Positions 1 through 64,000 of a DNA stretch of 64,000 bases are shown piece by piece. The first letter of the stretch is position 1. Each line of letters starts with the position of its first letter. The stretch is from Desulfosporosinus sp. FKB (GTDB lineage: Bacteria > Bacillota > Desulfitobacteriia > Desulfitobacteriales > Desulfitobacteriaceae), in assembly GCF_002196705.1 (NCBI RefSeq), contig NZ_NADJ01000033.1:248001-312000 (forward strand). The letters are read 5' to 3'. The notes under the pieces were generated by a model. It did no database searches and was not told the DNA's origin. It worked only from the letters and a program-made list of their open reading frames with translations. Made by a program: the position numbers and the translations under genes.

Positions 1-33
1 AAAATATCTTAAATTTGGAATGGAGGATGAGTC

Positions 34-645
34 ATGGCTGTTATAAACCTACAAAAAGGGCAAAAAATTGATCTGACAAAAGGAAATCCAGGATTAGCGA
101 AAATCATGGTTGGTTTAGGATGGGATGAAGTAGCCAAAACAAAATCGGGAGGCTTTTTTGGTAATCTCTTAGGAAGCAAGCCTGCGGAGATTGATTGCGA
201 CGCATCGGCCCTGATGTTGGACGCCAACGATAAGCTTACGTCTAAAGACCGCTTGATTTATTTTGGGAATCTTCAAAGTGCCGATAAAAGTGTTAAACAT
301 AGCGGCGATAATCTTACGGGTTCCGGAGAAGGGGATGATGAACAAATCCATGTGGATTTAACCAAAGTGCCTGGCGAAGTTAACAAAATTGTTTTTGTCG
401 TTAATATCTATGATTGTGTCCGACGGAGACAGGATTTTGGACATATTGCCAATGCCTTCATCCGGGTGGTTAACCCTGGTAACGGCCAAGAACTTTGCCG
501 TTTTAATTTAACAGAAGACTATTCAGGGAAAACTAGTTTAATCGTAGCTGAGGTTTATCGCCATTCAGGTGAATGGAAATTCGCAGCTATTGGGGAAGCG
601 ACTAGAGATGCATCGTTAAGCGAAATTATTCGCCGTTATCAATAA
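34..645 (+). CDS. TerD family stress protein, divergent paralog
   Basis: TerD-family protein of 203 residues, first of three tandem copies. The family is cytoplasmic, binds calcium and is linked to tellurite and general stress resistance. The N-terminus carries the family signature [16 protein letters not shown], and the acidic calcium-binding stretch GDNLTGSGEGDDE follows near residue 90. Unlike the two copies downstream, it has an insertion of about ten residues (GGFFGNLLGSKP) where they read NKYxGxxDFDLDAS, and its C-terminus is recast. ATG preceded by GGAGG at about 22-26. Only 33 bases lie upstream in the window, so more ter genes could precede it. The specific function is inferred. Confidence 0.9.
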   Translation: MAVINLQKGQKIDLTKGNPGLAKIMVGLGWDEVAKTKSGGFFGNLLGSKPAEIDCDASALMLDANDKLTSKDRLIYFGNLQSADKSVKHSGDNLTGSGEGDDEQIHVDLTKVPGEVNKIVFVVNIYDCVRRRQDFGHIANAFIRVVNPGNGQELCRFNLTEDYSGKTSLIVAEVYRHSGEWKFAAIGEATRDASLSEIIRRYQ

Positions 646-669
646 GTATAGTTGAAAGGGGATATTATT

Positions 670-1248
670 ATGGCTATCAGTTTACAAAAGGGTCAGAAAG
701 TAGATTTAACCAAAGGAAATCCTGGTTTAAAAAAGATTGTGGTCGGTCTTGGCTGGGACGTTAATAAGTATGATGGCGGCAATGATTTCGATCTTGATGC
801 CTCAGCTTTTCTGTTAAATGCTGAGGGAAAAGTTGCCGAGGATAGAAATTTTATTTTCTTCAATAATACTTCAAACCCTGAAGGCTCTGTGGTACATACG
901 GGAGATAACCGTTCCGGAGTTGGAGAGGGCGATGATGAGCAAATTAAAGTTGACCTCTCTGCAGTACCAAGCAGTGTGGCTAAAATTTCCTTTGGCATTA
1001 CGATTCATGAAGCCAAGGAACGCCGCCAAAATTTCGGACAAGTTTCCAATTCTTATGTTCGTGTTCTTAACGAGGAGACAGGCGAAGAGATCATCCGCTA
1101 TGATCTTGGTGAAGATTTCTCAGTTGAGACAGCCATTGTAGTAGGAGAACTTTATCGCAGCAATGGAGAGTGGAAATTTAACGCTATCGGCAGCGGATAC
1201 CAAAATGGACTCGCCGGATTATGCAAAGATTTTGGATTGGATGTCTAA
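670..1248 (+). CDS. terD: TerD family stress protein
   Basis: Canonical 192-residue TerD protein. The start chosen is ATG 670, 9 bases after GAAAGGGG (654-661); an in-frame TTG at 652 overlaps that ribosome site and is unlikely. Seen: [16 protein letters not shown] at the N-terminus, [11 protein letters not shown] near residue 38, the acidic calcium loop [14 protein letters not shown] near residue 80, and the C-terminal [11 protein letters not shown] typical of the family. It lies 24 bases after the first copy and about 60 bases before the third, so the three probably form one transcript. Assignment to the family is certain; whether it confers tellurite resistance is not shown by sequence. 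Confidence 0.92.
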
Positions 1249-1309
1249 GCCCCTTTAAAGCAACAAGCAGGTGAATTTCAAATTTTGATAAATTAATGAG
1301 GTGTTTAGC

Positions 1310-1888
1310 ATGATTAGTTTGCAAAAAGGACAAAAAATCGATTTAACAAAAGGAAATCCGGGGCTTTCGAAGATTATAGTGGGACTGGGCTGGGATACCA
1401 ATAAATATTCAGGCAGGGCAGATTTTGACCTTGATGCCTCGGCCTTTTTGCTTGACCAAAATGGTCGTGCAGGGGGCATTGAAGACTTCATATTTTACAA
1501 TAATCTCGTAGGCGGAGACGGCTCCGTACAGCACACAGGAGATAACCTTACCGGAGAAGGTGAAGGTGATGATGAACAAATTAAAATTGACTTGGCTAGT
1601 GTACCCAGTCATGTCGAGAAGATCGCCTTTACCGTAACCATTCACGAGGCGATTGCCCGTGGTCAGAATTTCGGACAAGTTTCCAACGCCTATGTTCGTG
1701 TTATTAATGAAGTCAACGACCAGGAAATCATGCGCTATGACTTAGGAGAGGATTTTTCCGTTGAGACTGCTCTAGTGGTCTGTGAACTCTACCGCCATCA
1801 GGGAGAATGGAAATTCAATGCGATTGGGAGCGGCTTTTCCGGAGGACTTGCAGCCTTGTGCGCGAACTATGGCTTGCAAGCAGGCTGA
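1310..1888 (+). CDS. terD: TerD family stress protein
   Basis: Third tandem TerD copy, 192 residues, very close to the second copy over its whole length ([35 protein letters not shown]). Start ATG 1310 follows GAGGTG at 1299-1304; the in-frame GTG 1301 lies inside that ribosome site. A strong hairpin terminator follows at 1924-1967, marking the end of the ter transcript. Predicted soluble, calcium-binding stress protein. Confidence 0.92.
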
Positions 1889-1923
1889 TGCCATGGTCTG
1901 TTAACTTGGCTTAAATCCATACT

Positions 1924-1967
1924 AAAAGCCGAAGCGAGGTTAGGGAACTTCGCTTCGGCTTTTTCCT
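1924..1967 (+). terminator. Rho-independent terminator of the terD cluster
   Basis: Twelve-base stem AAGCCGAAGCGA / TCGCTTCGGCTT followed by TTTTTCC. It lies 36 bases after the third terD and can also act for the convergent gene on the other strand. Confidence 0.85.
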
Positions 1968-1969
1968 TT

Positions 1970-2407
1970 TCAGGCAAAGTATCGAAAGAGTAAGGAAAGC
2001 TTTGTTCTATGATCTCTGTCTAAAAAAGGCAGGTATTTCTTAGGGGTTATAATGAGAGCCCTGTCGTGGAATAGATAGACTTTAATTTCTCGGTTAAGAA
2101 ATGAGGAGTCTTTGTTTTCAAAGGTTGTTAAGAATCCTTCAGTGCATTTTTTAGCAAACCCGAGTTTTGCCAAATTCTTTTCTAGGTTAGTTAGGTATTC
2201 GCGACGTTTCTCGAATTTAACTACGAAATGTACTTCCCATAAATTAAGTGTGAGAAAGAAACTGGCAATAAAGGCAAAAGCAAATCCATAAATGAGCAGT
2301 TTAGAATCCATTTGCAGAAACAAGCGACAGAACGCAAGAATCATAAAAGGGGCAGCAAGGGGCAGAAGGGTTCTTATGTAGAACTGCAGGAAGCTTTTTA
2401 TCCTCAT
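1970..2407 (-). CDS. small membrane protein, unknown function
   Basis: About 145 residues. Start chosen at ATG 2407, seven bases after AGGAGG; the longer TTG start at 2413 would abut that site. Two hydrophobic helices occupy roughly residues 10-30 and 37-55, followed by a charged cytoplasmic-looking domain (KFEKRREYLTNLEKNLAKLGF) and a C-terminal half with a strand-rich look (KVYLFHDRALIITPKKYLPF). The architecture of two helices plus a soluble tail recalls YcxB or bacterial PH-like proteins, but I do not recognise the family. It is convergent with terD, and the molybdopterin-binding gene lies upstream on the same strand. Confidence 0.6.
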   Translation of the reverse strand: MRIKSFLQFYIRTLLPLAAPFMILAFCRLFLQMDSKLLIYGFAFAFIASFFLTLNLWEVHFVVKFEKRREYLTNLEKNLAKLGFAKKCTEGFLTTFENKDSSFLNREIKVYLFHDRALIITPKKYLPFLDRDHRTKLSLLFRYFA

Positions 2408-2514
2408 ACCCAATCCTCCTTAAAGGGATGTTAAGTAATTTAGGATATTCATCCTGCCCCTGAAATGCTACAAAACAAAAGACCATCTCGTTGTTCAGCT
2501 TAAGCAGAACGATT

Positions 2515-3537
2515 TTACTTGCCGAAGGAGCAGCGAGGGTAGGTGCAGGTTGGGCATTCTAAACAAAGACCCCCATGACCAAGCTTAACAATATCCAGGC
2601 GGGTAAGCCGTTCTCCAGTAAGGATACGGGGAGCAACTAAATCAAATACGGTAGTTTTGGAGTACATAACGCAGCCTGGTAAGCCCATAATAGGCACATC
2701 TCCCAAATAAGCGAGTAAGAACATGGCGCCGGGCAAAACAGGAGCGCCATAGGTGATCAGCTCAGCTCCCATTTCCTTGATGGCAGTGGGGGTGACATCG
2801 TCAGGATCAACAGACATTCCTCCACTAACCAGAATCATCTCAGCCCCTTGCCTAAGTTGATCTTGGATGGCACTTTGAATCATAGAAATATCATCGCTGG
2901 CAAATGTTTGTTCAAGGGCGATTGATCCCCAGTGTTCAATTTTTCCTCGCAGCACGGGACCAAATTTATCTTTGATCCGTCCGTGAAAGACTTCACTTCC
3001 TGTTGTGACAATTCCAACCTTGAAGGTCTTCAAAGGGCGAACTTCGAGAATCGGATTAGGAAAAGTCTGGGCTATTCGTTCTGCTTCAAGGATCACTTTT
3101 TCATCGATCATCAGAGGAACAACACGGGTTCCGGCGATTTTATCTCCTTTTTTTACCGGCTGATAATTATGGATAGTGGCCAAGACTACATCTTCAAGGG
3201 TATTTAAAGCTAAAATACCATCTTCGGAAGCGTAAAGAAGTCCGTCGCAGGCAGCGGTAATGTTGATCTTTCCTTCTTTAGGTTCATCGAGATCCAGGCC
3301 CGGACCTCTAACAGATCGGGCAAGGCGTTCAGCCGCTTCGTTTTCATGGATGAGCCCTGGTGTTTGATCCCAGACGTAGATATGTTCTTTTCCCATTCCG
3401 AGAAGAACGGGGATATCTTCTTTTTGGATGACATGTCCTTTGCGAAAACGCGGACCCTTGACAACTCCGGGAATGATTTCCGTCATGTCGTGAATCAAAA
3501 CTGCACCGACAGCGTCCTGAACTTTAATTTTTTCCAT
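2515..3537 (-). CDS. molybdopterin-binding protein, MoeA/MogA-like, with C-terminal Cys cluster
   Basis: 340 residues. The central part (about 170-310) is a MoCF/MogA-type molybdopterin-binding fold: KVGIVTTGSEVFHGRIKDKFGP, then ILVSGGMSVDPDDVTPTAI and the pocket LPGCVMYSKTTVFDL. Such proteins bind molybdopterin or its adenylate during molybdenum cofactor assembly. The N-terminal about 165 residues resemble the SAF-like part of this COG0303-related group. The end carries Cys325, Cys328, Cys331 and Cys336 (CxxCxxCxxxxC), an iron-sulfur-like arrangement absent from classical MoeA. It is divergent from xdhC, which suggests a joint role in maturing a molybdenum hydroxylase; no hydroxylase gene is in the window. 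Confidence 0.82.
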   Translation of the reverse strand: MEKIKVQDAVGAVLIHDMTEIIPGVVKGPRFRKGHVIQKEDIPVLLGMGKEHIYVWDQTPGLIHENEAAERLARSVRGPGLDLDEPKEGKINITAACDGLLYASEDGILALNTLEDVVLATIHNYQPVKKGDKIAGTRVVPLMIDEKVILEAERIAQTFPNPILEVRPLKTFKVGIVTTGSEVFHGRIKDKFGPVLRGKIEHWGSIALEQTFASDDISMIQSAIQDQLRQGAEMILVSGGMSVDPDDVTPTAIKEMGAELITYGAPVLPGAMFLLAYLGDVPIMGLPGCVMYSKTTVFDLVAPRILTGERLTRLDIVKLGHGGLCLECPTCTYPRCSFGK

Positions 3538-3685
3538 AGGATAGCCTCCAATACATTCGTGAAAAGTCTTTTTACTAAATATTTAATCAAGTTTGTCTCT
3601 ATCCTGCATGGTATCCTATTCTTGTGAAGAGGTCAAGAATTGGAGTCTTACGATTCGCTAAAAGAGTGTAAATCAAGGGGTTTAT

Positions 3686-3694
3686 TGATATAAT
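3686..3694 (+). promoter_or_regulatory. extended -10 promoter candidate for xdhC
   Basis: TGATATAAT at 3686-3694, about 50 bases before the xdhC start. No good -35 is visible. It lies in the 205-base divergent region shared with the molybdopterin-binding gene. Confidence 0.4.
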
Positions 3695-3742
3695 AATAAA
3701 ATGTTCTTAAACAAATAACATGGTGATCAGGGAGGTGAGCTA

Positions 3743-4834
3743 ATGGAGAAAGAGGTTTTCCAGGGGTTAAAGAAGGTATTCGAACAAAATATTGAGGCGG
3801 CATTGGTTACAATTTGCAGTGTTTTAGGCTCAACTCCGCGTAAGCCTGGCGTAAAAATGTTGGTATATGCCGATGGAACAACGGTAGGAACTATTGGCGG
3901 CGGATGCGGGGAGGCTGAAGCTCGGCGGGAAGCCCTTAATGTTTTGACATCTCGTTCAACGAAAATACATACTTTGAATATGACTGCAGATATTGCCCAA
4001 GAAGAGGGGATGGTCTGCGGAGGCGTGATGGGACTCTTAATTGAATATTTGGGTCCCCAGAGTCCTGCTGAACAAATTCAGTTTTATCAGGACTATCTAA
4101 ACGCCTTAGAAAAGCAAGATTTTCCGCTTCTTATGACCGTGTTGGAAGCTCCCGAAAAACAGTTGATCGGGAAAAAGCTGTTTCTAAGTAATACCGGAGA
4201 GGCTGTGGGTGATCTTGGCCAGGATGACCTTACTCGAGCAGGGCTTGTTTATGCTCGAAGCGCAATCAAATATTCCAAACCGGTACTCATTAATCTAGAT
4301 TCTGAGTTTACTGGTATCGATGGATCAGGGTCAATGGCCGCTTATCGCTTGTTGCTTGAACCACCGTCTTCTTCGGTAGAATTGTTGATCTTGGGGGCCG
4401 GGCATATTGCTTTGCCTCTGGCAGCCATGGCCAAAATTCTCGGTTATGAGATAACTGTTGTTGATGATCGGCCAAGTTTTGCTAATTCAGTGCGGTTTAA
4501 GATGGCAGACCGCGTTCTTTGTGATGATTTTGCAGCAGTTTTAGATTCTCTGACGATTACTCCAGAAACCTATGTCGTTATCGTTACTCGAGGTCATCGT
4601 TATGATAAAGTATGTTTAAAAAAAGTGATTACGCAGCAGGCAGCCTATGTCGGTATGATTGGCAGCCGCAGGAGGGTCAATGCTTTGAAATCTGAATTAG
4701 AAAAGGAAGGCATACCTAAGGAGTTTCTGCAAAAACTCTATTCCCCGATTGGTTTGAATATTGGGGCGGAAACTCCTGAAGAAATTGCCGTATGCATTCT
4801 CGCTGAATTAATAAAAGTTCAAAACCGTGTTTAG
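3743..4834 (+). CDS. xdhC: XdhC/CoxI family protein (molybdenum hydroxylase maturation)
   Basis: 363 residues with the two XdhC parts: an N-terminal XdhC_CoxI domain (GSTPRKPGVKMLVYADG, then TIGGGCGEAEARREA at about 50-65, and EEGMVCGGVMGLLIEY near 90-105) and a C-terminal Rossmann-like domain beginning with LLILGAGHIALPLAAMAK and VVDDRP. XdhC proteins insert sulfurated molybdenum cofactor into xanthine-dehydrogenase-like enzymes. The start is ATG 3743 after GGGAGGTGAG. Its divergent partner is a molybdopterin-binding protein, which supports a cofactor-insertion role. The substrate enzyme is not encoded here. Confidence 0.88.
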   Translation: MEKEVFQGLKKVFEQNIEAALVTICSVLGSTPRKPGVKMLVYADGTTVGTIGGGCGEAEARREALNVLTSRSTKIHTLNMTADIAQEEGMVCGGVMGLLIEYLGPQSPAEQIQFYQDYLNALEKQDFPLLMTVLEAPEKQLIGKKLFLSNTGEAVGDLGQDDLTRAGLVYARSAIKYSKPVLINLDSEFTGIDGSGSMAAYRLLLEPPSSSVELLILGAGHIALPLAAMAKILGYEITVVDDRPSFANSVRFKMADRVLCDDFAAVLDSLTITPETYVVIVTRGHRYDKVCLKKVITQQAAYVGMIGSRRRVNALKSELEKEGIPKEFLQKLYSPIGLNIGAETPEEIAVCILAELIKVQNRV

Positions 4835-5141
4835 AAGGCCTGAAAAGTTTTGGCGAATCAGTGGCAGTGGACGATGTTCGCAGATTAATTGGTTTACATA
4901 TGATACATGTGATAAGTAGTGAATATTAGAGTAATTCGAAGGAAAACAGACATTAATTAACCTTATCCCGAGAAAATTATAGACTATTCAAGGATATCAC
5001 GAATATGTATAAATTTTTATTGACAACACCAAACTTTGTGCTAAAATTTAACCTGATGGAAATTTGGGAGGACCCATTCTAAGAATGCGGTTGGCTCAGA
5101 TTCCTTCATGTTTTTAGTAGAAAAGGGGGCAAAGATCACAA
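4835..5141. other. intergenic region before speD
   Basis: 307 bases with no gene. It holds a promoter candidate at 5020-5047 and about 90 bases of untranslated leader, in which I see no recognisable riboswitch. Confidence 0.5.
5020..5047 (+). promoter_or_regulatory. sigma-A type promoter of speD
   Basis: TTGACA at 5020-5025, 16-base spacer, TAAAAT at 5042-5047. It is the best promoter match upstream of the S-adenosylmethionine decarboxylase gene. Confidence 0.6.
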
Positions 5142-5519
5142 TTGGCAAATTCTCTTGGACGTCATGTGTTGGCTGAAATTTATGGGTGTAGTTTCGACAT
5201 TTTAAATGATAGGGAAAAAGTCGAAGCATTAATGGTCGACGCAGCCCTGGAGGCAGGTGCTGAGGTGCGTGAGGTAGCGTTTCATAAGTTTAGTCCTCAA
5301 GGAGTAAGTGGGGTAGTTGTTATATCGGAATCTCACTTAGCCATCCACACTTGGCCGGAACTTGGATATGCGGCAGTTGACGTCTTTACTTGCGGGGACC
5401 GTGTCAATCCCTGGGATGCATGTAATTATCTGACGGATCATTTCAAAGCGGGTCATATGACAGCAACAGAAATTAAGCGAGGAATTGTTGAGGATCCTAA
5501 GAAAGCGGTAAATATTTAG
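5142..5519 (+). CDS. speD: S-adenosylmethionine decarboxylase proenzyme
   Basis: 125 residues, the usual length of the bacterial class-1B enzyme (SpeD/SpeH). It decarboxylates S-adenosylmethionine to provide the aminopropyl donor for spermidine. The self-processing site is visible: cleavage between Glu63 and Ser64 in [12 protein letters not shown] gives the pyruvoyl group on Ser64, with His69 and Cys84 (FTCGD) as the known catalytic residues. The start is TTG 5142, 12 bases after AAGGGGG (5123-5129); no ATG fits. It has its own promoter and terminator and is not next to speE, so it appears monocistronic. Confidence 0.95.
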
Positions 5520-5613
5520 GAGGGATATTTATTTTACTCCGGACTAAAACGAGTGCGGATAAAGAAATTCTGACTTATATCAATCAAAAGTTTGACTTTC
5601 TGAAGGGTACTAG

Positions 5614-5652
5614 ATAGACCTTGTAACTGAAGAAGTTGCAAGGTCTATTATA
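5614..5652 (+). terminator. terminator after speD
   Basis: Fifteen-pair stem ATAGACCTTGTAACT / AGTTGCAAGGTCTAT with one G-T pair and a short loop, followed by a modest T-rich tail. Confidence 0.7.
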
Positions 5653-5790
5653 TTTCGAGTGGTGTTTTACATACAATAAGAATAATAATGTCATATTATC
5701 TGTATAGAATAAATAACTGGGCAGGACTTTTACTAAATATCTAGAATAAGTAATAGGTTAATGTCTGAATGGAGAACAAGGAGCGATAAC

Positions 5791-6552
5791 ATGATGCCGC
5801 TAGAATTCAGTTTCGTGGAGAAGCTGAACTTGGTACAGGCGCGACTGCGTCAAGAAATAAATTTTAAACCTGCAAGTTTCGAAGAATTGGTTCATTTAGA
5901 TATGGATGAATTGGATAAAACAGTTTGTCCGGCTATCGTCTTAGCTGTCAGCCGGTCCTGTGGAGATCAAGGCCAAAAATCAGATGCCTTAGCAGAGACC
6001 ATCCAGTTTATTTATATGGCGAATCAAGTTCATAAGTTGATGAAAGATGATAGTGAGCTTGCTGAAGAACTTCGTCAGTTTCCGGTCTTGGTTGGGGATT
6101 TACTCTATGGAAAGTTTTTTTTGCATCTTTGCCAGGAAAAACTCCTGCAATTTCTTGCCCCCTTGGCTCAAGTGATTGGAACTATGAGTGAAGGCGGGAT
6201 TTCACGCTGGCTTTCGCGTGACAAGAAACTATCAAAAGACGAATGGCTGAAAATTATTGAAAAGGAATGTGCATCACTGACGGCAAGCGCAGCCCGTTTA
6301 AGTGCTGAATTGGCCTCTGTTTCCCTTCCCCTGCAACGCCAGATTGAAGCTTTTGGTTTACAGTTGGGAATGGCTTGGGGTGCTTCAAAGCAGCACCTTG
6401 AAGAGGCTGTTATCCAATCAATTCTTCAGAAGGCAAATGATATCCTTACCGAAATTTCGGCGGAAACTCAACTTCAATTACAGCCTCTTCGTGAGCTTTA
6501 TAGTTTCATGGTTAAACAGTTATCTGCAAGCAGACCTCTCCCTGAGATTTAG
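5791..6552 (+). CDS. degenerate polyprenyl synthase-like protein, probable HepS-type subunit
   Basis: 253 residues from ATG 5791, which follows AAGGAG at 5778-5783 by seven bases; ATG 5761 lacks a good site. The helical pattern follows trans-prenyl diphosphate synthases: VCPAIVLAVSRSCGD aligns with the RPALVLLxARACG region, and FPVLVGDLLYGKFF with VLxGDYLFAxAF, but the first aspartate-rich motif is replaced by HKLMKDD (81-87) and no second DDxxD exists. It should therefore not be catalytic alone. Length and context (same operon as HepT) match the small non-catalytic subunit of a two-component heptaprenyl diphosphate synthase. Homology to B. subtilis HepS itself is inferred. Confidence 0.65.
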   Translation: MMPLEFSFVEKLNLVQARLRQEINFKPASFEELVHLDMDELDKTVCPAIVLAVSRSCGDQGQKSDALAETIQFIYMANQVHKLMKDDSELAEELRQFPVLVGDLLYGKFFLHLCQEKLLQFLAPLAQVIGTMSEGGISRWLSRDKKLSKDEWLKIIEKECASLTASAARLSAELASVSLPLQRQIEAFGLQLGMAWGASKQHLEEAVIQSILQKANDILTEISAETQLQLQPLRELYSFMVKQLSASRPLPEI

Positions 6553-6579
6553 AGGTTTAATGCAGGGATGGAGTAAACG

Positions 6580-7434
6580 ATGCATAAATTAAAAGTTTTT
6601 TTGGAAATGATTAAGTTTGAGCACACATTATTTGCCTTACCCTTTGCCTATTTAGGTGCTTTTTTAGCCTCCGGCGGAATTCCTTCAGGTGTTAAATTGT
6701 TTTGGATCACGTTAGCTATGGTTGGAGCGAGGACAGCGGCAATGTCCCTAAATCGTCTGATTGATCGGCACATCGATGCTCGAAATCCCAGAACTGCTCA
6801 ACGTGCTATTCCTGCCGGATATCTGCAAGTTACTGAAGTGTATAGCTATACTGTGCTTTCTTTTTTATTGTTGGGGTACTCAGCCTATAAGCTTAATTTG
6901 CTGGCCTTGTGGTTAATGCCCATCGCTGTCTTTTTTTTAGTCCTGTATTCCTATACCAAACGATTTACTTGGGCCTGCCATTTCGTTCTTGGAATTTCCC
7001 TGGGATTAGCTCCTGCCGGAGCTTGGATCGGAGTAACGGGACATTGGGCTTTGACGCCAATTCTTTTAGGATTGGGAGTCGTCACTTGGGTGGCGGGCTT
7101 TGACATTGTCTATGCTTGTCAGGATGTAGAGTTTGACCGCAAGGAAGGGTTGAATTCAATACCGGCAATTTTTGGGGTTCAGAGAGGGTTGGAAATTTCA
7201 GCATTCTTACATGTTTTGGCTCCTTTGCTCTTTATAGCGGTGGGAGTTGTGATGTCCATGAGTTGGCTTTACTATTTAGGTGTAGGGATTGCGGTGTTTC
7301 TGCTCTTTCGCCAGCATCGTATCGTCTCGGCCAGCGATCTCTCTAAGGTCGGTGTAGCTTTTTTTAATTTGAATGGTTATTTGAGCGTAATGCTCTTTGT
7401 GTTTTCAGTTTTGGATTTAATTATTTTGCATTAA
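6580..7434 (+). CDS. mqnP: UbiA-family prenyltransferase (menaquinone, probable MqnP)
   Basis: 284 residues, about eight or nine hydrophobic segments. Both magnesium-binding motifs of UbiA enzymes are present: N58RLIDRHID66 (NxxxDxxxD) and D182VEFD186. These membrane enzymes attach a polyprenyl chain to an aromatic acid. Because MqnE and MqnC follow directly, the likely acceptor is 1,4-dihydroxy-6-naphthoate of the futalosine menaquinone pathway, making this MqnP. It sits 27 bases after the HepS-like gene and 27 bases before mqnE, in one operon. Confidence 0.88.
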   Translation: MHKLKVFLEMIKFEHTLFALPFAYLGAFLASGGIPSGVKLFWITLAMVGARTAAMSLNRLIDRHIDARNPRTAQRAIPAGYLQVTEVYSYTVLSFLLLGYSAYKLNLLALWLMPIAVFFLVLYSYTKRFTWACHFVLGISLGLAPAGAWIGVTGHWALTPILLGLGVVTWVAGFDIVYACQDVEFDRKEGLNSIPAIFGVQRGLEISAFLHVLAPLLFIAVGVVMSMSWLYYLGVGIAVFLLFRQHRIVSASDLSKVGVAFFNLNGYLSVMLFVFSVLDLIILH

Positions 7435-7461
7435 GAAGCGGAGGGGAAGGAACTGACCTCA

Positions 7462-8556
7462 TTGTTTAAGCAAAGTGAATTATATGACCTGATCAAAAAG
7501 GTTGAAGAAGGTAAGCGTCTGGATTTTGAAGACGGCGTTCGCCTAATGAAAAGCCGGGACATTTTGGCTCTCGGATATATGGCCAACCTGATACGTGAGC
7601 AAAAAAATGGCAACAAAACGTATTTTATCGTCAACCGGCATATTAATCATACGAATGTCTGTACGAATCTTTGCCATTTTTGTGCTTATGGAGTTAAAAA
7701 GGAAGACCCTCAGGCCTTTACGTTATCCCTTGAGGAAATTGAAAAAGCAGCTTTAGAAGCAACTCGAGAAGGAGTTTCGGAAATTCACATCCTCGGAGGC
7801 TTAAACCCGGATCTCCCCTTTGAGTATTATTTGGAGATGCTGCAGAGGGTAAAGGGGATTTTGCCTCAGGCCTGTATCCAAGCATTTACTGCCGTAGAGG
7901 TGGATTATTTTACCCAAATCACCGGATTTTCAGTGCAGGAAGTTCTGCAGAAGCTTATGGCAGCGGGCCTTGATTCACTGCCGGGAGGGGGAGCAGAAGT
8001 CTTTGCGCCGCGGGTCCGTGCCAAAATCTGTGAGAAGAAGGTTTCCGGGCAGCGCTGGCTGGAAATTCAAGAAGCAGCTCATGGTTTAGGGATGCGGACA
8101 AACGCTACCATGCTTTACGGTCACGTTGAGACTGCCGAGGAACGAATTGATCATCTTCTCCAGCTTCGGGACCTACAGGATCGTACTCATGGCTTTCTAA
8201 CCTTTATTCCAATGCCCTTTTATCCCAAGAACACAAAATTAGAAGGACAAGTGGGAGTCGAAAGCACCACTGGTTTTGAAGATCTTAAAATGTTAGCAGT
8301 TTCCAGGATCCTTCTGGACAATTTTGATCATATTAAGTCATTTTGGATTATGCTGGGACCTAAGTTGGCCCAAGTTTCCCTGGCTTTTGGGGTCGACGAT
8401 CTTGACGGAACAGTTGTTGAAGAGCGAATCATTCATTCAGCTGGAGCGGAGACAAGTCAAGTTATGAGCAAACGCGCTCTCATTACTATGATTCAAAAGG
8501 CTGGAAGAGATGCTGTGGAAAGGGATACTCTTTATCGTGTCCTAAAGACCAACTAG
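7462..8556 (+). CDS. mqnE: aminofutalosine synthase MqnE, radical SAM
   Basis: 364 residues. Radical SAM cluster motif Cys67, Cys71, Cys74 (CTNLCHFC) right after VNRHINHTNV, then HILGGLNPDLPFEYY, SLPGGGAEVF and MLYGHVET, all typical of the MqnE/MqnC family. The residues around IQAFTAVEVDYF and the position before mqnC favour MqnE, which joins S-adenosylmethionine to 3-enolpyruvylbenzoate to form aminofutalosine. Start TTG 7462 is reported; CTG 7453, nearer the GAGGGGAAGG at 7441-7450, is possible. MqnA, MqnB and MqnD are not in the window. Confidence 0.9.
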   Translation: MFKQSELYDLIKKVEEGKRLDFEDGVRLMKSRDILALGYMANLIREQKNGNKTYFIVNRHINHTNVCTNLCHFCAYGVKKEDPQAFTLSLEEIEKAALEATREGVSEIHILGGLNPDLPFEYYLEMLQRVKGILPQACIQAFTAVEVDYFTQITGFSVQEVLQKLMAAGLDSLPGGGAEVFAPRVRAKICEKKVSGQRWLEIQEAAHGLGMRTNATMLYGHVETAEERIDHLLQLRDLQDRTHGFLTFIPMPFYPKNTKLEGQVGVESTTGFEDLKMLAVSRILLDNFDHIKSFWIMLGPKLAQVSLAFGVDDLDGTVVEERIIHSAGAETSQVMSKRALITMIQKAGRDAVERDTLYRVLKTN

Positions 8557-8576
8557 GATAGAGAGGGTGAGAAGGC

Positions 8577-9659
8577 ATGAATTTAGAGACTTTAAAGATC
8601 ATTGAGAAACGTATAGCCGGAGAACGGTTATCCCTTTCTGATGGCGTTCGATTGTTACAAGACGCCGATCTTCTATCCTTGGGGCAGGGAGCCGATCTCA
8701 TTCGCAAGCAGATGCATCCGGATAAAGTTGTTACCTTTGTTATCGATCGAAATATTAATTATACCAATATCTGTTCCTGCCAATGCAAGTTTTGTGCTTA
8801 TTATTGTAAACCGGGTGATCCTAAAGGATTTATTTTGTCAAGAGACGATTTACATGCTAAGATTGAAGAAACAGTTGCAGTCGGAGGAACACAACTCTTA
8901 ATACAGGGAGGATTACATCCTGATTTAGGCCTGGAATACTTTGAAGAGATGCTGAGGGATATTAAAGCTCATTTTAACATCCATATTCATTCCTTCAGCC
9001 CGCCTGAAATCTGGGATCTGGCCGAAAAATCCAAATTGAGCCTGGAAGAGGTTATTGCCCGTCTCAAAAATGCGGGATTGGACTCGATTCCCGGAGGAGG
9101 GGCGGAAATTCTCGAAGATCGAGTCAGACATCTTATCAGTCCGAACAAAATAAAATGGCAGCAGTGGATGGAGGTTATGACCAAGGCTCATCGCCTGGGA
9201 ATGAAATCTACTGCAACTATGATGTTTGGTCATGTAGAGACCTTTGAAGAACGCATCTTGCATATGATTCATGTCCGGGAAGCCCAGGATCAGACAAATG
9301 GGTTTACCGCCTTTATACCTTGGAGTTTTGCGCCCAGCAATACAGAACTGGGCGGAGAAGGAAGTACTGGTGTGGAGTATTTGCGAACTCTTGCAGTTGC
9401 GCGCTTGATGCTGGACAATGTCCCTAATATTCAAGCCTCCTGGGTTACTCAAGGTGCTAAAATGGCTCAAGTAGCCTTGCGTTTTGGAGCTAACGATTTT
9501 GGCAGTACCATGCTCGAAGAAAATGTTGTACGTGCTGCTGGAGTGCAGACTCGTGTTCCTTTACAGGAAATTGTCCGCTGCATTGAAGATGCCGGATATC
9601 AAGCAATTCAGCGAAATACATATTATGAGCGGTTAAAGGTCTACGGGAAGGAAGTGTAG
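8577..9659 (+). CDS. mqnC: cyclic dehypoxanthinyl futalosine synthase MqnC, radical SAM
   Basis: 360 residues. Cluster cysteines Cys66, Cys70 and Cys73 follow VIDRNINYTNIC; HSFSPPEIWDLA, SIPGGGAEIL and MMFGHVET follow in order. The HSFSPPEI segment is characteristic of MqnC, which cyclises dehypoxanthinyl futalosine to the spiro-naphthoate precursor of menaquinone. It starts 20 bases after mqnE and ends four bases before tatC. It is clearly a paralog of the preceding gene, consistent with the known shared ancestry of MqnE and MqnC. Confidence 0.93.
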   Translation: MNLETLKIIEKRIAGERLSLSDGVRLLQDADLLSLGQGADLIRKQMHPDKVVTFVIDRNINYTNICSCQCKFCAYYCKPGDPKGFILSRDDLHAKIEETVAVGGTQLLIQGGLHPDLGLEYFEEMLRDIKAHFNIHIHSFSPPEIWDLAEKSKLSLEEVIARLKNAGLDSIPGGGAEILEDRVRHLISPNKIKWQQWMEVMTKAHRLGMKSTATMMFGHVETFEERILHMIHVREAQDQTNGFTAFIPWSFAPSNTELGGEGSTGVEYLRTLAVARLMLDNVPNIQASWVTQGAKMAQVALRFGANDFGSTMLEENVVRAAGVQTRVPLQEIVRCIEDAGYQAIQRNTYYERLKVYGKEV

Positions 9660-9663
9660 CCGG

Positions 9664-10449
9664 ATGCGCAGGCGACCACGTGGAGATGGCAATATGCCGC
9701 TCTTGGAACATGTTCTCGCTCTTCGTAAAGTACTCGTTATTGCCGCATATGCTGTAGCTATAGGAACTGTTCTGGGATGGTTTTTCAGTGATCAGGCGTT
9801 TGCCTATTTAGCTTACCCCGTCACCCGACTGAAAAATATCATGTTTATTACCACCACGCCGATGGAACCTATGTTGGTCAAGCTGAAAGTTTCTCTCTTG
9901 ATAGGGGTTGCATTAGCTCTTCCGGTTATTTTATGGCAGGTTTGGGCGTTTATACTGCCGGCCTTAAAGCAAAAAGAAAAAAAATATCTTTATATGGTTG
10001 TTCCCAGTTCTCTCCTGCTCTTTATTTGTGGTGCGGCACTGTGCTTCTTTGTCGTTTTGCCGGTGGGGATTAAGTTCTTGCTTTATGCCGGCGGTGGTGC
10101 AGTTCAATCGACACCTTTTGTGACGAAAACTTCCTACTTGGGTTTTCTTATAACCTTTCTCGGGACCTTCGGACTTGTCTTTCAGCTCCCGATCGTTCTC
10201 TTAATTTTAATCCGCATAGGCTTGTTATCACCTAGAACTTTAGCTAAGAAAAGACGCTGGGCTCTTTTAATCATTATCATTTTGGCTGCCATTGTATCCC
10301 CGACGCCGGATTTATTTACGCAGTTTTTGATGGCGGCCCCCATGTATCTACTCTTTGAAATTAGTATTTGGCTGGGGTACATTGTTGCCCGGAACAGAGC
10401 AAAAGCCCTCGCAGCCAGTGAAAATTTAACAAAACGTGAAATTCAATGA
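9664..10449 (+). CDS. tatC: twin-arginine translocase subunit TatC
   Basis: 261 residues, six hydrophobic segments, beginning with the amphipathic PLLEHVLALRKVL (consensus HLxELRxRL), then PMEPMLVKLKVSLLIG and the helix PVILWQVWAFILPALKQKEKK that matches the TatC signature. It forms the signal-receptor core of the membrane complex that exports folded proteins with an RR signal. The stop of mqnC is only four bases upstream, and tatA/B follows, so Tat components are co-transcribed with menaquinone genes, probably because both serve respiratory enzymes. Confidence 0.93.
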   Translation: MRRRPRGDGNMPLLEHVLALRKVLVIAAYAVAIGTVLGWFFSDQAFAYLAYPVTRLKNIMFITTTPMEPMLVKLKVSLLIGVALALPVILWQVWAFILPALKQKEKKYLYMVVPSSLLLFICGAALCFFVVLPVGIKFLLYAGGGAVQSTPFVTKTSYLGFLITFLGTFGLVFQLPIVLLILIRIGLLSPRTLAKKRRWALLIIIILAAIVSPTPDLFTQFLMAAPMYLLFEISIWLGYIVARNRAKALAASENLTKREIQ

Positions 10450-10489
10450 TGATGAGAAAGTCAGTTTATGGGATAAAGGGGGCAGAAAA

Positions 10490-10852
10490 ATGGGCTTTAC
10501 AGAAATCCTCCTAATTATGGGTATTGCATTGATTTTGTTTGGGCCAGAGGACCTACCGGAAATTGCCCGAACAATCGGCAAAATAGTCTATGAGGTTCGC
10601 AAAGCGACTCAAGATGTCACCAAGGAAATTCAGAATACAATTGATACCCCCAGCAATACGTTTAACAAAGCGTTGAATTTGGCGGACTATAAACCTGGGG
10701 ATAAACCACCTCAGGCACAAATGGAAAAGGAAAAAGAAAAGCCTGAAACTGATGAAGAATTGTTGACGTTTGAGGATGAAAATCCAGCAGATCCGCTGGC
10801 GGATCTGCCATCAGATATGGTATCTTATGAAGAAAAGGGTGCGAGCAGGTGA
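10490..10852 (+). CDS. TatA/TatB-type translocase protein
   Basis: 120 residues from ATG 10490, after AAGGGGG at 10476-10482. A longer GTG start at 10436 would overlap tatC and lacks a site. One N-terminal membrane helix (GFTEILLIMGIALILFG) is followed by the hinge FGPEDLPEIARTIGK, an amphipathic helix and a long acidic, proline-rich tail. The glutamate and aspartate after FGP and the long tail look more like TatB than TatA, but the distinction cannot be made safely. Its stop is eight bases before the TTG start of hepT. Confidence 0.88.
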   Translation: MGFTEILLIMGIALILFGPEDLPEIARTIGKIVYEVRKATQDVTKEIQNTIDTPSNTFNKALNLADYKPGDKPPQAQMEKEKEKPETDEELLTFEDENPADPLADLPSDMVSYEEKGASR

Positions 10853-10859
10853 ATCGGTT

Positions 10860-11828
10860 TTGAAACAACTCTGGCTCTTTAATCAGATAAATTCAGATCT
10901 TCAACGGGTTGAAAAGGAACTTACCAAATTTGTGGAGACGGACTATCCGATTCTCCAGGATTCCGGTATTCATTTGTTAACTGCCGGAGGCAAACGCTTA
11001 CGTCCGGCTTTTACTCTCTTAGCCGGAAAATTTTATGCTTATTCTTTAGATAAGCTCATCCCAGTGGCTATGGCTTTAGAGCTTATTCACATGGCGACCT
11101 TAGTCCATGACGATGTTGTGGATGCTTCCCTGACAAGAAGAGGCAGACCGACGGTTAAAGCCAATTGGGGAAATATAGTTTCTGTGGAAACAGGGGACTA
11201 TTTGCTGGCCAAAGCTTTAATTCTCATCTCCCAAATAAATCATCCTGAGGTTTCTCGTATTTTGGCAGAGGTAAGCGTGGAAATGTGTCAAGGGGAGATC
11301 CAACAGATTAAAGCCTCTTTTGATGTGGAGCAAAACGTAAAGCAGTATTATTTCCGGATTAAAAGGAAAACAGCCTTGTTGATTTCTGCTTGCTGCAAAT
11401 TGGGGGCTCTGGTTTCCGAGGCCCCGAGACACCAGGTCTGGGCTTTAGGAGCTTACGGACATTCTTTGGGCATGGCTTTTCAAATTGTTGATGATGTATT
11501 GGACATCACGGCTAAACCGTCTGAGTTTGGAAAACCCATCGGCGGGGATCTTCGCCAGGGAATAATGACCTTACCCATGATTCTGGCTTTGCAGTCGTTT
11601 CCCAGCGGTTCACATCTTCATGAGTTATTGAGGAAGGTTGATAAAACTGACGCTGAAGTCGCAGAGACGATTGAGCTGATTAAAGGGACAGGGGCAATTG
11701 ATCAGTCCATGCAGATTGTCGATGCCTATATCAGCAAAGCCAAAAAACGCCTCCAAGATCTCCCGAAGGCTTCATCTCGCAAGGCTTTGGAAGATTTAGC
11801 TGACTTCATTGCCATTCGAAAATTTTAA
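10860..11828 (+). CDS. hepT: polyprenyl (heptaprenyl) diphosphate synthase, catalytic subunit
   Basis: 322 residues from TTG 10860, which follows GCAGGTGA by about eight bases; this gives the usual length of HepT, whereas upstream starts overlap tatA/B. Both aspartate-rich motifs are intact, D84DVVD88 and D211DVLD215, with GGKRLRPAF near 43-51. It elongates farnesyl diphosphate to the C35-C40 side chain of menaquinone. The non-catalytic partner is probably the HepS-like gene at the head of the operon. A second synthase occurs at 27.5-28.5 kb. Confidence 0.9.
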   Translation: MKQLWLFNQINSDLQRVEKELTKFVETDYPILQDSGIHLLTAGGKRLRPAFTLLAGKFYAYSLDKLIPVAMALELIHMATLVHDDVVDASLTRRGRPTVKANWGNIVSVETGDYLLAKALILISQINHPEVSRILAEVSVEMCQGEIQQIKASFDVEQNVKQYYFRIKRKTALLISACCKLGALVSEAPRHQVWALGAYGHSLGMAFQIVDDVLDITAKPSEFGKPIGGDLRQGIMTLPMILALQSFPSGSHLHELLRKVDKTDAEVAETIELIKGTGAIDQSMQIVDAYISKAKKRLQDLPKASSRKALEDLADFIAIRKF

Positions 11829-11846
11829 GATATTACAGGAAAATTA

Positions 11847-11877
11847 GCCTTCCGTATGTTTGCTGCGGAAGGTTTTA
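11847..11877 (+). terminator. terminator of the menaquinone/Tat operon
   Basis: CCTTCCG (11848-11854) pairs with CGGAAGG (11866-11872), followed by TTTT. It closes the transcript that starts before the HepS-like gene. Confidence 0.65.
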
Positions 11878-11951
11878 TATTCCATAAGACACATTATTTA
11901 AGTCCGATGTTAAGGCTGCATTCTCTCAAGATCGCTGGAGGCTGCGCTTGC

Positions 11952-11980
11952 TTGAATTCCGGTTTTGGAAATGATAAACT
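11952..11980 (+). promoter_or_regulatory. promoter of the resB-hem operon
   Basis: TTGAAT at 11952-11957, 17-base spacer, TAAACT at 11975-11980 with a TG extended -10 (11972-11973). It would give a leader of about 160 bases before resB. Confidence 0.6.
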
Positions 11981-12032
11981 AGTACAAATGAGGGTTACAT
12001 TGGATCTATGGCCTCGTAAGTGGAGAGCTAAT

Positions 12033-12084
12033 AAGTCGGGTTTATAAAGCCTTTCATTTAAGGTTCGATAGACCCGGCTTTTGT
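12033..12084 (+). terminator. leader hairpin, possible attenuator before resB
   Basis: AAGTCGGGT (12033-12041) pairs with ACCCGGCTT (about 12072-12080) through one G-T pair and is followed by TTGTG. It lies between the promoter candidate and resB, so it could stop transcription early. No known riboswitch class was recognised. Confidence 0.45.
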
Positions 12085-12149
12085 GTGATACTCATCCTAT
12101 TGCTGGCTTTATCGGCAGTAGCAGAGAGGCTTGGTAAGGAGGCAATCAA

Positions 12150-13454
12150 ATGAAGGAACATCAAGAGAGTGCCGTGGACAAATTATGGCGCATCTTCAGT
12201 TCCATGAAATTAGGACTGGTTTTGCTGGGAGTTATTGCTTTTTTTGCAGGTGTAGGGACCTTATTTCCTCAGGCAGATGTTGATCCTGATAAAGCTCAGG
12301 CGGTGGGGAAGATATGGCAGGAGTTGGGATTTACCCATCTTTATAGTACATATTGGTTTCGTTTGTTATTAGGCGTCTTGTGTATTAACCTGATCATTTG
12401 CAGTATCCAAAGGTTTCAAGGGATTTATAATCGTACCTTTAAACTTCACCCCCCTGAAAACCGTACTAACATACCCAAGAAGGTTCAAGGGACTTGGAAG
12501 GGGGATAGGGAATCCCTTCGGAGTTCCGTTCAAAAAGTTTTACAGAGCAGGGGATTTAAAGTCGTCTTTGAGGAAAAAGATAAGCAATGGAGTTTTATCG
12601 CTATAAAGCGACGCTGGGGAAATTGGGGGTCTTTTATTACTCACTTGTCCTTTGTCGTTTTAGTGATTGGAGCCGTTATCGGCTCTTCAATGGGCTTTAA
12701 AGGATACTTAATGGCTGGAACTGGGACAACAGTTCCTATTCAATCTATACAAGTATCCCGAGGAACGGTGAAAGAAACGTTTGATGTCTTGATTAATTCA
12801 GCTGAAGACCGTTTCTTGGCCAATGGTCAGAGAGATAATTGGTATACTGATCTGAGTATTTTGGAAAATGGCAGGGTCATGGCCCGCCATACTATATCCG
12901 TGAATCACCCTTTTACCTATCAAGGGGTAACCTTCTATCAATCCAGTTTTATAAATGGCGTTCATTTGACCGCCGATGTCAAAGGACAAAAGGTTCCTGT
13001 TATCCTGGAAGACCGAGGCGGGAACTATTTCCAGGCCCCGGGGACGGACCTTTATCTCGTCGCTTCAGCTATAACCAGTGATCCTCAAAAACCTTCCATG
13101 CTTTTCGAAGTTTTTAAAGGTATGTCGGAGAATGCGGTGCAATCCGGACAACTTGATTTTGGACAAACTATTGACATTCAAGGTGCCTATAAGCTCACCC
13201 TCGATGGAAACTCTGGATTTACCGGCTTACAAGTTAAGCAGGATCCTGGGGTCATGGTTATCTGGTTAGGCTGTGCTTTATTGCTTCTGGGTCTAATATT
13301 GTCCTTTTATTGGCGCTCAATCCTTGTGGCGGGGATTTTTCAGGCTGAACAAGGTAATCAGGGTGAGATAACCATGGGAGTTTCAACAGGAAAGGTCGCC
13401 GGAGGCCTTAAAGAGTTATTCGACCGTTTAGTTCGGGAAATTCAAGCGAAATAG
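12150..13454 (+). CDS. resB: cytochrome c biogenesis protein ResB (Ccs1)
   Basis: 434 residues after TAAGGAGG. Hydrophobic segments near residues 18-38 (MKLGLVLLGVIAFFAGVGTL), 72-90, 165-185 and 370-392 enclose a large extracytoplasmic domain, as in ResB/Ccs1. Together with ResC it forms the System II heme lyase that carries heme across the membrane and attaches it to CxxCH motifs of exported cytochromes. The motif SVNHPFTYQGVTFYQSSF near 250-265 is typical. It is 35 bases from resC. The diheme cytochrome at 23.9 kb is a plausible client. Confidence 0.93.
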   Translation: MKEHQESAVDKLWRIFSSMKLGLVLLGVIAFFAGVGTLFPQADVDPDKAQAVGKIWQELGFTHLYSTYWFRLLLGVLCINLIICSIQRFQGIYNRTFKLHPPENRTNIPKKVQGTWKGDRESLRSSVQKVLQSRGFKVVFEEKDKQWSFIAIKRRWGNWGSFITHLSFVVLVIGAVIGSSMGFKGYLMAGTGTTVPIQSIQVSRGTVKETFDVLINSAEDRFLANGQRDNWYTDLSILENGRVMARHTISVNHPFTYQGVTFYQSSFINGVHLTADVKGQKVPVILEDRGGNYFQAPGTDLYLVASAITSDPQKPSMLFEVFKGMSENAVQSGQLDFGQTIDIQGAYKLTLDGNSGFTGLQVKQDPGVMVIWLGCALLLLGLILSFYWRSILVAGIFQAEQGNQGEITMGVSTGKVAGGLKELFDRLVREIQAK

Positions 13455-13489
13455 TGGATATATTGTCCGTGGAAGGGGAGGATTAAATC

Positions 13490-14350
13490 TTGAATCTGGG
13501 CTTACAAAATCTCGAATCGTCTGCTTTTTATGTTATGGTAATGGCTTATATTCTTTGTATGATGTTATACTGGGTTTGGATGGGCTTAAAAAGAGACCTG
13601 ATTGGTACTTTGGCAACCTACGTTGCGGGCCTTGGCTTAATTGCCAATACCGCAGCGATTATTATTCGCATGGTGATTTCGGGGCATCCGCCGTTGTCCA
13701 ATGGCTATGAGTTCCTTTTGACATTTGTCTGGGGGATTATGGCAGTCTATTTGTATATTGAGTATCGTTATAAGTTAAGGTCTTTGGGCGCTTTCGTACT
13801 GCCTATTCCCGTTTTGCTCCTGCTGTTTATTATCATGAGCATGGGTCCTGAAGAACGGGTAGCCCAGGCAATTCCTCCCGCTTTAAAGAGTCAATGGCTT
13901 ACCTTCCATGTTGTGACAGCTATGTTGGCCTATGGAGCTTTTGCTATTTCCTTTGGTCTAGGGGTAATGTACCTTCTTAAGTTGAAAGAAGAAGGCAAGG
14001 GATGGGAAGCAAAACCTCAGGGAATCATAGCCCGTTTTCCTGATTTAGAGACTCTTGATGAATTGTCCTATAAAGTTGTTGGGTTTGCTTTCCCGCTTTT
14101 GTCCCTGTGCATTATTACCGGAGCTATCTGGGCAAATTATGCGTGGGGCACTTATTGGTCCTGGGACCCTAAAGAAACTTGGTCCTTAATTACTTGGATT
14201 ATTTATGCAGCTTATTTACATGCCCGCTTGATGTATGGCTGGAAGGGCAAACGTGCGGCTTGGATGGCGGTTTTAGGTTTTGTAGCCGTACTCTTTACTT
14301 TTTTTGGCGTTAACTACTTCTTACCTGGATTACACTCTTATGCCCAATAG
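13490..14350 (+). CDS. resC: cytochrome c biogenesis protein ResC (CcsA)
   Basis: 286 residues, eight or so membrane helices. The WWD heme-handling signature is clear near residues 215-236: NYAWGTYWSWDPKETWSLIT. Conserved external histidines occur in SGHPPLSNGYE (about 65-70) and FHVVTAM. Start TTG 13490 follows GGGGAGGA (13475-13482). It is the heme-presenting partner of ResB in System II cytochrome c maturation and leads into the siroheme/heme genes, about 100 bases upstream of the precorrin-2 dehydrogenase. Confidence 0.93.
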   Translation: MNLGLQNLESSAFYVMVMAYILCMMLYWVWMGLKRDLIGTLATYVAGLGLIANTAAIIIRMVISGHPPLSNGYEFLLTFVWGIMAVYLYIEYRYKLRSLGAFVLPIPVLLLLFIIMSMGPEERVAQAIPPALKSQWLTFHVVTAMLAYGAFAISFGLGVMYLLKLKEEGKGWEAKPQGIIARFPDLETLDELSYKVVGFAFPLLSLCIITGAIWANYAWGTYWSWDPKETWSLITWIIYAAYLHARLMYGWKGKRAAWMAVLGFVAVLFTFFGVNYFLPGLHSYAQ

Positions 14351-14450
14351 GAAATGTATTTATAGTAAGAAATCTTAAGGTTGGGCAGGGGAAATGTCTG
14401 AATAAGGCGAATTATATCTAGGAGAAAGTTGGAGAAGGTGACAGTGTTTT

Positions 14451-15089
14451 ATGCCGCAGTTTTATCCGATTTTTATGGATTTGAAAGATCAGTCTGTTTT
14501 GGTCGTCGGAGGAGGCAACGTTGCACTGCGGAAGGTTCAAACCCTTTTGAGTAATGGTGCCGTTGTTCGGATTGTTTCCCCAAAAGTTTTGCCGGAACTG
14601 AGGACTTTAATTGATGACAGAGCATGTTATTGGCTGGAAAAAGAGTATTCTTCAGAAGATATTGGAGAAGCTTGCCTTGTTTTTTCCTGTACAGAGAATG
14701 AAGAGGTTAATCAACAAGTGTCACTTGATGCCAAAACACATCATCGTCCTGTAAATGTTGTGGACGATCCTGAAAAATGCAGCTTTATTGTTCCTTCCAT
14801 TATGGAACAGGGCGATTTAAGAATTGCCGTTTCTACAGGTGGAAGCAGCCCCATTGTAGCTCGGCAAATTCGTCAGGAATTGGAAATGCTTTATGGTTCT
14901 GAAATGAAAGAGTATCTGTCCTTATTGAAAACCTGGCGTATCAAAGTAAAAACAAGTTTACCTCCCGAAAAACGGGGCGTTTTTTGGGATCGTATAACGG
15001 ACGGCGAAGTAAGAAAACTTATTCAAGGGGATCGTCTATCCGAAGCGGAAGGAGTGATTAAACAGTGTTTCCTGTCGCTGTTGGATTAA
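14451..15089 (+). CDS. sirC: precorrin-2 dehydrogenase / siroheme synthase (Met8-like)
   Basis: 212 residues. N-terminal Rossmann fold with VLVVGGGNVALRKVQTLL (about 16-33) binds NAD; NVVDDPEKCSFIVPS and STGGSSPIVARQIR are family signatures. It oxidises precorrin-2 to sirohydrochlorin and, as in Met8-type proteins, may also insert iron to give siroheme. It lacks the SUMT domain of CysG, which here is supplied by CobA-HemD downstream. Its 3' end overlaps hemA by 25 bases, showing tight coupling. Siroheme is the branch point for the Ahb heme route encoded next. Confidence 0.92.
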   Translation: MPQFYPIFMDLKDQSVLVVGGGNVALRKVQTLLSNGAVVRIVSPKVLPELRTLIDDRACYWLEKEYSSEDIGEACLVFSCTENEEVNQQVSLDAKTHHRPVNVVDDPEKCSFIVPSIMEQGDLRIAVSTGGSSPIVARQIRQELEMLYGSEMKEYLSLLKTWRIKVKTSLPPEKRGVFWDRITDGEVRKLIQGDRLSEAEGVIKQCFLSLLD

Positions 15090-16402
15090 ACCACCAAAGT
15101 ACACCTGTGGAAATCAGAGAAAAGATGAGTTTTCATTCCTCCCAGATTCAGGAGGCCTTAAAAACCCTCAGGAGTTATCCGGGGCTTGAAGGAGTATTAA
15201 TCCTCAGTACCTGTAATCGTACTGAGATATACGCTGCAACGACAGACGTTGAGGTGGGTACCGCCTCGATCAAAAAATTTTTGTCGGTTCATCACGGTAT
15301 TGAAGAAAAACTTCTAAGCCAATATCTCTATGTGCATACCCTTTACGATGCTATACGCCATCTCTTTCGGGTGACGGCAGGCTTAGACTCAATGGTTCGC
15401 GGAGAAACTCAGATCATTGGCCAGGTTGCCAATGCCTATCAGCAAGCTAATGACGCTGAGGTTACGAACAAGGCCATTAATGTCTTCTTTCAAACTGCTC
15501 TTTCTGTAGGCAAACGAATACGTACGGAGACTCAAATTGATCAACATCCTGTATCCATCAGCTATACGGCGGTTGAGCTTGCCAAGCAGCAGTACGGAGA
15601 GCTGCAAGGCAAAGGGATTTTAATTTTAGGTGCCGGCGAAATGAGCACCTTGACTATTAGAAATTTAGTAGCAGCCGGAGCCTCGACAGTCATGGTTTCC
15701 AATCGATCTTATGAGAAAGCAGTCTCCCTAGCTAAGGAATTTGCGGGACAAGCTGTACGCTTTGATGAAATGGATAAGTATCTGGAGACAGTTGATATTG
15801 TAATTTCGGCCACAGCAGCGACTCATTTTGTGATTCAACCTGAGCGCCTGGAGACGATCATGAAAAAACGTCAGGGCCGTCCCTTATTGCTCATTGATAT
15901 AGCTGTTCCGCGCGATATTCACCCTGGGGTCAGAGAGCTTAAGAATATTACCTTGTTTGATATCGATGATTTGCGGGGAGTGATTGACCGGCATCATCAG
16001 GAACGCGAACTTGCTGCTCTCAAAGCAGAAAAGATCATTGATGAAGAAATGAATCGTTTCGTAAAATGGCATAATTCATTGTTTGTTGTTCCAACCATTG
16101 TTGCCTTGCAGCAAAAAGGTCAACAAATAAAAGATGTCCAACTCGAACGTGCCTTAGATCGGTTAGGCGGATTAACACCGAAACAAGAGAAGATTGTCAG
16201 GTCAATGGCTAACTCAATTGTTAATCAGCTTTTGCATTTACCAATCACCAATCTTAAAGAGTATGCATCCACATCCCAAGGGCATCTGTATACAGAGATT
16301 TTACAAAACCTTTTTGACTTAGACGTTGAAGAGGAAACGAAACGGCAAATGACCCTTGTGAATCAGCATCTTGGGCCTGTGCGTCATGGGAGGGCAGAAT
16401 GA
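15065..16402 (+). CDS. hemA: glutamyl-tRNA reductase
   Basis: 445 residues. It reduces Glu-tRNA to glutamate-1-semialdehyde, the first committed step of tetrapyrrole synthesis. Catalytic Cys50 sits in [27 protein letters not shown] and the NADPH-binding [13 protein letters not shown] are visible, followed by the C-terminal dimerisation helices. Start GTG 15065 is preceded by AAGGAGTG and lies inside the end of sirC. The stop overlaps the hemC start as ATGA, so these genes are translationally coupled. Confidence 0.96.
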
Positions 16403-17310
16403 AGAACATTCGAATCGGAACTCGGGACAGTCAATTAGCCATGTGGCAAGCGGAGTGGGTGAAACACCAACTTGAGCTCCTCTATCCTCACCTTGGTTTT
16501 GAGCTCGTGCCGATGAAGACCAAAGGTGATAAAATTTTAGATGTGCCCCTGGCAAAAATCGGAGATAAGGGGTTATTCACAAAAGAATTGGAATACGGAT
16601 TGTTAAATAATCAATTGGATATGGCGATTCACAGCCTTAAGGACCTACCGACAATTTTGCCGCAAGGTTTGCATATTTGTGCTTTTTGCGAACGAGAAGA
16701 ACCAAGAGATGTTTTTTTAAGCAAGAATGGAAGACTCCTGAAAGAACTGCCTGAGGGAGCTTTGGTAGGAACAAGCAGTTTGCGCCGGAAGTCTCAGCTT
16801 AAACATTTCCGACCTGATCTGCGCTTTATGGATTTGCGAGGAAACCTGCAAACACGCTGGCGCAAACTGCAGGAGTCTGAAATGGATGGGATTGTATTGG
16901 CTGCAGCAGGGGTAAAACGATTAGGCTGGGAAGAGAGGATTACCCAAATTTTATCTGAGGATATAATGCTTTCAGCAGTGGGTCAAGGATCTATTGCTGT
17001 TGAAATTGCTGAACATAGGGACGATATTCGTGAATTGTCAGCTCAGCTTAATCACCCTGAGACCGAAAAAGCCGTTTGCGCGGAACGAGCGTTAATGCGC
17101 AGGCTTGAAGGCGGCTGTCAGGTTCCCATCGGCGCTTTGGGACAGATTAAGGCCGGAGAGATTCATCTTAAAGCAATGGTTTCCAGTCTCGATGGTAATC
17201 GCTTGCTTAAAGTGCAGGGGAAAGGGATTGATCCTGAGAAGGTTGGGGTCGAAGCTGCCGATCAATTGCTTAGCTTAGGAGCCGCAGAAATTTTAGCGGA
17301 AATTCGTTAG
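16399..17310 (+). CDS. hemC: porphobilinogen deaminase (hydroxymethylbilane synthase)
   Basis: 303 residues. Polymerises four porphobilinogens. Seen: [14 protein letters not shown] at the N-terminus, HSLKDLP with the catalytic aspartate at 82, [11 protein letters not shown] (124-134), LRGNLQTRW, and the dipyrromethane-carrying Cys240 in [10 protein letters not shown]. Start overlaps the hemA stop by four bases. A 202-base gap containing an extended -10 and strong hairpins separates it from cobA-hemD, so read-through to the next gene may be regulated. Confidence 0.96.
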
Positions 17311-17393
17311 GAACTGAATTTAGTCTGTAGTCCTGGTGTTATGGCCTAAACTTGAGATTAAGTGCTTCAGATCACAATATATGGTTGAGGATT

Positions 17394-17402
17394 TGATATA
17401 AT
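17394..17402 (+). promoter_or_regulatory. extended -10 promoter candidate before cobA-hemD
   Basis: TGATATAAT at 17394-17402; no convincing -35. A transcript from about 17409 would carry the hairpins at 17412-17475 in its leader. Confidence 0.45.
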
Positions 17403-17438
17403 TAATGATAATCCCATGGTTTTAAACTCAAGGAACAT

Positions 17439-17475
17439 GGGACGGTTCTAGATAATTAGAACCGTCCCCCTTTTC
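17439..17475 (+). terminator. perfect hairpin with T-rich tail between hemC and cobA-hemD
   Basis: GGGACGGTTCTA (17439-17450) and TAGAACCGTCCC (17457-17468) form 12 perfect pairs, followed by CCTTTTCTT. An upstream TCCCATG (17412-17418) could pair with CATGGGA (17436-17442), which shares bases with the terminator stem, so this may be an attenuator as well as the hemC terminator. Confidence 0.75.
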
Positions 17476-17512
17476 TTAATGGCATTTTCAGCATAGATAG
17501 GAGTGTTCTGTT

Positions 17513-19030
17513 TTGAATAAAGGATATGTATATTTAGTTGGTGCCGGTCCGGGAGATCCAAAACTAATTACCCTTAAAGGTTCTGAATGTATTGCCAATG
17601 CGGATGTTTTAGTTTATGACCGTTTGGCCTCCCGGAGGCTTTTGAATCTGGCACGTCCGGAGTGTGAACTTATCTATGTTGGAAAATCGCCGGATCGTCA
17701 TACCCTTAAGCAGGATGAGATTAACCAGCTTCTCGTAACTAAAGGACTTGAAGGAAAAATTGTTACACGTCTTAAAGGCGGGGATCCTTTTGTATTTGGG
17801 AGAGGCGGAGAAGAGGCCGAAGCTTTGTTGGAAGCAGGAATTCCCTTTGAAGTGGTTCCGGGGATTACATCGGCTATTTCAGTTCCGGCTTATGCAGGAA
17901 TTCCCGTTACTCATCGTGACTTAACCTCATCCTTTGCTGTCATAACAGGTCACGAAGATCCGACCAAAAATGAAACCGCAATTCAGTGGAATCATATTGC
18001 CCAATCCCACGGGACGCTTGTATTTCTCATGGGTATGGAGAATCTCCCTTTGATTGCCCAAAAACTTATGGAAAATGGAAAAGAACCGACTACCCCTGTC
18101 GGTATTATTCAATGGGGAACAAGGCCGGAACAGCGCACCCTGGTGGGATCGTTAAGTAACATTGCCGAAAAGGTCAAAGAAGAAGGATTTACCAATCCTT
18201 CGATTATCATTGTTGGCGAGGTCGTTTCTTTGCGGGAAAAACTTCAATGGTTTGAAAAGAAGCCTCTATTTGGCCAGAGAATTATTGTCACCCGTGCACG
18301 TCACCAGGCAAGTGAATTATCTCAAGTCATTGAGGCGCTTGGCGGGGAGGCATGGGAATTTCCGACGATTGAGATTGCTCCGCCAACAGATGGGTCTTTG
18401 TTATTGAAAGCTCTGAAAGACTTGAAGAGTTTTCAATGGCTCATTTTCACAAGTGTCAACGGAGTTGAAACGTTTTTTGCCGAACTACTGGAACAACAAG
18501 GAGACGTCCGCGATTTAGCGGGCATAGAGCTTGTCGCTATCGGTCCGGCCACAAAAGCAGCCCTGGAGAAACGAGGACTGCGAGTGGCTTTTGTACCTGA
18601 AGAGTATCGGGCCGAAAGGGTTGTCGAAGGTTTGAGGCACCGCGTTAAGGCAGGGGATAAGGTACTACTGGCCAGGGCTGAAGAAGCCAGAAATATTCTT
18701 CCTGATTCCCTTAAAGCCATGGGCGTTGAAGTTTGGGATGTTCCTGCCTATAAAACAATTCTCGGCAGTGCAAATCGGGCAGATCTGCAAAGGATGCTGC
18801 AAAATAAGGAAATTGATAGGGTGACGTTTACAAGTTCATCAACGGTGAAGAACTTTATTAAATTACTGGACGGAAAAACAGAGCTATTGCAGAATGTTTT
18901 GCTTTATTCAATTGGACCGATAACGAGTGCTACCGCCCGGGAAATGGGCCTGACAATCCACCGAGAAGCTTTAGAATATACCATTCAAGGACTTGTTGAA
19001 GCCTTACTGGAGGGAAAAAAATATGATTAG
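17513..19030 (+). CDS. cobA-hemD: uroporphyrinogen-III methyltransferase / uroporphyrinogen-III synthase fusion
   Basis: 505 residues, a fusion of two enzymes. Residues 1-245 are the SUMT domain (VYLVGAGPGDPKLITLKG, GDPFVFGRGGEEAEAL, VPGITSAISVPAYAGIPVTHR, HGTLVFLMGMENL), which methylates uroporphyrinogen III to precorrin-2. Residues about 255-505 are HemD (IIVTRARHQASELSQVIEALGG, LIFTSVNGVETFF, DRVTFTSSSTVKNF), which cyclises hydroxymethylbilane. The start is TTG 17513 after GGAGTG. The fusion channels HemC product towards siroheme and, via AhbA/B and AhbC, to heme. It overlaps ahbC by eight bases. Confidence 0.95.
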   Translation: MNKGYVYLVGAGPGDPKLITLKGSECIANADVLVYDRLASRRLLNLARPECELIYVGKSPDRHTLKQDEINQLLVTKGLEGKIVTRLKGGDPFVFGRGGEEAEALLEAGIPFEVVPGITSAISVPAYAGIPVTHRDLTSSFAVITGHEDPTKNETAIQWNHIAQSHGTLVFLMGMENLPLIAQKLMENGKEPTTPVGIIQWGTRPEQRTLVGSLSNIAEKVKEEGFTNPSIIIVGEVVSLREKLQWFEKKPLFGQRIIVTRARHQASELSQVIEALGGEAWEFPTIEIAPPTDGSLLLKALKDLKSFQWLIFTSVNGVETFFAELLEQQGDVRDLAGIELVAIGPATKAALEKRGLRVAFVPEEYRAERVVEGLRHRVKAGDKVLLARAEEARNILPDSLKAMGVEVWDVPAYKTILGSANRADLQRMLQNKEIDRVTFTSSSTVKNFIKLLDGKTELLQNVLLYSIGPITSATAREMGLTIHREALEYTIQGLVEALLEGKKYD

Positions 19031-20201
19031 TATTACTAAGCTTCTATTTGATACTGAGTATTTCGGAGATTCCCTGCGCTACAGTCAGAATTCCCAGGGA
19101 GCAAAACATGGCACAACGACGGACTCCGGTCCTGTCGTTGTTTGGAACACGACACGTACGTGCAATTTGAAATGTGCTCACTGCTATATGGAATCTGATG
19201 CTCAAAAATATACAGGAGAATTAACGACTGAAGAAGGCAAGCATTTTATCGATGACTTGGCGGACTTTAAATCGCCTGTTATTCTTTTTTCAGGCGGAGA
19301 ACCCTTAATTCGCCCCGATTTTTTCGAGTTGGCAGAGTATGCGATTTCCAAAGGATTACGGGCAACCTTATCAACCAATGGTACCCTAATTACTCCTGAG
19401 GTTGCCAAACGGCTGAAAGAAATTGGCGTGTCCTATGTGGGGATCTCCTTAGATGGCCTTCAAGATGTGAACGATAAATTTCGGGGTAAAGAAGGCGCGT
19501 TTAAGGCAGCTATGGAGGGCATTCAAAACTGTGTTGCCGTTGGCCAGCGAGTAGGGCTTCGTTTTACAATTAATCATCATAATCTGCAGGAATTAGATAA
19601 AATTTTTGATTTTATCGAAGCCGAAAATATTGACAGAGTCTGCTTTTACCATTTGGTTTATTCAGGCCGCGGCAGCAAAATGATCAGTGATGATGTCACT
19701 CCGGAAGAATCTCGCCGGGCAATGGAGACGATCATTCGTCGTACGCGGGATTTTGAAGAACGAGGATTAAAAAAGGAAATTTTAACCGTTGACAATCACT
19801 GCGATGGGGTTTATATGTACGTTCAAGCGCTTAAAGACGACCCGGAGAAGGCTGAAAGGATTAAGGGTCTGATTGGTCTTAACGGAGGGAACCGCTCAGG
19901 AATTGCCTTCGGCGAAGTTGACCCTATGGGGTATGTGCATCCTGACCAATTTACTCAACACATTACCTTCGGCAATGTTCGAGAACGTAAATTCGGCGAT
20001 ATTTGGACAGATGTTTCGCAGCCGATTCTGGCCGGGCTTAAAGATAGGAAGCCCTTGCTGAAAGGTCGCTGTGCTGCCTGCAAGTACTTGGCTATGTGTA
20101 ACGGTAACTTCCGGACTCGTGCGGAGGCTGTGACAGGAGACTTCTGGGAATCTGACCCTGCTTGCTATTTGACAGACGAGGAAATTGGGGCAAGAGAATG
20201 A
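19023..20201 (+). CDS. ahbC: radical SAM heme biosynthesis protein AhbC (NirJ1-type)
   Basis: 392 residues from ATG 19023, eight bases after GGAGGG and overlapping the cobA-hemD stop. The radical SAM cysteines are Cys47, Cys51 and Cys54 (TCNLKCAHC), followed by FSGGEPLIRPDFFEL. The C-terminal auxiliary cluster region CAACKYLAMCNGNFRTRAEA and DPACYL is typical of NirJ/Ahb SPASM-type proteins. AhbC removes two acetate groups from 12,18-didecarboxysiroheme to give Fe-coproporphyrin III. The final enzyme AhbD is not in the window. The alternative of a role in heme d1 synthesis is unlikely given the neighbouring AhbA/B and the absence of other nir genes. Confidence 0.87.
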   Translation: MISITKLLFDTEYFGDSLRYSQNSQGAKHGTTTDSGPVVVWNTTRTCNLKCAHCYMESDAQKYTGELTTEEGKHFIDDLADFKSPVILFSGGEPLIRPDFFELAEYAISKGLRATLSTNGTLITPEVAKRLKEIGVSYVGISLDGLQDVNDKFRGKEGAFKAAMEGIQNCVAVGQRVGLRFTINHHNLQELDKIFDFIEAENIDRVCFYHLVYSGRGSKMISDDVTPEESRRAMETIIRRTRDFEERGLKKEILTVDNHCDGVYMYVQALKDDPEKAERIKGLIGLNGGNRSGIAFGEVDPMGYVHPDQFTQHITFGNVRERKFGDIWTDVSQPILAGLKDRKPLLKGRCAACKYLAMCNGNFRTRAEAVTGDFWESDPACYLTDEEIGARE

Positions 20202-20214
20202 AATGGCTCGTGAG

Positions 20215-20238
20215 ACTCCCACTTCTACAAGTGGGAGT
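20215..20238 (+). terminator. hairpin after ahbC
   Basis: Perfect ten-base stem ACTCCCACTT / AAGTGGGAGT with a four-base loop, 13 bases after the ahbC stop. There is no T-run. It directly abuts the palindromic repeat at 20239 and resembles the subterminal hairpins of IS200/IS605-type ends, but no transposase is near. Confidence 0.5.
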
Positions 20239-20271
20239 GGCCCCGATGTTCAGCTGTAGCTGAACGCGTTC
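20239..20271 (+). repeat. 33-base palindromic repeat, copy A
   Basis: Contains GTTCAGCT-GT-AGCTGAAC (20249-20266). An inverted copy lies at 25489-25521, matching at 29 of 33 positions by my count. The two copies point toward each other around a segment of about 5.2 kb that runs from hemB to tatA. Confidence 0.7.
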
Positions 20272-20410
20272 ACTGGAGGATAGAAAGACTGCCTCTTCAT
20301 GCGATGAGTTTACTCTTGTGGGCGAGGCAATTTCCCTTTGAGGTCGATAAAGTTTTGGAGCAGCAAAAATGCCTTGTGTTAGGATAAAGTATTTTTAGGA
20401 GGTAAGTGGC

Positions 20411-21394
20411 ATGGATCTGAAAAGACGCCCGCGGCGCTTACGGGCAAGTGAGACAATTCGGAAGATGGTCAGGGAAAATCATCTTCGTATTGATGATTTA
20501 ATTTATCCAATGTTTGTCATGCCGGGTGAGAAGAAGAGAGTGGAAATTTCTGCAATGCCGGGGGTATATAACTTTTCTCTGGACGAATTTGTAAAAGCTT
20601 TGGATGAAGTGGTAAAATTAGGGATACCTGCGATTTTGTTGTATGGAATTCCCGAGAGCAAAGACAGTGTTGGTTCAGGGGCCTATGCGGAGCATGGTAT
20701 TGTCCAGGAAGCTGTGCGCATCGCCAAAAAATATTATCCTGATCTGTATGTTATTACGGATGTATGTCTTTGTGAATATACCGACCATGGACATTGCGGC
20801 CTGATTGAACAAGGACAGATTTTGAACGATCCGACGTTAGACCTTTTAGCTCAAACTGCGCTTTCTCATGCCCGGGCCGGGGCGGATATGGTAGCCCCTT
20901 CCGACATGATGGATGGAAGAGTTGCCGCTATTCGTGATTTGCTGGATAAGGAAGGTTATGCCCATATACCTATCATGGCTTATTCGGCAAAATTTGCATC
21001 AGGGTTCTATGGGCCCTTCCGCGAAGCGGCAGGTTCAGCGCCTCAATTTGGGGATCGCCGTACCTATCAAATGGATCCGCCTAACGGAAATGAAGCCATG
21101 CTGGAGACTTCGTTAGATGTTGAAGAAGGTGCAGATCTAATTATTGTTAAGCCCGCATTGGCCTATGGCGATATCATTTATCGCACCAAAGAAAGATTTG
21201 GACTGCCTATCGCAGCTTATAACGTCAGCGGGGAGTATTCCATGGTAAAAGCTGCAGCTGCCAACGGGTGGATTGATGAAAAACGTATCGTGATGGAAGC
21301 ATTGGTCAGTATGAAACGTGCGGGAGCCGATTTATTGATTACGTATCATGCCCTTGATGTTGCACGTTGGTTAAACGAGGAGGGGCGTTTGTGA
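20411..21394 (+). CDS. hemB: delta-aminolevulinic acid dehydratase (porphobilinogen synthase)
   Basis: 327 residues. Condenses two 5-aminolevulinates to porphobilinogen. It is a zinc-type enzyme: the [14 protein letters not shown] loop provides Cys119, Cys121 and Cys129. Schiff-base lysines are Lys194 ([16 protein letters not shown]) and Lys247 (IIVKPALAY). RBS AGGAGG lies just upstream. About 200 bases of hairpin-rich spacer precede it, so it may start a second heme transcript; ahbAB and hemL follow in the same direction. Confidence 0.96.
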
Positions 21395-21490
21395 TAGTAT
21401 CCTGGCATACAACAAATGCTTGCAATAATGAAGGGGGCTACATGGCTGAGGAGCCGTGGTGCTTGTATCAAGGAAGGAAGGGGGTTTAGT

Positions 21491-22507
21491 ATGGATTCTG
21501 CCGATCGTGCTTTACTTAACGAGATCCAGAAACAATTTCCTATCGACATTCATCCCTACAAAATTCTTGGCCAAATTGTAGGTACGACAGAAGAAGATGC
21601 CTTCTCGCGGATTCAAGAACTCCGCCATGAAGGAATTATCCGTCGCCTGGGCGGAGTTTTTGATTCGCGGAAGTTAGGTTATTTTAGTACCTTGTGTGCA
21701 GCAAAAGTTCCGGAAGAGAAAATTCCGGCTCTAGCCAAATTGATTAATAAAATCCCAGGTATAACTCATAATTATGTACGCAATCATGACTATAATGTCT
21801 GGTTTACATTGATAGCCCGTTCAGAAGAAGCTGCAGAGCATATCATTCACAAAATTCGCACGGATTTAGGTATTTCTGAGGTCTATAACCTTCCGGCAAC
21901 GCACTTATTCAAAATTAATGTAAACTTTGATTTTAGCGACGAAGAAGATACTCAGGAAGAACCGTTAATTTCTCCGGAAAACGGAGAAAAGGCTATAACC
22001 CATAGTGCAAGCAGTCAACCTTATGATTTAACGAATGATGATATAGCTGTAATTCAAATAATTCAAGGCGATTTACCGGACTCACCAACCCCGTTTAGTG
22101 TATTGGCCGAAAGGCTCAACTGGCCGGCTGAGAAGTTGATTTCCCGTGCCAGGAACCTATTGGAAGCTAATGTTTTGCGTCGCTTTGGTGCAGTATTGCG
22201 GCACCAAAAAGCTGGTTTTGTCGCCAATTCAATGGGCGTTTGGCAGGTTGAGCCTGCTCGCGCAGAGGAGGTCGGCAAAATAATGGCTCAATTTAAAGAG
22301 GTGAGTCATTGTTATGAAAGACCAACCTTGCCTGATTGGCCGTATAACATATTCACAATGATCCATGGGAGAACCAATGAAGATTGCGAAGAAATCATGA
22401 AGAGAATTTCTCAGGCTACAGGTATTACAGAGTTTTCCATGATTTTTAGTACAGCTGAATTGAAAAAGAGCAGCATGCAGTATTTTCTTGAAGAAGAGTC
22501 GTTTTAG
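21491..22507 (+). CDS. ahbAB: siroheme decarboxylase, AhbA-AhbB fusion
   Basis: 338 residues from ATG 21491, which follows AAGGAAGGGGG; the longer ORF start is unsupported. Two AsnC/Lrp-like halves are joined by an acidic linker (about 155-190, [18 protein letters not shown]). Each half has a winged-helix start ([49 protein letters not shown]), an RRLGGVF or RRFGAVL segment and a YNVWFTLI or YNIFTMIHG strand. AhbA and AhbB usually form a heterodimer that decarboxylates siroheme to 12,18-didecarboxysiroheme; here they are one chain. The pairing with AhbC in the same cluster supports the heme role over transcription regulation. Confidence 0.9.
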
Positions 22508-22530
22508 ATTCGTTAAAGGGGGTCATTCAC

Positions 22531-23820
22531 TTGCCGTTTGTTGATAAAAAAAGCAGCCAAGCCTTTGCTAAAGCCAAAAGAGTTATTCCTGGCGGTGTTA
22601 ATTCTCCGGTAAGAGCCTTTAAATCGGTAGGCAGAGATCCTGTATTTATTGATCGGGCTGAGGGTGCTTATATCTGGGATATTGACGGCAATCGCTATCT
22701 GGATTATGTGGGTTCCTGGGGGCCGCTCATTGTCGGTCATGCTCATCCTGAGGTCGTGGCAGCGATTAAACGAGTGGCAGAACGAGGAACAAGCTACGGT
22801 GCGCCGACGGAAGTCGAAACTGACCTGGCTGAGGAAGTGCTTAAAGCATATCCCTCAATGGAAATGATTCGCATGGTCAACTCCGGGACGGAAGCTACGA
22901 TGAGCGCCTTGCGTCTGGCCAGAGGCGTTACAGGCAGAACAAAGATTGTCAAATTTGAAGGCTGTTATCATGGGCATGCCGATCAGCTTTTAATTAAGGC
23001 CGGAAGTGGTGCTCTGACCTTTGGTGTGCCGACATCCCCCGGTGTCCCTCCGCAAACTGCAGCGACAACTATTTCGGCAAAGTATAATGATCTGGAAGGA
23101 CTTCGGGAAATTTTCCAACGTGAAGGGGAAGAGATTGCCGCGGTAATTCTCGAACCGGTTACAGGCAATATGGGTGTGGTCTTGCCGGAAGAAGGTTTCC
23201 TGCAGGGTGTCCGCCGTTTGACGGAAGAGTACGGTTCATTGCTGATCTTTGACGAAGTGATGACGGGTTTTCGCATCAGCTATGGCGGCGCCCAAGCATA
23301 TTTCGGAATTGATCCGGATTTGACCTGTTTGGGCAAGGTGATCGGCGGAGGCCTGCCTGTAGGGGCTTACGGCGGGAAAAAACGTTATATGGAGCAAATA
23401 GCGCCCAGTGGTCCTATTTATCAAGCAGGGACCTTATCAGGAAATCCCTTGGCCATGAATGCCGGATTGACTACTCTCAAATTATTACAACAACCCGGTG
23501 TTTATGAGGAGCTTAATCGCAAGACAACTCGCCTGGCGGAAGGTTTAAAACGTATTGCTCAAGAGGTTGGGCTCCCCGTATGGGTCAATGCTCTCGGGGC
23601 CATGTTTTCCGTCTTTTTTACCGAGGGTCCTGTTAAAGATTATGCAAGCGCCTGTACATCAGACGTCGAACGGTTTGCCAAGTACTTCAGTGGCATGCTT
23701 GAAAAGGGTATTTACTTTGCGCCGAGCCAGTTTGAGGCAGTTTTCTTATCGACGGCACACACTGATGCCGATATCGATAATACTCTTGAGCAAGCCCGTT
23801 TAGTCATAAAAACCTTCTAG
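22531..23820 (+). CDS. hemL: glutamate-1-semialdehyde 2,1-aminomutase
   Basis: 429 residues. A PLP enzyme that converts glutamate-1-semialdehyde to 5-aminolevulinate. The cofactor lysine is Lys269 in [32 protein letters not shown] and DEVMTGFR are also seen. Start TTG 22531 follows AAAGGGGG (about 2515-2522 of this kilobase). It is the second step of the C5 pathway that begins with HemA upstream; the order of genes does not follow the order of reactions. Confidence 0.96.
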
Positions 23821-23912
23821 AAAGGCCAAAGTGTCGGTGCCAACTGGCTGCCAGAGCAACGACACTATGATAAATACCGGCAAGTGTGATTCGACAGGGG
23901 TGCTTTAAATCT

Positions 23913-24206
23913 ATGGACAGAAAACGTTTATTAAGAACTTTCATTACCGTGGCTTTGTTTGGAGCTTTAGTTGCCGTTATCATTATTTCGCAAAATCATG
24001 ATCCTTCTAATCCACACGCTTCAATTCCTAAAGATGTTTGGATTAACGGGCCACATGGCCATGGCTATGCGGTCAATAATAATCAGCAGCCTTGGAAACA
24101 ATGTTATCCTTGTCATGAAAAAAAAGGTCTTGGCGGGGAAGAATTTTGCCAGAGCTGTCATGAAAAATCAAAGGTCAATGTAACCTTGCCCAAGAAACCC
24201 TCCTAA
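23913..24206 (+). CDS. small membrane-anchored diheme c-type cytochrome
   Basis: 97 residues from ATG 23913 after AGGGGTG. One N-terminal membrane helix (FITVALFGALVAVIIIS, residues 10-26) acts as an uncleaved anchor, and two heme c sites follow, CYPCH (64-68) and CQSCH (79-83), in an otherwise small outside domain with extra histidines (HGHGY) as possible axial ligands. This resembles the NapB/NrfB-like mini-cytochromes of sulfate reducers. Its place after the heme genes, with ResB/ResC in the same cluster, suggests it is a target of that machinery. Its electron partner is unknown. Confidence 0.82.
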   Translation: MDRKRLLRTFITVALFGALVAVIIISQNHDPSNPHASIPKDVWINGPHGHGYAVNNNQQPWKQCYPCHEKKGLGGEEFCQSCHEKSKVNVTLPKKPS

Positions 24207-24310
24207 TTGTCATTTTTGACGTTCTTTGCTATTCCTGATCTCGGGACATTCACGATCAAACAATTAATGGAATAATATGGTACGTGAGGATGGCTGGGAG
24301 GGGACTTGGT

Positions 24311-25069
24311 GTGAACGAAGAAGAACGTGTTAATTTGCTCGAACGTTTAGAAGGATTGAGAAATTCCAAAGTCTTAGTCTATTTTTCATATTCTCCGCTG
24401 GATGATTCCATTTTAGTACCTCTGTATAAACAACTGAAGAAGATTGGACCGACTCCAAAAATTGATTTGATCTTGCATAGTTATGGCGGAACTGTAGATA
24501 CTCCTTATAAAGTGGTTATGTTAATTCGCGAGTTTTGCCAGGAGTTTTCTATTATTGTCCCTTTTGCGGCTAAGTCCGCCGCATCGATGTTGGTCCTCGG
24601 AGCTGATGAGGTCATCATGGGGCCTCTTTCTGAATTGGGACCTATTGATCCTCTCGTTAAACATCCTGTGTATAAGGATATTCTTGTACCAGTTCAAGCC
24701 GTTTGGCATTGTTTTGATTACTTGCAGCGATCAATAACTACCAGCGGTGACCCTGAAGTTGTTTCGTTTTTGGCAACTCCAATGCTCAATAAGCTTGACC
24801 CTTGGCTTATTGGTGATTATGAAAAAACAATTAAGGCTTCACGTCAATATGCGGAAATATTGATGTCAAACTACATGTTCAAGGATTCTCCGGAACGTAT
24901 TGAAAGGGTGGCTCGGGCATTAACTGAGGGCTATTTTTCCCATGGATATCCTATAGGGCATCAAGAAGCCAAGGAGCTTGGTTTGAATGTTACTGTGGCT
25001 CAGGGTGAATTATGGGAGGTCATTTGGAACTTATATCTCGCTTACGAAGAAATCTTTAACGAAAAGTAA
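24311..25069 (+). CDS. ClpP-fold SDH-type serine peptidase
   Basis: 252 residues from GTG 24311, six bases after GGGAGGGG. The crotonase/ClpP fold of the serine dehydrogenase proteinase (SDH) family is recognised by DLILHSYGGTVDTPYKVVMLIREF (about 52-75) and VPFAAKSAASMLVLGADEVIMGPLSELGPIDP (83-114); Ser89 in KSAAS is the likely nucleophile. No signal peptide, so cytoplasmic or peripheral. It is followed by a terminator and stands alone. The substrate is unknown. Confidence 0.85.
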   Translation: MNEEERVNLLERLEGLRNSKVLVYFSYSPLDDSILVPLYKQLKKIGPTPKIDLILHSYGGTVDTPYKVVMLIREFCQEFSIIVPFAAKSAASMLVLGADEVIMGPLSELGPIDPLVKHPVYKDILVPVQAVWHCFDYLQRSITTSGDPEVVSFLATPMLNKLDPWLIGDYEKTIKASRQYAEILMSNYMFKDSPERIERVARALTEGYFSHGYPIGHQEAKELGLNVTVAQGELWEVIWNLYLAYEEIFNEK

Positions 25070-25124
25070 ATCATCTTAAAAAGCAAGTTATATCTCGAAG
25101 AGATATCATATCGAAGGAGCTGAA

Positions 25125-25156
25125 GAAAAAGACTTGCTTTCATGCAGTCTTTTTCT
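25125..25156 (+). terminator. terminator after the SDH-type peptidase
   Basis: AAAAAGACT (25126-25134) and AGTCTTTTT (25146-25154) form nine pairs around an 11-base loop. Confidence 0.7.
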
Positions 25157-25284
25157 AACTTTCCACAAAAAACATATTGCTTGTTGTTTCGCAATACGAT
25201 AGGATTAACTTGTACTATATTCTAATTTCAAGACGTTATAGTTTTCTACTGTATTATAGTCAAAATTTTATGGAGGTGGATCAG

Positions 25285-25491
25285 ATGTTGACAACGTTTG
25301 GTTTTGTGTCCCCTTTGGAGGCAGGTATCTTTCTGGTTATTGCCTTAGTTATTTTTGGTCCGGGAAAATTGCCGGATGTGGGGAAAGCTTTAGGTAAGGG
25401 GATCAAAGAATTTAAGACAGCGAGTCAAGGTGACGAGACCGGGCCAAATCCTCCGGAAAATAAAGCAGTTAATCTGGATAAAGCCGAGTGA
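25285..25491 (+). CDS. tatA: TatA-like translocase protein
   Basis: 68 residues from ATG 25285 after GGAGGTGG (25271-25278). An N-terminal membrane helix (EAGIFLVIALVIFG) is followed by the classic hinge FGPGKLPDVGKALGKGIKEFK and a short polar tail. Length and the FGPGKLP motif fit pore-forming TatA better than the longer protein at 10.5 kb. It is separate from tatC, so the window has two TatA-type proteins. The palindromic repeat copy B begins at its stop codon. Confidence 0.92.
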   Translation: MLTTFGFVSPLEAGIFLVIALVIFGPGKLPDVGKALGKGIKEFKTASQGDETGPNPPENKAVNLDKAE

Positions 25492-25521
25492 ACTCGTTCA
25501 GTTAAAGCTGAACATCGGGGC
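25489..25521 (-). repeat. 33-base palindromic repeat, copy B
   Basis: Inverted counterpart of 20239-20271. The core is GTTCAG-TTAAAG-CTGAAC. It overlaps the tatA stop codon and is followed at once by a separate terminator. Confidence 0.7.
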
Positions 25522-25524
25522 TAT

Positions 25525-25558
25525 AAAAAGACGGGGTTAACTGCACCCCGTCTTTTTT
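25525..25558 (+). terminator. tatA terminator
   Basis: AAAGACGGGGT pairs with ACCCCGTCTTT and is followed by TTTG. Confidence 0.88.
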
Positions 25559-25568
25559 GTACTTTTAG

Positions 25569-25605
25569 AAAGGGTAACTTAAAGTATAACTTTAAGTTAC
25601 CCTTT
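25569..25605. repeat. perfect 16-base inverted repeat
   Basis: AAAGGGTAACTTAAAG at 25569-25584 and its exact complement at 25590-25605 enclose a five-base TATAA loop. It lies between tatA and the convergent coat-like gene. Possible bidirectional terminator or binding site. Confidence 0.6.
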
Positions 25606-25686
25606 CGGTTATAGTTGCATACATAAGTATAGCCAACGGCTACCGCTCTTGCCGAGACTCGGAGTAAACATGGTTCTCAAAGCGTC

Positions 25687-25953
25687 TTATTGAAGTGGTT
25701 TAAATTTATCCTTTGCTTTTTGAACCTCTTGGGCTTCAGCATCAGTCGTTGGATACCAGCCTTTTGAATTCATGATGTTGTAAAGATTTTCATGAATATT
25801 ATGCTCTTCATCGAGAATCGTCTTCAGGTTTTGTCTTAAATTGGCACAGGTAGATTCGGTGATGAAGGTATTTACAGTTGATGTAACATGTTTTTCACTT
25901 GTCAGCAGGTCAGTGATGATTTCTTGTTCTGACAATGTGGTCTGTGTGGCCAA
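25687..25953 (-). CDS. spore coat protein, CotF-like
   Basis: 88 residues of the CotF/YhcQ-type ferritin-like helical family: LSEQEIITDLLTSEKHVTSTVNTFITESTCANLRQNLKTILDEEHNIHENLYNIMNSKGWY, with the C-terminal GWYPTTDA motif typical of the group. Expected in the spore coat. Start TTG 25953 follows AAAGGGGTGA on the minus strand. It is adjacent to a second, shorter coat-like gene upstream, probably in the same transcript. Confidence 0.82.
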   Translation of the reverse strand: MATQTTLSEQEIITDLLTSEKHVTSTVNTFITESTCANLRQNLKTILDEEHNIHENLYNIMNSKGWYPTTDAEAQEVQKAKDKFKPLQ

Positions 25954-26014
25954 TTAAATCACCCCTTTCTGGTAAGGTTTCTGCTCTCGTCAATTTGTTA
26001 GATGTTGTTTTCAT

Positions 26015-26221
26015 TTATTGATGAGAATTAAGATAATTGAGCAAGGTATCATAGTGTTTCCGATGCAGCTCAGAAATTGAAGATAGTTGCGAGCTGACTG
26101 CCGGGTCTTGAACAGTTTGGGATGCTTGAGCGAACTTGTGGACAAGTAATGCTTCAGCACCAAGTTGATCATTTAAGATGGCCAGGTTTTTGGCTGTCAG
26201 TTCAGGTTTTGTTGTGTTCAT
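26015..26221 (-). CDS. small spore coat-like protein
   Basis: 68 residues from ATG 26221 after GGGGAGG; the longer start lacks support. It is a short helical protein (LTAKNLAILNDQLGAEALLVHKFAQASQTVQDPAVSSQLSSISELHRKHYDTLLNYLNS) that resembles the N-terminal helices of CotF-like or ferritin-like coat proteins. It lies about 60 bases upstream of the CotF-like gene on the same strand. The role in sporulation is inferred. Confidence 0.72.
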   Translation of the reverse strand: MNTTKPELTAKNLAILNDQLGAEALLVHKFAQASQTVQDPAVSSQLSSISELHRKHYDTLLNYLNSHQ

Positions 26222-26402
26222 GGTAAACCTCCCCTCTGTCATAATGATTTTAGTATTCCCCTTCCGTTTAAGAATATGTTTTCTAAATATTGGACGGAGT
26301 TAAGTACCAAGGGGTAGGTGTTGAAAAAGGTTGAGGAATGCAGATATTTGGCAAGACTATATCTGAAGTCCAACGCCTTAAACAAAACAAGGAGAACAAG
26401 GA

Positions 26403-27473
26403 ATGAGCATAGTTAAAAAGAGGTCTGTCAATCGGGCAACATTAATCTATAATTTTGTGACTAAGGTTTTTCCCATGGTTAAAGAAGAACTTATGATCTG
26501 GCAGCAGCGGGCTGAATTAATCCCTGATTCCCGTCTTAGCAGGCAGGCCCAGGAAAGTATTCGTCTCAAAGCGTTTCACTGCCAAGGAGGCAGCATCTAT
26601 GCTTTATATCCCGGTGCGAACCTAAGAGAGACAGTGCGATTTATAGTCGCTTATCAGACTATAAGCGACTATCTGGATAATTTAGTGGATAGCTTAGACG
26701 TAGAGAATGAAATGGCCTTTGCTCAATTACATCTGGCGATGGAGGAAGCGTTGCTGCCAAAGGTCGATCTGTCAGATTATTACAAGTATTATCCTTATCA
26801 GCAGGATGGAGGGTATCTCGAGCAACTAGTTCGGACATGTCAAGCAAGCCTTAAAGACTTACCATCCTATGATCTTGTTCAAGAAACAGTTTTAGATTTG
26901 GCTCGGCTTTATTCAAAGCTACAAACCTATAAACATTTAGCCGCCGCCCAACGAGAGTCCGTTATGCTTCAATGGATTGAGCCTTACACGAAACTCTACC
27001 CGGCAATTACAGCCTGGGAGTTTGCGGCTGCAACAGGATCAACCTTAGGAATTTTCCGTTTGTATGCAGCTTCTCACGATGTCCATTTAAGGGAAGATGA
27101 CATTGCCAAAACACGTCAAGCTTACTTTCCTTGGATCTGCGGTTTGCATATTTTGTTAGACTATTTCATTGATCTTCGTGAAGATCGTGAAACGGACCAG
27201 TTGAATTTCGTAGCATACTATTCCAGTTCGGAGAGAGTATCTGTTCGCTTGAAACTTTTTGTCAGAAAGTCTCTTGAACAGGCAGCTTCACTTCGGTTTG
27301 TAAAATTCGAACGAGCTGTCGTTCAAGGCCTTCTCGCTATGTACTTATCGGACGGCAAAAGTCAGGATCGGGAAATACGCTTAATAACCAGGCAATTGCT
27401 CAATGGTAATGGTGTAGGCGTAAAGGTGCTCTTTTGGCTGTGCAGTCAGTTACGAAAGCATAAGCGCCTTTAA
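26403..27473 (+). CDS. DUF2600 protein, tetraprenyl-beta-curcumene synthase-like
   Basis: 356 residues. Family DUF2600, whose B. subtilis member YtpB cyclises tetraprenyl diphosphate to a C35 sesquarterpene. The aspartate-rich DYLDNLVDS (89-97) in AYQTISDYLDNLVD and LDYFIDLREDRE further on are the conserved diphosphate-binding sites. No membrane helices. It is convergent with a polyprenyl synthase gene and the two stop codons overlap by four bases; together they could make and cyclise a long prenyl chain, products found in spore-formers. Product specificity cannot be read from sequence. Confidence 0.85.
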   Translation: MSIVKKRSVNRATLIYNFVTKVFPMVKEELMIWQQRAELIPDSRLSRQAQESIRLKAFHCQGGSIYALYPGANLRETVRFIVAYQTISDYLDNLVDSLDVENEMAFAQLHLAMEEALLPKVDLSDYYKYYPYQQDGGYLEQLVRTCQASLKDLPSYDLVQETVLDLARLYSKLQTYKHLAAAQRESVMLQWIEPYTKLYPAITAWEFAAATGSTLGIFRLYAASHDVHLREDDIAKTRQAYFPWICGLHILLDYFIDLREDRETDQLNFVAYYSSSERVSVRLKLFVRKSLEQAASLRFVKFERAVVQGLLAMYLSDGKSQDREIRLITRQLLNGNGVGVKVLFWLCSQLRKHKRL

Positions 27474-28462
27474 GATGTTCGCAGCAAAATGGAGTCTGAA
27501 AGATTTGTGAGAGCTGTTCGGTAAGGACTCGCAGGAATTTTGCCTAAGCAGTTTTTTGCTTTGTCAATACACTGAGTAGCCGTGAGATAAGCTTGCTCCA
27601 GGGAGCGGGAACTTATTAAGGCTTCATTAATACTTTGGAGTCCTTGACGGTTAATTTTATGAGAACTCAAGATCTCTCGCAGCCATTCGCCATAAACTGG
27701 GTTATCCATAAGATAGAGAAGGGGCAGTGTTATGTTGCCATTAAGCAGATCGCTTCCTACAGGTTTACCTAATGATTCCGAGCTGCCGCTCAGATCGAGA
27801 ATATCATCAGTGATTTGATACGCATACCCAATATTTAGTCCGAATTCGCGAAAGGCTTCGATTTCTTCGGTCCCGCCGTCTGCCAATAGGGCACCTGATT
27901 GGCAGCAGGCAGCCAGAAGAATTCCTGTTTTTTGGGCAATTCTCTTAAAATATTGCTCCTTTTCAATAGTATCGGAGAATTGTGCTTCGGCTTGATTCAC
28001 TTCTCCGGCACACATGGCTTGAATTGCCTCGATAAAATAGCGCATAGTTTTTAATAACTGTTCTGTAGAGAGTATATTGAACGCTTCGGCAAAGAGGTAA
28101 TCTCCCGTGAGAATGGCCGCATGATCACCATAGATTGAATTCATTGTCGGTTTACCACGTCTTGTCGCAGATTCATCAATGACATCGTCATGAATTAAAG
28201 AGGCCATGTGAATCATTTCGGCGGCAACTGAAGCTTTAATCATTAAAGAGTTTAAAGGGCCAAAGCACATTCCACTGTAAAGCGTCAGGAAAGGACGCAC
28301 TCTTTTACCGCCTGATTTTAATAAAGTAACACAAGCTTTTTGAATTAAACCATCAGCTTTCTTAAGTATTTCATGAAGTTGATCTTCTACAAATAGTAAT
28401 TCAGGAAATCTTAAAGCGTCTAACGTTGCTTTTGGGGAGTTATACAGTTGTTGAATACTCAT
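27470..28462 (-). CDS. polyprenyl diphosphate synthase
   Basis: 330 residues with complete catalytic motifs: GGKRVRPFL (51-59), D92DVID96 and D219DILD223. It condenses isopentenyl diphosphate onto an allylic primer to make a long chain. It is a paralog of HepT at 10.9-11.8 kb, but with a longer N-terminus. The neighbouring DUF2600 terpene synthase suggests that it supplies a C35 or similar substrate rather than menaquinone. The ribosome site is weak (GAGG). Confidence 0.9.
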   Translation of the reverse strand: MSIQQLYNSPKATLDALRFPELLFVEDQLHEILKKADGLIQKACVTLLKSGGKRVRPFLTLYSGMCFGPLNSLMIKASVAAEMIHMASLIHDDVIDESATRRGKPTMNSIYGDHAAILTGDYLFAEAFNILSTEQLLKTMRYFIEAIQAMCAGEVNQAEAQFSDTIEKEQYFKRIAQKTGILLAACCQSGALLADGGTEEIEAFREFGLNIGYAYQITDDILDLSGSSESLGKPVGSDLLNGNITLPLLYLMDNPVYGEWLREILSSHKINRQGLQSINEALISSRSLEQAYLTATQCIDKAKNCLGKIPASPYRTALTNLSDSILLRTS

Positions 28463-28658
28463 TGCATCAGCCTCAGCCCTCTATTTAGAATACAAATCGC
28501 CTTTATATTATGTCTGAAAGGACATTCTTGGATACTATAAATCCACGAGATATCTAAAATCATAAAAAAAGTGACTAATTTTGAATTATGGGGGAAATCT
28601 TAAATTGACAGTTCATTTTAGGTTCAACTTGAAATAGGGACGCTGAGGAGGTATAGCA

Positions 28659-28877
28659 GTGGGCAATGAAAATGACAAAGAGCATGCTTCTCAATTAAAT
28701 CGTCAACCATGGGAGCCTGCAGGTGTAGTCAGTGTTGTCGATGATGATCAGACACCGAAATACGGGACAAATGGTCGAAAAAATGCAAAAGGAGGCCAGC
28801 TTACACTCGAAGTCGATGAGGTATTTCATAATCGAGGAATTATGGAAGGGACTCAGTTAAATAGTAATAAAGAATAA
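28659..28877 (+). CDS. small hydrophilic protein, unknown
   Basis: 72 residues from GTG 28659 after GAGGAGG. No membrane helix; rich in Asn, Asp, Gly and Lys (DDDQTPKYGTNGRKNAKGG). I do not recognise the family; its composition is like small spore or stress proteins of clostridia. A clear terminator follows at 28909-28939. Confidence 0.65.
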   Translation: MGNENDKEHASQLNRQPWEPAGVVSVVDDDQTPKYGTNGRKNAKGGQLTLEVDEVFHNRGIMEGTQLNSNKE

Positions 28878-28908
28878 ATTTCACTCACAAAATTACAAAT
28901 TACAAATT

Positions 28909-28939
28909 AAAACAGGCTCCTAATCAGCGAGCCTGTTTT
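28909..28939 (+). terminator. terminator
   Basis: AAAACAGGCTC / GAGCCTGTTTT, perfect eleven-base stem. Confidence 0.88.
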
Positions 28940-29006
28940 CTACAAAGGATTGAGTGAAGAGAAGCAGCAGAAGAATTACCGGAGAAAAAATAAGGAGTAC
29001 GTCGTA

Positions 29007-29126
29007 ATGAGACAGAAGACTATTTGGGAGGAACTTATTAAACCTACCATTGTGGCTTACCTTTTGGCAATTACAATCCCAGCAAGTATTGCACTTGTTT
29101 ATTATGTGTACAATATTTACTTTTAA
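29007..29126 (+). CDS. 39-residue single-helix membrane peptide
   Basis: Short ORF with AAGGAG at 28992-28997, nine bases before ATG 29007. It reads MRQKTIWEELIKPTIVAYLL, then a hydrophobic stretch AITIPASIALVYYVYNIYF to the stop. One membrane helix with a charged N-terminus facing in. It has its own terminator upstream, so it is likely a separate transcript. Function unknown. Confidence 0.6.
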   Translation: MRQKTIWEELIKPTIVAYLLAITIPASIALVYYVYNIYF

Positions 29127-29346
29127 AAGTTTACTATATAATTTAACGGTTTAGTCAGGGGTCAAATCAAAGAAAGCGCCGTCCAATATACCTGATATAG
29201 GACTTGGATGAACTAAGATACCTTTTCCGAAACATAAATAGTGCATATAAAATAGTACATAGTTATGTTAGAAAATACACTTTTAAAGATATTATTTTCT
29301 TGATACAATATAGTAACATGGTAATTGAAAGGTTAAGGATGATTTG

Positions 29347-29904
29347 ATGAATGTTATAATTTTTACGAGTAGTCCTAATCAAGATGGATTAACGGCAGCC
29401 TGTGGGAATGCTGCCAAAGAAGGTGTTCTCGCAGCAGGAGGAAATGTGAAGTTAGTCAATCTAAATCGGCAAAAGATCGGTCATTGTCATGCTTGTGGCA
29501 GTGGATGGGGTCCCTGTCGAAATGACCATGAATGTCAAGTTCAAGATGAATTTCAAGCACTGCACGCTTCTTTAGCAGGTTTTGATGCTTTTGTTTTCGT
29601 GACCCCCGTTTATTTTGGCGAGATGAGCGAATCAGCTAAAACGTTCACGGATCGTCTTCGCCGCTGCGAAGCCTTTAGAGAGAAGTCTTACTTGGAAGGC
29701 AAGCCGATCATAGAAATAGCAGCTGCAGGGGGAAGTGGAAATGGACTCACCTCATGCCTTACTTCCCTGGAAAGACTTTTTCTGGCAGTGAAAGCAGAAA
29801 AATTTGACTTAATTGGAGTTACTCAAAAAAATAAAAGCTATAAACTTGAGACCATCAAAGCTGCGGCCAAAGAAATGGCGACTTCGTATAAACCTAAAAA
29901 TTAA
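29347..29904 (+). CDS. flavodoxin-like NAD(P)H-dependent FMN reductase
   Basis: 185 residues from ATG 29347 (AAGGAT eight bases before). An FMN-binding fold: IIFTSSPNQDGLTAACGNAAKEG is the phosphate loop, HCHACGSGWGPCRNDHECQVQDEF a cysteine-rich insert and FVFVTPVYFGEMSESAKTFTDRL the second flavin loop. Proteins of this type reduce flavins, quinones or iron-sulfur-protein substrates. The CxxC and CxxxxxC pattern after strand two is typical of clostridial iron-sulfur flavoproteins but lacks the full compact CxxCxxC cluster. It stands alone with a terminator at 29932. Confidence 0.8.
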   Translation: MNVIIFTSSPNQDGLTAACGNAAKEGVLAAGGNVKLVNLNRQKIGHCHACGSGWGPCRNDHECQVQDEFQALHASLAGFDAFVFVTPVYFGEMSESAKTFTDRLRRCEAFREKSYLEGKPIIEIAAAGGSGNGLTSCLTSLERLFLAVKAEKFDLIGVTQKNKSYKLETIKAAAKEMATSYKPKN

Positions 29905-29931
29905 TGACAAATTTATACATGCTTTCTGAAG

Positions 29932-29960
29932 CCAGCGACAAGTTTGTCGTTGGTTTTTCT
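29932..29960 (+). terminator. terminator after the flavodoxin-like gene
   Basis: CCAGCGACAA / TTGTCGTTGG with TTTTTC. Confidence 0.8.
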
Positions 29961-30006
29961 ATTAGTACTCTCATTAATGGATTTTTTAATCATGAATTTA
30001 CAACCT

Positions 30007-30037
30007 CCTGCTTAAAAATAGGTTTGTTTTAAGCAGG
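30007..30037. repeat. inverted repeat, 11-base stem
   Basis: CCTGCTTAAAA (30007-30017) and TTTTAAGCAGG (30027-30037). No T-tail; could be an operator for the downstream carbonic anhydrase gene or a relic. Confidence 0.4.
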
Positions 30038-30192
30038 GCATTCTTTCGGGAGCTGTAACAATGGTGCTAATATAAAAATACCTGATCATTACCATTTTGC
30101 TTTATAATATCTGAGATTGACTAATAACAACTTGAATGCTAATCTGCAGTTGTGATGAAGAATTGAAGCCTTGAAATTAGGGAGGTGCTAAT

Positions 30193-30831
30193 ATGAATAA
30201 ATTGATTGCCGGTTTAGTAAAATTTCGAACTCAAGATTATGAGGAGCATAAAAACTTATTTTGTCGCTTAAAGCGAGGTCAACAGCCTCACACTTTATTT
30301 ATTGGCTGCTCTGATTCTCGAGTTGTTCCTGAACTAATTACCAAGTCTTTACCGGGCGAATTATTTGTGGTAAGGAATATCGCCAATATCGTTCCTCAGT
30401 ATCACCAAGTCCTGGAACAGGAGGCTCCAATGTCAGCCACTACCGCTTGTATCGAGTATGCGGTGAATGTTTTAAAGGTCGAACAGATCATCATTTGCGG
30501 TCATTCGAATTGCGGAGGATGCAGCTCGATCTATCTTTCAGATGAGGAACTTAACCATTTGCCTGTTACTAAAAAATGGCTTGAACTTGCTCAAACGGTT
30601 AAAACGAGAGTTTTAGATGAATTAGGCGATCCAGACGATATAATGAAGAGAGAATGGTTAACAGAGCAAATCAATATTGTAGAACAAATTAAACATTTAT
30701 TAACCTATCCTTTTATAGTTGAAAAATATAATAAGCGGGAAATTGATATCATTGGTATGTACTACACTATTGAAACTGGGGAGGTTTTCATATATAATGC
30801 CTCTAAAGGAGTTTTCGAATTGGCAAATTAA
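30193..30831 (+). CDS. beta-carbonic anhydrase
   Basis: 212 residues. Interconverts CO2 and bicarbonate with zinc bound by Cys39 and Asp41 (CSDSR, with Arg43), His104 and Cys107 (ICGHSNCGG). ATG 30193 follows GGAGGTG by six bases. The length and motifs fit type-II beta enzymes. Cytoplasmic. It is flanked by terminators and stands alone. Confidence 0.93.
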   Translation: MNKLIAGLVKFRTQDYEEHKNLFCRLKRGQQPHTLFIGCSDSRVVPELITKSLPGELFVVRNIANIVPQYHQVLEQEAPMSATTACIEYAVNVLKVEQIIICGHSNCGGCSSIYLSDEELNHLPVTKKWLELAQTVKTRVLDELGDPDDIMKREWLTEQINIVEQIKHLLTYPFIVEKYNKREIDIIGMYYTIETGEVFIYNASKGVFELAN

Positions 30832-30886
30832 GCCATCTCCGACAATGGTTTGTTCATATGGATAAAATAATTATGCTAAAGGATCC

Positions 30887-30937
30887 TAGGTTGTAACAAA
30901 CCCATGAAAATGGTTGTTGCAGCCTTTTGTTTTTTAT
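30887..30937 (+). terminator. terminator after carbonic anhydrase
   Basis: AGGTTGTAACAA pairs with TTGTTGCAGCCT through two G-T pairs, followed by TTTGTTTTTT. Confidence 0.7.
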
Positions 30938-31010
30938 TTTAATTGGAACCCAAAGAAGAGGGTTGCAGAGGAATGGGAAGATGAGAGCAAAACTCTGATT
31001 ACCGGTGATG

Positions 31011-31068
31011 CCCTAAATGAATTGAGCGCTTATCCTTATCAGAAGGAAAGCGCTCGACTCATTTAGGG
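31011..31068. repeat. long imperfect hairpin
   Basis: 21-base arms at 31011-31031 and 31048-31068; one mismatch and one G-T pair. The loop is 16 bases. No T-run follows, so it is not an ordinary terminator. Confidence 0.55.
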
Positions 31069-31282
31069 TGAGTATTAGAATAAAACAAACGAAGTTGACA
31101 GAATCTAAAAAGATAAGAAACGACTCCAAACTACTTCAGAGAAGGAATATTTCGAAACAATGTTGAAGTTATCTATAAACACTTCGATTTTGTGGTTCTG
31201 TCTTAGAAAAAAACTGATTTGGATACATTTTTAGATGCACTTTTAATTTTAGAAATAATTCTACAAGGATTAGGTGAGAATT

Positions 31283-31966
31283 ATGCCGCTTCCAGAAAAT
31301 AATCTATTGTTTGGCCTGGCCCCGAGATTAACGCCTGAACAGCGTGAATATGTGGATGCCATCTTTGATTATCAATTAGTAATGGTCAATGCGAAAGCAG
31401 GAACTGGGAAAACGACCTTGGCTGTTGCTTGTGCTAAGATTTTAAAAAAACCGCTTACTTATATTTTTAATCCGGTTCAAGAGGCTATTATGGGTTTTAG
31501 ACCGGGAACTCAATCGGAAAAGGAGAGCATCTATCATCAGCCCCTAATTGATGCTCTTTTGGAAATCAATGAAAATCCTGTTCAGTGTATTTATAATGAA
31601 GAAGTTTTAGCTAATGAGGCTATTCGCAGAAAAGTCAGCGTAAAACGTGTTATGGATGGCATATGGTGTTATCCTAAAAGTCCCTTGTTTTTACGTGGGA
31701 CCAACCTTAAAGATATGACAATTATCATTGATGAATGCCAGAATTTCACAGCCATCGAACTGCGAAAAATATTTACTCGAGTACACGATTCCTGTAAGGT
31801 AATTTGCATTGGTCATTCCGGTCAAACCGATATTCCCAGCTCAAAGAGCGGTTTTGTTCCCTATATGGAACATTTTAAAGGGCAACCCTATTGTAAGATA
31901 GTAAGCCTAACAAAGAACTTCCGAGGAGAACTCGCTAATTGGGCAGATACTTTTGAAATGGCCTAA
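31283..31966 (+). CDS. PhoH-like ATPase
   Basis: 227 residues from ATG 31283, after AGGTGAG; GTG 31274 is possible. P-loop NAKAGTGKTT (36-45), Walker B TIIIDECQN (147-154), and the PhoH signature at the end, CIGHSGQTDIPSSKSGF and SLTKNFRGELANWAD. A PhoH-type protein without KH or PIN domains. Cytoplasmic, possibly RNA-related; the family has no settled function. It stands alone and is followed by a bidirectional terminator. Confidence 0.87.
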   Translation: MPLPENNLLFGLAPRLTPEQREYVDAIFDYQLVMVNAKAGTGKTTLAVACAKILKKPLTYIFNPVQEAIMGFRPGTQSEKESIYHQPLIDALLEINENPVQCIYNEEVLANEAIRRKVSVKRVMDGIWCYPKSPLFLRGTNLKDMTIIIDECQNFTAIELRKIFTRVHDSCKVICIGHSGQTDIPSSKSGFVPYMEHFKGQPYCKIVSLTKNFRGELANWADTFEMA

Positions 31967-31994
31967 CTAGTGAATAAATTTAGCGCTTTATGAT

Positions 31995-32031
31995 AAAACA
32001 GATCCCCGGCCTAAAGCTAAGGATCTGTTTT
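31995..32031. terminator. bidirectional terminator
   Basis: AAAACAGATCC / GGATCTGTTTT, perfect eleven-base stem between the PhoH-like gene and the convergent peptidase gene. Confidence 0.85.
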
Positions 32032-32060
32032 GGTATTCGTACTAATTAATTAAAATAAAA

Positions 32061-32807
32061 TCATTTACCAGTCCACATATCTAAAACATTTTCATCGAAA
32101 TAGCCGTAGGGAAGAAGGAAATAGCCATTATCTCCCCAATTTTCCCCCCAGGAATTACGGCAGATAACTACCCCTGAGTTATTATTATCGTCTTTGTATC
32201 CCACAGCTAATACTGCATGCCCACCAAGGTATTGTTCATCTTTTTGGGGGAGTGGTACAATTCCATTTTGGGCAACCTCTTGTGATTCAAAACTTTCATA
32301 GATTTTGATTCCGATGACAACGGGGTACCCTTTTGCTAAAGCTGTTTTGAGGTCCGATAAGTTCAGTACCCTGTGATATTCACTTATTCTAAAATGAAGA
32401 GCATCAATAAATGAAACAATGGGCGGGGTTTCTTTGAATTTTGTAATATCATAGGGCCAATCACTTTCCGGAGAACAGCCGAACTTATGCAGAACCTTCA
32501 TACCATCCCGAATACTAGCTCCGGAATCTTCATCCACTGTTCCTTCCAGTTTGCGCTCTCCCCAATAAAGCCATAAACGGCTTAGAGGTGTCAATTTTCC
32601 GCTGCGAAGTTCCAGGTATTCGCGTAATCCAGAGGCAATTGCGTTAGCAGTACAACTGCCTAATTCACCTTGATCAACGACAGGGGAACATCCGCTCCGC
32701 AGATCTATGACGTGGGGGAGGGGCATTTGCTTATAGAGGGAGGAGTAAAATAGTTTATCCCTCTCGTCCGCCTTATCTTGTTTAAGCTTATACACTTTTT
32801 TTGCCAT
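32061..32807 (-). CDS. papain-like (C1 family) cysteine peptidase
   Basis: 248 residues. Catalytic triad is visible: Cys52 in VDQGELGSCTANA (Gln46 oxyanion), His197 in GGHAVLAVGY and Asn218 in RNSWGENWGDNGYF. There is no signal peptide and almost no propeptide (the catalytic Cys is at 52), so it is probably an intracellular or spore-associated enzyme. Bacterial C1A peptidases of this short form occur in several clostridia; function unknown. Confidence 0.9.
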   Translation of the reverse strand: MAKKVYKLKQDKADERDKLFYSSLYKQMPLPHVIDLRSGCSPVVDQGELGSCTANAIASGLREYLELRSGKLTPLSRLWLYWGERKLEGTVDEDSGASIRDGMKVLHKFGCSPESDWPYDITKFKETPPIVSFIDALHFRISEYHRVLNLSDLKTALAKGYPVVIGIKIYESFESQEVAQNGIVPLPQKDEQYLGGHAVLAVGYKDDNNNSGVVICRNSWGENWGDNGYFLLPYGYFDENVLDMWTGK

Positions 32808-32974
32808 AGGTTTTCCTCACTTGCTAAATTTTCTGTAACGAATTCCCTTTGGAATCCGTTTCAAATTATAGTACGTGCGATTGTCCTAAAATGTGAATAA
32901 GCTGTTCGATGACCGAAATTATCTGGTTATATTTTGCATTGCGTTTTGAAATAAAATATTTTAATTCTTAACAC

Positions 32975-33143
32975 ATTCTTCATATAAAGATCACGGAAGA
33001 GTAACAATTATATTTTATGATAGTTACAACAAAACAAACGAAAAACAAACGAAAACTCCTCGCTCTTAAGCGGTTAACATAAAGGTTTTTTCATTTTTCT
33101 TTCCTCCTCCTTATTCCCCCCCTTGAAGAGGGGAATTTTTTTT
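32975..33143 (+). ncRNA. candidate small RNA unit A
   Basis: Starts with a 33-base element matched at 44114-44146 (26 of 33 by eye) and ends in hairpin ATTCCCC / GGGGAAT with a T-run (33113-33143). A small CGCT-ctta-AGCG hairpin and a C-rich segment CTTTCCTCCTCC lie between. The exact transcript start is unknown; no ORF of note. Confidence 0.4.
33113..33143 (+). terminator. C-rich terminator hairpin A
   Basis: ATTCCCC / GGGGAAT stem with TTTTTTTT; loop includes CCC. Confidence 0.75.
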
Positions 33144-33272
33144 GACGATCTATCAATGGGGAATGAAGTTTTAATTATCTCTTGGATTATCTCTCCGAGT
33201 TGTTGTATGATAATTTGATAGAGGGATATAAAGTCATAAACGAAAATGTATAGTTATAAGGGGGAATAGTGA

Positions 33273-33563
33273 TTGTTGACCTTATCCTCTAAAATAGAAT
33301 TTGTAAAATTTCTTAAGCAAAAATTTTTGGGTAAGAACTTAAAGTGTTTAGAGGTTTTATGTGTTGTAGAATGTACCATGGATTTCGGAATAGTGACCAA
33401 CATTGATTTCGCCGATGATAAAGTTTCTGTATGGGGATCTGATTCAAATGTTTTTTGGATAAGACTCGATGATATCATCAATATAAATTATAATCCCAGG
33501 CAGGAAGACGTCTGCTTAGAACTTGAAGCTAAAAATGAAGTAAAAGTATTATTTTATCTTTAA
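33273..33563 (+). CDS. small conserved-looking protein, unknown
   Basis: 96 residues from TTG 33273, eight bases after AAGGGGG. It is predicted soluble with alternating short strands (DFGIVTNIDFADDKVSVWGSD, FWIRLDDIININYN), like a small beta-barrel of Sm or PRC type. No family is recognised. Two nearby Cys (Cys25, Cys30) are present. Confidence 0.6.
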   Translation: MLTLSSKIEFVKFLKQKFLGKNLKCLEVLCVVECTMDFGIVTNIDFADDKVSVWGSDSNVFWIRLDDIININYNPRQEDVCLELEAKNEVKVLFYL

Positions 33564-33665
33564 GTTTTGTTGGCTAGCCTTCTCCGTTAAATTTCAGTAC
33601 CCGAGCATTTAATTCTGCAGTTTGGTTAAAGTAAAAAGGGTTCAAAATTCAAGGAGGGGTTAACC

Positions 33666-33785
33666 ATGGAGAACTTAGATAAAATACTTCAGGCTCAGGA
33701 GAAGGCCGAGCAAAATAAGAAACATCAGGGAAAAGGAAATCCCGATCGAAAGCTGCCCAATAAGCAGCACAGTACCAATAAATAA
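33666..33785 (+). CDS. 39-residue hydrophilic peptide
   Basis: Short ORF with AAGGAGGGG at 33651-33659 and ATG 33666. It is Lys/Asn/Gln-rich (NLDKILQAQEKAEQNKKHQG, then GNPDRKLPNKQHSTNK), with no hydrophobic part; the composition resembles minor small acid-soluble spore proteins. A hairpin terminator follows near 33854-33890. Function unknown. Confidence 0.6.
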   Translation: MENLDKILQAQEKAEQNKKHQGKGNPDRKLPNKQHSTNK

Positions 33786-33853
33786 CCATTAAGAGAATCT
33801 GAACAATTACGATCTTTTGCCAAACAGCATTAGATATTATATGCATGGAAAAT

Positions 33854-33890
33854 TAGCCTGAGAGGACGTGCTGACGCCTTTCAGGTCTTT
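33854..33890 (+). terminator. terminator of the 39-residue gene
   Basis: CCTGAGAGG / CCTTTCAGG with one mismatch and TCTTTTCTTTTT. Confidence 0.65.
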
Positions 33891-33935
33891 TCTTTTTATC
33901 CAATCGTGAGACTCCTTATGAAGAAAAGACAATAG

Positions 33936-33964
33936 AAAAAAGAAAAGCTCTCGTCTGAGAGCTT
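33936..33964 (-). terminator. terminator of the 106-residue gene
   Basis: On the minus strand AAGCTCTC-agac-GAGAGCTT followed by TTCTTTTTT. Confidence 0.75.
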
Positions 33965-33980
33965 AGGTATAAATTAAGTC

Positions 33981-34301
33981 CTATTTAACGTGGTCTAATA
34001 TTAACCTTGTAACGCATTCCTCGCAGTTAAGTATTTCTTCAGAATTGGGTAATTTGTTTCTGGTAGAGCAATCAGGGTGAATTTGCTCGCAAAGTCCACC
34101 GATGACGTTACCTTTGAACGATTGCATTAAAGTAATTCCCCGAAACAATACTTCGCACCCCGCAATAGTTTCAGTATCATCTGTCCAATCGTCAAAATCG
34201 GATAGTGCCTCTGCAACTTCGTTATATTGGGTATATTCAGGATTATTCGCTTGGAATGGTTTGGCAACGACCCATATTTTATTAGGATTATCTTTCAACA
34301 T
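33981..34301 (-). CDS. hypothetical protein
   Basis: 106 residues from ATG 34301, seven bases after GGAGGG; the longer start runs over that site. Acidic, soluble, with several Cys (GCEVLF, GLCEQIHPDCSTR, NCEECVTRL), of which CxxxxxxxC and CxxC could bind a metal. No family recognised. It has its own terminator. Confidence 0.62.
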   Translation of the reverse strand: MLKDNPNKIWVVAKPFQANNPEYTQYNEVAEALSDFDDWTDDTETIAGCEVLFRGITLMQSFKGNVIGGLCEQIHPDCSTRNKLPNSEEILNCEECVTRLILDHVK

Positions 34302-34764
34302 AGTATGGCCCTCCATATTCTGACGTACATAATGCAGCAAACTGACTCCAACGATATTTTACCTTATATTCTGAACTGAGTCCATGTATTTTCTTACTTG
34401 ATCTTTTGGTGGGTGAATACTCCCGTTCAGCTGCTAACTATTACAGGTATAATTAGTTTATTTGTTAGGGATATTGTCAAATATTGAGTAAACAAGTATT
34501 ATACTAAGAGCTCCCCGTGAGAAAAGCTTAAATTTTATGGATCAAATAATGCAGGAACAAGGGGAGGAGCAATAAAATTACGGGAAAATGATAGAATAAT
34601 TGTTTAAATGCCTTAGGAATCTTTATATTTTCTTTATGCTTTGCAGGATGATATTTAGACAATTTTTATGGAGTTTTAGGCTATAATAAGTCAGCATTTG
34701 AATTTTGCTATTCTTTTTATAATTTGCCTTTGACGCTAAAGTTTTGTGTGCAGGTGATTCAATC
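34302..34764. other. A/T-rich intergenic region before kdpD
   Basis: 463 bases between divergent genes. TATAAT-like boxes are at 34682-34687 and 34718-34723 but with poor spacing to any -35. No riboswitch was recognised. Confidence 0.4.
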
Positions 34765-37443
34765 ATGAAAGACCAAGGAAAACTGACTGTATTTCTGGGT
34801 GCGGCTGCAGGAGTGGGCAAGACGTATGCCATGTTAGAAGCAGCAAGGGAACGATTAACCGAAGGTGTGGATGTGGTTATTGGTTTCGCTGAAACTCATG
34901 GGCAGGCGGAAACTGAGGCTTTGCTTAAAGGCATTCCTATTATCGCTAAAACCCAAGACTATCTAGGCAACCACTCTGAAGAAGTTGATTTAGACGTCCT
35001 TTTAGCGCATCGACCTCAACTGGTAGTCGTTGATGAATTAGCCCACACAAATATCCCTGGATTGCGTCATAAGAAACGCTATCAGGATGTCGAAGAGTTA
35101 TTGGTTTCAGGAATTGATGTTTATACCACATTGAATATTCAGCATCTAGAGAGTCTTAACGATGTTGTAGCTCAAATAACAGGAGTTACAGTAAAGGAGA
35201 CCGTGCCTGATCGTATTCTGGAAATGGCTTCGCAAATTCAGATGGTGGACATTACACCTGATGAGCTGATACAGAGGCTTAAAGAGGGCAAAGTTTATGT
35301 CCCCGGAGAAGCCGCCGAAGCGATTCAGAAATTCTTTCGTCCTGGAAATATTAATGCTCTGCGGGAAATGTCTTTGCGCTATACCGCCAAGCGGGTGGAT
35401 TGCCAGATGGAATCCTATATGCGGAATCATGGCATTGCAGGTCCCTGGCCATCGGGAGAAAAGGTTATGGTATGTGTAAGCGGCAATCCTTTTTCTGTCA
35501 AGCTGATTCGGACTGCGAAAAGAATGGCAGCACGGCAAAACTCAGAATGGTTGGCTGTCCATGTAGTTCTTCCAGGTGGGCCGCCCCAGAATGAAGCTGA
35601 AAAGGACAGTATTGAACAAAACCTGCGTATAGCTGAAAAATTAGGCGCAGAAATTGTTACTCCCCATGGAGATGACATCGTTGAAGAACTCTTGACATTG
35701 GCTCGTAAGCGTAATGTTTCTCAAGTTATTATCGGGAAACCGGAGCGAACTCGTTTTCAGGAATTATTGCATGGTTCTATTGTTGATAAAGTGATCCGCA
35801 AGAATCATGGTATCAGTGTACACGTTATATCAGGGCGGAAGGAAGTATCAGAACGAGAACTAAAGCTGAAAACAATTGAAACGGATGAAAGTTCTTCTAA
35901 AAGACACATCTCTCCTCGATGGCCTTGGGCAACAGCACCTTATTTGATGTCCATTGTAATGATGACAGCTTTGACAGTTGCAGTAGCACCTATTGAGTCT
36001 TTTCTGGGTCCGGTTAATATTCCTATGCTTTATTTGCTGCCTGTTCTTCTCATCGCTGCCCGCTGGGGTAAGTTACCTGCTGTAATTACAGCTGGGATAG
36101 GTGTTGTTATCTTCGATTATTTTTTTGTACCGCCTTTCTATACCTTTACGGTCTATGATTTTCGTTATGTAATAAGTTTTGTTATTTTAATATTTGCCGG
36201 TTTTGTAACTGGAACTCTTTCCGGTCGTTTAACAGACCAGATCAATTATTCCCGGCAGCGTGAGCAGCAGGCTTCCGCGTTATATTCTCTTAGCCGTGAT
36301 CTAACGGCAGTTGATAAGCTGGAGAGAGTTTTGGATAGTATTGCCCGTAAGATTGGCGAAACGTTAGATGGTCAGGTTGTTATTTTGCTGCCTGATGAAC
36401 GAAATAATTTAGTTATGCGGCAAAGTTCAACAACAGATCACTTTATGACTGAAAGCGAAATGACGGCAGCCAATTGGGTCTATGAGAGAGGACAAAAGGC
36501 AGGAAAAGGAACTGAGACTTTAGGGTCAGCCAAAGGGCTGTATCTCCCTTTAGTTACAGAGCAAGGCACCCAAGGAGTATTGGGGATTTGCTTTTTTCAG
36601 GAAAAAGAAATCGTCAATCCTCAACAAATCCGTTTTTTAGATGCCTTTGCCGGTTTGGCTGCCCTGGCAATCAATCGCATAAAATTAGCTGACGAGGCAA
36701 GACAAGCTCATGCTTTAGCTGAATCGGAACGCCTGCGTACGGCTTTATTCAATTCTTTATCTCATGACTTAAGAACACCGCTATCCTCAATTATCGGGGC
36801 AGCCACAGGACTCTTGGAGGACCATGATTCTGTCTATTCGCCGGATGCAAGAAATGATTTATTACAGACGATTTTGCAAGGTGCTGAAAGAATGAATCGC
36901 TTTGTCAATAATCTCTTGGATATGGCCCGACTGGAAAGCGGAATGCTCAAACTGCATAAAGATTGGTGCGATATTCAGGATATTATTGGCGTGGCTATTA
37001 ACCGTTTAGATATCGTTCTGGCCAAACGATTTCTTGATATAAAGATTCCGGCGGGGCTGCCTTTAGTCCAAGCGGATTATGCATTGATAGAGCAAGTCTT
37101 AGTTAACTTGCTGGACAATGCAGTTAAGTATTCGGATCCGGCAAGTAAAATCCTCATTTATGTCAAGCAAGTTGGAAAAACCTTAGAAATTGCTGTAGCC
37201 AATCGGGGAAATCCTATTCCTGAAACCGATTTGAGTAAGGTATTTGACAAGTTCTATCGACTGAGCTCTCCGCTTCAAGTCAGTGGCTCAGGTTTGGGTT
37301 TGTCGATTTGCAAAGGGATTATTGAAGCTCATAACGGGGATATCTGGGCGGAAAATAATGAACTCGGCGGCGTAACCATTATCTTTAATTTACCCTTAGA
37401 TTATGATCTCTCCGATCAAGTTCAAGTCGAAGGAGGAGATTAA
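34765..37443 (+). CDS. kdpD: sensor histidine kinase KdpD
   Basis: 892 residues from ATG 34765, the usual KdpD length. Order: KdpD N-terminal domain with P-loop GAAAGVGKT (12-20) and VVVDELAHTN; universal-stress-like domain (about 230-365); four membrane helices (about 385-490); GAF-like domain; HisKA with His667 in NSLSHDLRTPL; HATPase with NLLDNAVKYS and GSGLGLSICKGI. It senses potassium limitation or osmotic change and phosphorylates KdpE. The stop overlaps kdpE. The usual target kdpFABC is absent here; a KimA-like potassium permease gene follows instead. Confidence 0.95.
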   Translation: MKDQGKLTVFLGAAAGVGKTYAMLEAARERLTEGVDVVIGFAETHGQAETEALLKGIPIIAKTQDYLGNHSEEVDLDVLLAHRPQLVVVDELAHTNIPGLRHKKRYQDVEELLVSGIDVYTTLNIQHLESLNDVVAQITGVTVKETVPDRILEMASQIQMVDITPDELIQRLKEGKVYVPGEAAEAIQKFFRPGNINALREMSLRYTAKRVDCQMESYMRNHGIAGPWPSGEKVMVCVSGNPFSVKLIRTAKRMAARQNSEWLAVHVVLPGGPPQNEAEKDSIEQNLRIAEKLGAEIVTPHGDDIVEELLTLARKRNVSQVIIGKPERTRFQELLHGSIVDKVIRKNHGISVHVISGRKEVSERELKLKTIETDESSSKRHISPRWPWATAPYLMSIVMMTALTVAVAPIESFLGPVNIPMLYLLPVLLIAARWGKLPAVITAGIGVVIFDYFFVPPFYTFTVYDFRYVISFVILIFAGFVTGTLSGRLTDQINYSRQREQQASALYSLSRDLTAVDKLERVLDSIARKIGETLDGQVVILLPDERNNLVMRQSSTTDHFMTESEMTAANWVYERGQKAGKGTETLGSAKGLYLPLVTEQGTQGVLGICFFQEKEIVNPQQIRFLDAFAGLAALAINRIKLADEARQAHALAESERLRTALFNSLSHDLRTPLSSIIGAATGLLEDHDSVYSPDARNDLLQTILQGAERMNRFVNNLLDMARLESGMLKLHKDWCDIQDIIGVAINRLDIVLAKRFLDIKIPAGLPLVQADYALIEQVLVNLLDNAVKYSDPASKILIYVKQVGKTLEIAVANRGNPIPETDLSKVFDKFYRLSSPLQVSGSGLGLSICKGIIEAHNGDIWAENNELGGVTIIFNLPLDYDLSDQVQVEGGD

Positions 37444-38128
37444 CATAGATACGAAAGGACATCGAATCTTAATCATTGATGATGAAACACAGATTCGCAG
37501 GTTTCTGAGGGTCAGTTTAACCAGCCATGGGTATGAGGTGAGAGAAGCAGGAACGGGCCAAGCCGGTTTAGACGAAGTTGCCTTAAACAGTACAGATCTT
37601 GTGATTTTGGATTTAGGGCTGCCAGATATAAACGGAATGGACGTTCTCAATAAAATAAGGGAGTGGTCAAAGGTTCCAATCATCATTTTATCCGTTAAAG
37701 AACAGGAGGCGGATAAGATTACTGCCCTGGATAATGGAGCAGATGATTATGTGACAAAGCCTTTTAGTATGGGTGAATTGCTGGCCCGAATGCGGGCAGC
37801 CTTACGTCATTCGGAAAGAGTTGAAGAAGAACCGATCTTAAAATTCAATGACTTAGTGCTCGATTTATCTCATCGCCAGGTTAGAGTATCTGAGAGCGAA
37901 ATTAAACTGACTCCGACGGAATATGAGCTTATGAAAAATCTGGGATTAAATGCAGGTAAAGTTTTGACCCATAAATTTCTCCTGCGAACTGTCTGGGGGC
38001 CGGCGTACGAAAATGATACTCAGTATTTAAGGGTGTTTATGGGGCAAATTCGCCGCAAAATTGAAATTGACCCCTCACGCCCCCGCCATATTATCACCGA
38101 ACCTGGGGTAGGTTACCGATTATTATAA
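37403..38128 (+). CDS. kdpE: response regulator KdpE (OmpR family)
   Basis: About 241 residues from ATG 37403. Receiver domain with LIIDDE, phospho-acceptor Asp70 in VILDLGLPD and Lys in VTKPFS; winged-helix DNA-binding domain ending RHIITEPGVGYRLL. The strong ribosome site GGAGGAG (about 37431-37437) lies downstream of this ATG and precedes an in-frame ATA at 37445, so the true start may be a rare ATA or ATT and the protein about 14 residues shorter. Partner of KdpD; a likely target is the downstream permease gene. Confidence 0.92.
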   Translation: MISPIKFKSKEEINIDTKGHRILIIDDETQIRRFLRVSLTSHGYEVREAGTGQAGLDEVALNSTDLVILDLGLPDINGMDVLNKIREWSKVPIIILSVKEQEADKITALDNGADDYVTKPFSMGELLARMRAALRHSERVEEEPILKFNDLVLDLSHRQVRVSESEIKLTPTEYELMKNLGLNAGKVLTHKFLLRTVWGPAYENDTQYLRVFMGQIRRKIEIDPSRPRHIITEPGVGYRLL

Positions 38129-38209
38129 CTAGTTATTTTTCTAGCAGCTGCATGGGTAAAAAAGAAAAAAGAGAGACACTATATAAGGAAAAGATCGGAG
38201 GAGAATAGT

Positions 38210-40123
38210 ATGGCTTCTGCCAGTAAAAAGTTATTTTGGTTAAAGCTAAGAACATTAATATTCGGACATCCTCTTGAAACACAGAGTGCGGAAAGTCATA
38301 AAATTGGAGTTTTCGGCGGGATTCCGGTCTTCGGATCTGATGTCATTTCTTCTCAGGGCTATGCTCCGGATGCAATATTATACGTGCTAATCTTAGCTGG
38401 AACTGCCGGTTATGCAGCGTCCATGAAGGTCACAGGTGCCATTGTATTGCTTCTTGCAAGCATTTTAATGCTCTACCGGCGTACTATTCAAAAATATGCT
38501 CAAGGAGGAGGCTCCTATACTGTTGCCAATGCCTATTTGGGGGAAAAAGCAGGTTTGCTGGCCGGTGCGAGTCTGAGCATTGATTATATTCTTACAGTTG
38601 CAGTTAGCGTTAGTTCGGCCGTTGAGAATTTGACCGGAATCTTCCGTTGGTTGGAACCGACCCCCCATAAAGTTTTAGCCGATTGTATTATTATCATTTT
38701 TATGACCGTGGTCAACTTACGGGGCCTCAAAGAATCAGCGAAACTTTTTGCTATACCCGTATATATGTATATCATCAGCATTTTTAGCCTAGTTGGGTTT
38801 GGTTTAATAAAGTATTTAATTTATGGAATTACCCCCATACCCTATTCTCATGCTATCATTGCGGCAAATACTCAGAGTCTGACCTTATTTCTCTTTCTTA
38901 AAGCCATGGCAGCCGGTACAACGGCTTTAACGGGGACAGAGGCAGTAAGTAATGGTGTAACCGCTTTCAAAGCTCCTGCCCAGAAACGAGCCATTCATAC
39001 CTTATTTATCCTTGGTTCTATTGTCGCAGTCGGCCTTATAGGCTTGGTATTTCTGGCGAGTAAATATCATTTAGTCCCCAGTGATGACAATACAATCATT
39101 AATCAACTCGGACTGTTAATTTTCGGCAGAACAATTATGTATTATATTTTAATGGCAGGTATTGGAATTATTTTGGTCATCGCAGCAAATACGCCTTTCG
39201 TGGGTTTGCCAATTCTCTTAAGTCTCATGGCTCGTGACGGGTATGCTCCTCGTTATTTCAAAAACTTAGGCGATCGCTTGGTTTATAGTGCAGGAATCTG
39301 GACCTTGAGTATTATTGGAATCATTTTAATCGTTATCTTTGATGGTGATACCCACAGCATGCTGCCCTTATATGCAATTGGTGTTTTTATCAGCTTTTCT
39401 CTGACAGGTTTTGGCTTAGCTAAACATTGTATTGAGACTAGACCAAAGGGTTACTACAAAGATTTAATAATCTTTTTATTTGGCGGACTAATATCATTTT
39501 TGGTCTTTATTATCTTTTTGATTACTAAATTTATGGAAGGTGCATGGTTAGTTGCCATAATCATTCCTTTACTCATGTTCTTCTTCCATGTTGTCTCGAA
39601 AGTTTACAAACGTGAAATCACCCTTATTAAACCGACTAAAGAAGACATCGAAGCATTTAATAAGGAGATTGCCAGAATTGCCAATCGTCGTTCTAATGTT
39701 GAGCTTTCTGAATATCGGAGCAAGATCGTTATTCCTGTATTTGATTTGAACAGAATTGTTCTTAAGGCTCTTCAATACGGCTATGAGCTAACGCCCTTAA
39801 TATCGGCCGTACACATAGCTTCGGATAAGGAAAGGACTGAGAAACTCCAAAGACATTGGAAACAAAACAATATCCAAATCGATTTGGATATTGTAGATTC
39901 TCCATATAGAGCTACGGTTCATGATTTGTTAGGTTACTTGGACACTCTCGAAAAAGACCCTAACTTTACAACAGTAACATTGGTCATTCCGGAATTTGTC
40001 CCGCCTAAGATATGGCAGAATTTCTTGCACAATCAGACGGGACAACTGATGAAGCTATTGCTTTTATTGCACAAGAATATTTTAGTAACAAGTGTTCCTT
40101 ATCATACACCTGAGGAAGAATAA
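38210..40123 (+). CDS. KimA-like APC-superfamily potassium transporter
   Basis: 637 residues, about 12 membrane helices, then a soluble C-terminal domain (about 490-637). The N-terminus TLIFGHPLETQSAESHKIG and PVFGSDVISSQGYAPDAILYVL corresponds to the KimA pattern (GKPLKSxxxxxxKLxxxxALxxLSSDALSSVAYGPE), and GGSYTVANAYLGEKAGLLAGASLSIDYILTVAVSVSS is typical of this branch. KimA is a proton-coupled high-affinity potassium importer controlled by c-di-AMP. ATG 38210 follows GGAGGAG, 81 bases after kdpE. A general amino-acid substrate cannot be excluded, but the kdpDE linkage supports potassium. Confidence 0.82.
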   Translation: MASASKKLFWLKLRTLIFGHPLETQSAESHKIGVFGGIPVFGSDVISSQGYAPDAILYVLILAGTAGYAASMKVTGAIVLLLASILMLYRRTIQKYAQGGGSYTVANAYLGEKAGLLAGASLSIDYILTVAVSVSSAVENLTGIFRWLEPTPHKVLADCIIIIFMTVVNLRGLKESAKLFAIPVYMYIISIFSLVGFGLIKYLIYGITPIPYSHAIIAANTQSLTLFLFLKAMAAGTTALTGTEAVSNGVTAFKAPAQKRAIHTLFILGSIVAVGLIGLVFLASKYHLVPSDDNTIINQLGLLIFGRTIMYYILMAGIGIILVIAANTPFVGLPILLSLMARDGYAPRYFKNLGDRLVYSAGIWTLSIIGIILIVIFDGDTHSMLPLYAIGVFISFSLTGFGLAKHCIETRPKGYYKDLIIFLFGGLISFLVFIIFLITKFMEGAWLVAIIIPLLMFFFHVVSKVYKREITLIKPTKEDIEAFNKEIARIANRRSNVELSEYRSKIVIPVFDLNRIVLKALQYGYELTPLISAVHIASDKERTEKLQRHWKQNNIQIDLDIVDSPYRATVHDLLGYLDTLEKDPNFTTVTLVIPEFVPPKIWQNFLHNQTGQLMKLLLLLHKNILVTSVPYHTPEEE

Positions 40124-40156
40124 GTGGAAAGACATTATTTTAAGAGTTATTTACCT

Positions 40157-40185
40157 GGGGCTGTCTTTGGGACAGTCCCTTTTTG
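40157..40185 (+). terminator. terminator after the KimA-like gene
   Basis: GGGGCTGTC / GACAGTCCC with a G-T pair and TTTTT. Confidence 0.7.
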
Positions 40186-40386
40186 GGGCGTAGGTATGAA
40201 AATAGCAATAATCTAGCACAGTAAATCGGGAAATGCATGAGAATTAATGAGATGGAGCGGAGTATAGAAGCCGGCTGGGTGATTGACACCTTTGCTGGCT
40301 TTTCTTTTGAAAAATACATTATAAATTTATGGGAATAATAAATATTGCTTTCCGGTTTGTTCAAATCTAAAATAGGGGAGAAAATT

Positions 40387-41850
40387 ATGGAGAATAAAAA
40401 TAAAGGTATGTCTGCGGGGCATCTGACCATGATGGCTTTAGGAAGCGTTATCGGGGGTTCGTTTTTCTTGGGAACATCGGTTGCAATGAATGCCGCAGGG
40501 CCTTCTATTTTAATATCCTTTATTTTCGCCGGAATACTAGTTTATTTTATCCTCTTTGCTTTGTCGGAAATGACGGTGGCTAATCCTTACGGTGGCTCCT
40601 TTAGTACCTTTGCAGCAGAAGAGCTGGGTGAGGGGACAGGCTTTGTTGTGGGGTGGGTATACTGGACCGGTACAATTTTCTCCATGTCCAGTGAGGCTAC
40701 GGCTATCCCAATTCTTCTGCGGCAATGGATTCCTAATCTGCCCATAGGTCTAATAGGGACCTTTCTAATCGTAGGCGTTACACTCTTAAATCTCCTTGGT
40801 TCACATTGGCTAAGTAGGCTTGAAAGTGGTCTCTCTTCAATAAAATTAATGGCTATTGTGTTTTTCATTATCTTAGGGGTTGTTCTTATTTTTGGCATTA
40901 TCCCAGGAACACGACCCATTGGAGCTGGAGAATTAGTTCATGAGCCATTAATGCCCGGGGGATTGAAAGGAATCGCCGGAAGTATGCTAATTGTTATTTT
41001 TGCTTATGCCGGTTTTGAGATTATAGGTTTAGCTGCCTCAGAAGCCAAGAATCCACAAAAAACGATCCCGAAAGCGATTGCTTATACTGTCTTATCCCTT
41101 GTTGGGTTATATATTCTCTATGCGGCTGTTCTCTTGCCCTTGGTTCCTACAGCCGTACTTAGTGATAATATGAGTCCAATGGTTATGTCTCTTAATCGGA
41201 GAGGAATACTGTGGGCTGGTACCGTCCTTAATGGGGTGCTGATTTCAGCGAGCCTTTCTGCTATGTTAGCTGCAGTTTTTGGCTTAGGCCGCATGATCAG
41301 GTCTTTAGGCGATGAAGGACATGCTCCTAAGTGGCTGAAGGATAAGACTGAAGTTCCTTATCGCGGAATCTTATTTTCCGGTATGGCTATGCTCTTAGGA
41401 TTAGGTTTTGGCCACTTGTTTCCGAGTGTTTACCTTGTCTTAATCACTTCCGGCGGCTTTGCTCTTCTATTTACTTATGCAGTTATAATGGCTTGCCACA
41501 TTCGTTTTCGGACAAAGAAAGGATGCCCTCCCCATGGAAAATGCCAGATGCCTGGCTTTCCCTATACCTCCTGGTTTGCTTTAATCAGCATGATTTTGGT
41601 CTTTATTAGTATGCCGTTTATTCCGGGACAGAGCTCCGGATTAGTAACAGGTATTGTTATGGTCATACTCTATTCCCTCATTTATTTGGGGATGAGAATA
41701 TTTAGACCTCAAATATCGGCAAAAAGCATCTTAAAAACACGAGACTTGGTGATAGATCACTACCATAGAAATTTGTCCACTGAATTCTCTGAGGAATTGG
41801 CAGCTAAAATACATAGTAAAACCAAGTGTAACCAAGGAAAAGAGAGGTAG
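40387..41850 (+). CDS. APC family amino-acid permease
   Basis: 487 residues from ATG 40387 after AGGGGAG; about 12 membrane helices. Signature near the start: HLTMMALGSVIGGSFFLGTSVAMNAAGPS, then AYAGFEIIGLAASEAKNPQKTIPKAI, as in the AAT/GABA permease branch. The C-terminal helices are followed by a cytoplasmic tail (KTRDLVIDHYHRNLSTEFSE). The substrate is not determinable. A terminator overlaps its stop codon. Confidence 0.9.
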   Translation: MENKNKGMSAGHLTMMALGSVIGGSFFLGTSVAMNAAGPSILISFIFAGILVYFILFALSEMTVANPYGGSFSTFAAEELGEGTGFVVGWVYWTGTIFSMSSEATAIPILLRQWIPNLPIGLIGTFLIVGVTLLNLLGSHWLSRLESGLSSIKLMAIVFFIILGVVLIFGIIPGTRPIGAGELVHEPLMPGGLKGIAGSMLIVIFAYAGFEIIGLAASEAKNPQKTIPKAIAYTVLSLVGLYILYAAVLLPLVPTAVLSDNMSPMVMSLNRRGILWAGTVLNGVLISASLSAMLAAVFGLGRMIRSLGDEGHAPKWLKDKTEVPYRGILFSGMAMLLGLGFGHLFPSVYLVLITSGGFALLFTYAVIMACHIRFRTKKGCPPHGKCQMPGFPYTSWFALISMILVFISMPFIPGQSSGLVTGIVMVILYSLIYLGMRIFRPQISAKSILKTRDLVIDHYHRNLSTEFSEELAAKIHSKTKCNQGKER

Positions 41851-41872
41851 ATTATATTCTCCTCTCTTTTCC
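41836..41872. terminator. bidirectional terminator
   Basis: GGAAAAGAGAGG / CCTCTCTTTTCC, overlapping the permease stop codon. Confidence 0.8.
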
Positions 41873-41888
41873 TTATATCCCGGTAATC

Positions 41889-42374
41889 TTAGAAGCAATG
41901 AACTCCCAGGGCACTCCATGTTTTGCTGCCAACAATTCCATCTTGAACTAATCCCATGCTTGATTGAAACGAGAGTACTGCTGTTTTAGTTATTGGCCCA
42001 AAAACCCCATCAATCATTCCTGTGTAAAATCCTCTTTGTTTTAATATCCCTTGAAGATTAATGACAGCCGGTCCAGTTGTCCATTCATAAAGAGTTGGAC
42101 AGTGATCGCTTGGCGATGAACCACAGTGCACCCCGAGAGCGCTCCATGTATTCTTTCCCACAATTCCATCCTGAACTAAGTTATTTTTCGCTTGAAACGA
42201 TAACACTGCTGTTTTAGTCATGGGCCCAAAAATCCCATCAATTTTTCCGGGGGAATTTCCACTAGCTCGTAGAAGTTCCTGTAATTTCATAACTTCGTGA
42301 CCAGTCGAGCCTTCCCTCAAGACGGAGCATATAGGATAATCGTGAGAATGATCATGACCATGGTGGCGATTCAA
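41889..42374 (-). CDS. peptidoglycan-binding protein with two PG_binding_1 domains
   Basis: 161 residues from TTG 42374, after AAGGAGG; the longer ATG at 42398 includes that ribosome site in its coding part. A His-rich N-terminus (NRHHGHDHSHD) is followed by two copies of a domain of about 65 residues, each with GxVxxLQxxL, KIDGIFGPMTKTAVLSFQ or MIDGVFGPITKTAVLSFQ and ending VQDGIVGxxTWSALGVHC. No signal peptide is visible, so it may be a spore component. Conserved Cys occur at both domain ends. Confidence 0.88.
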   Translation of the reverse strand: MNRHHGHDHSHDYPICSVLREGSTGHEVMKLQELLRASGNSPGKIDGIFGPMTKTAVLSFQAKNNLVQDGIVGKNTWSALGVHCGSSPSDHCPTLYEWTTGPAVINLQGILKQRGFYTGMIDGVFGPITKTAVLSFQSSMGLVQDGIVGSKTWSALGVHCF

Positions 42375-42541
42375 AATTCCATCCCTCCTTTTTTGCATTG
42401 TATGTTAACTTAACCATCTATGTTAAGGAGGACAATGTAATTTATAGTGTTTTTTATCTTAAGGTTATTATCCTTTTGTTCAGGTCAGAGGTGCCAAAAA
42501 TAAGCGTTTTTCAGCTTCCTGAAAGATAATAAAAAGTAATA

Positions 42542-42570
42542 TTTACATGCATGATATACCATGTTATAAT
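42542..42570 (+). promoter_or_regulatory. strong sigma-A promoter candidate without a gene
   Basis: TTTACA at 42542-42547, 17-base spacer, TATAAT at 42565-42570. The transcript would begin near 42577 and meet a hairpin with a T-run by 42634. No ORF lies in between. Confidence 0.65.
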
Positions 42571-42576
42571 GCTACT

Positions 42577-42634
42577 GTAATTTTTACCAATTGAGAACAA
42601 AGGCGTTCCCAAAGGAGCGTTTTTCTATTTTTAA
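42577..42634 (+). ncRNA. candidate short RNA downstream of 42542 promoter
   Basis: About 58 bases from the predicted start, ending in CGTTCC / GGAGCG (one G-T pair) and TTTTTCTATTTTT. No coding potential. Confidence 0.45.
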
Positions 42635-42689
42635 GAATTTCCGAAAGAAAATGACCCCAATTTTATAATGTAAGATTTGTCCTATAGAC

Positions 42690-42885
42690 AAAAAAACAAA
42701 AAAGGCTATGGGACATTGCGCAATAAGATCTCCGGACGCGGAGATCTTATATTTTATTTTGCCATAGGAGACAAAAGGACACCCAGTGGGTAAGATGAGT
42801 TCAGTATGCCTTAATACTAATGAGAGAAGCCTAGGAATGATGCCTAGGCAGTGAAACTAGAAATGGTATTGGTCCTTTGGAGGAC
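42690..42885 (+). ncRNA. multi-hairpin structured locus, unassigned
   Basis: In order: CTATGG pairing with CCATAG across a nested perfect 12-base stem ATAAGATCTCCG / CGGAGATCTTAT (42723-42750); CCTAGG / CCTAGG near 42830-42850; GTCCT-ttgg-AGGAC near 42873-42885. No known RNA family was recognised. It overlaps the 3' end of the 38-residue peptide gene on the other strand. Confidence 0.35.
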
Positions 42886-42973
42886 GTGTTATGAGCAATC
42901 TTCGGAGCCCTCTTAATTCCTGGATAATTATTGACAATAAAAAAATTATAATGAGTAAAGCCGTAATAATCAT
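42857..42973 (-). CDS. 38-residue hydrophobic membrane peptide
   Basis: Short ORF on the minus strand, ATG at 42973, AAAGGAG eight bases upstream. It reads MIITALLIIIFLLSIIIQEL followed by a basic RGLRRLLITRPPKDQYHF tail: one strong membrane helix and a cationic end, like the toxins of type I systems in Firmicutes. An antisense ORF on the plus strand (42891-43013) also has GGAGG and cannot be excluded. Function is inferred. Confidence 0.5.
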   Translation of the reverse strand: MIITALLIIIFLLSIIIQELRGLRRLLITRPPKDQYHF

Positions 42974-43141
42974 CTCGTCCGCTCCTTTGCTACGGATGTT
43001 CATAATCAAATAATGCTTGATATAGATTATTCAGCATGTCCAAGGAAAGTTCCTTATCAGAATACTTGTCATATTGCGATGTAAAGATAATCTTATAAAA
43101 AAATAGAGCAGCCAAAACTGCTCAGTAAATGATGAAATCCC

Positions 43142-43288
43142 TTAATTATGACTTGGATCTGTATTCTCATTTGTGGGAATATCCGTCTTTTGGGCTATTA
43201 TTTTTGTTTTTGGACTAACAATTCCGGGTTTGGGAGAATTTTTTTCTGGTAAGAAATTTGTATTGTTACTTTTACCTAAGGTTGCCAT
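43142..43288 (-). CDS. 48-residue hydrophilic protein, unknown
   Basis: ATG 43288 follows AAAGGAG; the longer reading frame upstream has no site. It is Lys/Asn/Thr/Pro-rich (TLGKSNNTNFLPEKNSPKP, IVSPKTKIIAQKTDIPTNEN). No family recognised. It lies about 95 bases downstream of the 89-residue gene's stop on the same strand. Confidence 0.5.
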   Translation of the reverse strand: MATLGKSNNTNFLPEKNSPKPGIVSPKTKIIAQKTDIPTNENTDPSHN

Positions 43289-43382
43289 GTCTTTATCTCC
43301 TTTACATAAACTTATTTTAGTTTTTGCAAAAGAGTTTATTCTACAACAGCAATTTATTCCAGTTATGACGAAATCAGGGCCA

Positions 43383-43652
43383 TTAGTCGGCAATTACATA
43401 CCGTCTCCAGGGAATTCTTTGAGGATCTATTTGAGAGATATAATCTACAATATCTTTTTGCCCGTAATAAGTAGATTTTCCCTGCCAATCACGGCCTAAT
43501 AGGATGATAGGCATACCGGGGAAGAGATGGCGATATGCATTTATAGCTTCTTCGTTTTGGCTAATATTCTGCACAACATCATGATCGACCAAAACTATAG
43601 CATATTTAACACCCTGATCATTTACAACAGAACCTGTAATTTGATAACTCAT
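43383..43652 (-). CDS. hypothetical 89-residue protein
   Basis: ATG 43652 after AAAGGAGAG. A soluble alpha/beta protein: YQITGSVVNDQGVKYAIVLVDHDVVQN, PGMPIILLGRDWQGKSTYYGQKDIVDYISQIDP. The pattern is like small restriction-endonuclease-unrelated proteins of Desulfosporosinus-type genomes; I do not recognise a named family. It may be transcribed with the 48-residue gene. Confidence 0.65.
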   Translation of the reverse strand: MSYQITGSVVNDQGVKYAIVLVDHDVVQNISQNEEAINAYRHLFPGMPIILLGRDWQGKSTYYGQKDIVDYISQIDPQRIPWRRYVIAD

Positions 43653-43980
43653 AATTTCTCTCCTTTAATAAATGATAATGTCTATTTCTTTTTGATCATC
43701 TAACTAAATTCGACATAAAAAGAGAAACACCTGTTTATGTGACATTTAAACATCATTGTAACTTAGATCAAGTTTGTAATTATGTAAATCAGGTCCTAGT
43801 ATACCCCATTTAATTAATTCCATTAAAACAAATGTAGAGGGAGAATAAAAAGGATCTTAACCTGAGAATAGGGGAATTAAGTACTGGCAGAAGGGCGGTT
43901 ATTAACTATCACTTATTCTCATAATCAAGTTAACAATAATGAATTTGCCTTTTATAGAATAAAGACTTAGAATTAGTATA

Positions 43981-44081
43981 ACAAAAGATTACTTCGCTTT
44001 AGTAGCGATTGACATAGAGCGTAGTCTAACCCTTAACCACCTTTCATTACTATACCCCTCCCTGAGAGGGGATTTTTTTTT
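43981..44081 (+). ncRNA. candidate small RNA unit B
   Basis: Contains a CGCT-ttagt-AGCG hairpin followed by GATTGACATAGAG, then C-rich sequence and hairpin CCCCTC / GAGGGG with nine T (44054-44081). Same order as in unit A. Confidence 0.4.
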
Positions 44082-44113
44082 GTGATATTTCCTCAAAGGG
44101 TTACTTTTTATAA

Positions 44114-44241
44114 ATTCTTCACATAATGATCAAAGAAGCATCACAAGTCTGCTTTACCATTATTATCAGCATGCAGCTAGTTCTATCCATAAGATCTATT
44201 CCTTCTTACAGTACCTCTCCAAGTGAGGGGTATTTCTTTTT
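44114..44241 (+). ncRNA. candidate small RNA unit C
   Basis: Begins with the 33-base element shared with 32975-33007 and ends with ACCTCTC / GAGGGGT and TTTCTTTTT (44213-44241). Confidence 0.4.
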
Positions 44242-44477
44242 AAGTATGCTGCTGTGATGTTTGCAGAGAGGTCACCAATATTAGTGTCATTATAATGTAA
44301 TGGGACGTGAGGTAAGGTGAAACTAATTTTATTTCTTATACTAATTTTCGTTGACTGTGGTATCCTTATCAAGAATTTGCGCTGAATTAGCTTGAGTCAG
44401 AAATAGGTGGTACTATTCTTCTCATTTTAATATGGTCTCGTTCAGTAGTTAGCAGAAAAAATATAGCGGAAAACCCT

Positions 44478-44512
44478 AACACCAACATTTAATTAAGGTT
44501 GGTGTTATTTAT
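44478..44512 (+). terminator. terminator-like hairpin with no gene upstream
   Basis: AACACCAAC / GTTGGTGTT then ATTTATT. It follows unit C by more than 200 bases, so something else may be transcribed here. Confidence 0.6.
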
Positions 44513-45059
44513 TATGATATCCGAATTGCGAAAGGCACTGCCAGAGGGAGGTTCAAACAACCCAATAGCAGGAAAGATCTATTTCTTCATACGAAGATCT
44601 CCGAACGACACGATTCGACTAAGAAATTGTCGAAGGTATGTTATAATTGATGACAAATTTGGAAACTAGAAAAAGATTTTAGTTATAAGATTTGTTCCAT
44701 TTTCTTGCAAACACAAACCTCCTCATGACAACAATTGAAACCAAAAATGGCTGGTTCGAGTAAGATAACTTTACCTAATCCTGCGCTAACATTTTAAGAG
44801 TTGCTCTGTGTACAATGAGAGCTTTGTCTGTGTATAGTACTTTGGTCCTAGGTGATTCACTAAAGTTTTATACAATATTTACCGATGTGAATAGATAGGA
44901 GCTATCCTGAATCGATCAAGTCATATTTAACAATTATTTATACTGATTCCAGCTGTTTCTGGTTATAAAGGAGGTATTCGTTTAGTGTAAAACATCACAA
45001 GTAACTCTATTTAAGAGGAACCCCTTTAATTTTCTTTACGCTAGAAAGGAGAGAAAGCG

Positions 45060-48000
45060 TTGTTTTTAATGAAAGATATATTTAGATCTCGTATGTATAA
45101 TCGTAGGAGAAAATGGATATCCTGTCTGGCTATTTTGATATTGTTAATCTCGATGTTTCCAGCGACAGTTTTAGGAGTTTCTCCCTTTAGCATCACTACG
45201 ACTCCATCGACCGTGACTGAAAGTGATGTAGAATCAATCGGCGGCTTTACGGCTACCTTTACCTTACCAACTGGGATAAAATGGGGAACAAGTATTGATT
45301 CTGTTACTTCGGGCACCATTAATTCCCTGTTGATTCCTAACTTAAAAAATGCCTTTCAATCTTCGTCCGATCAAGATCTATGGAACAAATTAATAAATAA
45401 TGCACCCAATAGTAATTTCACAGTCAGTTCTGACCATACCAGCATCAGCATAGCATTCCCGGCATATACAAATTACGATATTCAACAGGACCAAACGATC
45501 ACCTTTACCCCTCCTGCCTCCCTCTTGGAAGATTCGGCATCATCAAATATACCTGCGTCGAGCACCCTTACTATCACTGCAACTCCTAAAGCTATTCTCG
45601 CAGGTTCACTAATCGAGGGGGCCACCGAGGCAGATATCGTTTCTGGTGGTCGGACACTCAGTATAAAATTGGTCAATTGTCAATGGCCTAGCGATATTGC
45701 TACTAATGCCACTAAACGCATAACGCTTTTTAACGAATTAACTGCAACTGGTAACCAGCCAGAACAATGGAATACTAATGTTCGTAACGCTCTCATCAGT
45801 GCTCCGAATCCAAGCAGTGTTATTAATCGGCTCGATGATCATACAGTCATTATTACTTTGCCTGCAACGCCTTCATATAGTTATACCGGCCCGCAAACAG
45901 TAACATTGTCCGGACTTGACAAATCATTAATTCTAGATATGAGCGGAACGCCGTATGCTTCAGATTTAACCTTTATAGACAAGAATATTTTTACAATTAA
46001 TGGCAACACAGTTGAAATGGTTTCTACCCCAACGTCTTTACAGGAAAATTCAATGAGTGGAGCAATTCTCACACTCATATTGAGCGGTAACTCTTGGGCT
46101 TCAGATTTGCCCTCAGATTACGGAAAAAAATCTGCACTTTTGAACGGTTTTACTGCGGCTTCAGATCAAGCCGCTTGGAATAATATCAAGACTGAAATTT
46201 TAGCTTCTGGTACATTTAGTCTGGCAACAGACAAATCTACAGATGATACTCTTAACATAAAGCTTCCGTCGGGAATTGATACAACTGTTTACAATATATC
46301 GGCTGACCAAACCGTAACTGTTCAAGTACCATCTACGGTACTTACTAACAATATTCCACTTTCAAATCAGTTATCATTTACGATCACCGCCAACCCTGCT
46401 GTTGCTGTCAGCGGAACTTTGACGCAAAAGTGCAATGAATTGGATATTGTTAATGGAGGCAAAACCATCATAGCCACCCTTACAAATGCTACTTGGGACT
46501 CGGATGTAACTATCAGTAAAACTAAGAGGGAAAAACTTATTGATGATCTGTTAAATACATCTTTAACATGGCCTGCCAATGCCCTCGATACCATTAAAGC
46601 AGGGGCAACTTATTCTTTAGATAATCCCCAACAAGTTACTATTACCCTTCCCCCGGTACCTGATTTCAATCTTTCAAGCGAATTAACAATATCACCTTCA
46701 ATCCCATCTAGTGACGTAGCAATTTCAACCTCATCTACATCACTAATTCTTACCTCCGGTGTCCTTGAGTCTATTCCTTCATCATCGTATTTCTCCATTT
46801 CTCCAGTCAGTAATCAGACTGCAACCATTACTGGAACCATAAACTCGGCATCAGAGTCTGATATGGTTACCGGAGGGAAAACTCTGGTAATCACTTTAAG
46901 TAATGATGTCTGGGCTCCCGATATTGTCAGTAATAGCAATAAATTAAAAGCATTAATTGAAAATGGGCTTACGTCAACTACTACCGCTACTGATCCAGCC
47001 AATATTTTATCTTATTTAAGACAAGCCATTGAAAATAATCCTTCTAGTGTTGTCCGAACTGGTGACAAGATATTAACAATTACCCTTCCGCCAATTGCTA
47101 ATTATCACCTCGATCAGGATCAAACTATCAATGTTAACATTCCAAATGGCACCACTGTTTCGGGTGTCCCTTACTATTTTACAACATCGATTGCAACCCC
47201 TATTAACGCCGGTTCAATAACGATCAAAGCTGTCACCGTTACCTTAAGTGGTACAGCAGTAACCGCTCCGCTGGATAGCAAGGCAGTAACTACAGGCGGC
47301 AAGACCATTATCCTTACCCTAAAAAATGCTACTTGGGCATCTGATGTAACGACCGAAGCAAAAGTCGCTAAACTTTTAGATTCTTTTACTTCAACCGGTT
47401 CTAACTGGAGCACAATTAAAGCTGCAATCAAACCTCAAAATATCACACGAAGCAATAGTGCTCTGACTATCAAGCTTCCGCCCATTTCAACTACTTTAAC
47501 GAACTCTGAAACGGTTACGTTTGAAATCAACGGATCCGGTGATCCACTTCCTTTCCCGATGTTGATTAATGAGGCTTTAAGTTCCTCAAAGAATTTAACG
47601 GATACTGTTAATAAACTTCAAATTGGACAGGTAATTAGTTCGTATTCCGTCAATCTGACTACCTCAATTACTTCGGCTACCGACATAGTGTCAGGAGGCC
47701 AGACAATTAAAATTATACTTCTTGGAGGAATACAATGGGATCCAAGTTTGCCCACCACCAGCGCGAAGAAAAGTTCGCTGGTAAAAAGTTTTACTGCTGA
47801 CACTAGTAGTGCAAGTTGGGCATTGGTTCAAGCTGCCCTAACTAGTAATTCTTCGAGCAAATATGTGATTTCCCAAACTTCTTATTCCAACGATACTCTT
47901 ACTATAACGCTACCACCAGTGTCTAGTTACAATATTATTAAAAATCAGACAATCAGCTTGGCAAAGATCCCCAAAACGGTACTCTATCAAGCGACCGCTG

Positions 48001-48629
48001 ATGTTCCTGTTAGTGCGCAAATAGTTATCAATATGCCCTCAACTACTGACCGGGGATACTTAGATTCTCTAATGAAGGATGGAAGCCTTGTAAATTATAT
48101 TAATCAAATACCTTTAACTGATATTTATCTCGACGTACCAACGAAATATATCACCTCTATTGTATATCAACAGGCTACAGTTTCGAATACTGGCACTACT
48201 TCCTCTGGCGGCTCATCGTCGGTTACGGATACAATCAATTCGTTTGATATTTATACGGATCCCCATGTTGATTCCGTAAAAGTTGTAATAAATTCCACAC
48301 CCTACACAAGTAGTACGCCTATTGATAGTACTACTGGACGGAAATTTAATATTGCATTTGCTACAGATAATTCCTCTTCCGCAACAACATCCACAACGAG
48401 TTCCACCTCTTCTTCTACATCCTTTGATATGACTATAACCGCAATGGAGGGCGGCAATGTTGTTCAAACTTGTTATGAAAAAATTAGTAGCCCAAAGACG
48501 TATAGCTTGGCTCCATCGACCGATCTGAGTGGCTATTACAGCTTGTACAGCTTGGTAAATAACTCAAGTCTGTTGTCAAATATTCTAAAATACTATTTAC
48601 CGAGCGATTTAAAGGTTAGGACCCATTAA
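45060..48629 (+). CDS. large secreted protein with seven divergent repeats
   Basis: 1189 residues. Start TTG 45060, eight bases from GGAG; ATG 45069 is the alternative. A signal peptide (RRRKWISCLAILILLISMFPATVLG) is followed by about seven repeats of 130-140 residues. Each has an opening like ITGTxxxATExDIVxGGKTLxITLxNxxWxSDV, then a helix-like KxxxLxxxFTS, SxWxxIKxAI, and closes LTITLPPVxxYNIxxxQTIxxxIP. Ser/Thr-rich and low in Cys. No SLH domain or sorting signal, so cell attachment is not explained. The next gene is also secreted and probably co-transcribed. Function unknown, possibly surface or biofilm matrix. Confidence 0.85.
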   Translation: MFLMKDIFRSRMYNRRRKWISCLAILILLISMFPATVLGVSPFSITTTPSTVTESDVESIGGFTATFTLPTGIKWGTSIDSVTSGTINSLLIPNLKNAFQSSSDQDLWNKLINNAPNSNFTVSSDHTSISIAFPAYTNYDIQQDQTITFTPPASLLEDSASSNIPASSTLTITATPKAILAGSLIEGATEADIVSGGRTLSIKLVNCQWPSDIATNATKRITLFNELTATGNQPEQWNTNVRNALISAPNPSSVINRLDDHTVIITLPATPSYSYTGPQTVTLSGLDKSLILDMSGTPYASDLTFIDKNIFTINGNTVEMVSTPTSLQENSMSGAILTLILSGNSWASDLPSDYGKKSALLNGFTAASDQAAWNNIKTEILASGTFSLATDKSTDDTLNIKLPSGIDTTVYNISADQTVTVQVPSTVLTNNIPLSNQLSFTITANPAVAVSGTLTQKCNELDIVNGGKTIIATLTNATWDSDVTISKTKREKLIDDLLNTSLTWPANALDTIKAGATYSLDNPQQVTITLPPVPDFNLSSELTISPSIPSSDVAISTSSTSLILTSGVLESIPSSSYFSISPVSNQTATITGTINSASESDMVTGGKTLVITLSNDVWAPDIVSNSNKLKALIENGLTSTTTATDPANILSYLRQAIENNPSSVVRTGDKILTITLPPIANYHLDQDQTINVNIPNGTTVSGVPYYFTTSIATPINAGSITIKAVTVTLSGTAVTAPLDSKAVTTGGKTIILTLKNATWASDVTTEAKVAKLLDSFTSTGSNWSTIKAAIKPQNITRSNSALTIKLPPISTTLTNSETVTFEINGSGDPLPFPMLINEALSSSKNLTDTVNKLQIGQVISSYSVNLTTSITSATDIVSGGQTIKIILLGGIQWDPSLPTTSAKKSSLVKSFTADTSSASWALVQAALTSNSSSKYVISQTSYSNDTLTITLPPVSSYNIIKNQTISLAKIPKTVLYQATADVPVSAQIVINMPSTTDRGYLDSLMKDGSLVNYINQIPLTDIYLDVPTKYITSIVYQQATVSNTGTTSSGGSSSVTDTINSFDIYTDPHVDSVKVVINSTPYTSSTPIDSTTGRKFNIAFATDNSSSATTSTTSSTSSSTSFDMTITAMEGGNVVQTCYEKISSPKTYSLAPSTDLSGYYSLYSLVNNSSLLSNILKYYLPSDLKVRTH

Positions 48630-48651
48630 TTTGATAAAGCTGGAGGTGTAT

Positions 48652-49278
48652 ATGGTGAAAAAATACTTTTCTCTTCTTTTAATAATAGTTTCCTTGTTAA
48701 TTTGGGTAGCTCCGGCTCAAGCCGCAACTGTACCGGCAGGGTATACTACTTGGCAAATGCAGACAACTACAGATACCCATAAAGTTTGGACAGTAAAACT
48801 TAGTGCCCCGATGGACAGCGCTGGCGTTAATAAAGCTAATATTTATGTTACCGATGATAACGACAAGCTGGTAAGCACCACCTTAAGTCTCTCCTCTGAC
48901 GGTCTTACGGTTCAAGTTAAACCTGTTTCCGCATACCTTGCGGGGAACAAATATTGGCTTTATATTAACGGAGATATCACTTTCAATGGGGGAAAGCAAC
49001 ACTTAGCTCAGTCTATTGTAATGCCGTTTATGATAACTACAGCGGGCACAGAGATCTATTCTGTATCAGATAGCTATTCGAGTTTGTTTTCGAATTTCTC
49101 TGTGGTTACAGGTCCGGATGTTTTTAGTGTCAAGATCAACTCGACCAATATGATATATCAAGGCAATAATAGCTACAGTGTGGGAATGGTTGGCCTGAAG
49201 CAGGGCAGTAAAGTGACAGTCTATGCATACGATAGCTCAGGGAAACTGCTGCAAAGTCAAGTCTATATTGTTAATTAA
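48652..49278 (+). CDS. secreted Ig-like domain protein
   Basis: About 208 residues from ATG 48652 (GTG 48655 is also possible) after GGAGGTG. Signal peptide KKYFSLLLIIVSLLIWVAPAQA, cleaved after AQA. The first domain (about 30-130) matches an SbsA-type Ig-like fold: TTDTHKVWTVKLSAPMDSAGVNKANIYVTDDNDKLVSTTLSLSSDGLTVQVKP. The second half (about 140-208) is a beta-rich region without known domain. It starts 23 bases after the large repeat protein's stop, so the two are likely one operon, closed by the terminator at 49319. Confidence 0.8.
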   Translation: MVKKYFSLLLIIVSLLIWVAPAQAATVPAGYTTWQMQTTTDTHKVWTVKLSAPMDSAGVNKANIYVTDDNDKLVSTTLSLSSDGLTVQVKPVSAYLAGNKYWLYINGDITFNGGKQHLAQSIVMPFMITTAGTEIYSVSDSYSSLFSNFSVVTGPDVFSVKINSTNMIYQGNNSYSVGMVGLKQGSKVTVYAYDSSGKLLQSQVYIVN

Positions 49279-49318
49279 CTCTTCTCTTACAGAAGACAAC
49301 GTATATTTGATTAATAAT

Positions 49319-49354
49319 AAACAGGCCAGTCGAAAAAAACGACTGGCCTGTTTT
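49319..49354 (+). terminator. terminator of the secreted-protein operon
   Basis: AAACAGGCCAGTCG / CGACTGGCCTGTTT, 14 pairs, then TTTG. Confidence 0.92.
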
Positions 49355-49824
49355 GATTGCTATTGAAGGCGGTGGCTAAAAACAAAGTTTGAAAATGGCG
49401 ATGATAAATTTTGGATCACCAAGATCATGAACTGCTTGCCGCAGAATACAGAGTCAGTGGAATGACTGCAAGGCCTGGTGCAGATTAGGGATTATTAAAA
49501 TACATGCATTACATAATCATAATAGTTAAATTACTAAGCTAAAACCTTTAGAAAATTAAAAGTTTTTAAGGTAAAGAGGCTTTATTTATGAATGACTTTT
49601 GTCTCCTTGAAAGAAAAAATTACTAAATTTATATATACCCACAAAGGCAAAAATTTATAGTATAATATTTTAACTAAAGGTCATTACATTTTAAGTTGTT
49701 GAAATACTAGAGCTTATTATCTTTTTGAGTTGTTGGAATAACTATCATTTTTTATATTGGCTATTGTTTTTGTTCTGGTAAAAGATATTAAATGTAATTA
49801 AACACTAGAAATAGGAAGGGATTA
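49355..49824. other. A/T-rich intergenic region
   Basis: 470 bases; no gene or structure seen that I can support. Confidence 0.4.
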
Positions 49825-50598
49825 ATGAGAAAGTTAAGTATATCTATATTAGTTTTATTCATATTAGCATCAGCAGGTCTGGCACTTAGTTTTCGGCAAA
49901 CAGTGCAGGCATCCCAAAAAAGTGAGACCGCTCCAACTGCTCCAACAGTTACTAAACTTCAGCCCTTGAAAGGCCTAAGTAAGCTGAAAAATGGTACAAT
50001 TAACGCCGTGATTTTGGGAGACTCAATTTCTGTTAGTCAAGGTGCGTCCGATCCATCTACAACGGGGTGGAATTCAGATTTGAATAAATCCTTGTTTGAC
50101 ACCTATGGACACAAAATAGTCTGGGATAATAAAGGTTCGTCAGGAAAGCTTATTGATTATTCCTTAAATAAAGCTAAGGAAATTAGCAGCACCACAGATG
50201 CTGTATTTATTTGCTTAGGGAGAATCGACAGGAATTTTTCAACTCCAGAACAATTTAGTGAAAAATATACAGAGTTAATAACTATTATCAAAGGCCGAGC
50301 TCCTAACGCAGATATATTTTGCATTGTAGAACCACCTATGATTTCTCCGGATGAGTCCAAATTTACCGGAATTAGATCTACAATAATTGATGTCTCTGCT
50401 AAGACAGGGTCATACTTGTTAGATGCCTGGAGCGCATTTCCAAGGGATCATCATAGTTTAAGTGAACTGCTTGAAGACGTTCTTCATCCCAATGATAAGG
50501 GTAATAAGCTAATGTCAGACTTTATTTATAAACGATTAGTAACGGTGATAAACAACGAAGTAAATTCAGCAACTCATGTCCACTCCACAACAACTTAA
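49825..50598 (+). CDS. secreted SGNH/GDSL hydrolase-like protein
   Basis: 257 residues from ATG 49825 after GGAAGGG. N-terminal signal peptide (SISILVLFILASAGLALSF...VQA). SGNH blocks: GDSIS (65-69, nucleophile Ser67), DNKGSSGK (Gly block), and DVLHPND (Asp218, His221). The third block reads GRIDRN in place of the usual GxND, so the block Asn is shifted or lost, which raises doubt about full activity. Probably an extracytoplasmic esterase or lipase-like enzyme acting on cell-wall or lipid acyl groups. Confidence 0.82.
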   Translation: MRKLSISILVLFILASAGLALSFRQTVQASQKSETAPTAPTVTKLQPLKGLSKLKNGTINAVILGDSISVSQGASDPSTTGWNSDLNKSLFDTYGHKIVWDNKGSSGKLIDYSLNKAKEISSTTDAVFICLGRIDRNFSTPEQFSEKYTELITIIKGRAPNADIFCIVEPPMISPDESKFTGIRSTIIDVSAKTGSYLLDAWSAFPRDHHSLSELLEDVLHPNDKGNKLMSDFIYKRLVTVINNEVNSATHVHSTTT

Positions 50599-50604
50599 AC
50601 ACGG

Positions 50605-50641
50605 AAATACTCCCAGCATCAACGTGGGAGTATTTCTTTTT
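50605..50641 (+). terminator. terminator after SGNH gene
   Basis: AAATACTCCCA / TGGGAGTATTT with TCTTTTTG. Confidence 0.88.
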
Positions 50642-50744
50642 GTTATGGTTATTCCTCAAGCCCGAACATAAATTACTATATATGGCATTTAATATAACAG
50701 TAGACAGAATCCCTCGTTGCTACGGACGACTAAGGGGGAAAGAA

Positions 50745-51080
50745 ATGATAGTACGATGGGAACGTGAAGATTTGACGGAACTTATAAAAGAGTTATTGCC
50801 TGCCCATATTGAGCTTGAAACGTTAACAGGAAAACGTATTTATTTTTCGCCAAATTTAGAGAATTCACGTGGGTTTGTTGAGGCACTTTGTTCGATTTTA
50901 ATGACCTTCTTCCTGAATAATAAATATTGTTCTTTAATTCTAATTCAAGAAGACGAAGATTCAAAAGTTGTGCTCAATTTTTTAGGTTTTCTAATAACCT
51001 CACAATCACTTGAACGGGAAATAGTTTTAGGTTATAAAATTCTTCCGGATGATTTCCTTTCACAATATTTAAAGATGTAA
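50745..51080 (+). CDS. hypothetical protein
   Basis: 111 residues from ATG 50745, about four bases after TAAGGGGGAA; the longer start at 50640 runs into the preceding terminator. Soluble: IVRWEREDLTELIKELLPAHIELET, a short hydrophobic region (VEALCSILMTFFLNNKY) and EDEDSKVVLNFLGFLITSQ. No family recognised. Confidence 0.6.
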   Translation: MIVRWEREDLTELIKELLPAHIELETLTGKRIYFSPNLENSRGFVEALCSILMTFFLNNKYCSLILIQEDEDSKVVLNFLGFLITSQSLEREIVLGYKILPDDFLSQYLKM

Positions 51081-51319
51081 GTAGTTGGGGTATTTAATCG
51101 GCGTATATTTACTTCAACTCAACTACTTTAGCTGCGTTCCTAGTAGGATAAATTACAGTTCTAAAAGTTAGATTTATATAACTGCAGTGCAATTCATTGT
51201 GCAATATTATTCAATATTTGACAATATTTTCAAATATTATTATAATATTTCTAATCGAATTGCAATGATTTTTGCACTTACTTAGTAAACTATGAGCTAA
51301 AATAAGGGAGCAAGAAAAC

Positions 51320-51790
51320 ATGGCTGTAAACGAAACGATTTTAACGGCAGAAGGTTTAAAGCAACTTGAAGAAGAGTTAGAACTCTATAAGACTGTGAAA
51401 CGGAAGGAAGTTGCAGGCCGCATAAAACAGGCCATTGATTTTGGGGATATTAGCGAAAATTCAGAGTATGATGATGCCAAGGATGAACAAGCCTTTATTG
51501 AAACAAGGATTATTGCCTTAGAGAAAATGCTTGGTAATGTAAAGGTTATTCACGATGTTAAAGAAACTGACGTTGTAACTCTGGGTGCTAAAGTTCTTTT
51601 GAGAGATGTCGAGTTTGATGATGAAGAAGAATATTACATAGTAGGTTCTGTCGAAGCAGATCCTGATACCAATAAAATTTCTAACGAATCTCCTGTTGGG
51701 AGAGCAGTTCTTGGCAAATCTAAGGGATCTATTGTAAATGTAGCTGCTCCCTCAGGCTTTGTGCAATATAAAATTTTGGAAATTTCCTAA
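51320..51790 (+). CDS. greA: transcription elongation factor GreA
   Basis: 156 residues, the standard length. It rescues backtracked RNA polymerase by stimulating transcript cleavage. The coiled-coil N-terminus has the acidic tip [18 protein letters not shown], and the C-terminal FKBP-like domain ends with [26 protein letters not shown] 51320 follows AAGGGAG. It is not beside lysS or dus as in many Firmicutes, so it may be a second copy. Confidence 0.95.
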
Positions 51791-52158
51791 GACTTAAAGG
51801 GTCATTAGAGGCTTACAAAATTGATTCGAAACATATTTTTAACTTGGGAGCTTAGTTTTAAGCTCTCATTGTTTTGATAATCGTCTTCTAAGGACTTAGG
51901 GGAAGGTGAAATAATTATTGGAAAACATTGGTTTGACAAGTGTCGAAATGTAGGATAAATTGAGCAATAATAATAAAATTATAAATATTATATCGAATTC
52001 AGTCGAACATATTGTGGATGTAAACGCTGAGATTCAAAATGTTTGAGAGATGGATACAAGGCCTCTAGCGGTTTTTTACTGGCAAACTTTAACAACACAT
52101 CCTAAGAAAATGTAGAGAAGGTTTTTGTTGTTAAGATTATTTAGGGAGGAAATGAAAA
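51791..52158. other. intergenic region
   Basis: 368 bases, no ORF with a ribosome site. The greA terminator-like hairpin GAGCTTA-gttt-TAAGCTC is at 51848-51866. Confidence 0.4.
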
Positions 52159-53217
52159 ATGGCACAAAAGGAAACAATAAGTAATCTGACTCTCTCTCAA
52201 AACGATCTGTCCCAAATAAAAATTTCCGATGTTATTGACCTTGATTTTCTACAACAGTTTCAGGATGACTTTGCAAAGGGATGCGGATTAGCTAGTGTAA
52301 CAGTAGATTTAGAGGGAAATCCGGTTACCAATCCGAGCAGTTATACAAGATTTTGTAGTCATTATACCCATTCAACAGAACGGGGCGATAAAAGGTGTGC
52401 GGAATCCCATAGAAAAGGCGGCGAGGAAGCCGCTCGTTCCGGGAAACCTGTAGTCTACGAATGTCATGCAGGGCTTATAGATTTTGCGGCACCGATTATG
52501 CTTGAAGGGAATCAAATTGGAACCATTTTGGGCGGCCAAGTATTAACCACTGCTCCTGACGAAACTAAATACCGACGTATCGCGGGAGAGATTGGCGTTG
52601 ATCCTGATGGGTACGTTGAATCTGTCCACGAAGTTACACAGTTATCACGTGAAAGGATTGAGGCGGCTGCCAACGTTCTCTTCATCGTAGCCAATACCTT
52701 GTCCAAAGCTGCGTATCAACAGCGAAAATTAAAAGCAACCGCTGCAACACTTAATGATAGTCTTCATCAGATATCTGCGACTATGGAACAATTAGCAGCT
52801 TCATCAACCGTTGTAAATGACAATCAATTAAATCTCAATTCAGAAATCAAGAATGTTAATGCTGTGACAGGGCAAATCAATAATGTCATGGATTTCATTA
52901 AGGAAATTGCCGATGAAACTCGACTGCTCGGTTTGAATGCTGCGATTGAGGCAGCAAGAGCGGGAGAAGCTGGCTTAGGGTTCGGCGTTGTAGCTCAAGA
53001 GATTAGAAAATTATCGGAGGATTCCAAACAAACTGTGGGTAAAATCAAAGAACTCACAACTTCAATCATTGATTCGGTTCATAAAACCGTTGACATGGGG
53101 AATGAAACTACTGCAACCGTAGAACAGCAAGCTGCAGCGATTCAAGAGGTTACTTCTAGTATTGAGGAAATTTCTGCGTTAACCGAACAGCTAAATGCGT
53201 TAGCTTCTGAAATGTAG
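52159..53217 (+). CDS. soluble chemoreceptor with PocR domain
   Basis: 352 residues, no membrane helix, so a cytoplasmic methyl-accepting protein. Residues about 20-190 are a PocR-type sensory domain ([40 protein letters not shown] and [23 protein letters not shown]), a fold that in PocR senses 1,2-propanediol-like ligands. Residues about 200-352 form the signalling hairpin with the conserved tip [39 protein letters not shown]. CheW lies 29 bases downstream, so both likely feed one CheA elsewhere. Confidence 0.9.
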
Positions 53218-53246
53218 AATTTATACTCTGAAAGGGGGAGGACCAA

Positions 53247-53702
53247 ATGGCTATTAACCAGTTGGTGATTTTTGCACTTGATGGTGAAGAATATGGTGTA
53301 GATGTGACAACGGTAAATGGAATTTTACGATCGAGTAAGTTTAAAATACAAACTGTTCCCGGGCTACCTTCTGCAATCGAAGGAATCATCAATTTGCGGG
53401 GCCGAGTTAATTATATTTTTAATCTTCGCAAGAAATTCAATTTAACGCTTAACGAATATCCCGAGGATAGCAAGTTTGTTATGCTGAATCTTAACGGCAC
53501 AATTGCCGGATGTATCGTAGATGAAGTAACGGACATTGTTAAATTCAATGAAGAAGACATTCAGCCAGCACCTGAGTTTGTTTCCCAAAATAATGGTTAT
53601 CTAAAAGGAATCGTAAAAATTGACGACAGAATGGTTATCTTTCTTGATCCTGAAAAGTTGTTGGCAATTGAAGAATATAATTTATTAGAAGTTGCCGATT
53701 AG
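53247..53702 (+). CDS. cheW: chemotaxis coupling protein CheW
   Basis: 151 residues. It links chemoreceptors to CheA. Typical elements: VIFALDGEEYGVDVTTVNGILR, VPGLPSAIEGIINLRGRVNYIFNLRKKF, MLNLNGTIAGCIVDEVTDI. ATG 53247 follows GGGGGAGG. Same transcript as the PocR receptor; a terminator hairpin follows at 53742. Confidence 0.93.
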   Translation: MAINQLVIFALDGEEYGVDVTTVNGILRSSKFKIQTVPGLPSAIEGIINLRGRVNYIFNLRKKFNLTLNEYPEDSKFVMLNLNGTIAGCIVDEVTDIVKFNEEDIQPAPEFVSQNNGYLKGIVKIDDRMVIFLDPEKLLAIEEYNLLEVAD

Positions 53703-53741
53703 AGAGTTTTGACTGCAAGAATATTGTTTATAGTCCAAATG

Positions 53742-53768
53742 GGAGTAGAGTAAATCTACTCCTTAAAA
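53742..53768 (+). terminator. cheW terminator
   Basis: GGAGTAGA-gtaaa-TCTACTCC followed by TTAAAATTT. A near copy sits at 55118-55139. Confidence 0.75.
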
Positions 53769-54050
53769 TTTGGCTAGAAATGAAAGCCAATGGGCTTAAT
53801 TCTTACTTTTTAATTCCATTTCTTAATGAAGGAATATTTGCAGAATCCCGGACAGTCAGCCTCGCGGATCGGTATAAGACCTTCGTGGCACTTGGCTAAT
53901 TAGTCTTTTGTGTTTAAAAAGATATAGGCTTGTTAGAAATTTAGTTAAAAAAGAGGTTTTTTTAACGGGAATCCCGAATATTTGAATTCCATAACATACA
54001 CATTAATTGAAGGATTCCAAACTTCAATAAAAAAATCAGTGGAGTTTTTT

Positions 54051-54881
54051 ATGAAAATAAGAGTTATAGATTTTGATTCGTGGAAAGAAGTTAATAGCAT
54101 TCTGGAACAAACCCAAGCCAAAAAAGATATAATTAGTTTAGAACAGGTAAACGCTCTTAATAGTCTCAGTAAAAGAAAAAGTTTTTCAAAGCAATTAAGT
54201 GATTCAATATGCTTTATTAGCCTTAAAAATGATCATCTACATACCAGAATATTAATAGTCAACGATTGTTTTTTGCTCGATAAGAATAGCAATAGCAAGT
54301 TGGATAATAAGATCGAAAACTGGAAATCCAGTAAATTGGTTCATAGTTCTTACGATTTATTATGTCTCATTGGCTTTGAATCATTGGAAAAAATCCAAAA
54401 CAAAATTGAAGGCGTAGAATCATCCGTTGATGAGTTAGAGGAAGAGATATTAGAACGACCTGAAAAATATCAAGAGGCGAGGATTTTTAAACTACATAGA
54501 AAAGTAATTAAATTGAAGAAACAAATCAATGAACATTTATCAGTATTTATCCGCATTAAACAGGAAACTCCATTATGGAACGATTTAGTGATGAGCATAC
54601 AGTCTGAATTAGACAATGCTAGGCAGCTGGTAGAACTAATGGAGAATCTTAGAGAAGCATATCAAGCTTCAATGGATAATAAATCAAATGATATCATGAA
54701 GTTTCTAACCATTTTAGCTACGGTATTATTACCCATTAACATATTGACAAGCTTCTTTGGAATGAACTTTGATGGTATGCCATTGATTCACTATAAATAT
54801 GGCATGGATGTCTTTTATGCATCAATAATTATTTTAGTGTCAATCGTTATTCTAGTATTTAAGCGAAAGAAATGGTTCTAG
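54051..54881 (+). CDS. CorA-like magnesium/metal transporter
   Basis: 276 residues from ATG 54051 after TGGAG; upstream TTG starts lack a site. A long alpha-helical N-terminal domain (VEELEEEILERPEKYQE... KLKKQINEHLSVF) is followed by two C-terminal membrane helices with the GMN signature between them (TSFFGMNFDGMP), typical of CorA. It should move divalent cations across the membrane. The N-terminal domain is poorly conserved, so the exact cation is unknown. A terminator follows at 54893. Confidence 0.85.
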   Translation: MKIRVIDFDSWKEVNSILEQTQAKKDIISLEQVNALNSLSKRKSFSKQLSDSICFISLKNDHLHTRILIVNDCFLLDKNSNSKLDNKIENWKSSKLVHSSYDLLCLIGFESLEKIQNKIEGVESSVDELEEEILERPEKYQEARIFKLHRKVIKLKKQINEHLSVFIRIKQETPLWNDLVMSIQSELDNARQLVELMENLREAYQASMDNKSNDIMKFLTILATVLLPINILTSFFGMNFDGMPLIHYKYGMDVFYASIIILVSIVILVFKRKKWF

Positions 54882-54892
54882 AACCAACCAAT

Positions 54893-54932
54893 GCCAAAGG
54901 CCCTCAAGTAAAGGGTGCCTTTGGCGTTTTAT
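54893..54932 (+). terminator. terminator after corA-like gene
   Basis: GCCAAAGGC / GCCTTTGGC with GTTTTATTTAA. Confidence 0.82.
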
Positions 54933-55210
54933 TTAATTAAGTATGAAGATTAGTCTTTCTATGATAGTAGTTTTTGAGTTATGTATGGTGTTTTGTTAAA
55001 TTACCACTAACTAAAAATAAGTTATAGCTGAAGGTTAAAATGCAAACTTAGCAACGAGAACTTGCCACTACGAACTTCGGAAAAACTGCACTTGATTTGT
55101 ACAAAAAGAAGATGCTGGGAGTAGAAAAAAATCTACTCCTTAACTTATAGAAAGTACAATGAATTAATCATTTGTCCGGAGTAATTGAAGAATTACGCTT
55201 TTGGACAAAA
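54933..55210. other. intergenic region with a copied terminator
   Basis: No ORF. Includes GGAGTAGA / TCTACTCC at 55118-55139, nearly the same as the cheW terminator. Confidence 0.45.
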
Positions 55211-55327
55211 TTAATATTCATTTTTCCCCCAGATCTTGCCTAACCAAACAACGCCGGCGATACCAATCGTATGGATAATTAACGAACGAGGACTTAGTAA
55301 ATTCCCTTTCCTTCTCATTAATCCCAT
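55211..55327 (-). CDS. 38-residue membrane peptide
   Basis: Short ORF with AAAGGG nine bases before ATG 55327: MGLMRRKGNLLSPRSLIIHT followed by IGIAGVVWLGKIWGKNEY. A basic N-terminus and one membrane helix. It is in a gap between a terminator and the chemoreceptor pseudogene. Function unknown. Confidence 0.5.
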   Translation of the reverse strand: MGLMRRKGNLLSPRSLIIHTIGIAGVVWLGKIWGKNEY

Positions 55328-55518
55328 GTCATCAATCCCTTTCTCCTTATAGATTTTAATTTAGTTTCTCATATTTCCTAAGGAATGATACTAGCCAAAA
55401 TTTTCAAGTAAAAGGCTGCTGATACTTACGCGAGATCCAAATCTGATATCTCAAAGTTGCCAAAATAGAGAAAATCCTCTTAAACGTCCCACAAGTTATA
55501 TCATAGCATTCATAGTAG

Positions 55519-56348
55519 TACGATCTGGGTATTGGTTTTTGGCAACCTGGACTTGTATGGGAGCCCAATGCACTCGATGGGCATGATGCTAACTATGAAA
55601 ATCAGCCGGGATATGATGCAACGGGACGCTTTATACCATACTGGAATCGAGGAGACGGAAATATCAAGTTAGCACCACTTACGGATTATGAAAAACCGGG
55701 TGCCGGAGATTATTACTTAATTCTGAAAAAGACTCATAAAGAAACTATCCTCGATCCTATCTCATACAAAGTGAATGGCAAAGAGGTTCTTATGATTCGG
55801 GAGCAACTGAGCAAGCTAGGACCGTTGAAGAAATAAGTGAGGTTATTAAGCAACTGGCAGCACATACACAAAAGGTTGCTGAGAATGCGGAAATAGTCAG
55901 TTCAAGCGGCAATAAGGCCGCATAGCCGCAAAACAGGTGCTCAATGTCTGCTGCTCAAATTTCGACCTTGATTAGTAATATTCAACATGAAGTCAAACGT
56001 GCAGTAGGAATTATGGAAAAGGGCAAAGGAGAGGTTGCAGCGGGAGTAGAAACTGTAAATCTCGCGGGTAATTCGTTTAAAGCCATTGTGACTGAGGTCA
56101 AAACGGTAGTTGAACAGATTCATCAAGTTACTGAAGCAACAAAACAAATAGCCGAAGGGGGTTCCCAAGCAGTTAAATCCGTAGAAAATATTGGTATCAT
56201 TGCTGAGGAAGCTGCAGCTAATACTCAAGAAGTTTCAGCTTCATCTGAGGAACAGTCAGCTACAATGATCTCAGTGAGTCAATCTGCAGAAGCTTTGGCA
56301 AAAATAGGGGAAACCCTCACTCAATTAGTGGGTAAATTCAAATTGTAA
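55519..56348 (+). pseudogene. methyl-accepting chemotaxis protein remnant
   Basis: Three pieces in different frames. 55519-55780: a Cache-type sensor fragment (GIGFWQPGLVWEPNALDGHD, then GYDATGRFIPYWNRGDG and DYYLILKKTHKETILDP). From about 55790, shifted one frame: DSGATEQARTVEEISEVIKQ of the signalling domain, then a stop at about 55927. 55944-56348: the descending signalling helix to the end (QEVSASSEEQSATMISVSQS). Missing are the rest of the sensor domain, the membrane and HAMP parts, and the highly conserved tip around [12 protein letters not shown]. So at least two deletions and two frame breaks. Not functional. Confidence 0.85.
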
Positions 56349-56473
56349 GAAGGTCCAATGACCATAGCCACTCAAAAAAACCTTCTGGCTTTTGGTATTC
56401 TGGTAAAAACAGTATATATTGGAAGCTAGGAGGTTTTAGCGTGGCGCTCAGGTTGCTATCCAGCAGTCGGTAC

Positions 56474-57670
56474 CTAATTTAACGTGGATAGATAAAAGTT
56501 ATAGTTAGTATTTCCACTAGTCACTACAAGGCTATCTCCTGTTTCAATAGCAGCATCAGTCCTTAAAGTATAAGTATTATTGTTTTTGTCCTTAACCGCA
56601 AGACTATATGAATCAGCATTAGTTAAGCTGTTTATTAAACTTGATACAGTAGTTCCTACTGGTATTCTCATTATGGAGTTTTTACCGATAATACCAAGTG
56701 TGCTGGGAATCCTAATTGGTTTATAATCTAAATCTTGATAAACAAGAAACTGTGCCCCACCTAAATTATAAATATTATCCGGCATTACAATCGTGCCGGT
56801 TATTTGAACATTTTTCGATATACTTAAATTTATTGGTATGTCCCATTGAACAGGTAAGTTTACAATTCCACTCGTAGTATCAATGCGTACAATGGGTAAG
56901 TTTATATTACCCTCCATTCCGGTAATAGGTACCAGTATTGGTTGAGGGGGAATTATAGATAATAACAAACTTGAATTTGACGGTGTTCCAGATATGATAC
57001 TAAGATAATAAGTATGCGTGTATAGCCCATCAGAGATTTGTAATGAATCTCCATCGTCTACGATACCGTCATTTAATGTTTCGTTATATCTGTCTACGAC
57101 GATTGCAGACATTTTGTCTGTATCTGTGAGAGTTGTACCGTTGTATGTTAAGTTACTTATTAATTCCGGTATAGTTGTAGCTGGAGGTATATTGATTATC
57201 TTGTTATCCATGACCGTACCTAGATTGCTTTGAAGTCCCGATCCCTTATAGACTACTTTCTGAGTTACGTCTAACTTTATATTAGCAGTATTTGAAATAC
57301 TTGGAGGCAATACGGCTTTACCGCTTAGTTGAGTGGTTGAATTTATACTTACGCCGGAATAATCGGACCACTCTACTTGTACTATCATAGTCCCTTCCGT
57401 AGTTGTAACTAAGATATTCGACCTTAAGTTTAAATTGCTTACCATAGTAGGTTCATGTATTGTTATGTCATGAAGTGATCCGATAGATAATAAGTTCGAA
57501 GTTGCATTTACTGCCAGCTGATCAGCCATTATCCTATTACTTTCAAAATATAAGTTAGTATTATTTGTGCTTGTTATGCCTGTTAACGAATCTGCATAAA
57601 CTGTTGAACCAAGAGTTAAAGATAATGTAAGCGCAAGAACTGTCGACATGCAAAATTTCATTTTCTTCAT
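56474..57670 (-). CDS. secreted protein, unknown function
   Basis: 398 residues from ATG 57670 after AAAGGAGGG. Signal peptide KKMKFCMSTVLALTLSLTLGSTVYA, cleaved after VYA. The mature part is rich in Thr, Ile and Asn and is probably all-beta; two similar stretches, TTIPELISNLTYNGTTL...DGDSLQISDG and TTVSSLINSLTNADS...ETGDSLVVTSG, suggest an internal duplication. The end IETGDSLVVTSGNTNYNFYLSTL resembles DUF5011- or S-layer-linked repeats, but no family is assigned. No cell-wall anchor is seen. Confidence 0.75.
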   Translation of the reverse strand: MKKMKFCMSTVLALTLSLTLGSTVYADSLTGITSTNNTNLYFESNRIMADQLAVNATSNLLSIGSLHDITIHEPTMVSNLNLRSNILVTTTEGTMIVQVEWSDYSGVSINSTTQLSGKAVLPPSISNTANIKLDVTQKVVYKGSGLQSNLGTVMDNKIINIPPATTIPELISNLTYNGTTLTDTDKMSAIVVDRYNETLNDGIVDDGDSLQISDGLYTHTYYLSIISGTPSNSSLLLSIIPPQPILVPITGMEGNINLPIVRIDTTSGIVNLPVQWDIPINLSISKNVQITGTIVMPDNIYNLGGAQFLVYQDLDYKPIRIPSTLGIIGKNSIMRIPVGTTVSSLINSLTNADSYSLAVKDKNNNTYTLRTDAAIETGDSLVVTSGNTNYNFYLSTLN

Positions 57671-58065
57671 TTAAAATACCCTCCTTTGAAAAAGATGATT
57701 CTATTAAGAAAAACTTTAATTAATGGATTGAATTAAAGTTCTGGTAAACTATCATATAAATAATCTTTTGTTCAATTTATATTATCATACATAATTATAA
57801 TAATAGTAATACAGTACATCTTCCCGTTTTTTACAACCCTACGTAATTCTTAAAGATTACTTTTCCTGATTTATATTTTTAATAGTTACTTCGCCATATC
57901 CTAACATTTTGACTTAATCACTTCTAATTATATCGCTTAAATACAATTTATTCCAGCAATTCAATTGAATGTTTTCATATAATCGTTTCACTGCATTATT
58001 CAATTATCAAAGAGCATTGTTCGTATTTTCAACTTCAATAGTTACGTCGCTCTTGACTCATTATG
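57671..58065. other. very A/T-rich intergenic region
   Basis: About 400 bases, no ORF or hairpin of note. Confidence 0.4.
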
Positions 58066-58067
58066 TG

Positions 58068-58099
58068 CAAAGAACGCCATAACCAAAGGGCGTTCTTTG
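58068..58099. terminator. terminator of merR-type gene
   Basis: CAAAGAACGCC / GGCGTTCTTTG. Confidence 0.7.
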
Positions 58100-58161
58100 T
58101 AGTGCAGGGCTGTTCTTTAGTTGGAAGTTTAGCAAAGGGTATTTTGAATAGATAAGGACGT

Positions 58162-58545
58162 TCAATTGATGGCGGTGGGATCATTTTCATGCATTCGGTT
58201 ATCATAATATTGTAGCTTCCAATTGACCACATTCAAAAGATCTTGATATTCCTTAATGCGATCTTCGATTATTTCTTTTTGAGAAAGAATCATTTGATGT
58301 CGTTCCGGAACTGTATTATCGCCAAGAATACACAGCCTAACGTATTTTTTTATGTATTCTAAAGACATACCCGTTATACGCATACAACAAATAATTTGAA
58401 TTAATCCAAGGTCCTTATCACTGTAAACCCTTCGACCACTCTCGTCTCGCTGAATAGTCGGCAATACTCCCTCTTTCTCATAAAAACGCAACGTATGAGC
58501 AGATAATTTGAATTTCTCGGATACTTCTTTAATTGAATATTTCAT
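58162..58545 (-). CDS. MerR family transcriptional regulator
   Basis: 127 residues. N-terminal winged helix typical of MerR (YSIKEVSEKFKLSAHTLRFYEKEGVLPTIQRDESGRRVYSDKDLGLIQII), followed by a dimerisation coiled coil (MILSQKEIIEDRIKEYQDLLNVV). No Cys cluster at the C-terminus, so it probably does not sense metals; it resembles the AdhR/NmlR type that reacts to aldehydes. It is divergent from a short-chain dehydrogenase gene, which it likely controls through the site at 58628-58658. Start ATG 58545 after AAGGAG. Confidence 0.9.
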   Translation of the reverse strand: MKYSIKEVSEKFKLSAHTLRFYEKEGVLPTIQRDESGRRVYSDKDLGLIQIICCMRITGMSLEYIKKYVRLCILGDNTVPERHQMILSQKEIIEDRIKEYQDLLNVVNWKLQYYDNRMHENDPTAIN

Positions 58546-58627
58546 CGTCTTTACTCCTTAAAACTACTAATATAATTAAATGTATAACTTAGAGTTCCTC
58601 TCATCAAGATCATTTAAACTTTTTCTC

Positions 58628-58658
58628 TTGACTTAGAGCCGACTTTAAGAGATAAGCT
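58628..58658 (+). promoter_or_regulatory. MerR-type promoter with 19-base spacer and operator
   Basis: TTGACT (58628-58633) and TAAGCT (58653-58658) are 19 bases apart, the elongated spacing used by MerR activators. The dyad CTTAGAG-ccga-CTTTAAG (58632-58649) lies in the spacer, as in AdhR/NmlR-type operators. Confidence 0.72.
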
Positions 58659-58690
58659 GACATTATCAATTTTTAGTAGGGAGTGGCAAA

Positions 58691-59674
58691 ATGAATTTTA
58701 CAAAACAGTCACCTATTCAGTCAGGATACGGCTCGCTGACAACGGCAAGAGAGATAGTGGCAAACTGCGACCTTTCAGGAAAAACAGCGATTGTAACAGG
58801 TGGTTACTCCGGTATCGGATTAGAGACTACGCGTGCCTTGGCAAATGTCGGTGCCACGGTAATTGTTCCTGCAAGAACGCCAGAGAAGGCTCGAGCTTCA
58901 CTTGAAAAGATACCGAATGTGGAACTAGAAGAACTTGATCTCATGAACTCGAACTCTATCGACAATTTCGCACAACGCTTTCTTGCCACAGGCAGACCTT
59001 TGCACATCCTTGTCAACAGCGCAGGTGTGATGGCGCCTCCGCTTAGACGTGATGCGCGTGGTTATGAGTCACAGTTCTCAACGAATCATTTAGGCCATTT
59101 TCAGTTGACGTCAAAACTTTGCCCAGCCCTGAAGATAGCCTGTGGTGCAAGAGTTGTTGCGGTCTCCTCACGCGGCCATCGTCTCGGCGGGGTTGATTTC
59201 GAGGATCCGAATTTTAAGCATCATGAATACGAGAAGTGGAGAGCTTACGCACAATCTAAAACTGCTAACATCCTGTTTGCCCTGGAATTAGACAAGAGAG
59301 GCAGAAACTTTGATATTCGAGCCTTCTCTGTTCACCCTGGGTTAGTGCCGTATACCGGCCTAGGGCGAGATTTGACCGAAGCAGAGTTGGGACCCAAACC
59401 GATTAAAGATGAGCAGGGACAAGTTGTTAGCAATGAAAACAACGCCCAATTCAAGACAGTGGAACAAGGCGCAGCGACCAGCGTTTGGTGTGCAACCAGC
59501 AATCAACTTGATGGAATGGGTGGTGTCTATTGTGAGGATTGTGACATATCAACCGCAGAATCAGCCGATAGCCTCAGTGCCACAGGCGTTCGCCCATGGG
59601 CAATTGATCCTGAATCAGCCAGGCGACTGTGGGATCTAAGCGAAAGGCTCACAGGTGTCGAATATATAATTTGA
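58691..59674 (+). CDS. short-chain dehydrogenase/reductase, retinol dehydrogenase-like
   Basis: 327 residues. NAD(P)-binding TGGYSGIG (36-43), NSAG (109-112), catalytic Ser159/160, Tyr186 and Lys190 (YAQSK). The 327-residue length and the STNHLGHFQLTSKL segment match the retinol-dehydrogenase-like subgroup that reduces aldehydes or ketones. A MerR regulator with a matching promoter is divergent, which suggests induction by its own substrate or a toxic aldehyde. Codon use looks GC-richer than its neighbours, a possible sign of transfer. Confidence 0.9.
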   Translation: MNFTKQSPIQSGYGSLTTAREIVANCDLSGKTAIVTGGYSGIGLETTRALANVGATVIVPARTPEKARASLEKIPNVELEELDLMNSNSIDNFAQRFLATGRPLHILVNSAGVMAPPLRRDARGYESQFSTNHLGHFQLTSKLCPALKIACGARVVAVSSRGHRLGGVDFEDPNFKHHEYEKWRAYAQSKTANILFALELDKRGRNFDIRAFSVHPGLVPYTGLGRDLTEAELGPKPIKDEQGQVVSNENNAQFKTVEQGAATSVWCATSNQLDGMGGVYCEDCDISTAESADSLSATGVRPWAIDPESARRLWDLSERLTGVEYII

Positions 59675-59901
59675 TTGAGTAATTGTACAAAACGAACGAA
59701 TGGGGAAACCCCTTCATCCACAAAATATTTCAATCCAACAACAAAATAGTTCAAAGGAGAAAAAATGGGGAGCATCACTCACCACTAAAAGAAGTGGTTT
59801 TGCGACACCCCCTGGTCTTTAAATTTTAGCTATTTAAACCAGTTATTTTTAGTTTTGAGCTATTGCTATATTTAATATAAAAATAATATCAAGTCAATAG
59901 T

Positions 59902-60801
59902 TTAGTGCATTATTAACTCTTCTCGGTTTACGGTCTGAGGTATCCTTTCTAACCATCCACTTTCTATCATTAGTTCTGCACCTCTTTTAGCGATTTGAAG
60001 AAGGTCAGTTGTTATTCCTGCCATAGCTAATACAACATCTTTTCTTGATATATCTGGCATTACAAGCCCAACTGCTGTAATCTGAAATGCTGTAGTGGCG
60101 GTAAAATGGCTTAGGATTAGCTTATCGCTATAAGGTGATTGTCTTGAATCAGTCACTAAAACTTCAGAAATAACTGGTACTGGAATTTCTTCTTTTTCAA
60201 GAATTTCAGTTAGTTTTCTCATATGACTTTCTAGTTTTTCCTTGCACCAAAGCAGATAATTTAGAACTTCTCTCGATTTTACAACCTGTGCATAAGCAGT
60301 TTTTAGTGTTCTTATAAGTTGGTCTGTTTCTATAATGGTATAAATCTGACCTATTTCTAAAGCATTTAACGGACGTTGGTCAGTAAATACACTTCCGAGG
60401 AAGTTTCCAAAATATTTTTTGGTGTGAACAGTATCCACACGGTCAGGTATTACAATACTTGGTGCTTTGGGAAGTACCCCTTTTCCTAAGAGGATGTCTG
60501 TAAATTTCTGAAAAATACCTTTTGAGTCTTCAAGAGCCTGGGAATAAAAGTTCCTTAAATCCAAACGATAGGCAGTGGTTAATGCTTTCGCGTAATTAAT
60601 TAAATCATATTTATGCATAAGCCTAGTATAAAGCATTCGGAAAGTATCAGAGAATAAAGGTTGAACATTTGCATCCACATCTTTTTCAGTAAAGCCTTGA
60701 GGAATAGGAAGGTTAATTGAGTTAAAAATATTATCCATGGTTTGAACTCTTTGAGTTGATACATCAAGTGCTCGTTGTAATAATGGTTTAATTTCAGGTG
60801 G
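59902..60801 (-). pseudogene. 5'-truncated DUF3231 gene
   Basis: ATG 60738 gives 278 residues, but the open frame extends upstream to 60801 with family-like residues (PEIKPLLQRALDVSTQRVQT) and no start codon before a stop at 60802. DUF3231 proteins usually contain two similar halves; here the second half (about 105-278) is complete but the start of the first is missing. It abuts a phage-holin remnant, so the 5' end was probably lost by recombination. The family is found in spore-formers, function unknown. Confidence 0.7.
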
Positions 60802-60809
60802 TTAAAAAT

Positions 60810-60862
60810 GAGGCTTGAAAGCCTCTAAAGAAACAGTTAAACCCGCATGAAATGCGGGTTTT
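60810..60862. terminator. two hairpins at the recombination junction
   Basis: GAGGCTTGAAAGCCTC (60812-60827) and AAACCCGCAT-gaa-ATGCGGGTTTT (60839-60862). They sit between the truncated DUF3231 gene and the holin remnant. Confidence 0.7.
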
Positions 60863-61345
60863 CAGACAAATTATGAAACGATCATCAACACGGTAATTCA
60901 AGTCGCTCAAGCTGGCGTCAAAGCTGCTGAACAAAAATGTAACTCCAGCCAGATCACCAAGGACCATCGAGACCAAAATGCTTATGATGCTGCCATGAAT
61001 ATGCTCAAGATTGCCGGGTACGAGCCGACGCCGGAAATACAGAAAGCCGCTAAGGATATGATCGAAACCGGTGTGTTTGATATGAATAAAGATGGAGTTA
61101 CTAAAGATACTTTAGTAACCTCTCCGGATCAAGCCGTCCAGGAGGCAACCTCTAGCGCTGTAAAGCAAGTTGTAACGCCAATTGCTCAACAGGCGGCATC
61201 TACGGCGGTAAACCAAGCAATAAGTCAAGCCGCTACTGCTGTCCAGGGAGTACTGGCACCTCAATCTACTCAGGCAACCCAAGTTACTCCTGATACTCAA
61301 CTAGCCCAGCTGGACCCGCAAGCCCAAACCTCCCAAAACGCATAA
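60851..61345 (+). pseudogene. phage holin (LL-H family) remnant
   Basis: The frame opens at 60851 and reads NYETIINTVIQVAQAGVKAAEQ, DAAMNMLKIAGYEPTPEIQKAAKDMIETGVFDMNK, like the soluble C-terminal part of LL-H-type phage holins, then a Gln/Ala/Thr-rich tail. The N-terminal membrane helix and a start codon are missing; ATG 60995 is the first usable start. No other prophage gene is nearby, so it is a relic. Confidence 0.6.
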
Positions 61346-61677
61346 TAAAAGCGTGGTGCCAGCCGTAGTAGCGAGCTAAGAGCAAAGCCCTCTCTCACCA
61401 TCAATGGTGGGAGAGGTTTTTTTGTTTATGGACATATTTCGCGCGAATTCGTCAATAGCAATGTGTAATAATCGATTTGGTAAGGACAAACCACATTTTA
61501 ATTTTGTCTATAACTGGAAGTTAGAACAAACTTACGCTAAGTTATAGTTTGTAGGATTAGTAGAAGTTCAATAAAGATACATTTCAAAACCAAATATTAG
61601 AGTATATTAAAAAATGTTCTATTATCTTGGTAATAATGGTAAAATCATCAAAGGAGACAATAGATTGATAAAGAGGA
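61346..61677. other. intergenic region
   Basis: 332 bases with a strong terminator at 61388-61424 and otherwise no feature. Confidence 0.5.
61388..61424 (+). terminator. terminator after the holin remnant
   Basis: CCTCTCTCACCA / TGGTGGGAGAGG with TTTTTTT. Confidence 0.85.
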
Positions 61678-62157
61678 ATGGGGTCACGTAGTTTGAATGA
61701 CTATAAATCCGACCTAATAAAAATTATAGTAGGCATCGTAGTCTCAATAATTATTTTCCCTATAATTTGGTTTTACTCCGTCTATAAATTAAACGCTATA
61801 CTTATGTTTTTTATCGTCACGATAAATATACAAATTTTTATTTTTATCCTCTCACGAATACAATCAAAATTTAAAAACACCTACAAGCTGACATTTAGCA
61901 TTATATTAATTCTAATAATTTGGTTATTCTTAAGACCTAAAACACCACAAGAGCAAGTAATAGCTAAATACATTAAAGAAAACGGCAACTCATGTATATT
62001 AACAATGATGGTAAGAGATTCACATACATATGACCCAGAGTACGGTGAGTTATTTCTTGTTAATGGAGTTATAGGCGACTTTGCAGATATTCACTTTTTT
62101 TATTTAATAAAAGATAGTGACGAATGGAAAGTTAAAAGTGCTGGAACAGGACCTTAA
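61678..62157 (+). CDS. membrane protein, unknown function
   Basis: 159 residues from ATG 61678 (the ribosome site AAAGGAG at 61651 is far; the start is uncertain). Three strongly hydrophobic helices (IIVGIVVSIIIFPIIWFYSVY; AILMFFIVTINIQIFIFIL; LTFSIILILIIWLFL) are followed by a soluble C-terminal domain (about 85-159) with short strands, ILTMMVRDSHTYDPEYGELFLVNG. No family is recognised; very A/T-rich. Confidence 0.6.
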   Translation: MGSRSLNDYKSDLIKIIVGIVVSIIIFPIIWFYSVYKLNAILMFFIVTINIQIFIFILSRIQSKFKNTYKLTFSIILILIIWLFLRPKTPQEQVIAKYIKENGNSCILTMMVRDSHTYDPEYGELFLVNGVIGDFADIHFFYLIKDSDEWKVKSAGTGP

Positions 62158-62343
62158 TACAACAATATAAAATATGGGAAAGATTTATGGTGTGGCCTGA
62201 AATACGGATCTTTACCATATTCTACAAGACTCAAAAAGTAAGGCATCTTATGTTCGCTAAAGACCAATAAACGAATACGTATCTGAACACCTTAAAGCTG
62301 CTAGTTATTCTTATTTTACGACGTATTATGTGAATATAAAAGC

Positions 62344-63157
62344 TTACCGGACCCTGAGTTGCCAAAAGGCCACGGCGCTGGCTGCAGCAACGTTCAGAGA
62401 GTCCACGTTATGGGACATGGGGATGCACGCGGTGTAATCGCAGTCAGCAATCGTGCAGGGCGCCAGTCCATTACCTTCTGAACCCAATACGATAGCAAGC
62501 TTTTCCTCTGCCATGAGCTGCGGATCGTCTATGCTGACAGCGTTATCATTTAAAGCCATGGCAACGGTCTTAAAGCCCAGCTTGCGCAGACTCTTCATGC
62601 CCTGCTGCGGCCACTGCGAGGGTTCGCTGCCAATACGGGCCCATGGCACTTGGAAGATGGTACCCATGCTCACCCTCACCGCACGCCGGCACAGTGGGTC
62701 ACAGCATGAGGGGGTAAGCAACACGGTATCGATGCCTAGCGCCGCAGCCGAGCGAAAAATGGCACCGACGTTGGTAGAGTCCGCAATACCTTCAAGCACA
62801 GCCACTCGACTTGCACCGGCACACGCCTCCTTAACGCTGGGTAGATGAGGACGCCGCATGGCACACAGCACACCGCGGGTCAGCTGAAAACCTGTCAGCC
62901 CTGCTAGCAGGTTGCTATCGGCAGTATAGACGGGGACATCTCCGCAGCGGGTGATTATACCGTGCGCCTGCCCTGCAATGTATTTGCGCTCCATCAAAAG
63001 TGAAATAGGCTCGCATCCAGTCCAATTACCTTGGTACTCTCCGCAATAAAGATGCCCATCTCCGGCTCCAACCGGTTGCGCAGCTGGTTTCCGTCAGGCG
63101 AGCAAAGACATCCAAATTGGACGATGAAAAATCGCTTATCTCAATGATATTTGACAT
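62344..63157 (-). pseudogene. SpoU/TrmH-type RNA methyltransferase, frameshifted
   Basis: The open part (62344-62997, 217 residues) has the SPOUT motifs: VAVLEGIADSTNVGAIFRSAAALG, LTPSCCDPLCRRAVRVSMGTIFQVPW, LAIVLGSEGNGLAPC and IPMSHNVDSLNVAAASAVAF. Upstream, the missing N-terminus is present in other frames: ATG 63157 after AGGAGATAAG starts MSNIIEISDFSSSNLDVFARL, then a shift to QLRNRLEPEMGIFIAESTKVI, then a stop and the body frame. So at least two frame breaks. Base composition is clearly GC-richer than the surroundings, suggesting transfer. Confidence 0.8.
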
Positions 63158-63504
63158 CTTATCTCCTTTTATGTTCGAGGTTAGTGAACATATCAACCTT
63201 GATTTTCTTGCAACATAAAATCCCTTTTTACCATAAGTAAGAATTACACCACCATCAATATACTATAATATTAACTACACTATATTGCATAGCTGAAACG
63301 GTTTGAGATTAAGTATGAATTGAATAGTTGTAAGTGGATGCTTTGGAAGATATAGAGGCTCCCGCGATGGGAGCCTTTTTAATTTTATATAACTTTTGTT
63401 CATGCCTAACATGACTATTATATATTTGTCATTAGCTATAGATGGATATTATTATATAGAAGTAATTATAAAGGTCATAATGATAAAGCTTAGGAGTGTT
63501 CTTA
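63158..63504. other. intergenic region
   Basis: 347 bases; a terminator-like hairpin GGCTCCC-gcgat-GGGAGCC with TTTTT at 63357-63381, no gene. Confidence 0.5.
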
Positions 63505-63684
63505 TTGACTCTTGATGAACAAATCGAAAACACTAGAGCCCATATGATAAAAATTGCTGCCGATAAAGGCCTAAGAGATCCGAGGGTAATTCAAGTTAGC
63601 ATGAAACTTGATGAATTGATTAACGAATTCTTATATCGTTCATGGAAAAAGAGCCAGGTGATTAATATTATTGTGTCCCATTAG
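63505..63684 (+). CDS. Spo0E-like aspartyl-phosphatase
   Basis: 59 residues from TTG 63505, eight bases after AGGAG (63492-63496). A two-helix hairpin protein with the family signature VSMKLDELINEF near 32-43 (S-x-x-L-D-x-L-I). Members dephosphorylate Spo0A~P and hold back sporulation. Its own terminator follows at 63685. Confidence 0.85.
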   Translation: MTLDEQIENTRAHMIKIAADKGLRDPRVIQVSMKLDELINEFLYRSWKKSQVINIIVSH

Positions 63685-63711
63685 AAAAGAGAGCTTAATC
63701 GCTCTCTTTTT
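63685..63711 (+). terminator. terminator of spo0E-like gene
   Basis: AAAAGAGAGC / GCTCTCTTTT with a T-run. Confidence 0.88.
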
Positions 63712-63779
63712 ATGTTAGCATAGTTAATACCTGGTAATATTATTTGCTGGAAGGATCCAGGCAACATGGGTCCATATCC

Positions 63780-64000
63780 TTAGTTAACCGGAATCTCTAC
63801 AGTTGCAGTACCATTACTAAATAGGTCATTTTTTATTTCTAATTCAAAAGATTTGGATGCTTTTGGTACCTCATATCCTAACTCACCGGTCATTTTTTTG
63901 CCGGGTGGGATTGACCCATCCAATTTACCGTTTGCTTCGCTTAAAGCTTCAATGCTTATGTCTTGGCTCCTGCCGTCTTTATCTGTTAGTTTAAATGATA
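63780..64000 (-). CDS. DUF4352-type protein, C-terminal part (runs off the window)
   Basis: 73 residues to the stop TAA (63780-63782). It reads SFKLTDKDGRSQDISIEALS, then SIPPGKKMTGELGYEVPKAS and SFELEIKNDLFSNGTATVEI before the stop, a beta-sandwich C-terminus like the DUF4352 (telomere-repeat-like) lipoproteins, with the PGxKxxGxLxxEVPK pattern. The N-terminus is outside the window, so a lipoprotein signal cannot be judged. Confidence 0.65.
   Translation of the reverse strand, partial: SFKLTDKDGRSQDISIEALSEANGKLDGSIPPGKKMTGELGYEVPKASKSFELEIKNDLFSNGTATVEIPVN

Follow-up and report, generated by a model that had tools for sequence, protein, structure and literature searches.

The closest described systems are the csRNAs of streptococci and the LhrC RNAs of Listeria. 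Passages of PMC3091779 describe csRNAs as CiaR-dependent transcripts with a direct-repeat box about ten bases from the –10 element and with two stem-loops, the linker being unpaired and carrying an anti-Shine–Dalgarno (anti-SD) motif and CAU, complementary to the Shine–Dalgarno (SD) sequence and the start codon. Several siblings are encoded per genome and their regulator is tied to cell integrity (portions of PMC3091779 and PMC4507080); for comC, csRNAs are described as masking both SD and start codon (excerpts of PMC4507080). LhrC, in the excerpted text of PMC4132741, is a multicopy, LisR-dependent RNA associated with cell-envelope stress, whose CU-rich sites, three in number (in loop A, linker and terminator loop), bind at the SD, and which masks the translation start of lapB.

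The 64,000-nt stretch of Desulfosporosinus sp. FKB DNA analysed here (the window) holds three units, A, B and C, which on our best reading would resemble csRNAs and LhrC in mode of action while being members of neither family. Desulfosporosinus are sulfate-reducing Firmicutes, and among the open-licence papers that keyword searches listed for this genus or for Desulfitobacterium, none deals with such RNAs in its title or the opening of its abstract. We consider it likely, with a probability of roughly 0.7, that all three units encode sibling small RNAs (sRNAs), activated by a regulator in the case of A and C, which repress in trans as part of an envelope-stress regulon. Together with their relatives, the units look like an apparently undescribed, genus-wide sRNA gene family, which would come with a defined promoter, a structure and a testable pairing rule, and would suggest that the design of a response regulator with sibling start-masking RNAs has arisen more than once.

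With the csRNAs, as these passages portray them, the Desulfosporosinus units share sibling copies, a box, stem-loops and an anti-start linker. Two stem-loops with an unpaired linker are predicted across 26 copies, less clearly in unit A, and unit C is without the hairpin. The boxes differ, however: four TTNACA-like half-sites are found here, whereas the CiaR box reads TTTAAG-N5-TTTAAG. Further differences are the strongly pyrimidine-rich linker, the other genus and the micro-ORF on some copies, and we claim no homology. Because the box sequence differs, the units are not csRNAs by definition; as far as sequence tells, they would work like them. The likeness to LhrC, within the same excerpts, lies in the multiple copies and, as predicted here, in the regulator dependence, the CU-rich SD-binding sites and the link to envelope stress. 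Set against the LhrC site layout, the 5′ loops of the unit copies are short and T-rich rather than UCCC, and their terminator loops vary. Rfam, which holds LhrC, returned no match at gathering score in the window, and none of eight matches to the units up to E 1 was LhrC. A match to suhB/mmgR (RF00519) at 33083–33150, with 18.8 bits against a gathering score of 41 and E 0.079 in a 211-base search, was treated as chance.

The conserved box in front of units A and C

An earlier note on this DNA had proposed that a 33-base element upstream of the 33-kb unit recurs at 44 kb with 26 shared bases, counted by eye. Ungapped comparison of 32975–33007 with 44114–44146 gave exactly 26/33, against 21/33 at the next best place in the window on both strands and 20–24 of 33 for the best plus-strand match in each of 20 block-shuffled windows, which places the identity above chance. 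At up to three mismatches, a 24-bp core pattern derived from both occurred only at these two places in the 5.12-Mb genome (control pattern: 0); across 29 Desulfosporosinus genomes it produced 47 matches in 20 genomes, compared with nine control matches. Thirty matching loci were read, of which 18 were kept as boxes for a profile (R1) and 12 set aside as chance or coding sequence. Beyond the core, the 18 kept loci have in common half-sites in a fixed row together with a –10 hexamer, and in many cases a C-rich unit comes next. Nineteen sites from these loci could be aligned gap-free over 62 bp, the half-sites keeping a constant spacing to the –10, and reveal an architecture of four direct TTNACA-like half-sites, 11 bp apart, beside the –10. 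By its sequence, the shared element is a promoter. Four direct half-sites at such spacing next to a –10 are the layout of OmpR/PhoB-family response regulator sites, and the box is probably a site of this kind.

The predicted promoter of unit A, one of the 19 aligned sites, spans 32962–33023 on the plus strand (R1 62 bits, E 1.8e-16; training-set member). Its half-sites TTAACA (32968–32973), TTCATA (32979–32984), ATCACG (32990–32995) and GTAACA (33001–33006) follow the 11-bp period, and the –10, TATGAT (33016–33021, plus strand), lies 9 bp after the last of them. Unit C has the same kind of box at 44101–44162 (plus strand; 48.9 bits, E 2.9e-12; training-set member), with TACCAT at 44155–44160 (plus strand) as its –10. 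In the FKB genome R1 gave four strong matches, those of A and C and two outside the training set, at C33:502777 (E 8.8e-8) and C32:397176 (E 1.7e-6). At E ≤ 0.01, all 29 genomes of the genus were matched, including 15/15 of those that had given no training site; at E ≤ 1e-5 and with stricter filters, the profile matched 28/29 genomes in the genus and 1/53 other genomes of the class. In the latter genome (G043, from another genus of the same family; locus L107), a C-rich terminator and an ORF read as Spo0E-like lie behind a single box.

Upstream of unit B, the profile search found no R1 match, its promoter thus not being of the R1 type, and several RNA bodies, unit B among them, are without the box. 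The element upstream of unit B (window 43900–43985, around CTTAACTATAATGAATTTG) is shared with two other loci, where it again precedes bodies (in G010 and G021), so that more than one kind of promoter may drive such bodies. Outside the window, this second conserved element lies at L149 and in L095 near 9020–9120, where the bodies likewise come without the usual box. Tandem box units were observed at L089 8778–8977 (FKB C33) and L096 8330–8542; there, a very short RNA composed of box and C-rich terminator is followed about 140–150 bp on by a full unit.

No response-regulator gene lies consistently near the units. KdpDE, encoded 1.6 kb from unit A, was considered as the general regulator and rejected, because of the 41 loci compared, only those of G000, G001 and G002 have close KdpD/KdpE relatives in the vicinity of units; of the KdpE-like regulators at these loci, none is common to more than close relatives.

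The predicted RNA body and its pyrimidine-rich linker

The sRNA predicted for unit A occupies 33028–33142 on the plus strand, from a presumed start about 7 nt past the –10 to the terminator. Its plan, as in its relatives, opens with a 5′ hairpin, continues with a pyrimidine-rich linker and closes with a C-rich terminator: the hairpin with its CGCT/AGCG core lies at 33060–33073 (judged from the sequence and from pair counts on 26 copies), the linker at 33074–33118 (read from the sequence, with the arrangement found in 20/26 copies) and the intrinsic terminator at 33119–33143, all on the plus strand. A covariance model of hairpin, linker and terminator built from the 26 copies (R2) matches unit A at 33056–33142 with 79.1 bits and unit B, whose predicted body covers 43990–44081 on the plus strand, with 72.6 bits; both are training-set members. 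For unit C, a short RNA with a C/U-rich stretch and a terminator is predicted at 44167–44241 (plus strand, presumed start), lacking the CGCT hairpin and any match to R2. The hairpin that the earlier note had seen in common with the unit at 43981 was recovered at 33061–33072 and 43995–44007, and the C-rich terminators said to recur at 33 and 44 kb were located at 33119–33133, 44055–44071 (unit B) and 44210–44234 (unit C). The idea of a three-unit family held in that parts are shared, but not in the sense of units alike throughout: A consists of box, hairpin and terminator, B of hairpin and terminator behind another upstream element, and C of box and terminator.

R2 matched four places in the FKB genome, three of them in the training set (units A and B and C33:502651) and one outside it (C7:97908, E 5.5e-7). 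The earlier note had envisaged searching the genome with a covariance model of the three units; extended to further genomes, the search with R2 found the body in 29/29 Desulfosporosinus genomes, including 8/8 of those that had given no training sequence; it was found in 0/16 genomes from the family's eight other genera and, under stricter filters that can lose weak matches, in 0/53 class genomes outside the genus. Across the 26 copies, hairpin and terminator pairs are standard in 92.4% of cells, against 44–56% when slid. The covariation score was reached by 5/500 shuffles, and the number of pairs changed on both sides, three, by 101/500. We take hairpin and terminator to be well kept, with modest covariation support. 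RNAalifold, applied to an early 12-sequence alignment, found the terminator alone, helix 1 having been hidden, we think, by misaligned hairpins; from then on, the 26-sequence alignment was used with a structure specified by us. Folded singly, the three window units were little better than shuffles (z –0.74, –1.50 and –1.34), and unit A, with the first of these values, was no better.

The linkers are on average 88% pyrimidine, with fractions of 0.64–0.97 in 26/26. In 20/26 of them, including that of unit A, CAU is followed after a short gap by an anti-SD word, compared with a mean of 4.2 and a maximum of 11 for shuffled linkers (0/1000 rounds reach 20), though the copies are related, several closely, and hence do not represent 20 independent cases. 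The first anti-SD word comes 5–8 nt after CAU in 16 of these 20; unit B belongs to the six linkers without this order. Anti-SD 5-mers alone were present in 15/26 linkers as compared with 55% of shuffles, i.e. at composition level, so that the earlier argument from C-rich loops, which often pair with SD sites, would not have sufficed in its bare form. The idea of SD pairing is itself strengthened by the complementarity to SD plus start codon, the C-rich part in question being the linker and not a loop. The linkers were predicted to be 0.87 unpaired on average over the 26 copies vs. 0.86 for shuffled linkers, and that of unit A is only partly open in the predicted full-length fold.

Within the unit A linker, the anti-start CAT (33092–33094) is followed by the anti-SD CCTCCTCC (33103–33110). 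Read as its complement, the linker gives AAGGAGGAGG, a spacer and ATGAAAAAA, which is, in its arrangement, a textbook translation start. Predicted pairing of this linker is stronger with 86 translation starts (mean –16.2 kcal/mol) than with coding stretches (–8.4 kcal/mol), but as any anti-SD would favour translation starts, these energies single out no target. Places of the form AGGAGG-N4-9-ATGAARAAA were tried as targets and dropped as too few and too generic; the genome has nine, one of which is the opposite strand of unit A.

Genes behind the box, the micro-protein and the proposed mechanism

The survey of what follows the box covered 115 distinct sites, obtained from 57 and 64 entries with the three weakest of 60 profile rows left out; since most were picked by score, as the Pfam queries were also picked, the set is not a census. 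An RNA body follows within 450 nt at 57 sites, a count that takes in any body at ≤450 nt with matches up to E 0.05 and in which a few tandem bodies belong to the next unit. Fifteen more sites have a micro-ORF, five a C-rich terminator only and 34 a protein gene; four have none of these. When 16 proteins encoded behind the box were compared with Pfam, 12 were matched (glycosyltransferase family 2, GtrA, three CWB2 cell-wall-binding proteins, a sulfatase, a PPIase, UDP-galactopyranose mutase, Spo0E-like, YccF, Ig-like and DUF2680) and four were not. The sulfatase is read as LTA-synthase-like, and further ORFs behind the box are Spo0E-like in our reading. The envelope genes were seen in other Desulfosporosinus species; what follows the four strong boxes of the FKB genome is RNAs or a micro-ORF. 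We read the set of genes behind the box as a putative cell-envelope regulon.

At many sites the box is followed by an ORF of ~22–32 codons, often with MKLII.L..IG.IPSL.R at its start (in 2 of the 15 micro-ORF cases the peptide is another one, MKYITLYL...). The window contains a sister form of 22 codons with a GTG start (MKLILFLILIFVDCGILIKNLR; 44317–44385, plus strand), situated ~75 nt past the unit C terminator. This ORF has a counterpart in G001 (L109), and its sister sequences occur behind further boxes; a second FKB micro-ORF lies at C32:397176. Over the first 18 codons of 11 copies, pN/pS was 0.31 in frame vs. 0.65 and 3.68 in the other frames, which fits a translated peptide under purifying selection, although the copies were picked by protein pattern and the test is thus biased towards this outcome.

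In the reading that we favour, an OmpR/PhoB-family response regulator of a two-component system would bind the four 11-bp-spaced half-sites by the –10 of units A and C and switch on the RNA, envelope stress being the presumed signal. Unit A would then yield a transcript of ~115 nt with 5′ hairpin, pyrimidine-rich linker and intrinsic terminator. From the complementarity of the linker to a generic translation start (SD, short spacer, AUG), we infer that the RNA represses mRNA translation in trans, by masking SD and start codon on other mRNAs. In related species, the same promoter precedes envelope genes as well as ORFs for Spo0E-like proteins and for short membrane peptides, which makes it probable that the RNAs act as the repressing arm of an envelope stress regulon. 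Comparison across genomes supports the initial suggestion that regulatory RNAs are plausible here.

Alternatively, box promoter and terminator might make up the attenuated 5′ leader of whichever gene follows and have no effect in trans. The unit C terminator does precede the micro-ORF at 44317, some tandem units precede another unit, and behind unit A comes a 96-aa ORF (33273) that is kept in G001, G002 and G010. We nevertheless consider a cis-acting leader unlikely, as the examined loci retain the body although their flanking genes vary, and a leader would not need a linker complementary to a generic translation start. It is quite unlikely, too, that the body serves micro-protein mRNAs as 3′ UTR and terminator, unit A-like copies being ORF-less remnants devoid of function: by script, 51 of the 57 body sites are without a micro-ORF, even if the pattern used missed several visible ORFs, and ORF-less copies retain box, hairpin and terminator across the genus, most of them also the linker arrangement. 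Such an origin would account for the at least six box sites with micro-ORF and body in one unit, as well as for the loci in G006, G009, G011 and G028, where box and micro-ORF stand in a neighbourhood sharing three flanking genes with that of unit A; the nearest genes differ there, so descent of unit A from a unit of box and micro-ORF is only suggested.

PhoP boxes consist of TTAACA every 11 bp, and half-sites and period of the present box resemble them, which would make the units phosphate-starvation RNAs with the same RNA action rather than envelope-stress RNAs. We rate this as rather unlikely, considering that no R1 match was found upstream of the pstS-like gene of the FKB genome (best matrix site –4.2; one genome) and that in related species the box is followed by envelope genes. 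A REP/MITE-like repeat or mobile-element family spread without function, to which the high copy number of some genomes might point (the maximum being 29 box matches, in G005), is very improbable: the copies diverge outside the functional motifs, the spacing inside the promoter is fixed, and unit A represents one orthologous locus shared by G000, G001, G002 and G010. Returning to regulator-driven sibling RNAs, a broader scenario is put forward tentatively, at less than even confidence: one promoter would give rise to a tiny membrane peptide, a start-antisense RNA or both on a single transcript, the stand-alone RNAs would stem from 3′ parts of micro-protein mRNAs by ORF loss, and an envelope-stress system of Clostridia would have evolved the csRNA/LhrC design independently. 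Start-masking RNAs would thereby be linked with micro-proteins under one promoter.

The FKB genome has two Hfq genes (C32:169076 and C40:28666), a point in favour of the sRNA reading. Two similar 31-codon ORFs, MKKQLLMYVMGCPVY..., with strong SD sites were noted at L206 and L211 (FKB C3 and C28). At about 2812–2919 of L031 (FKB C6), upstream of the pstS-like gene and some 290 bp from its start, approximately nine 12-bp units stand head to tail, reading TTAACAAGAACC in the gene's orientation. Unit A is adjoined by a divergent papain-family (PF00112) protease gene (window 32061–32807, minus strand), and a 68% identical papain-family protein is encoded in G017 (L124 2810–3574, minus strand), ~670 bp downstream of another box at L124:4241.
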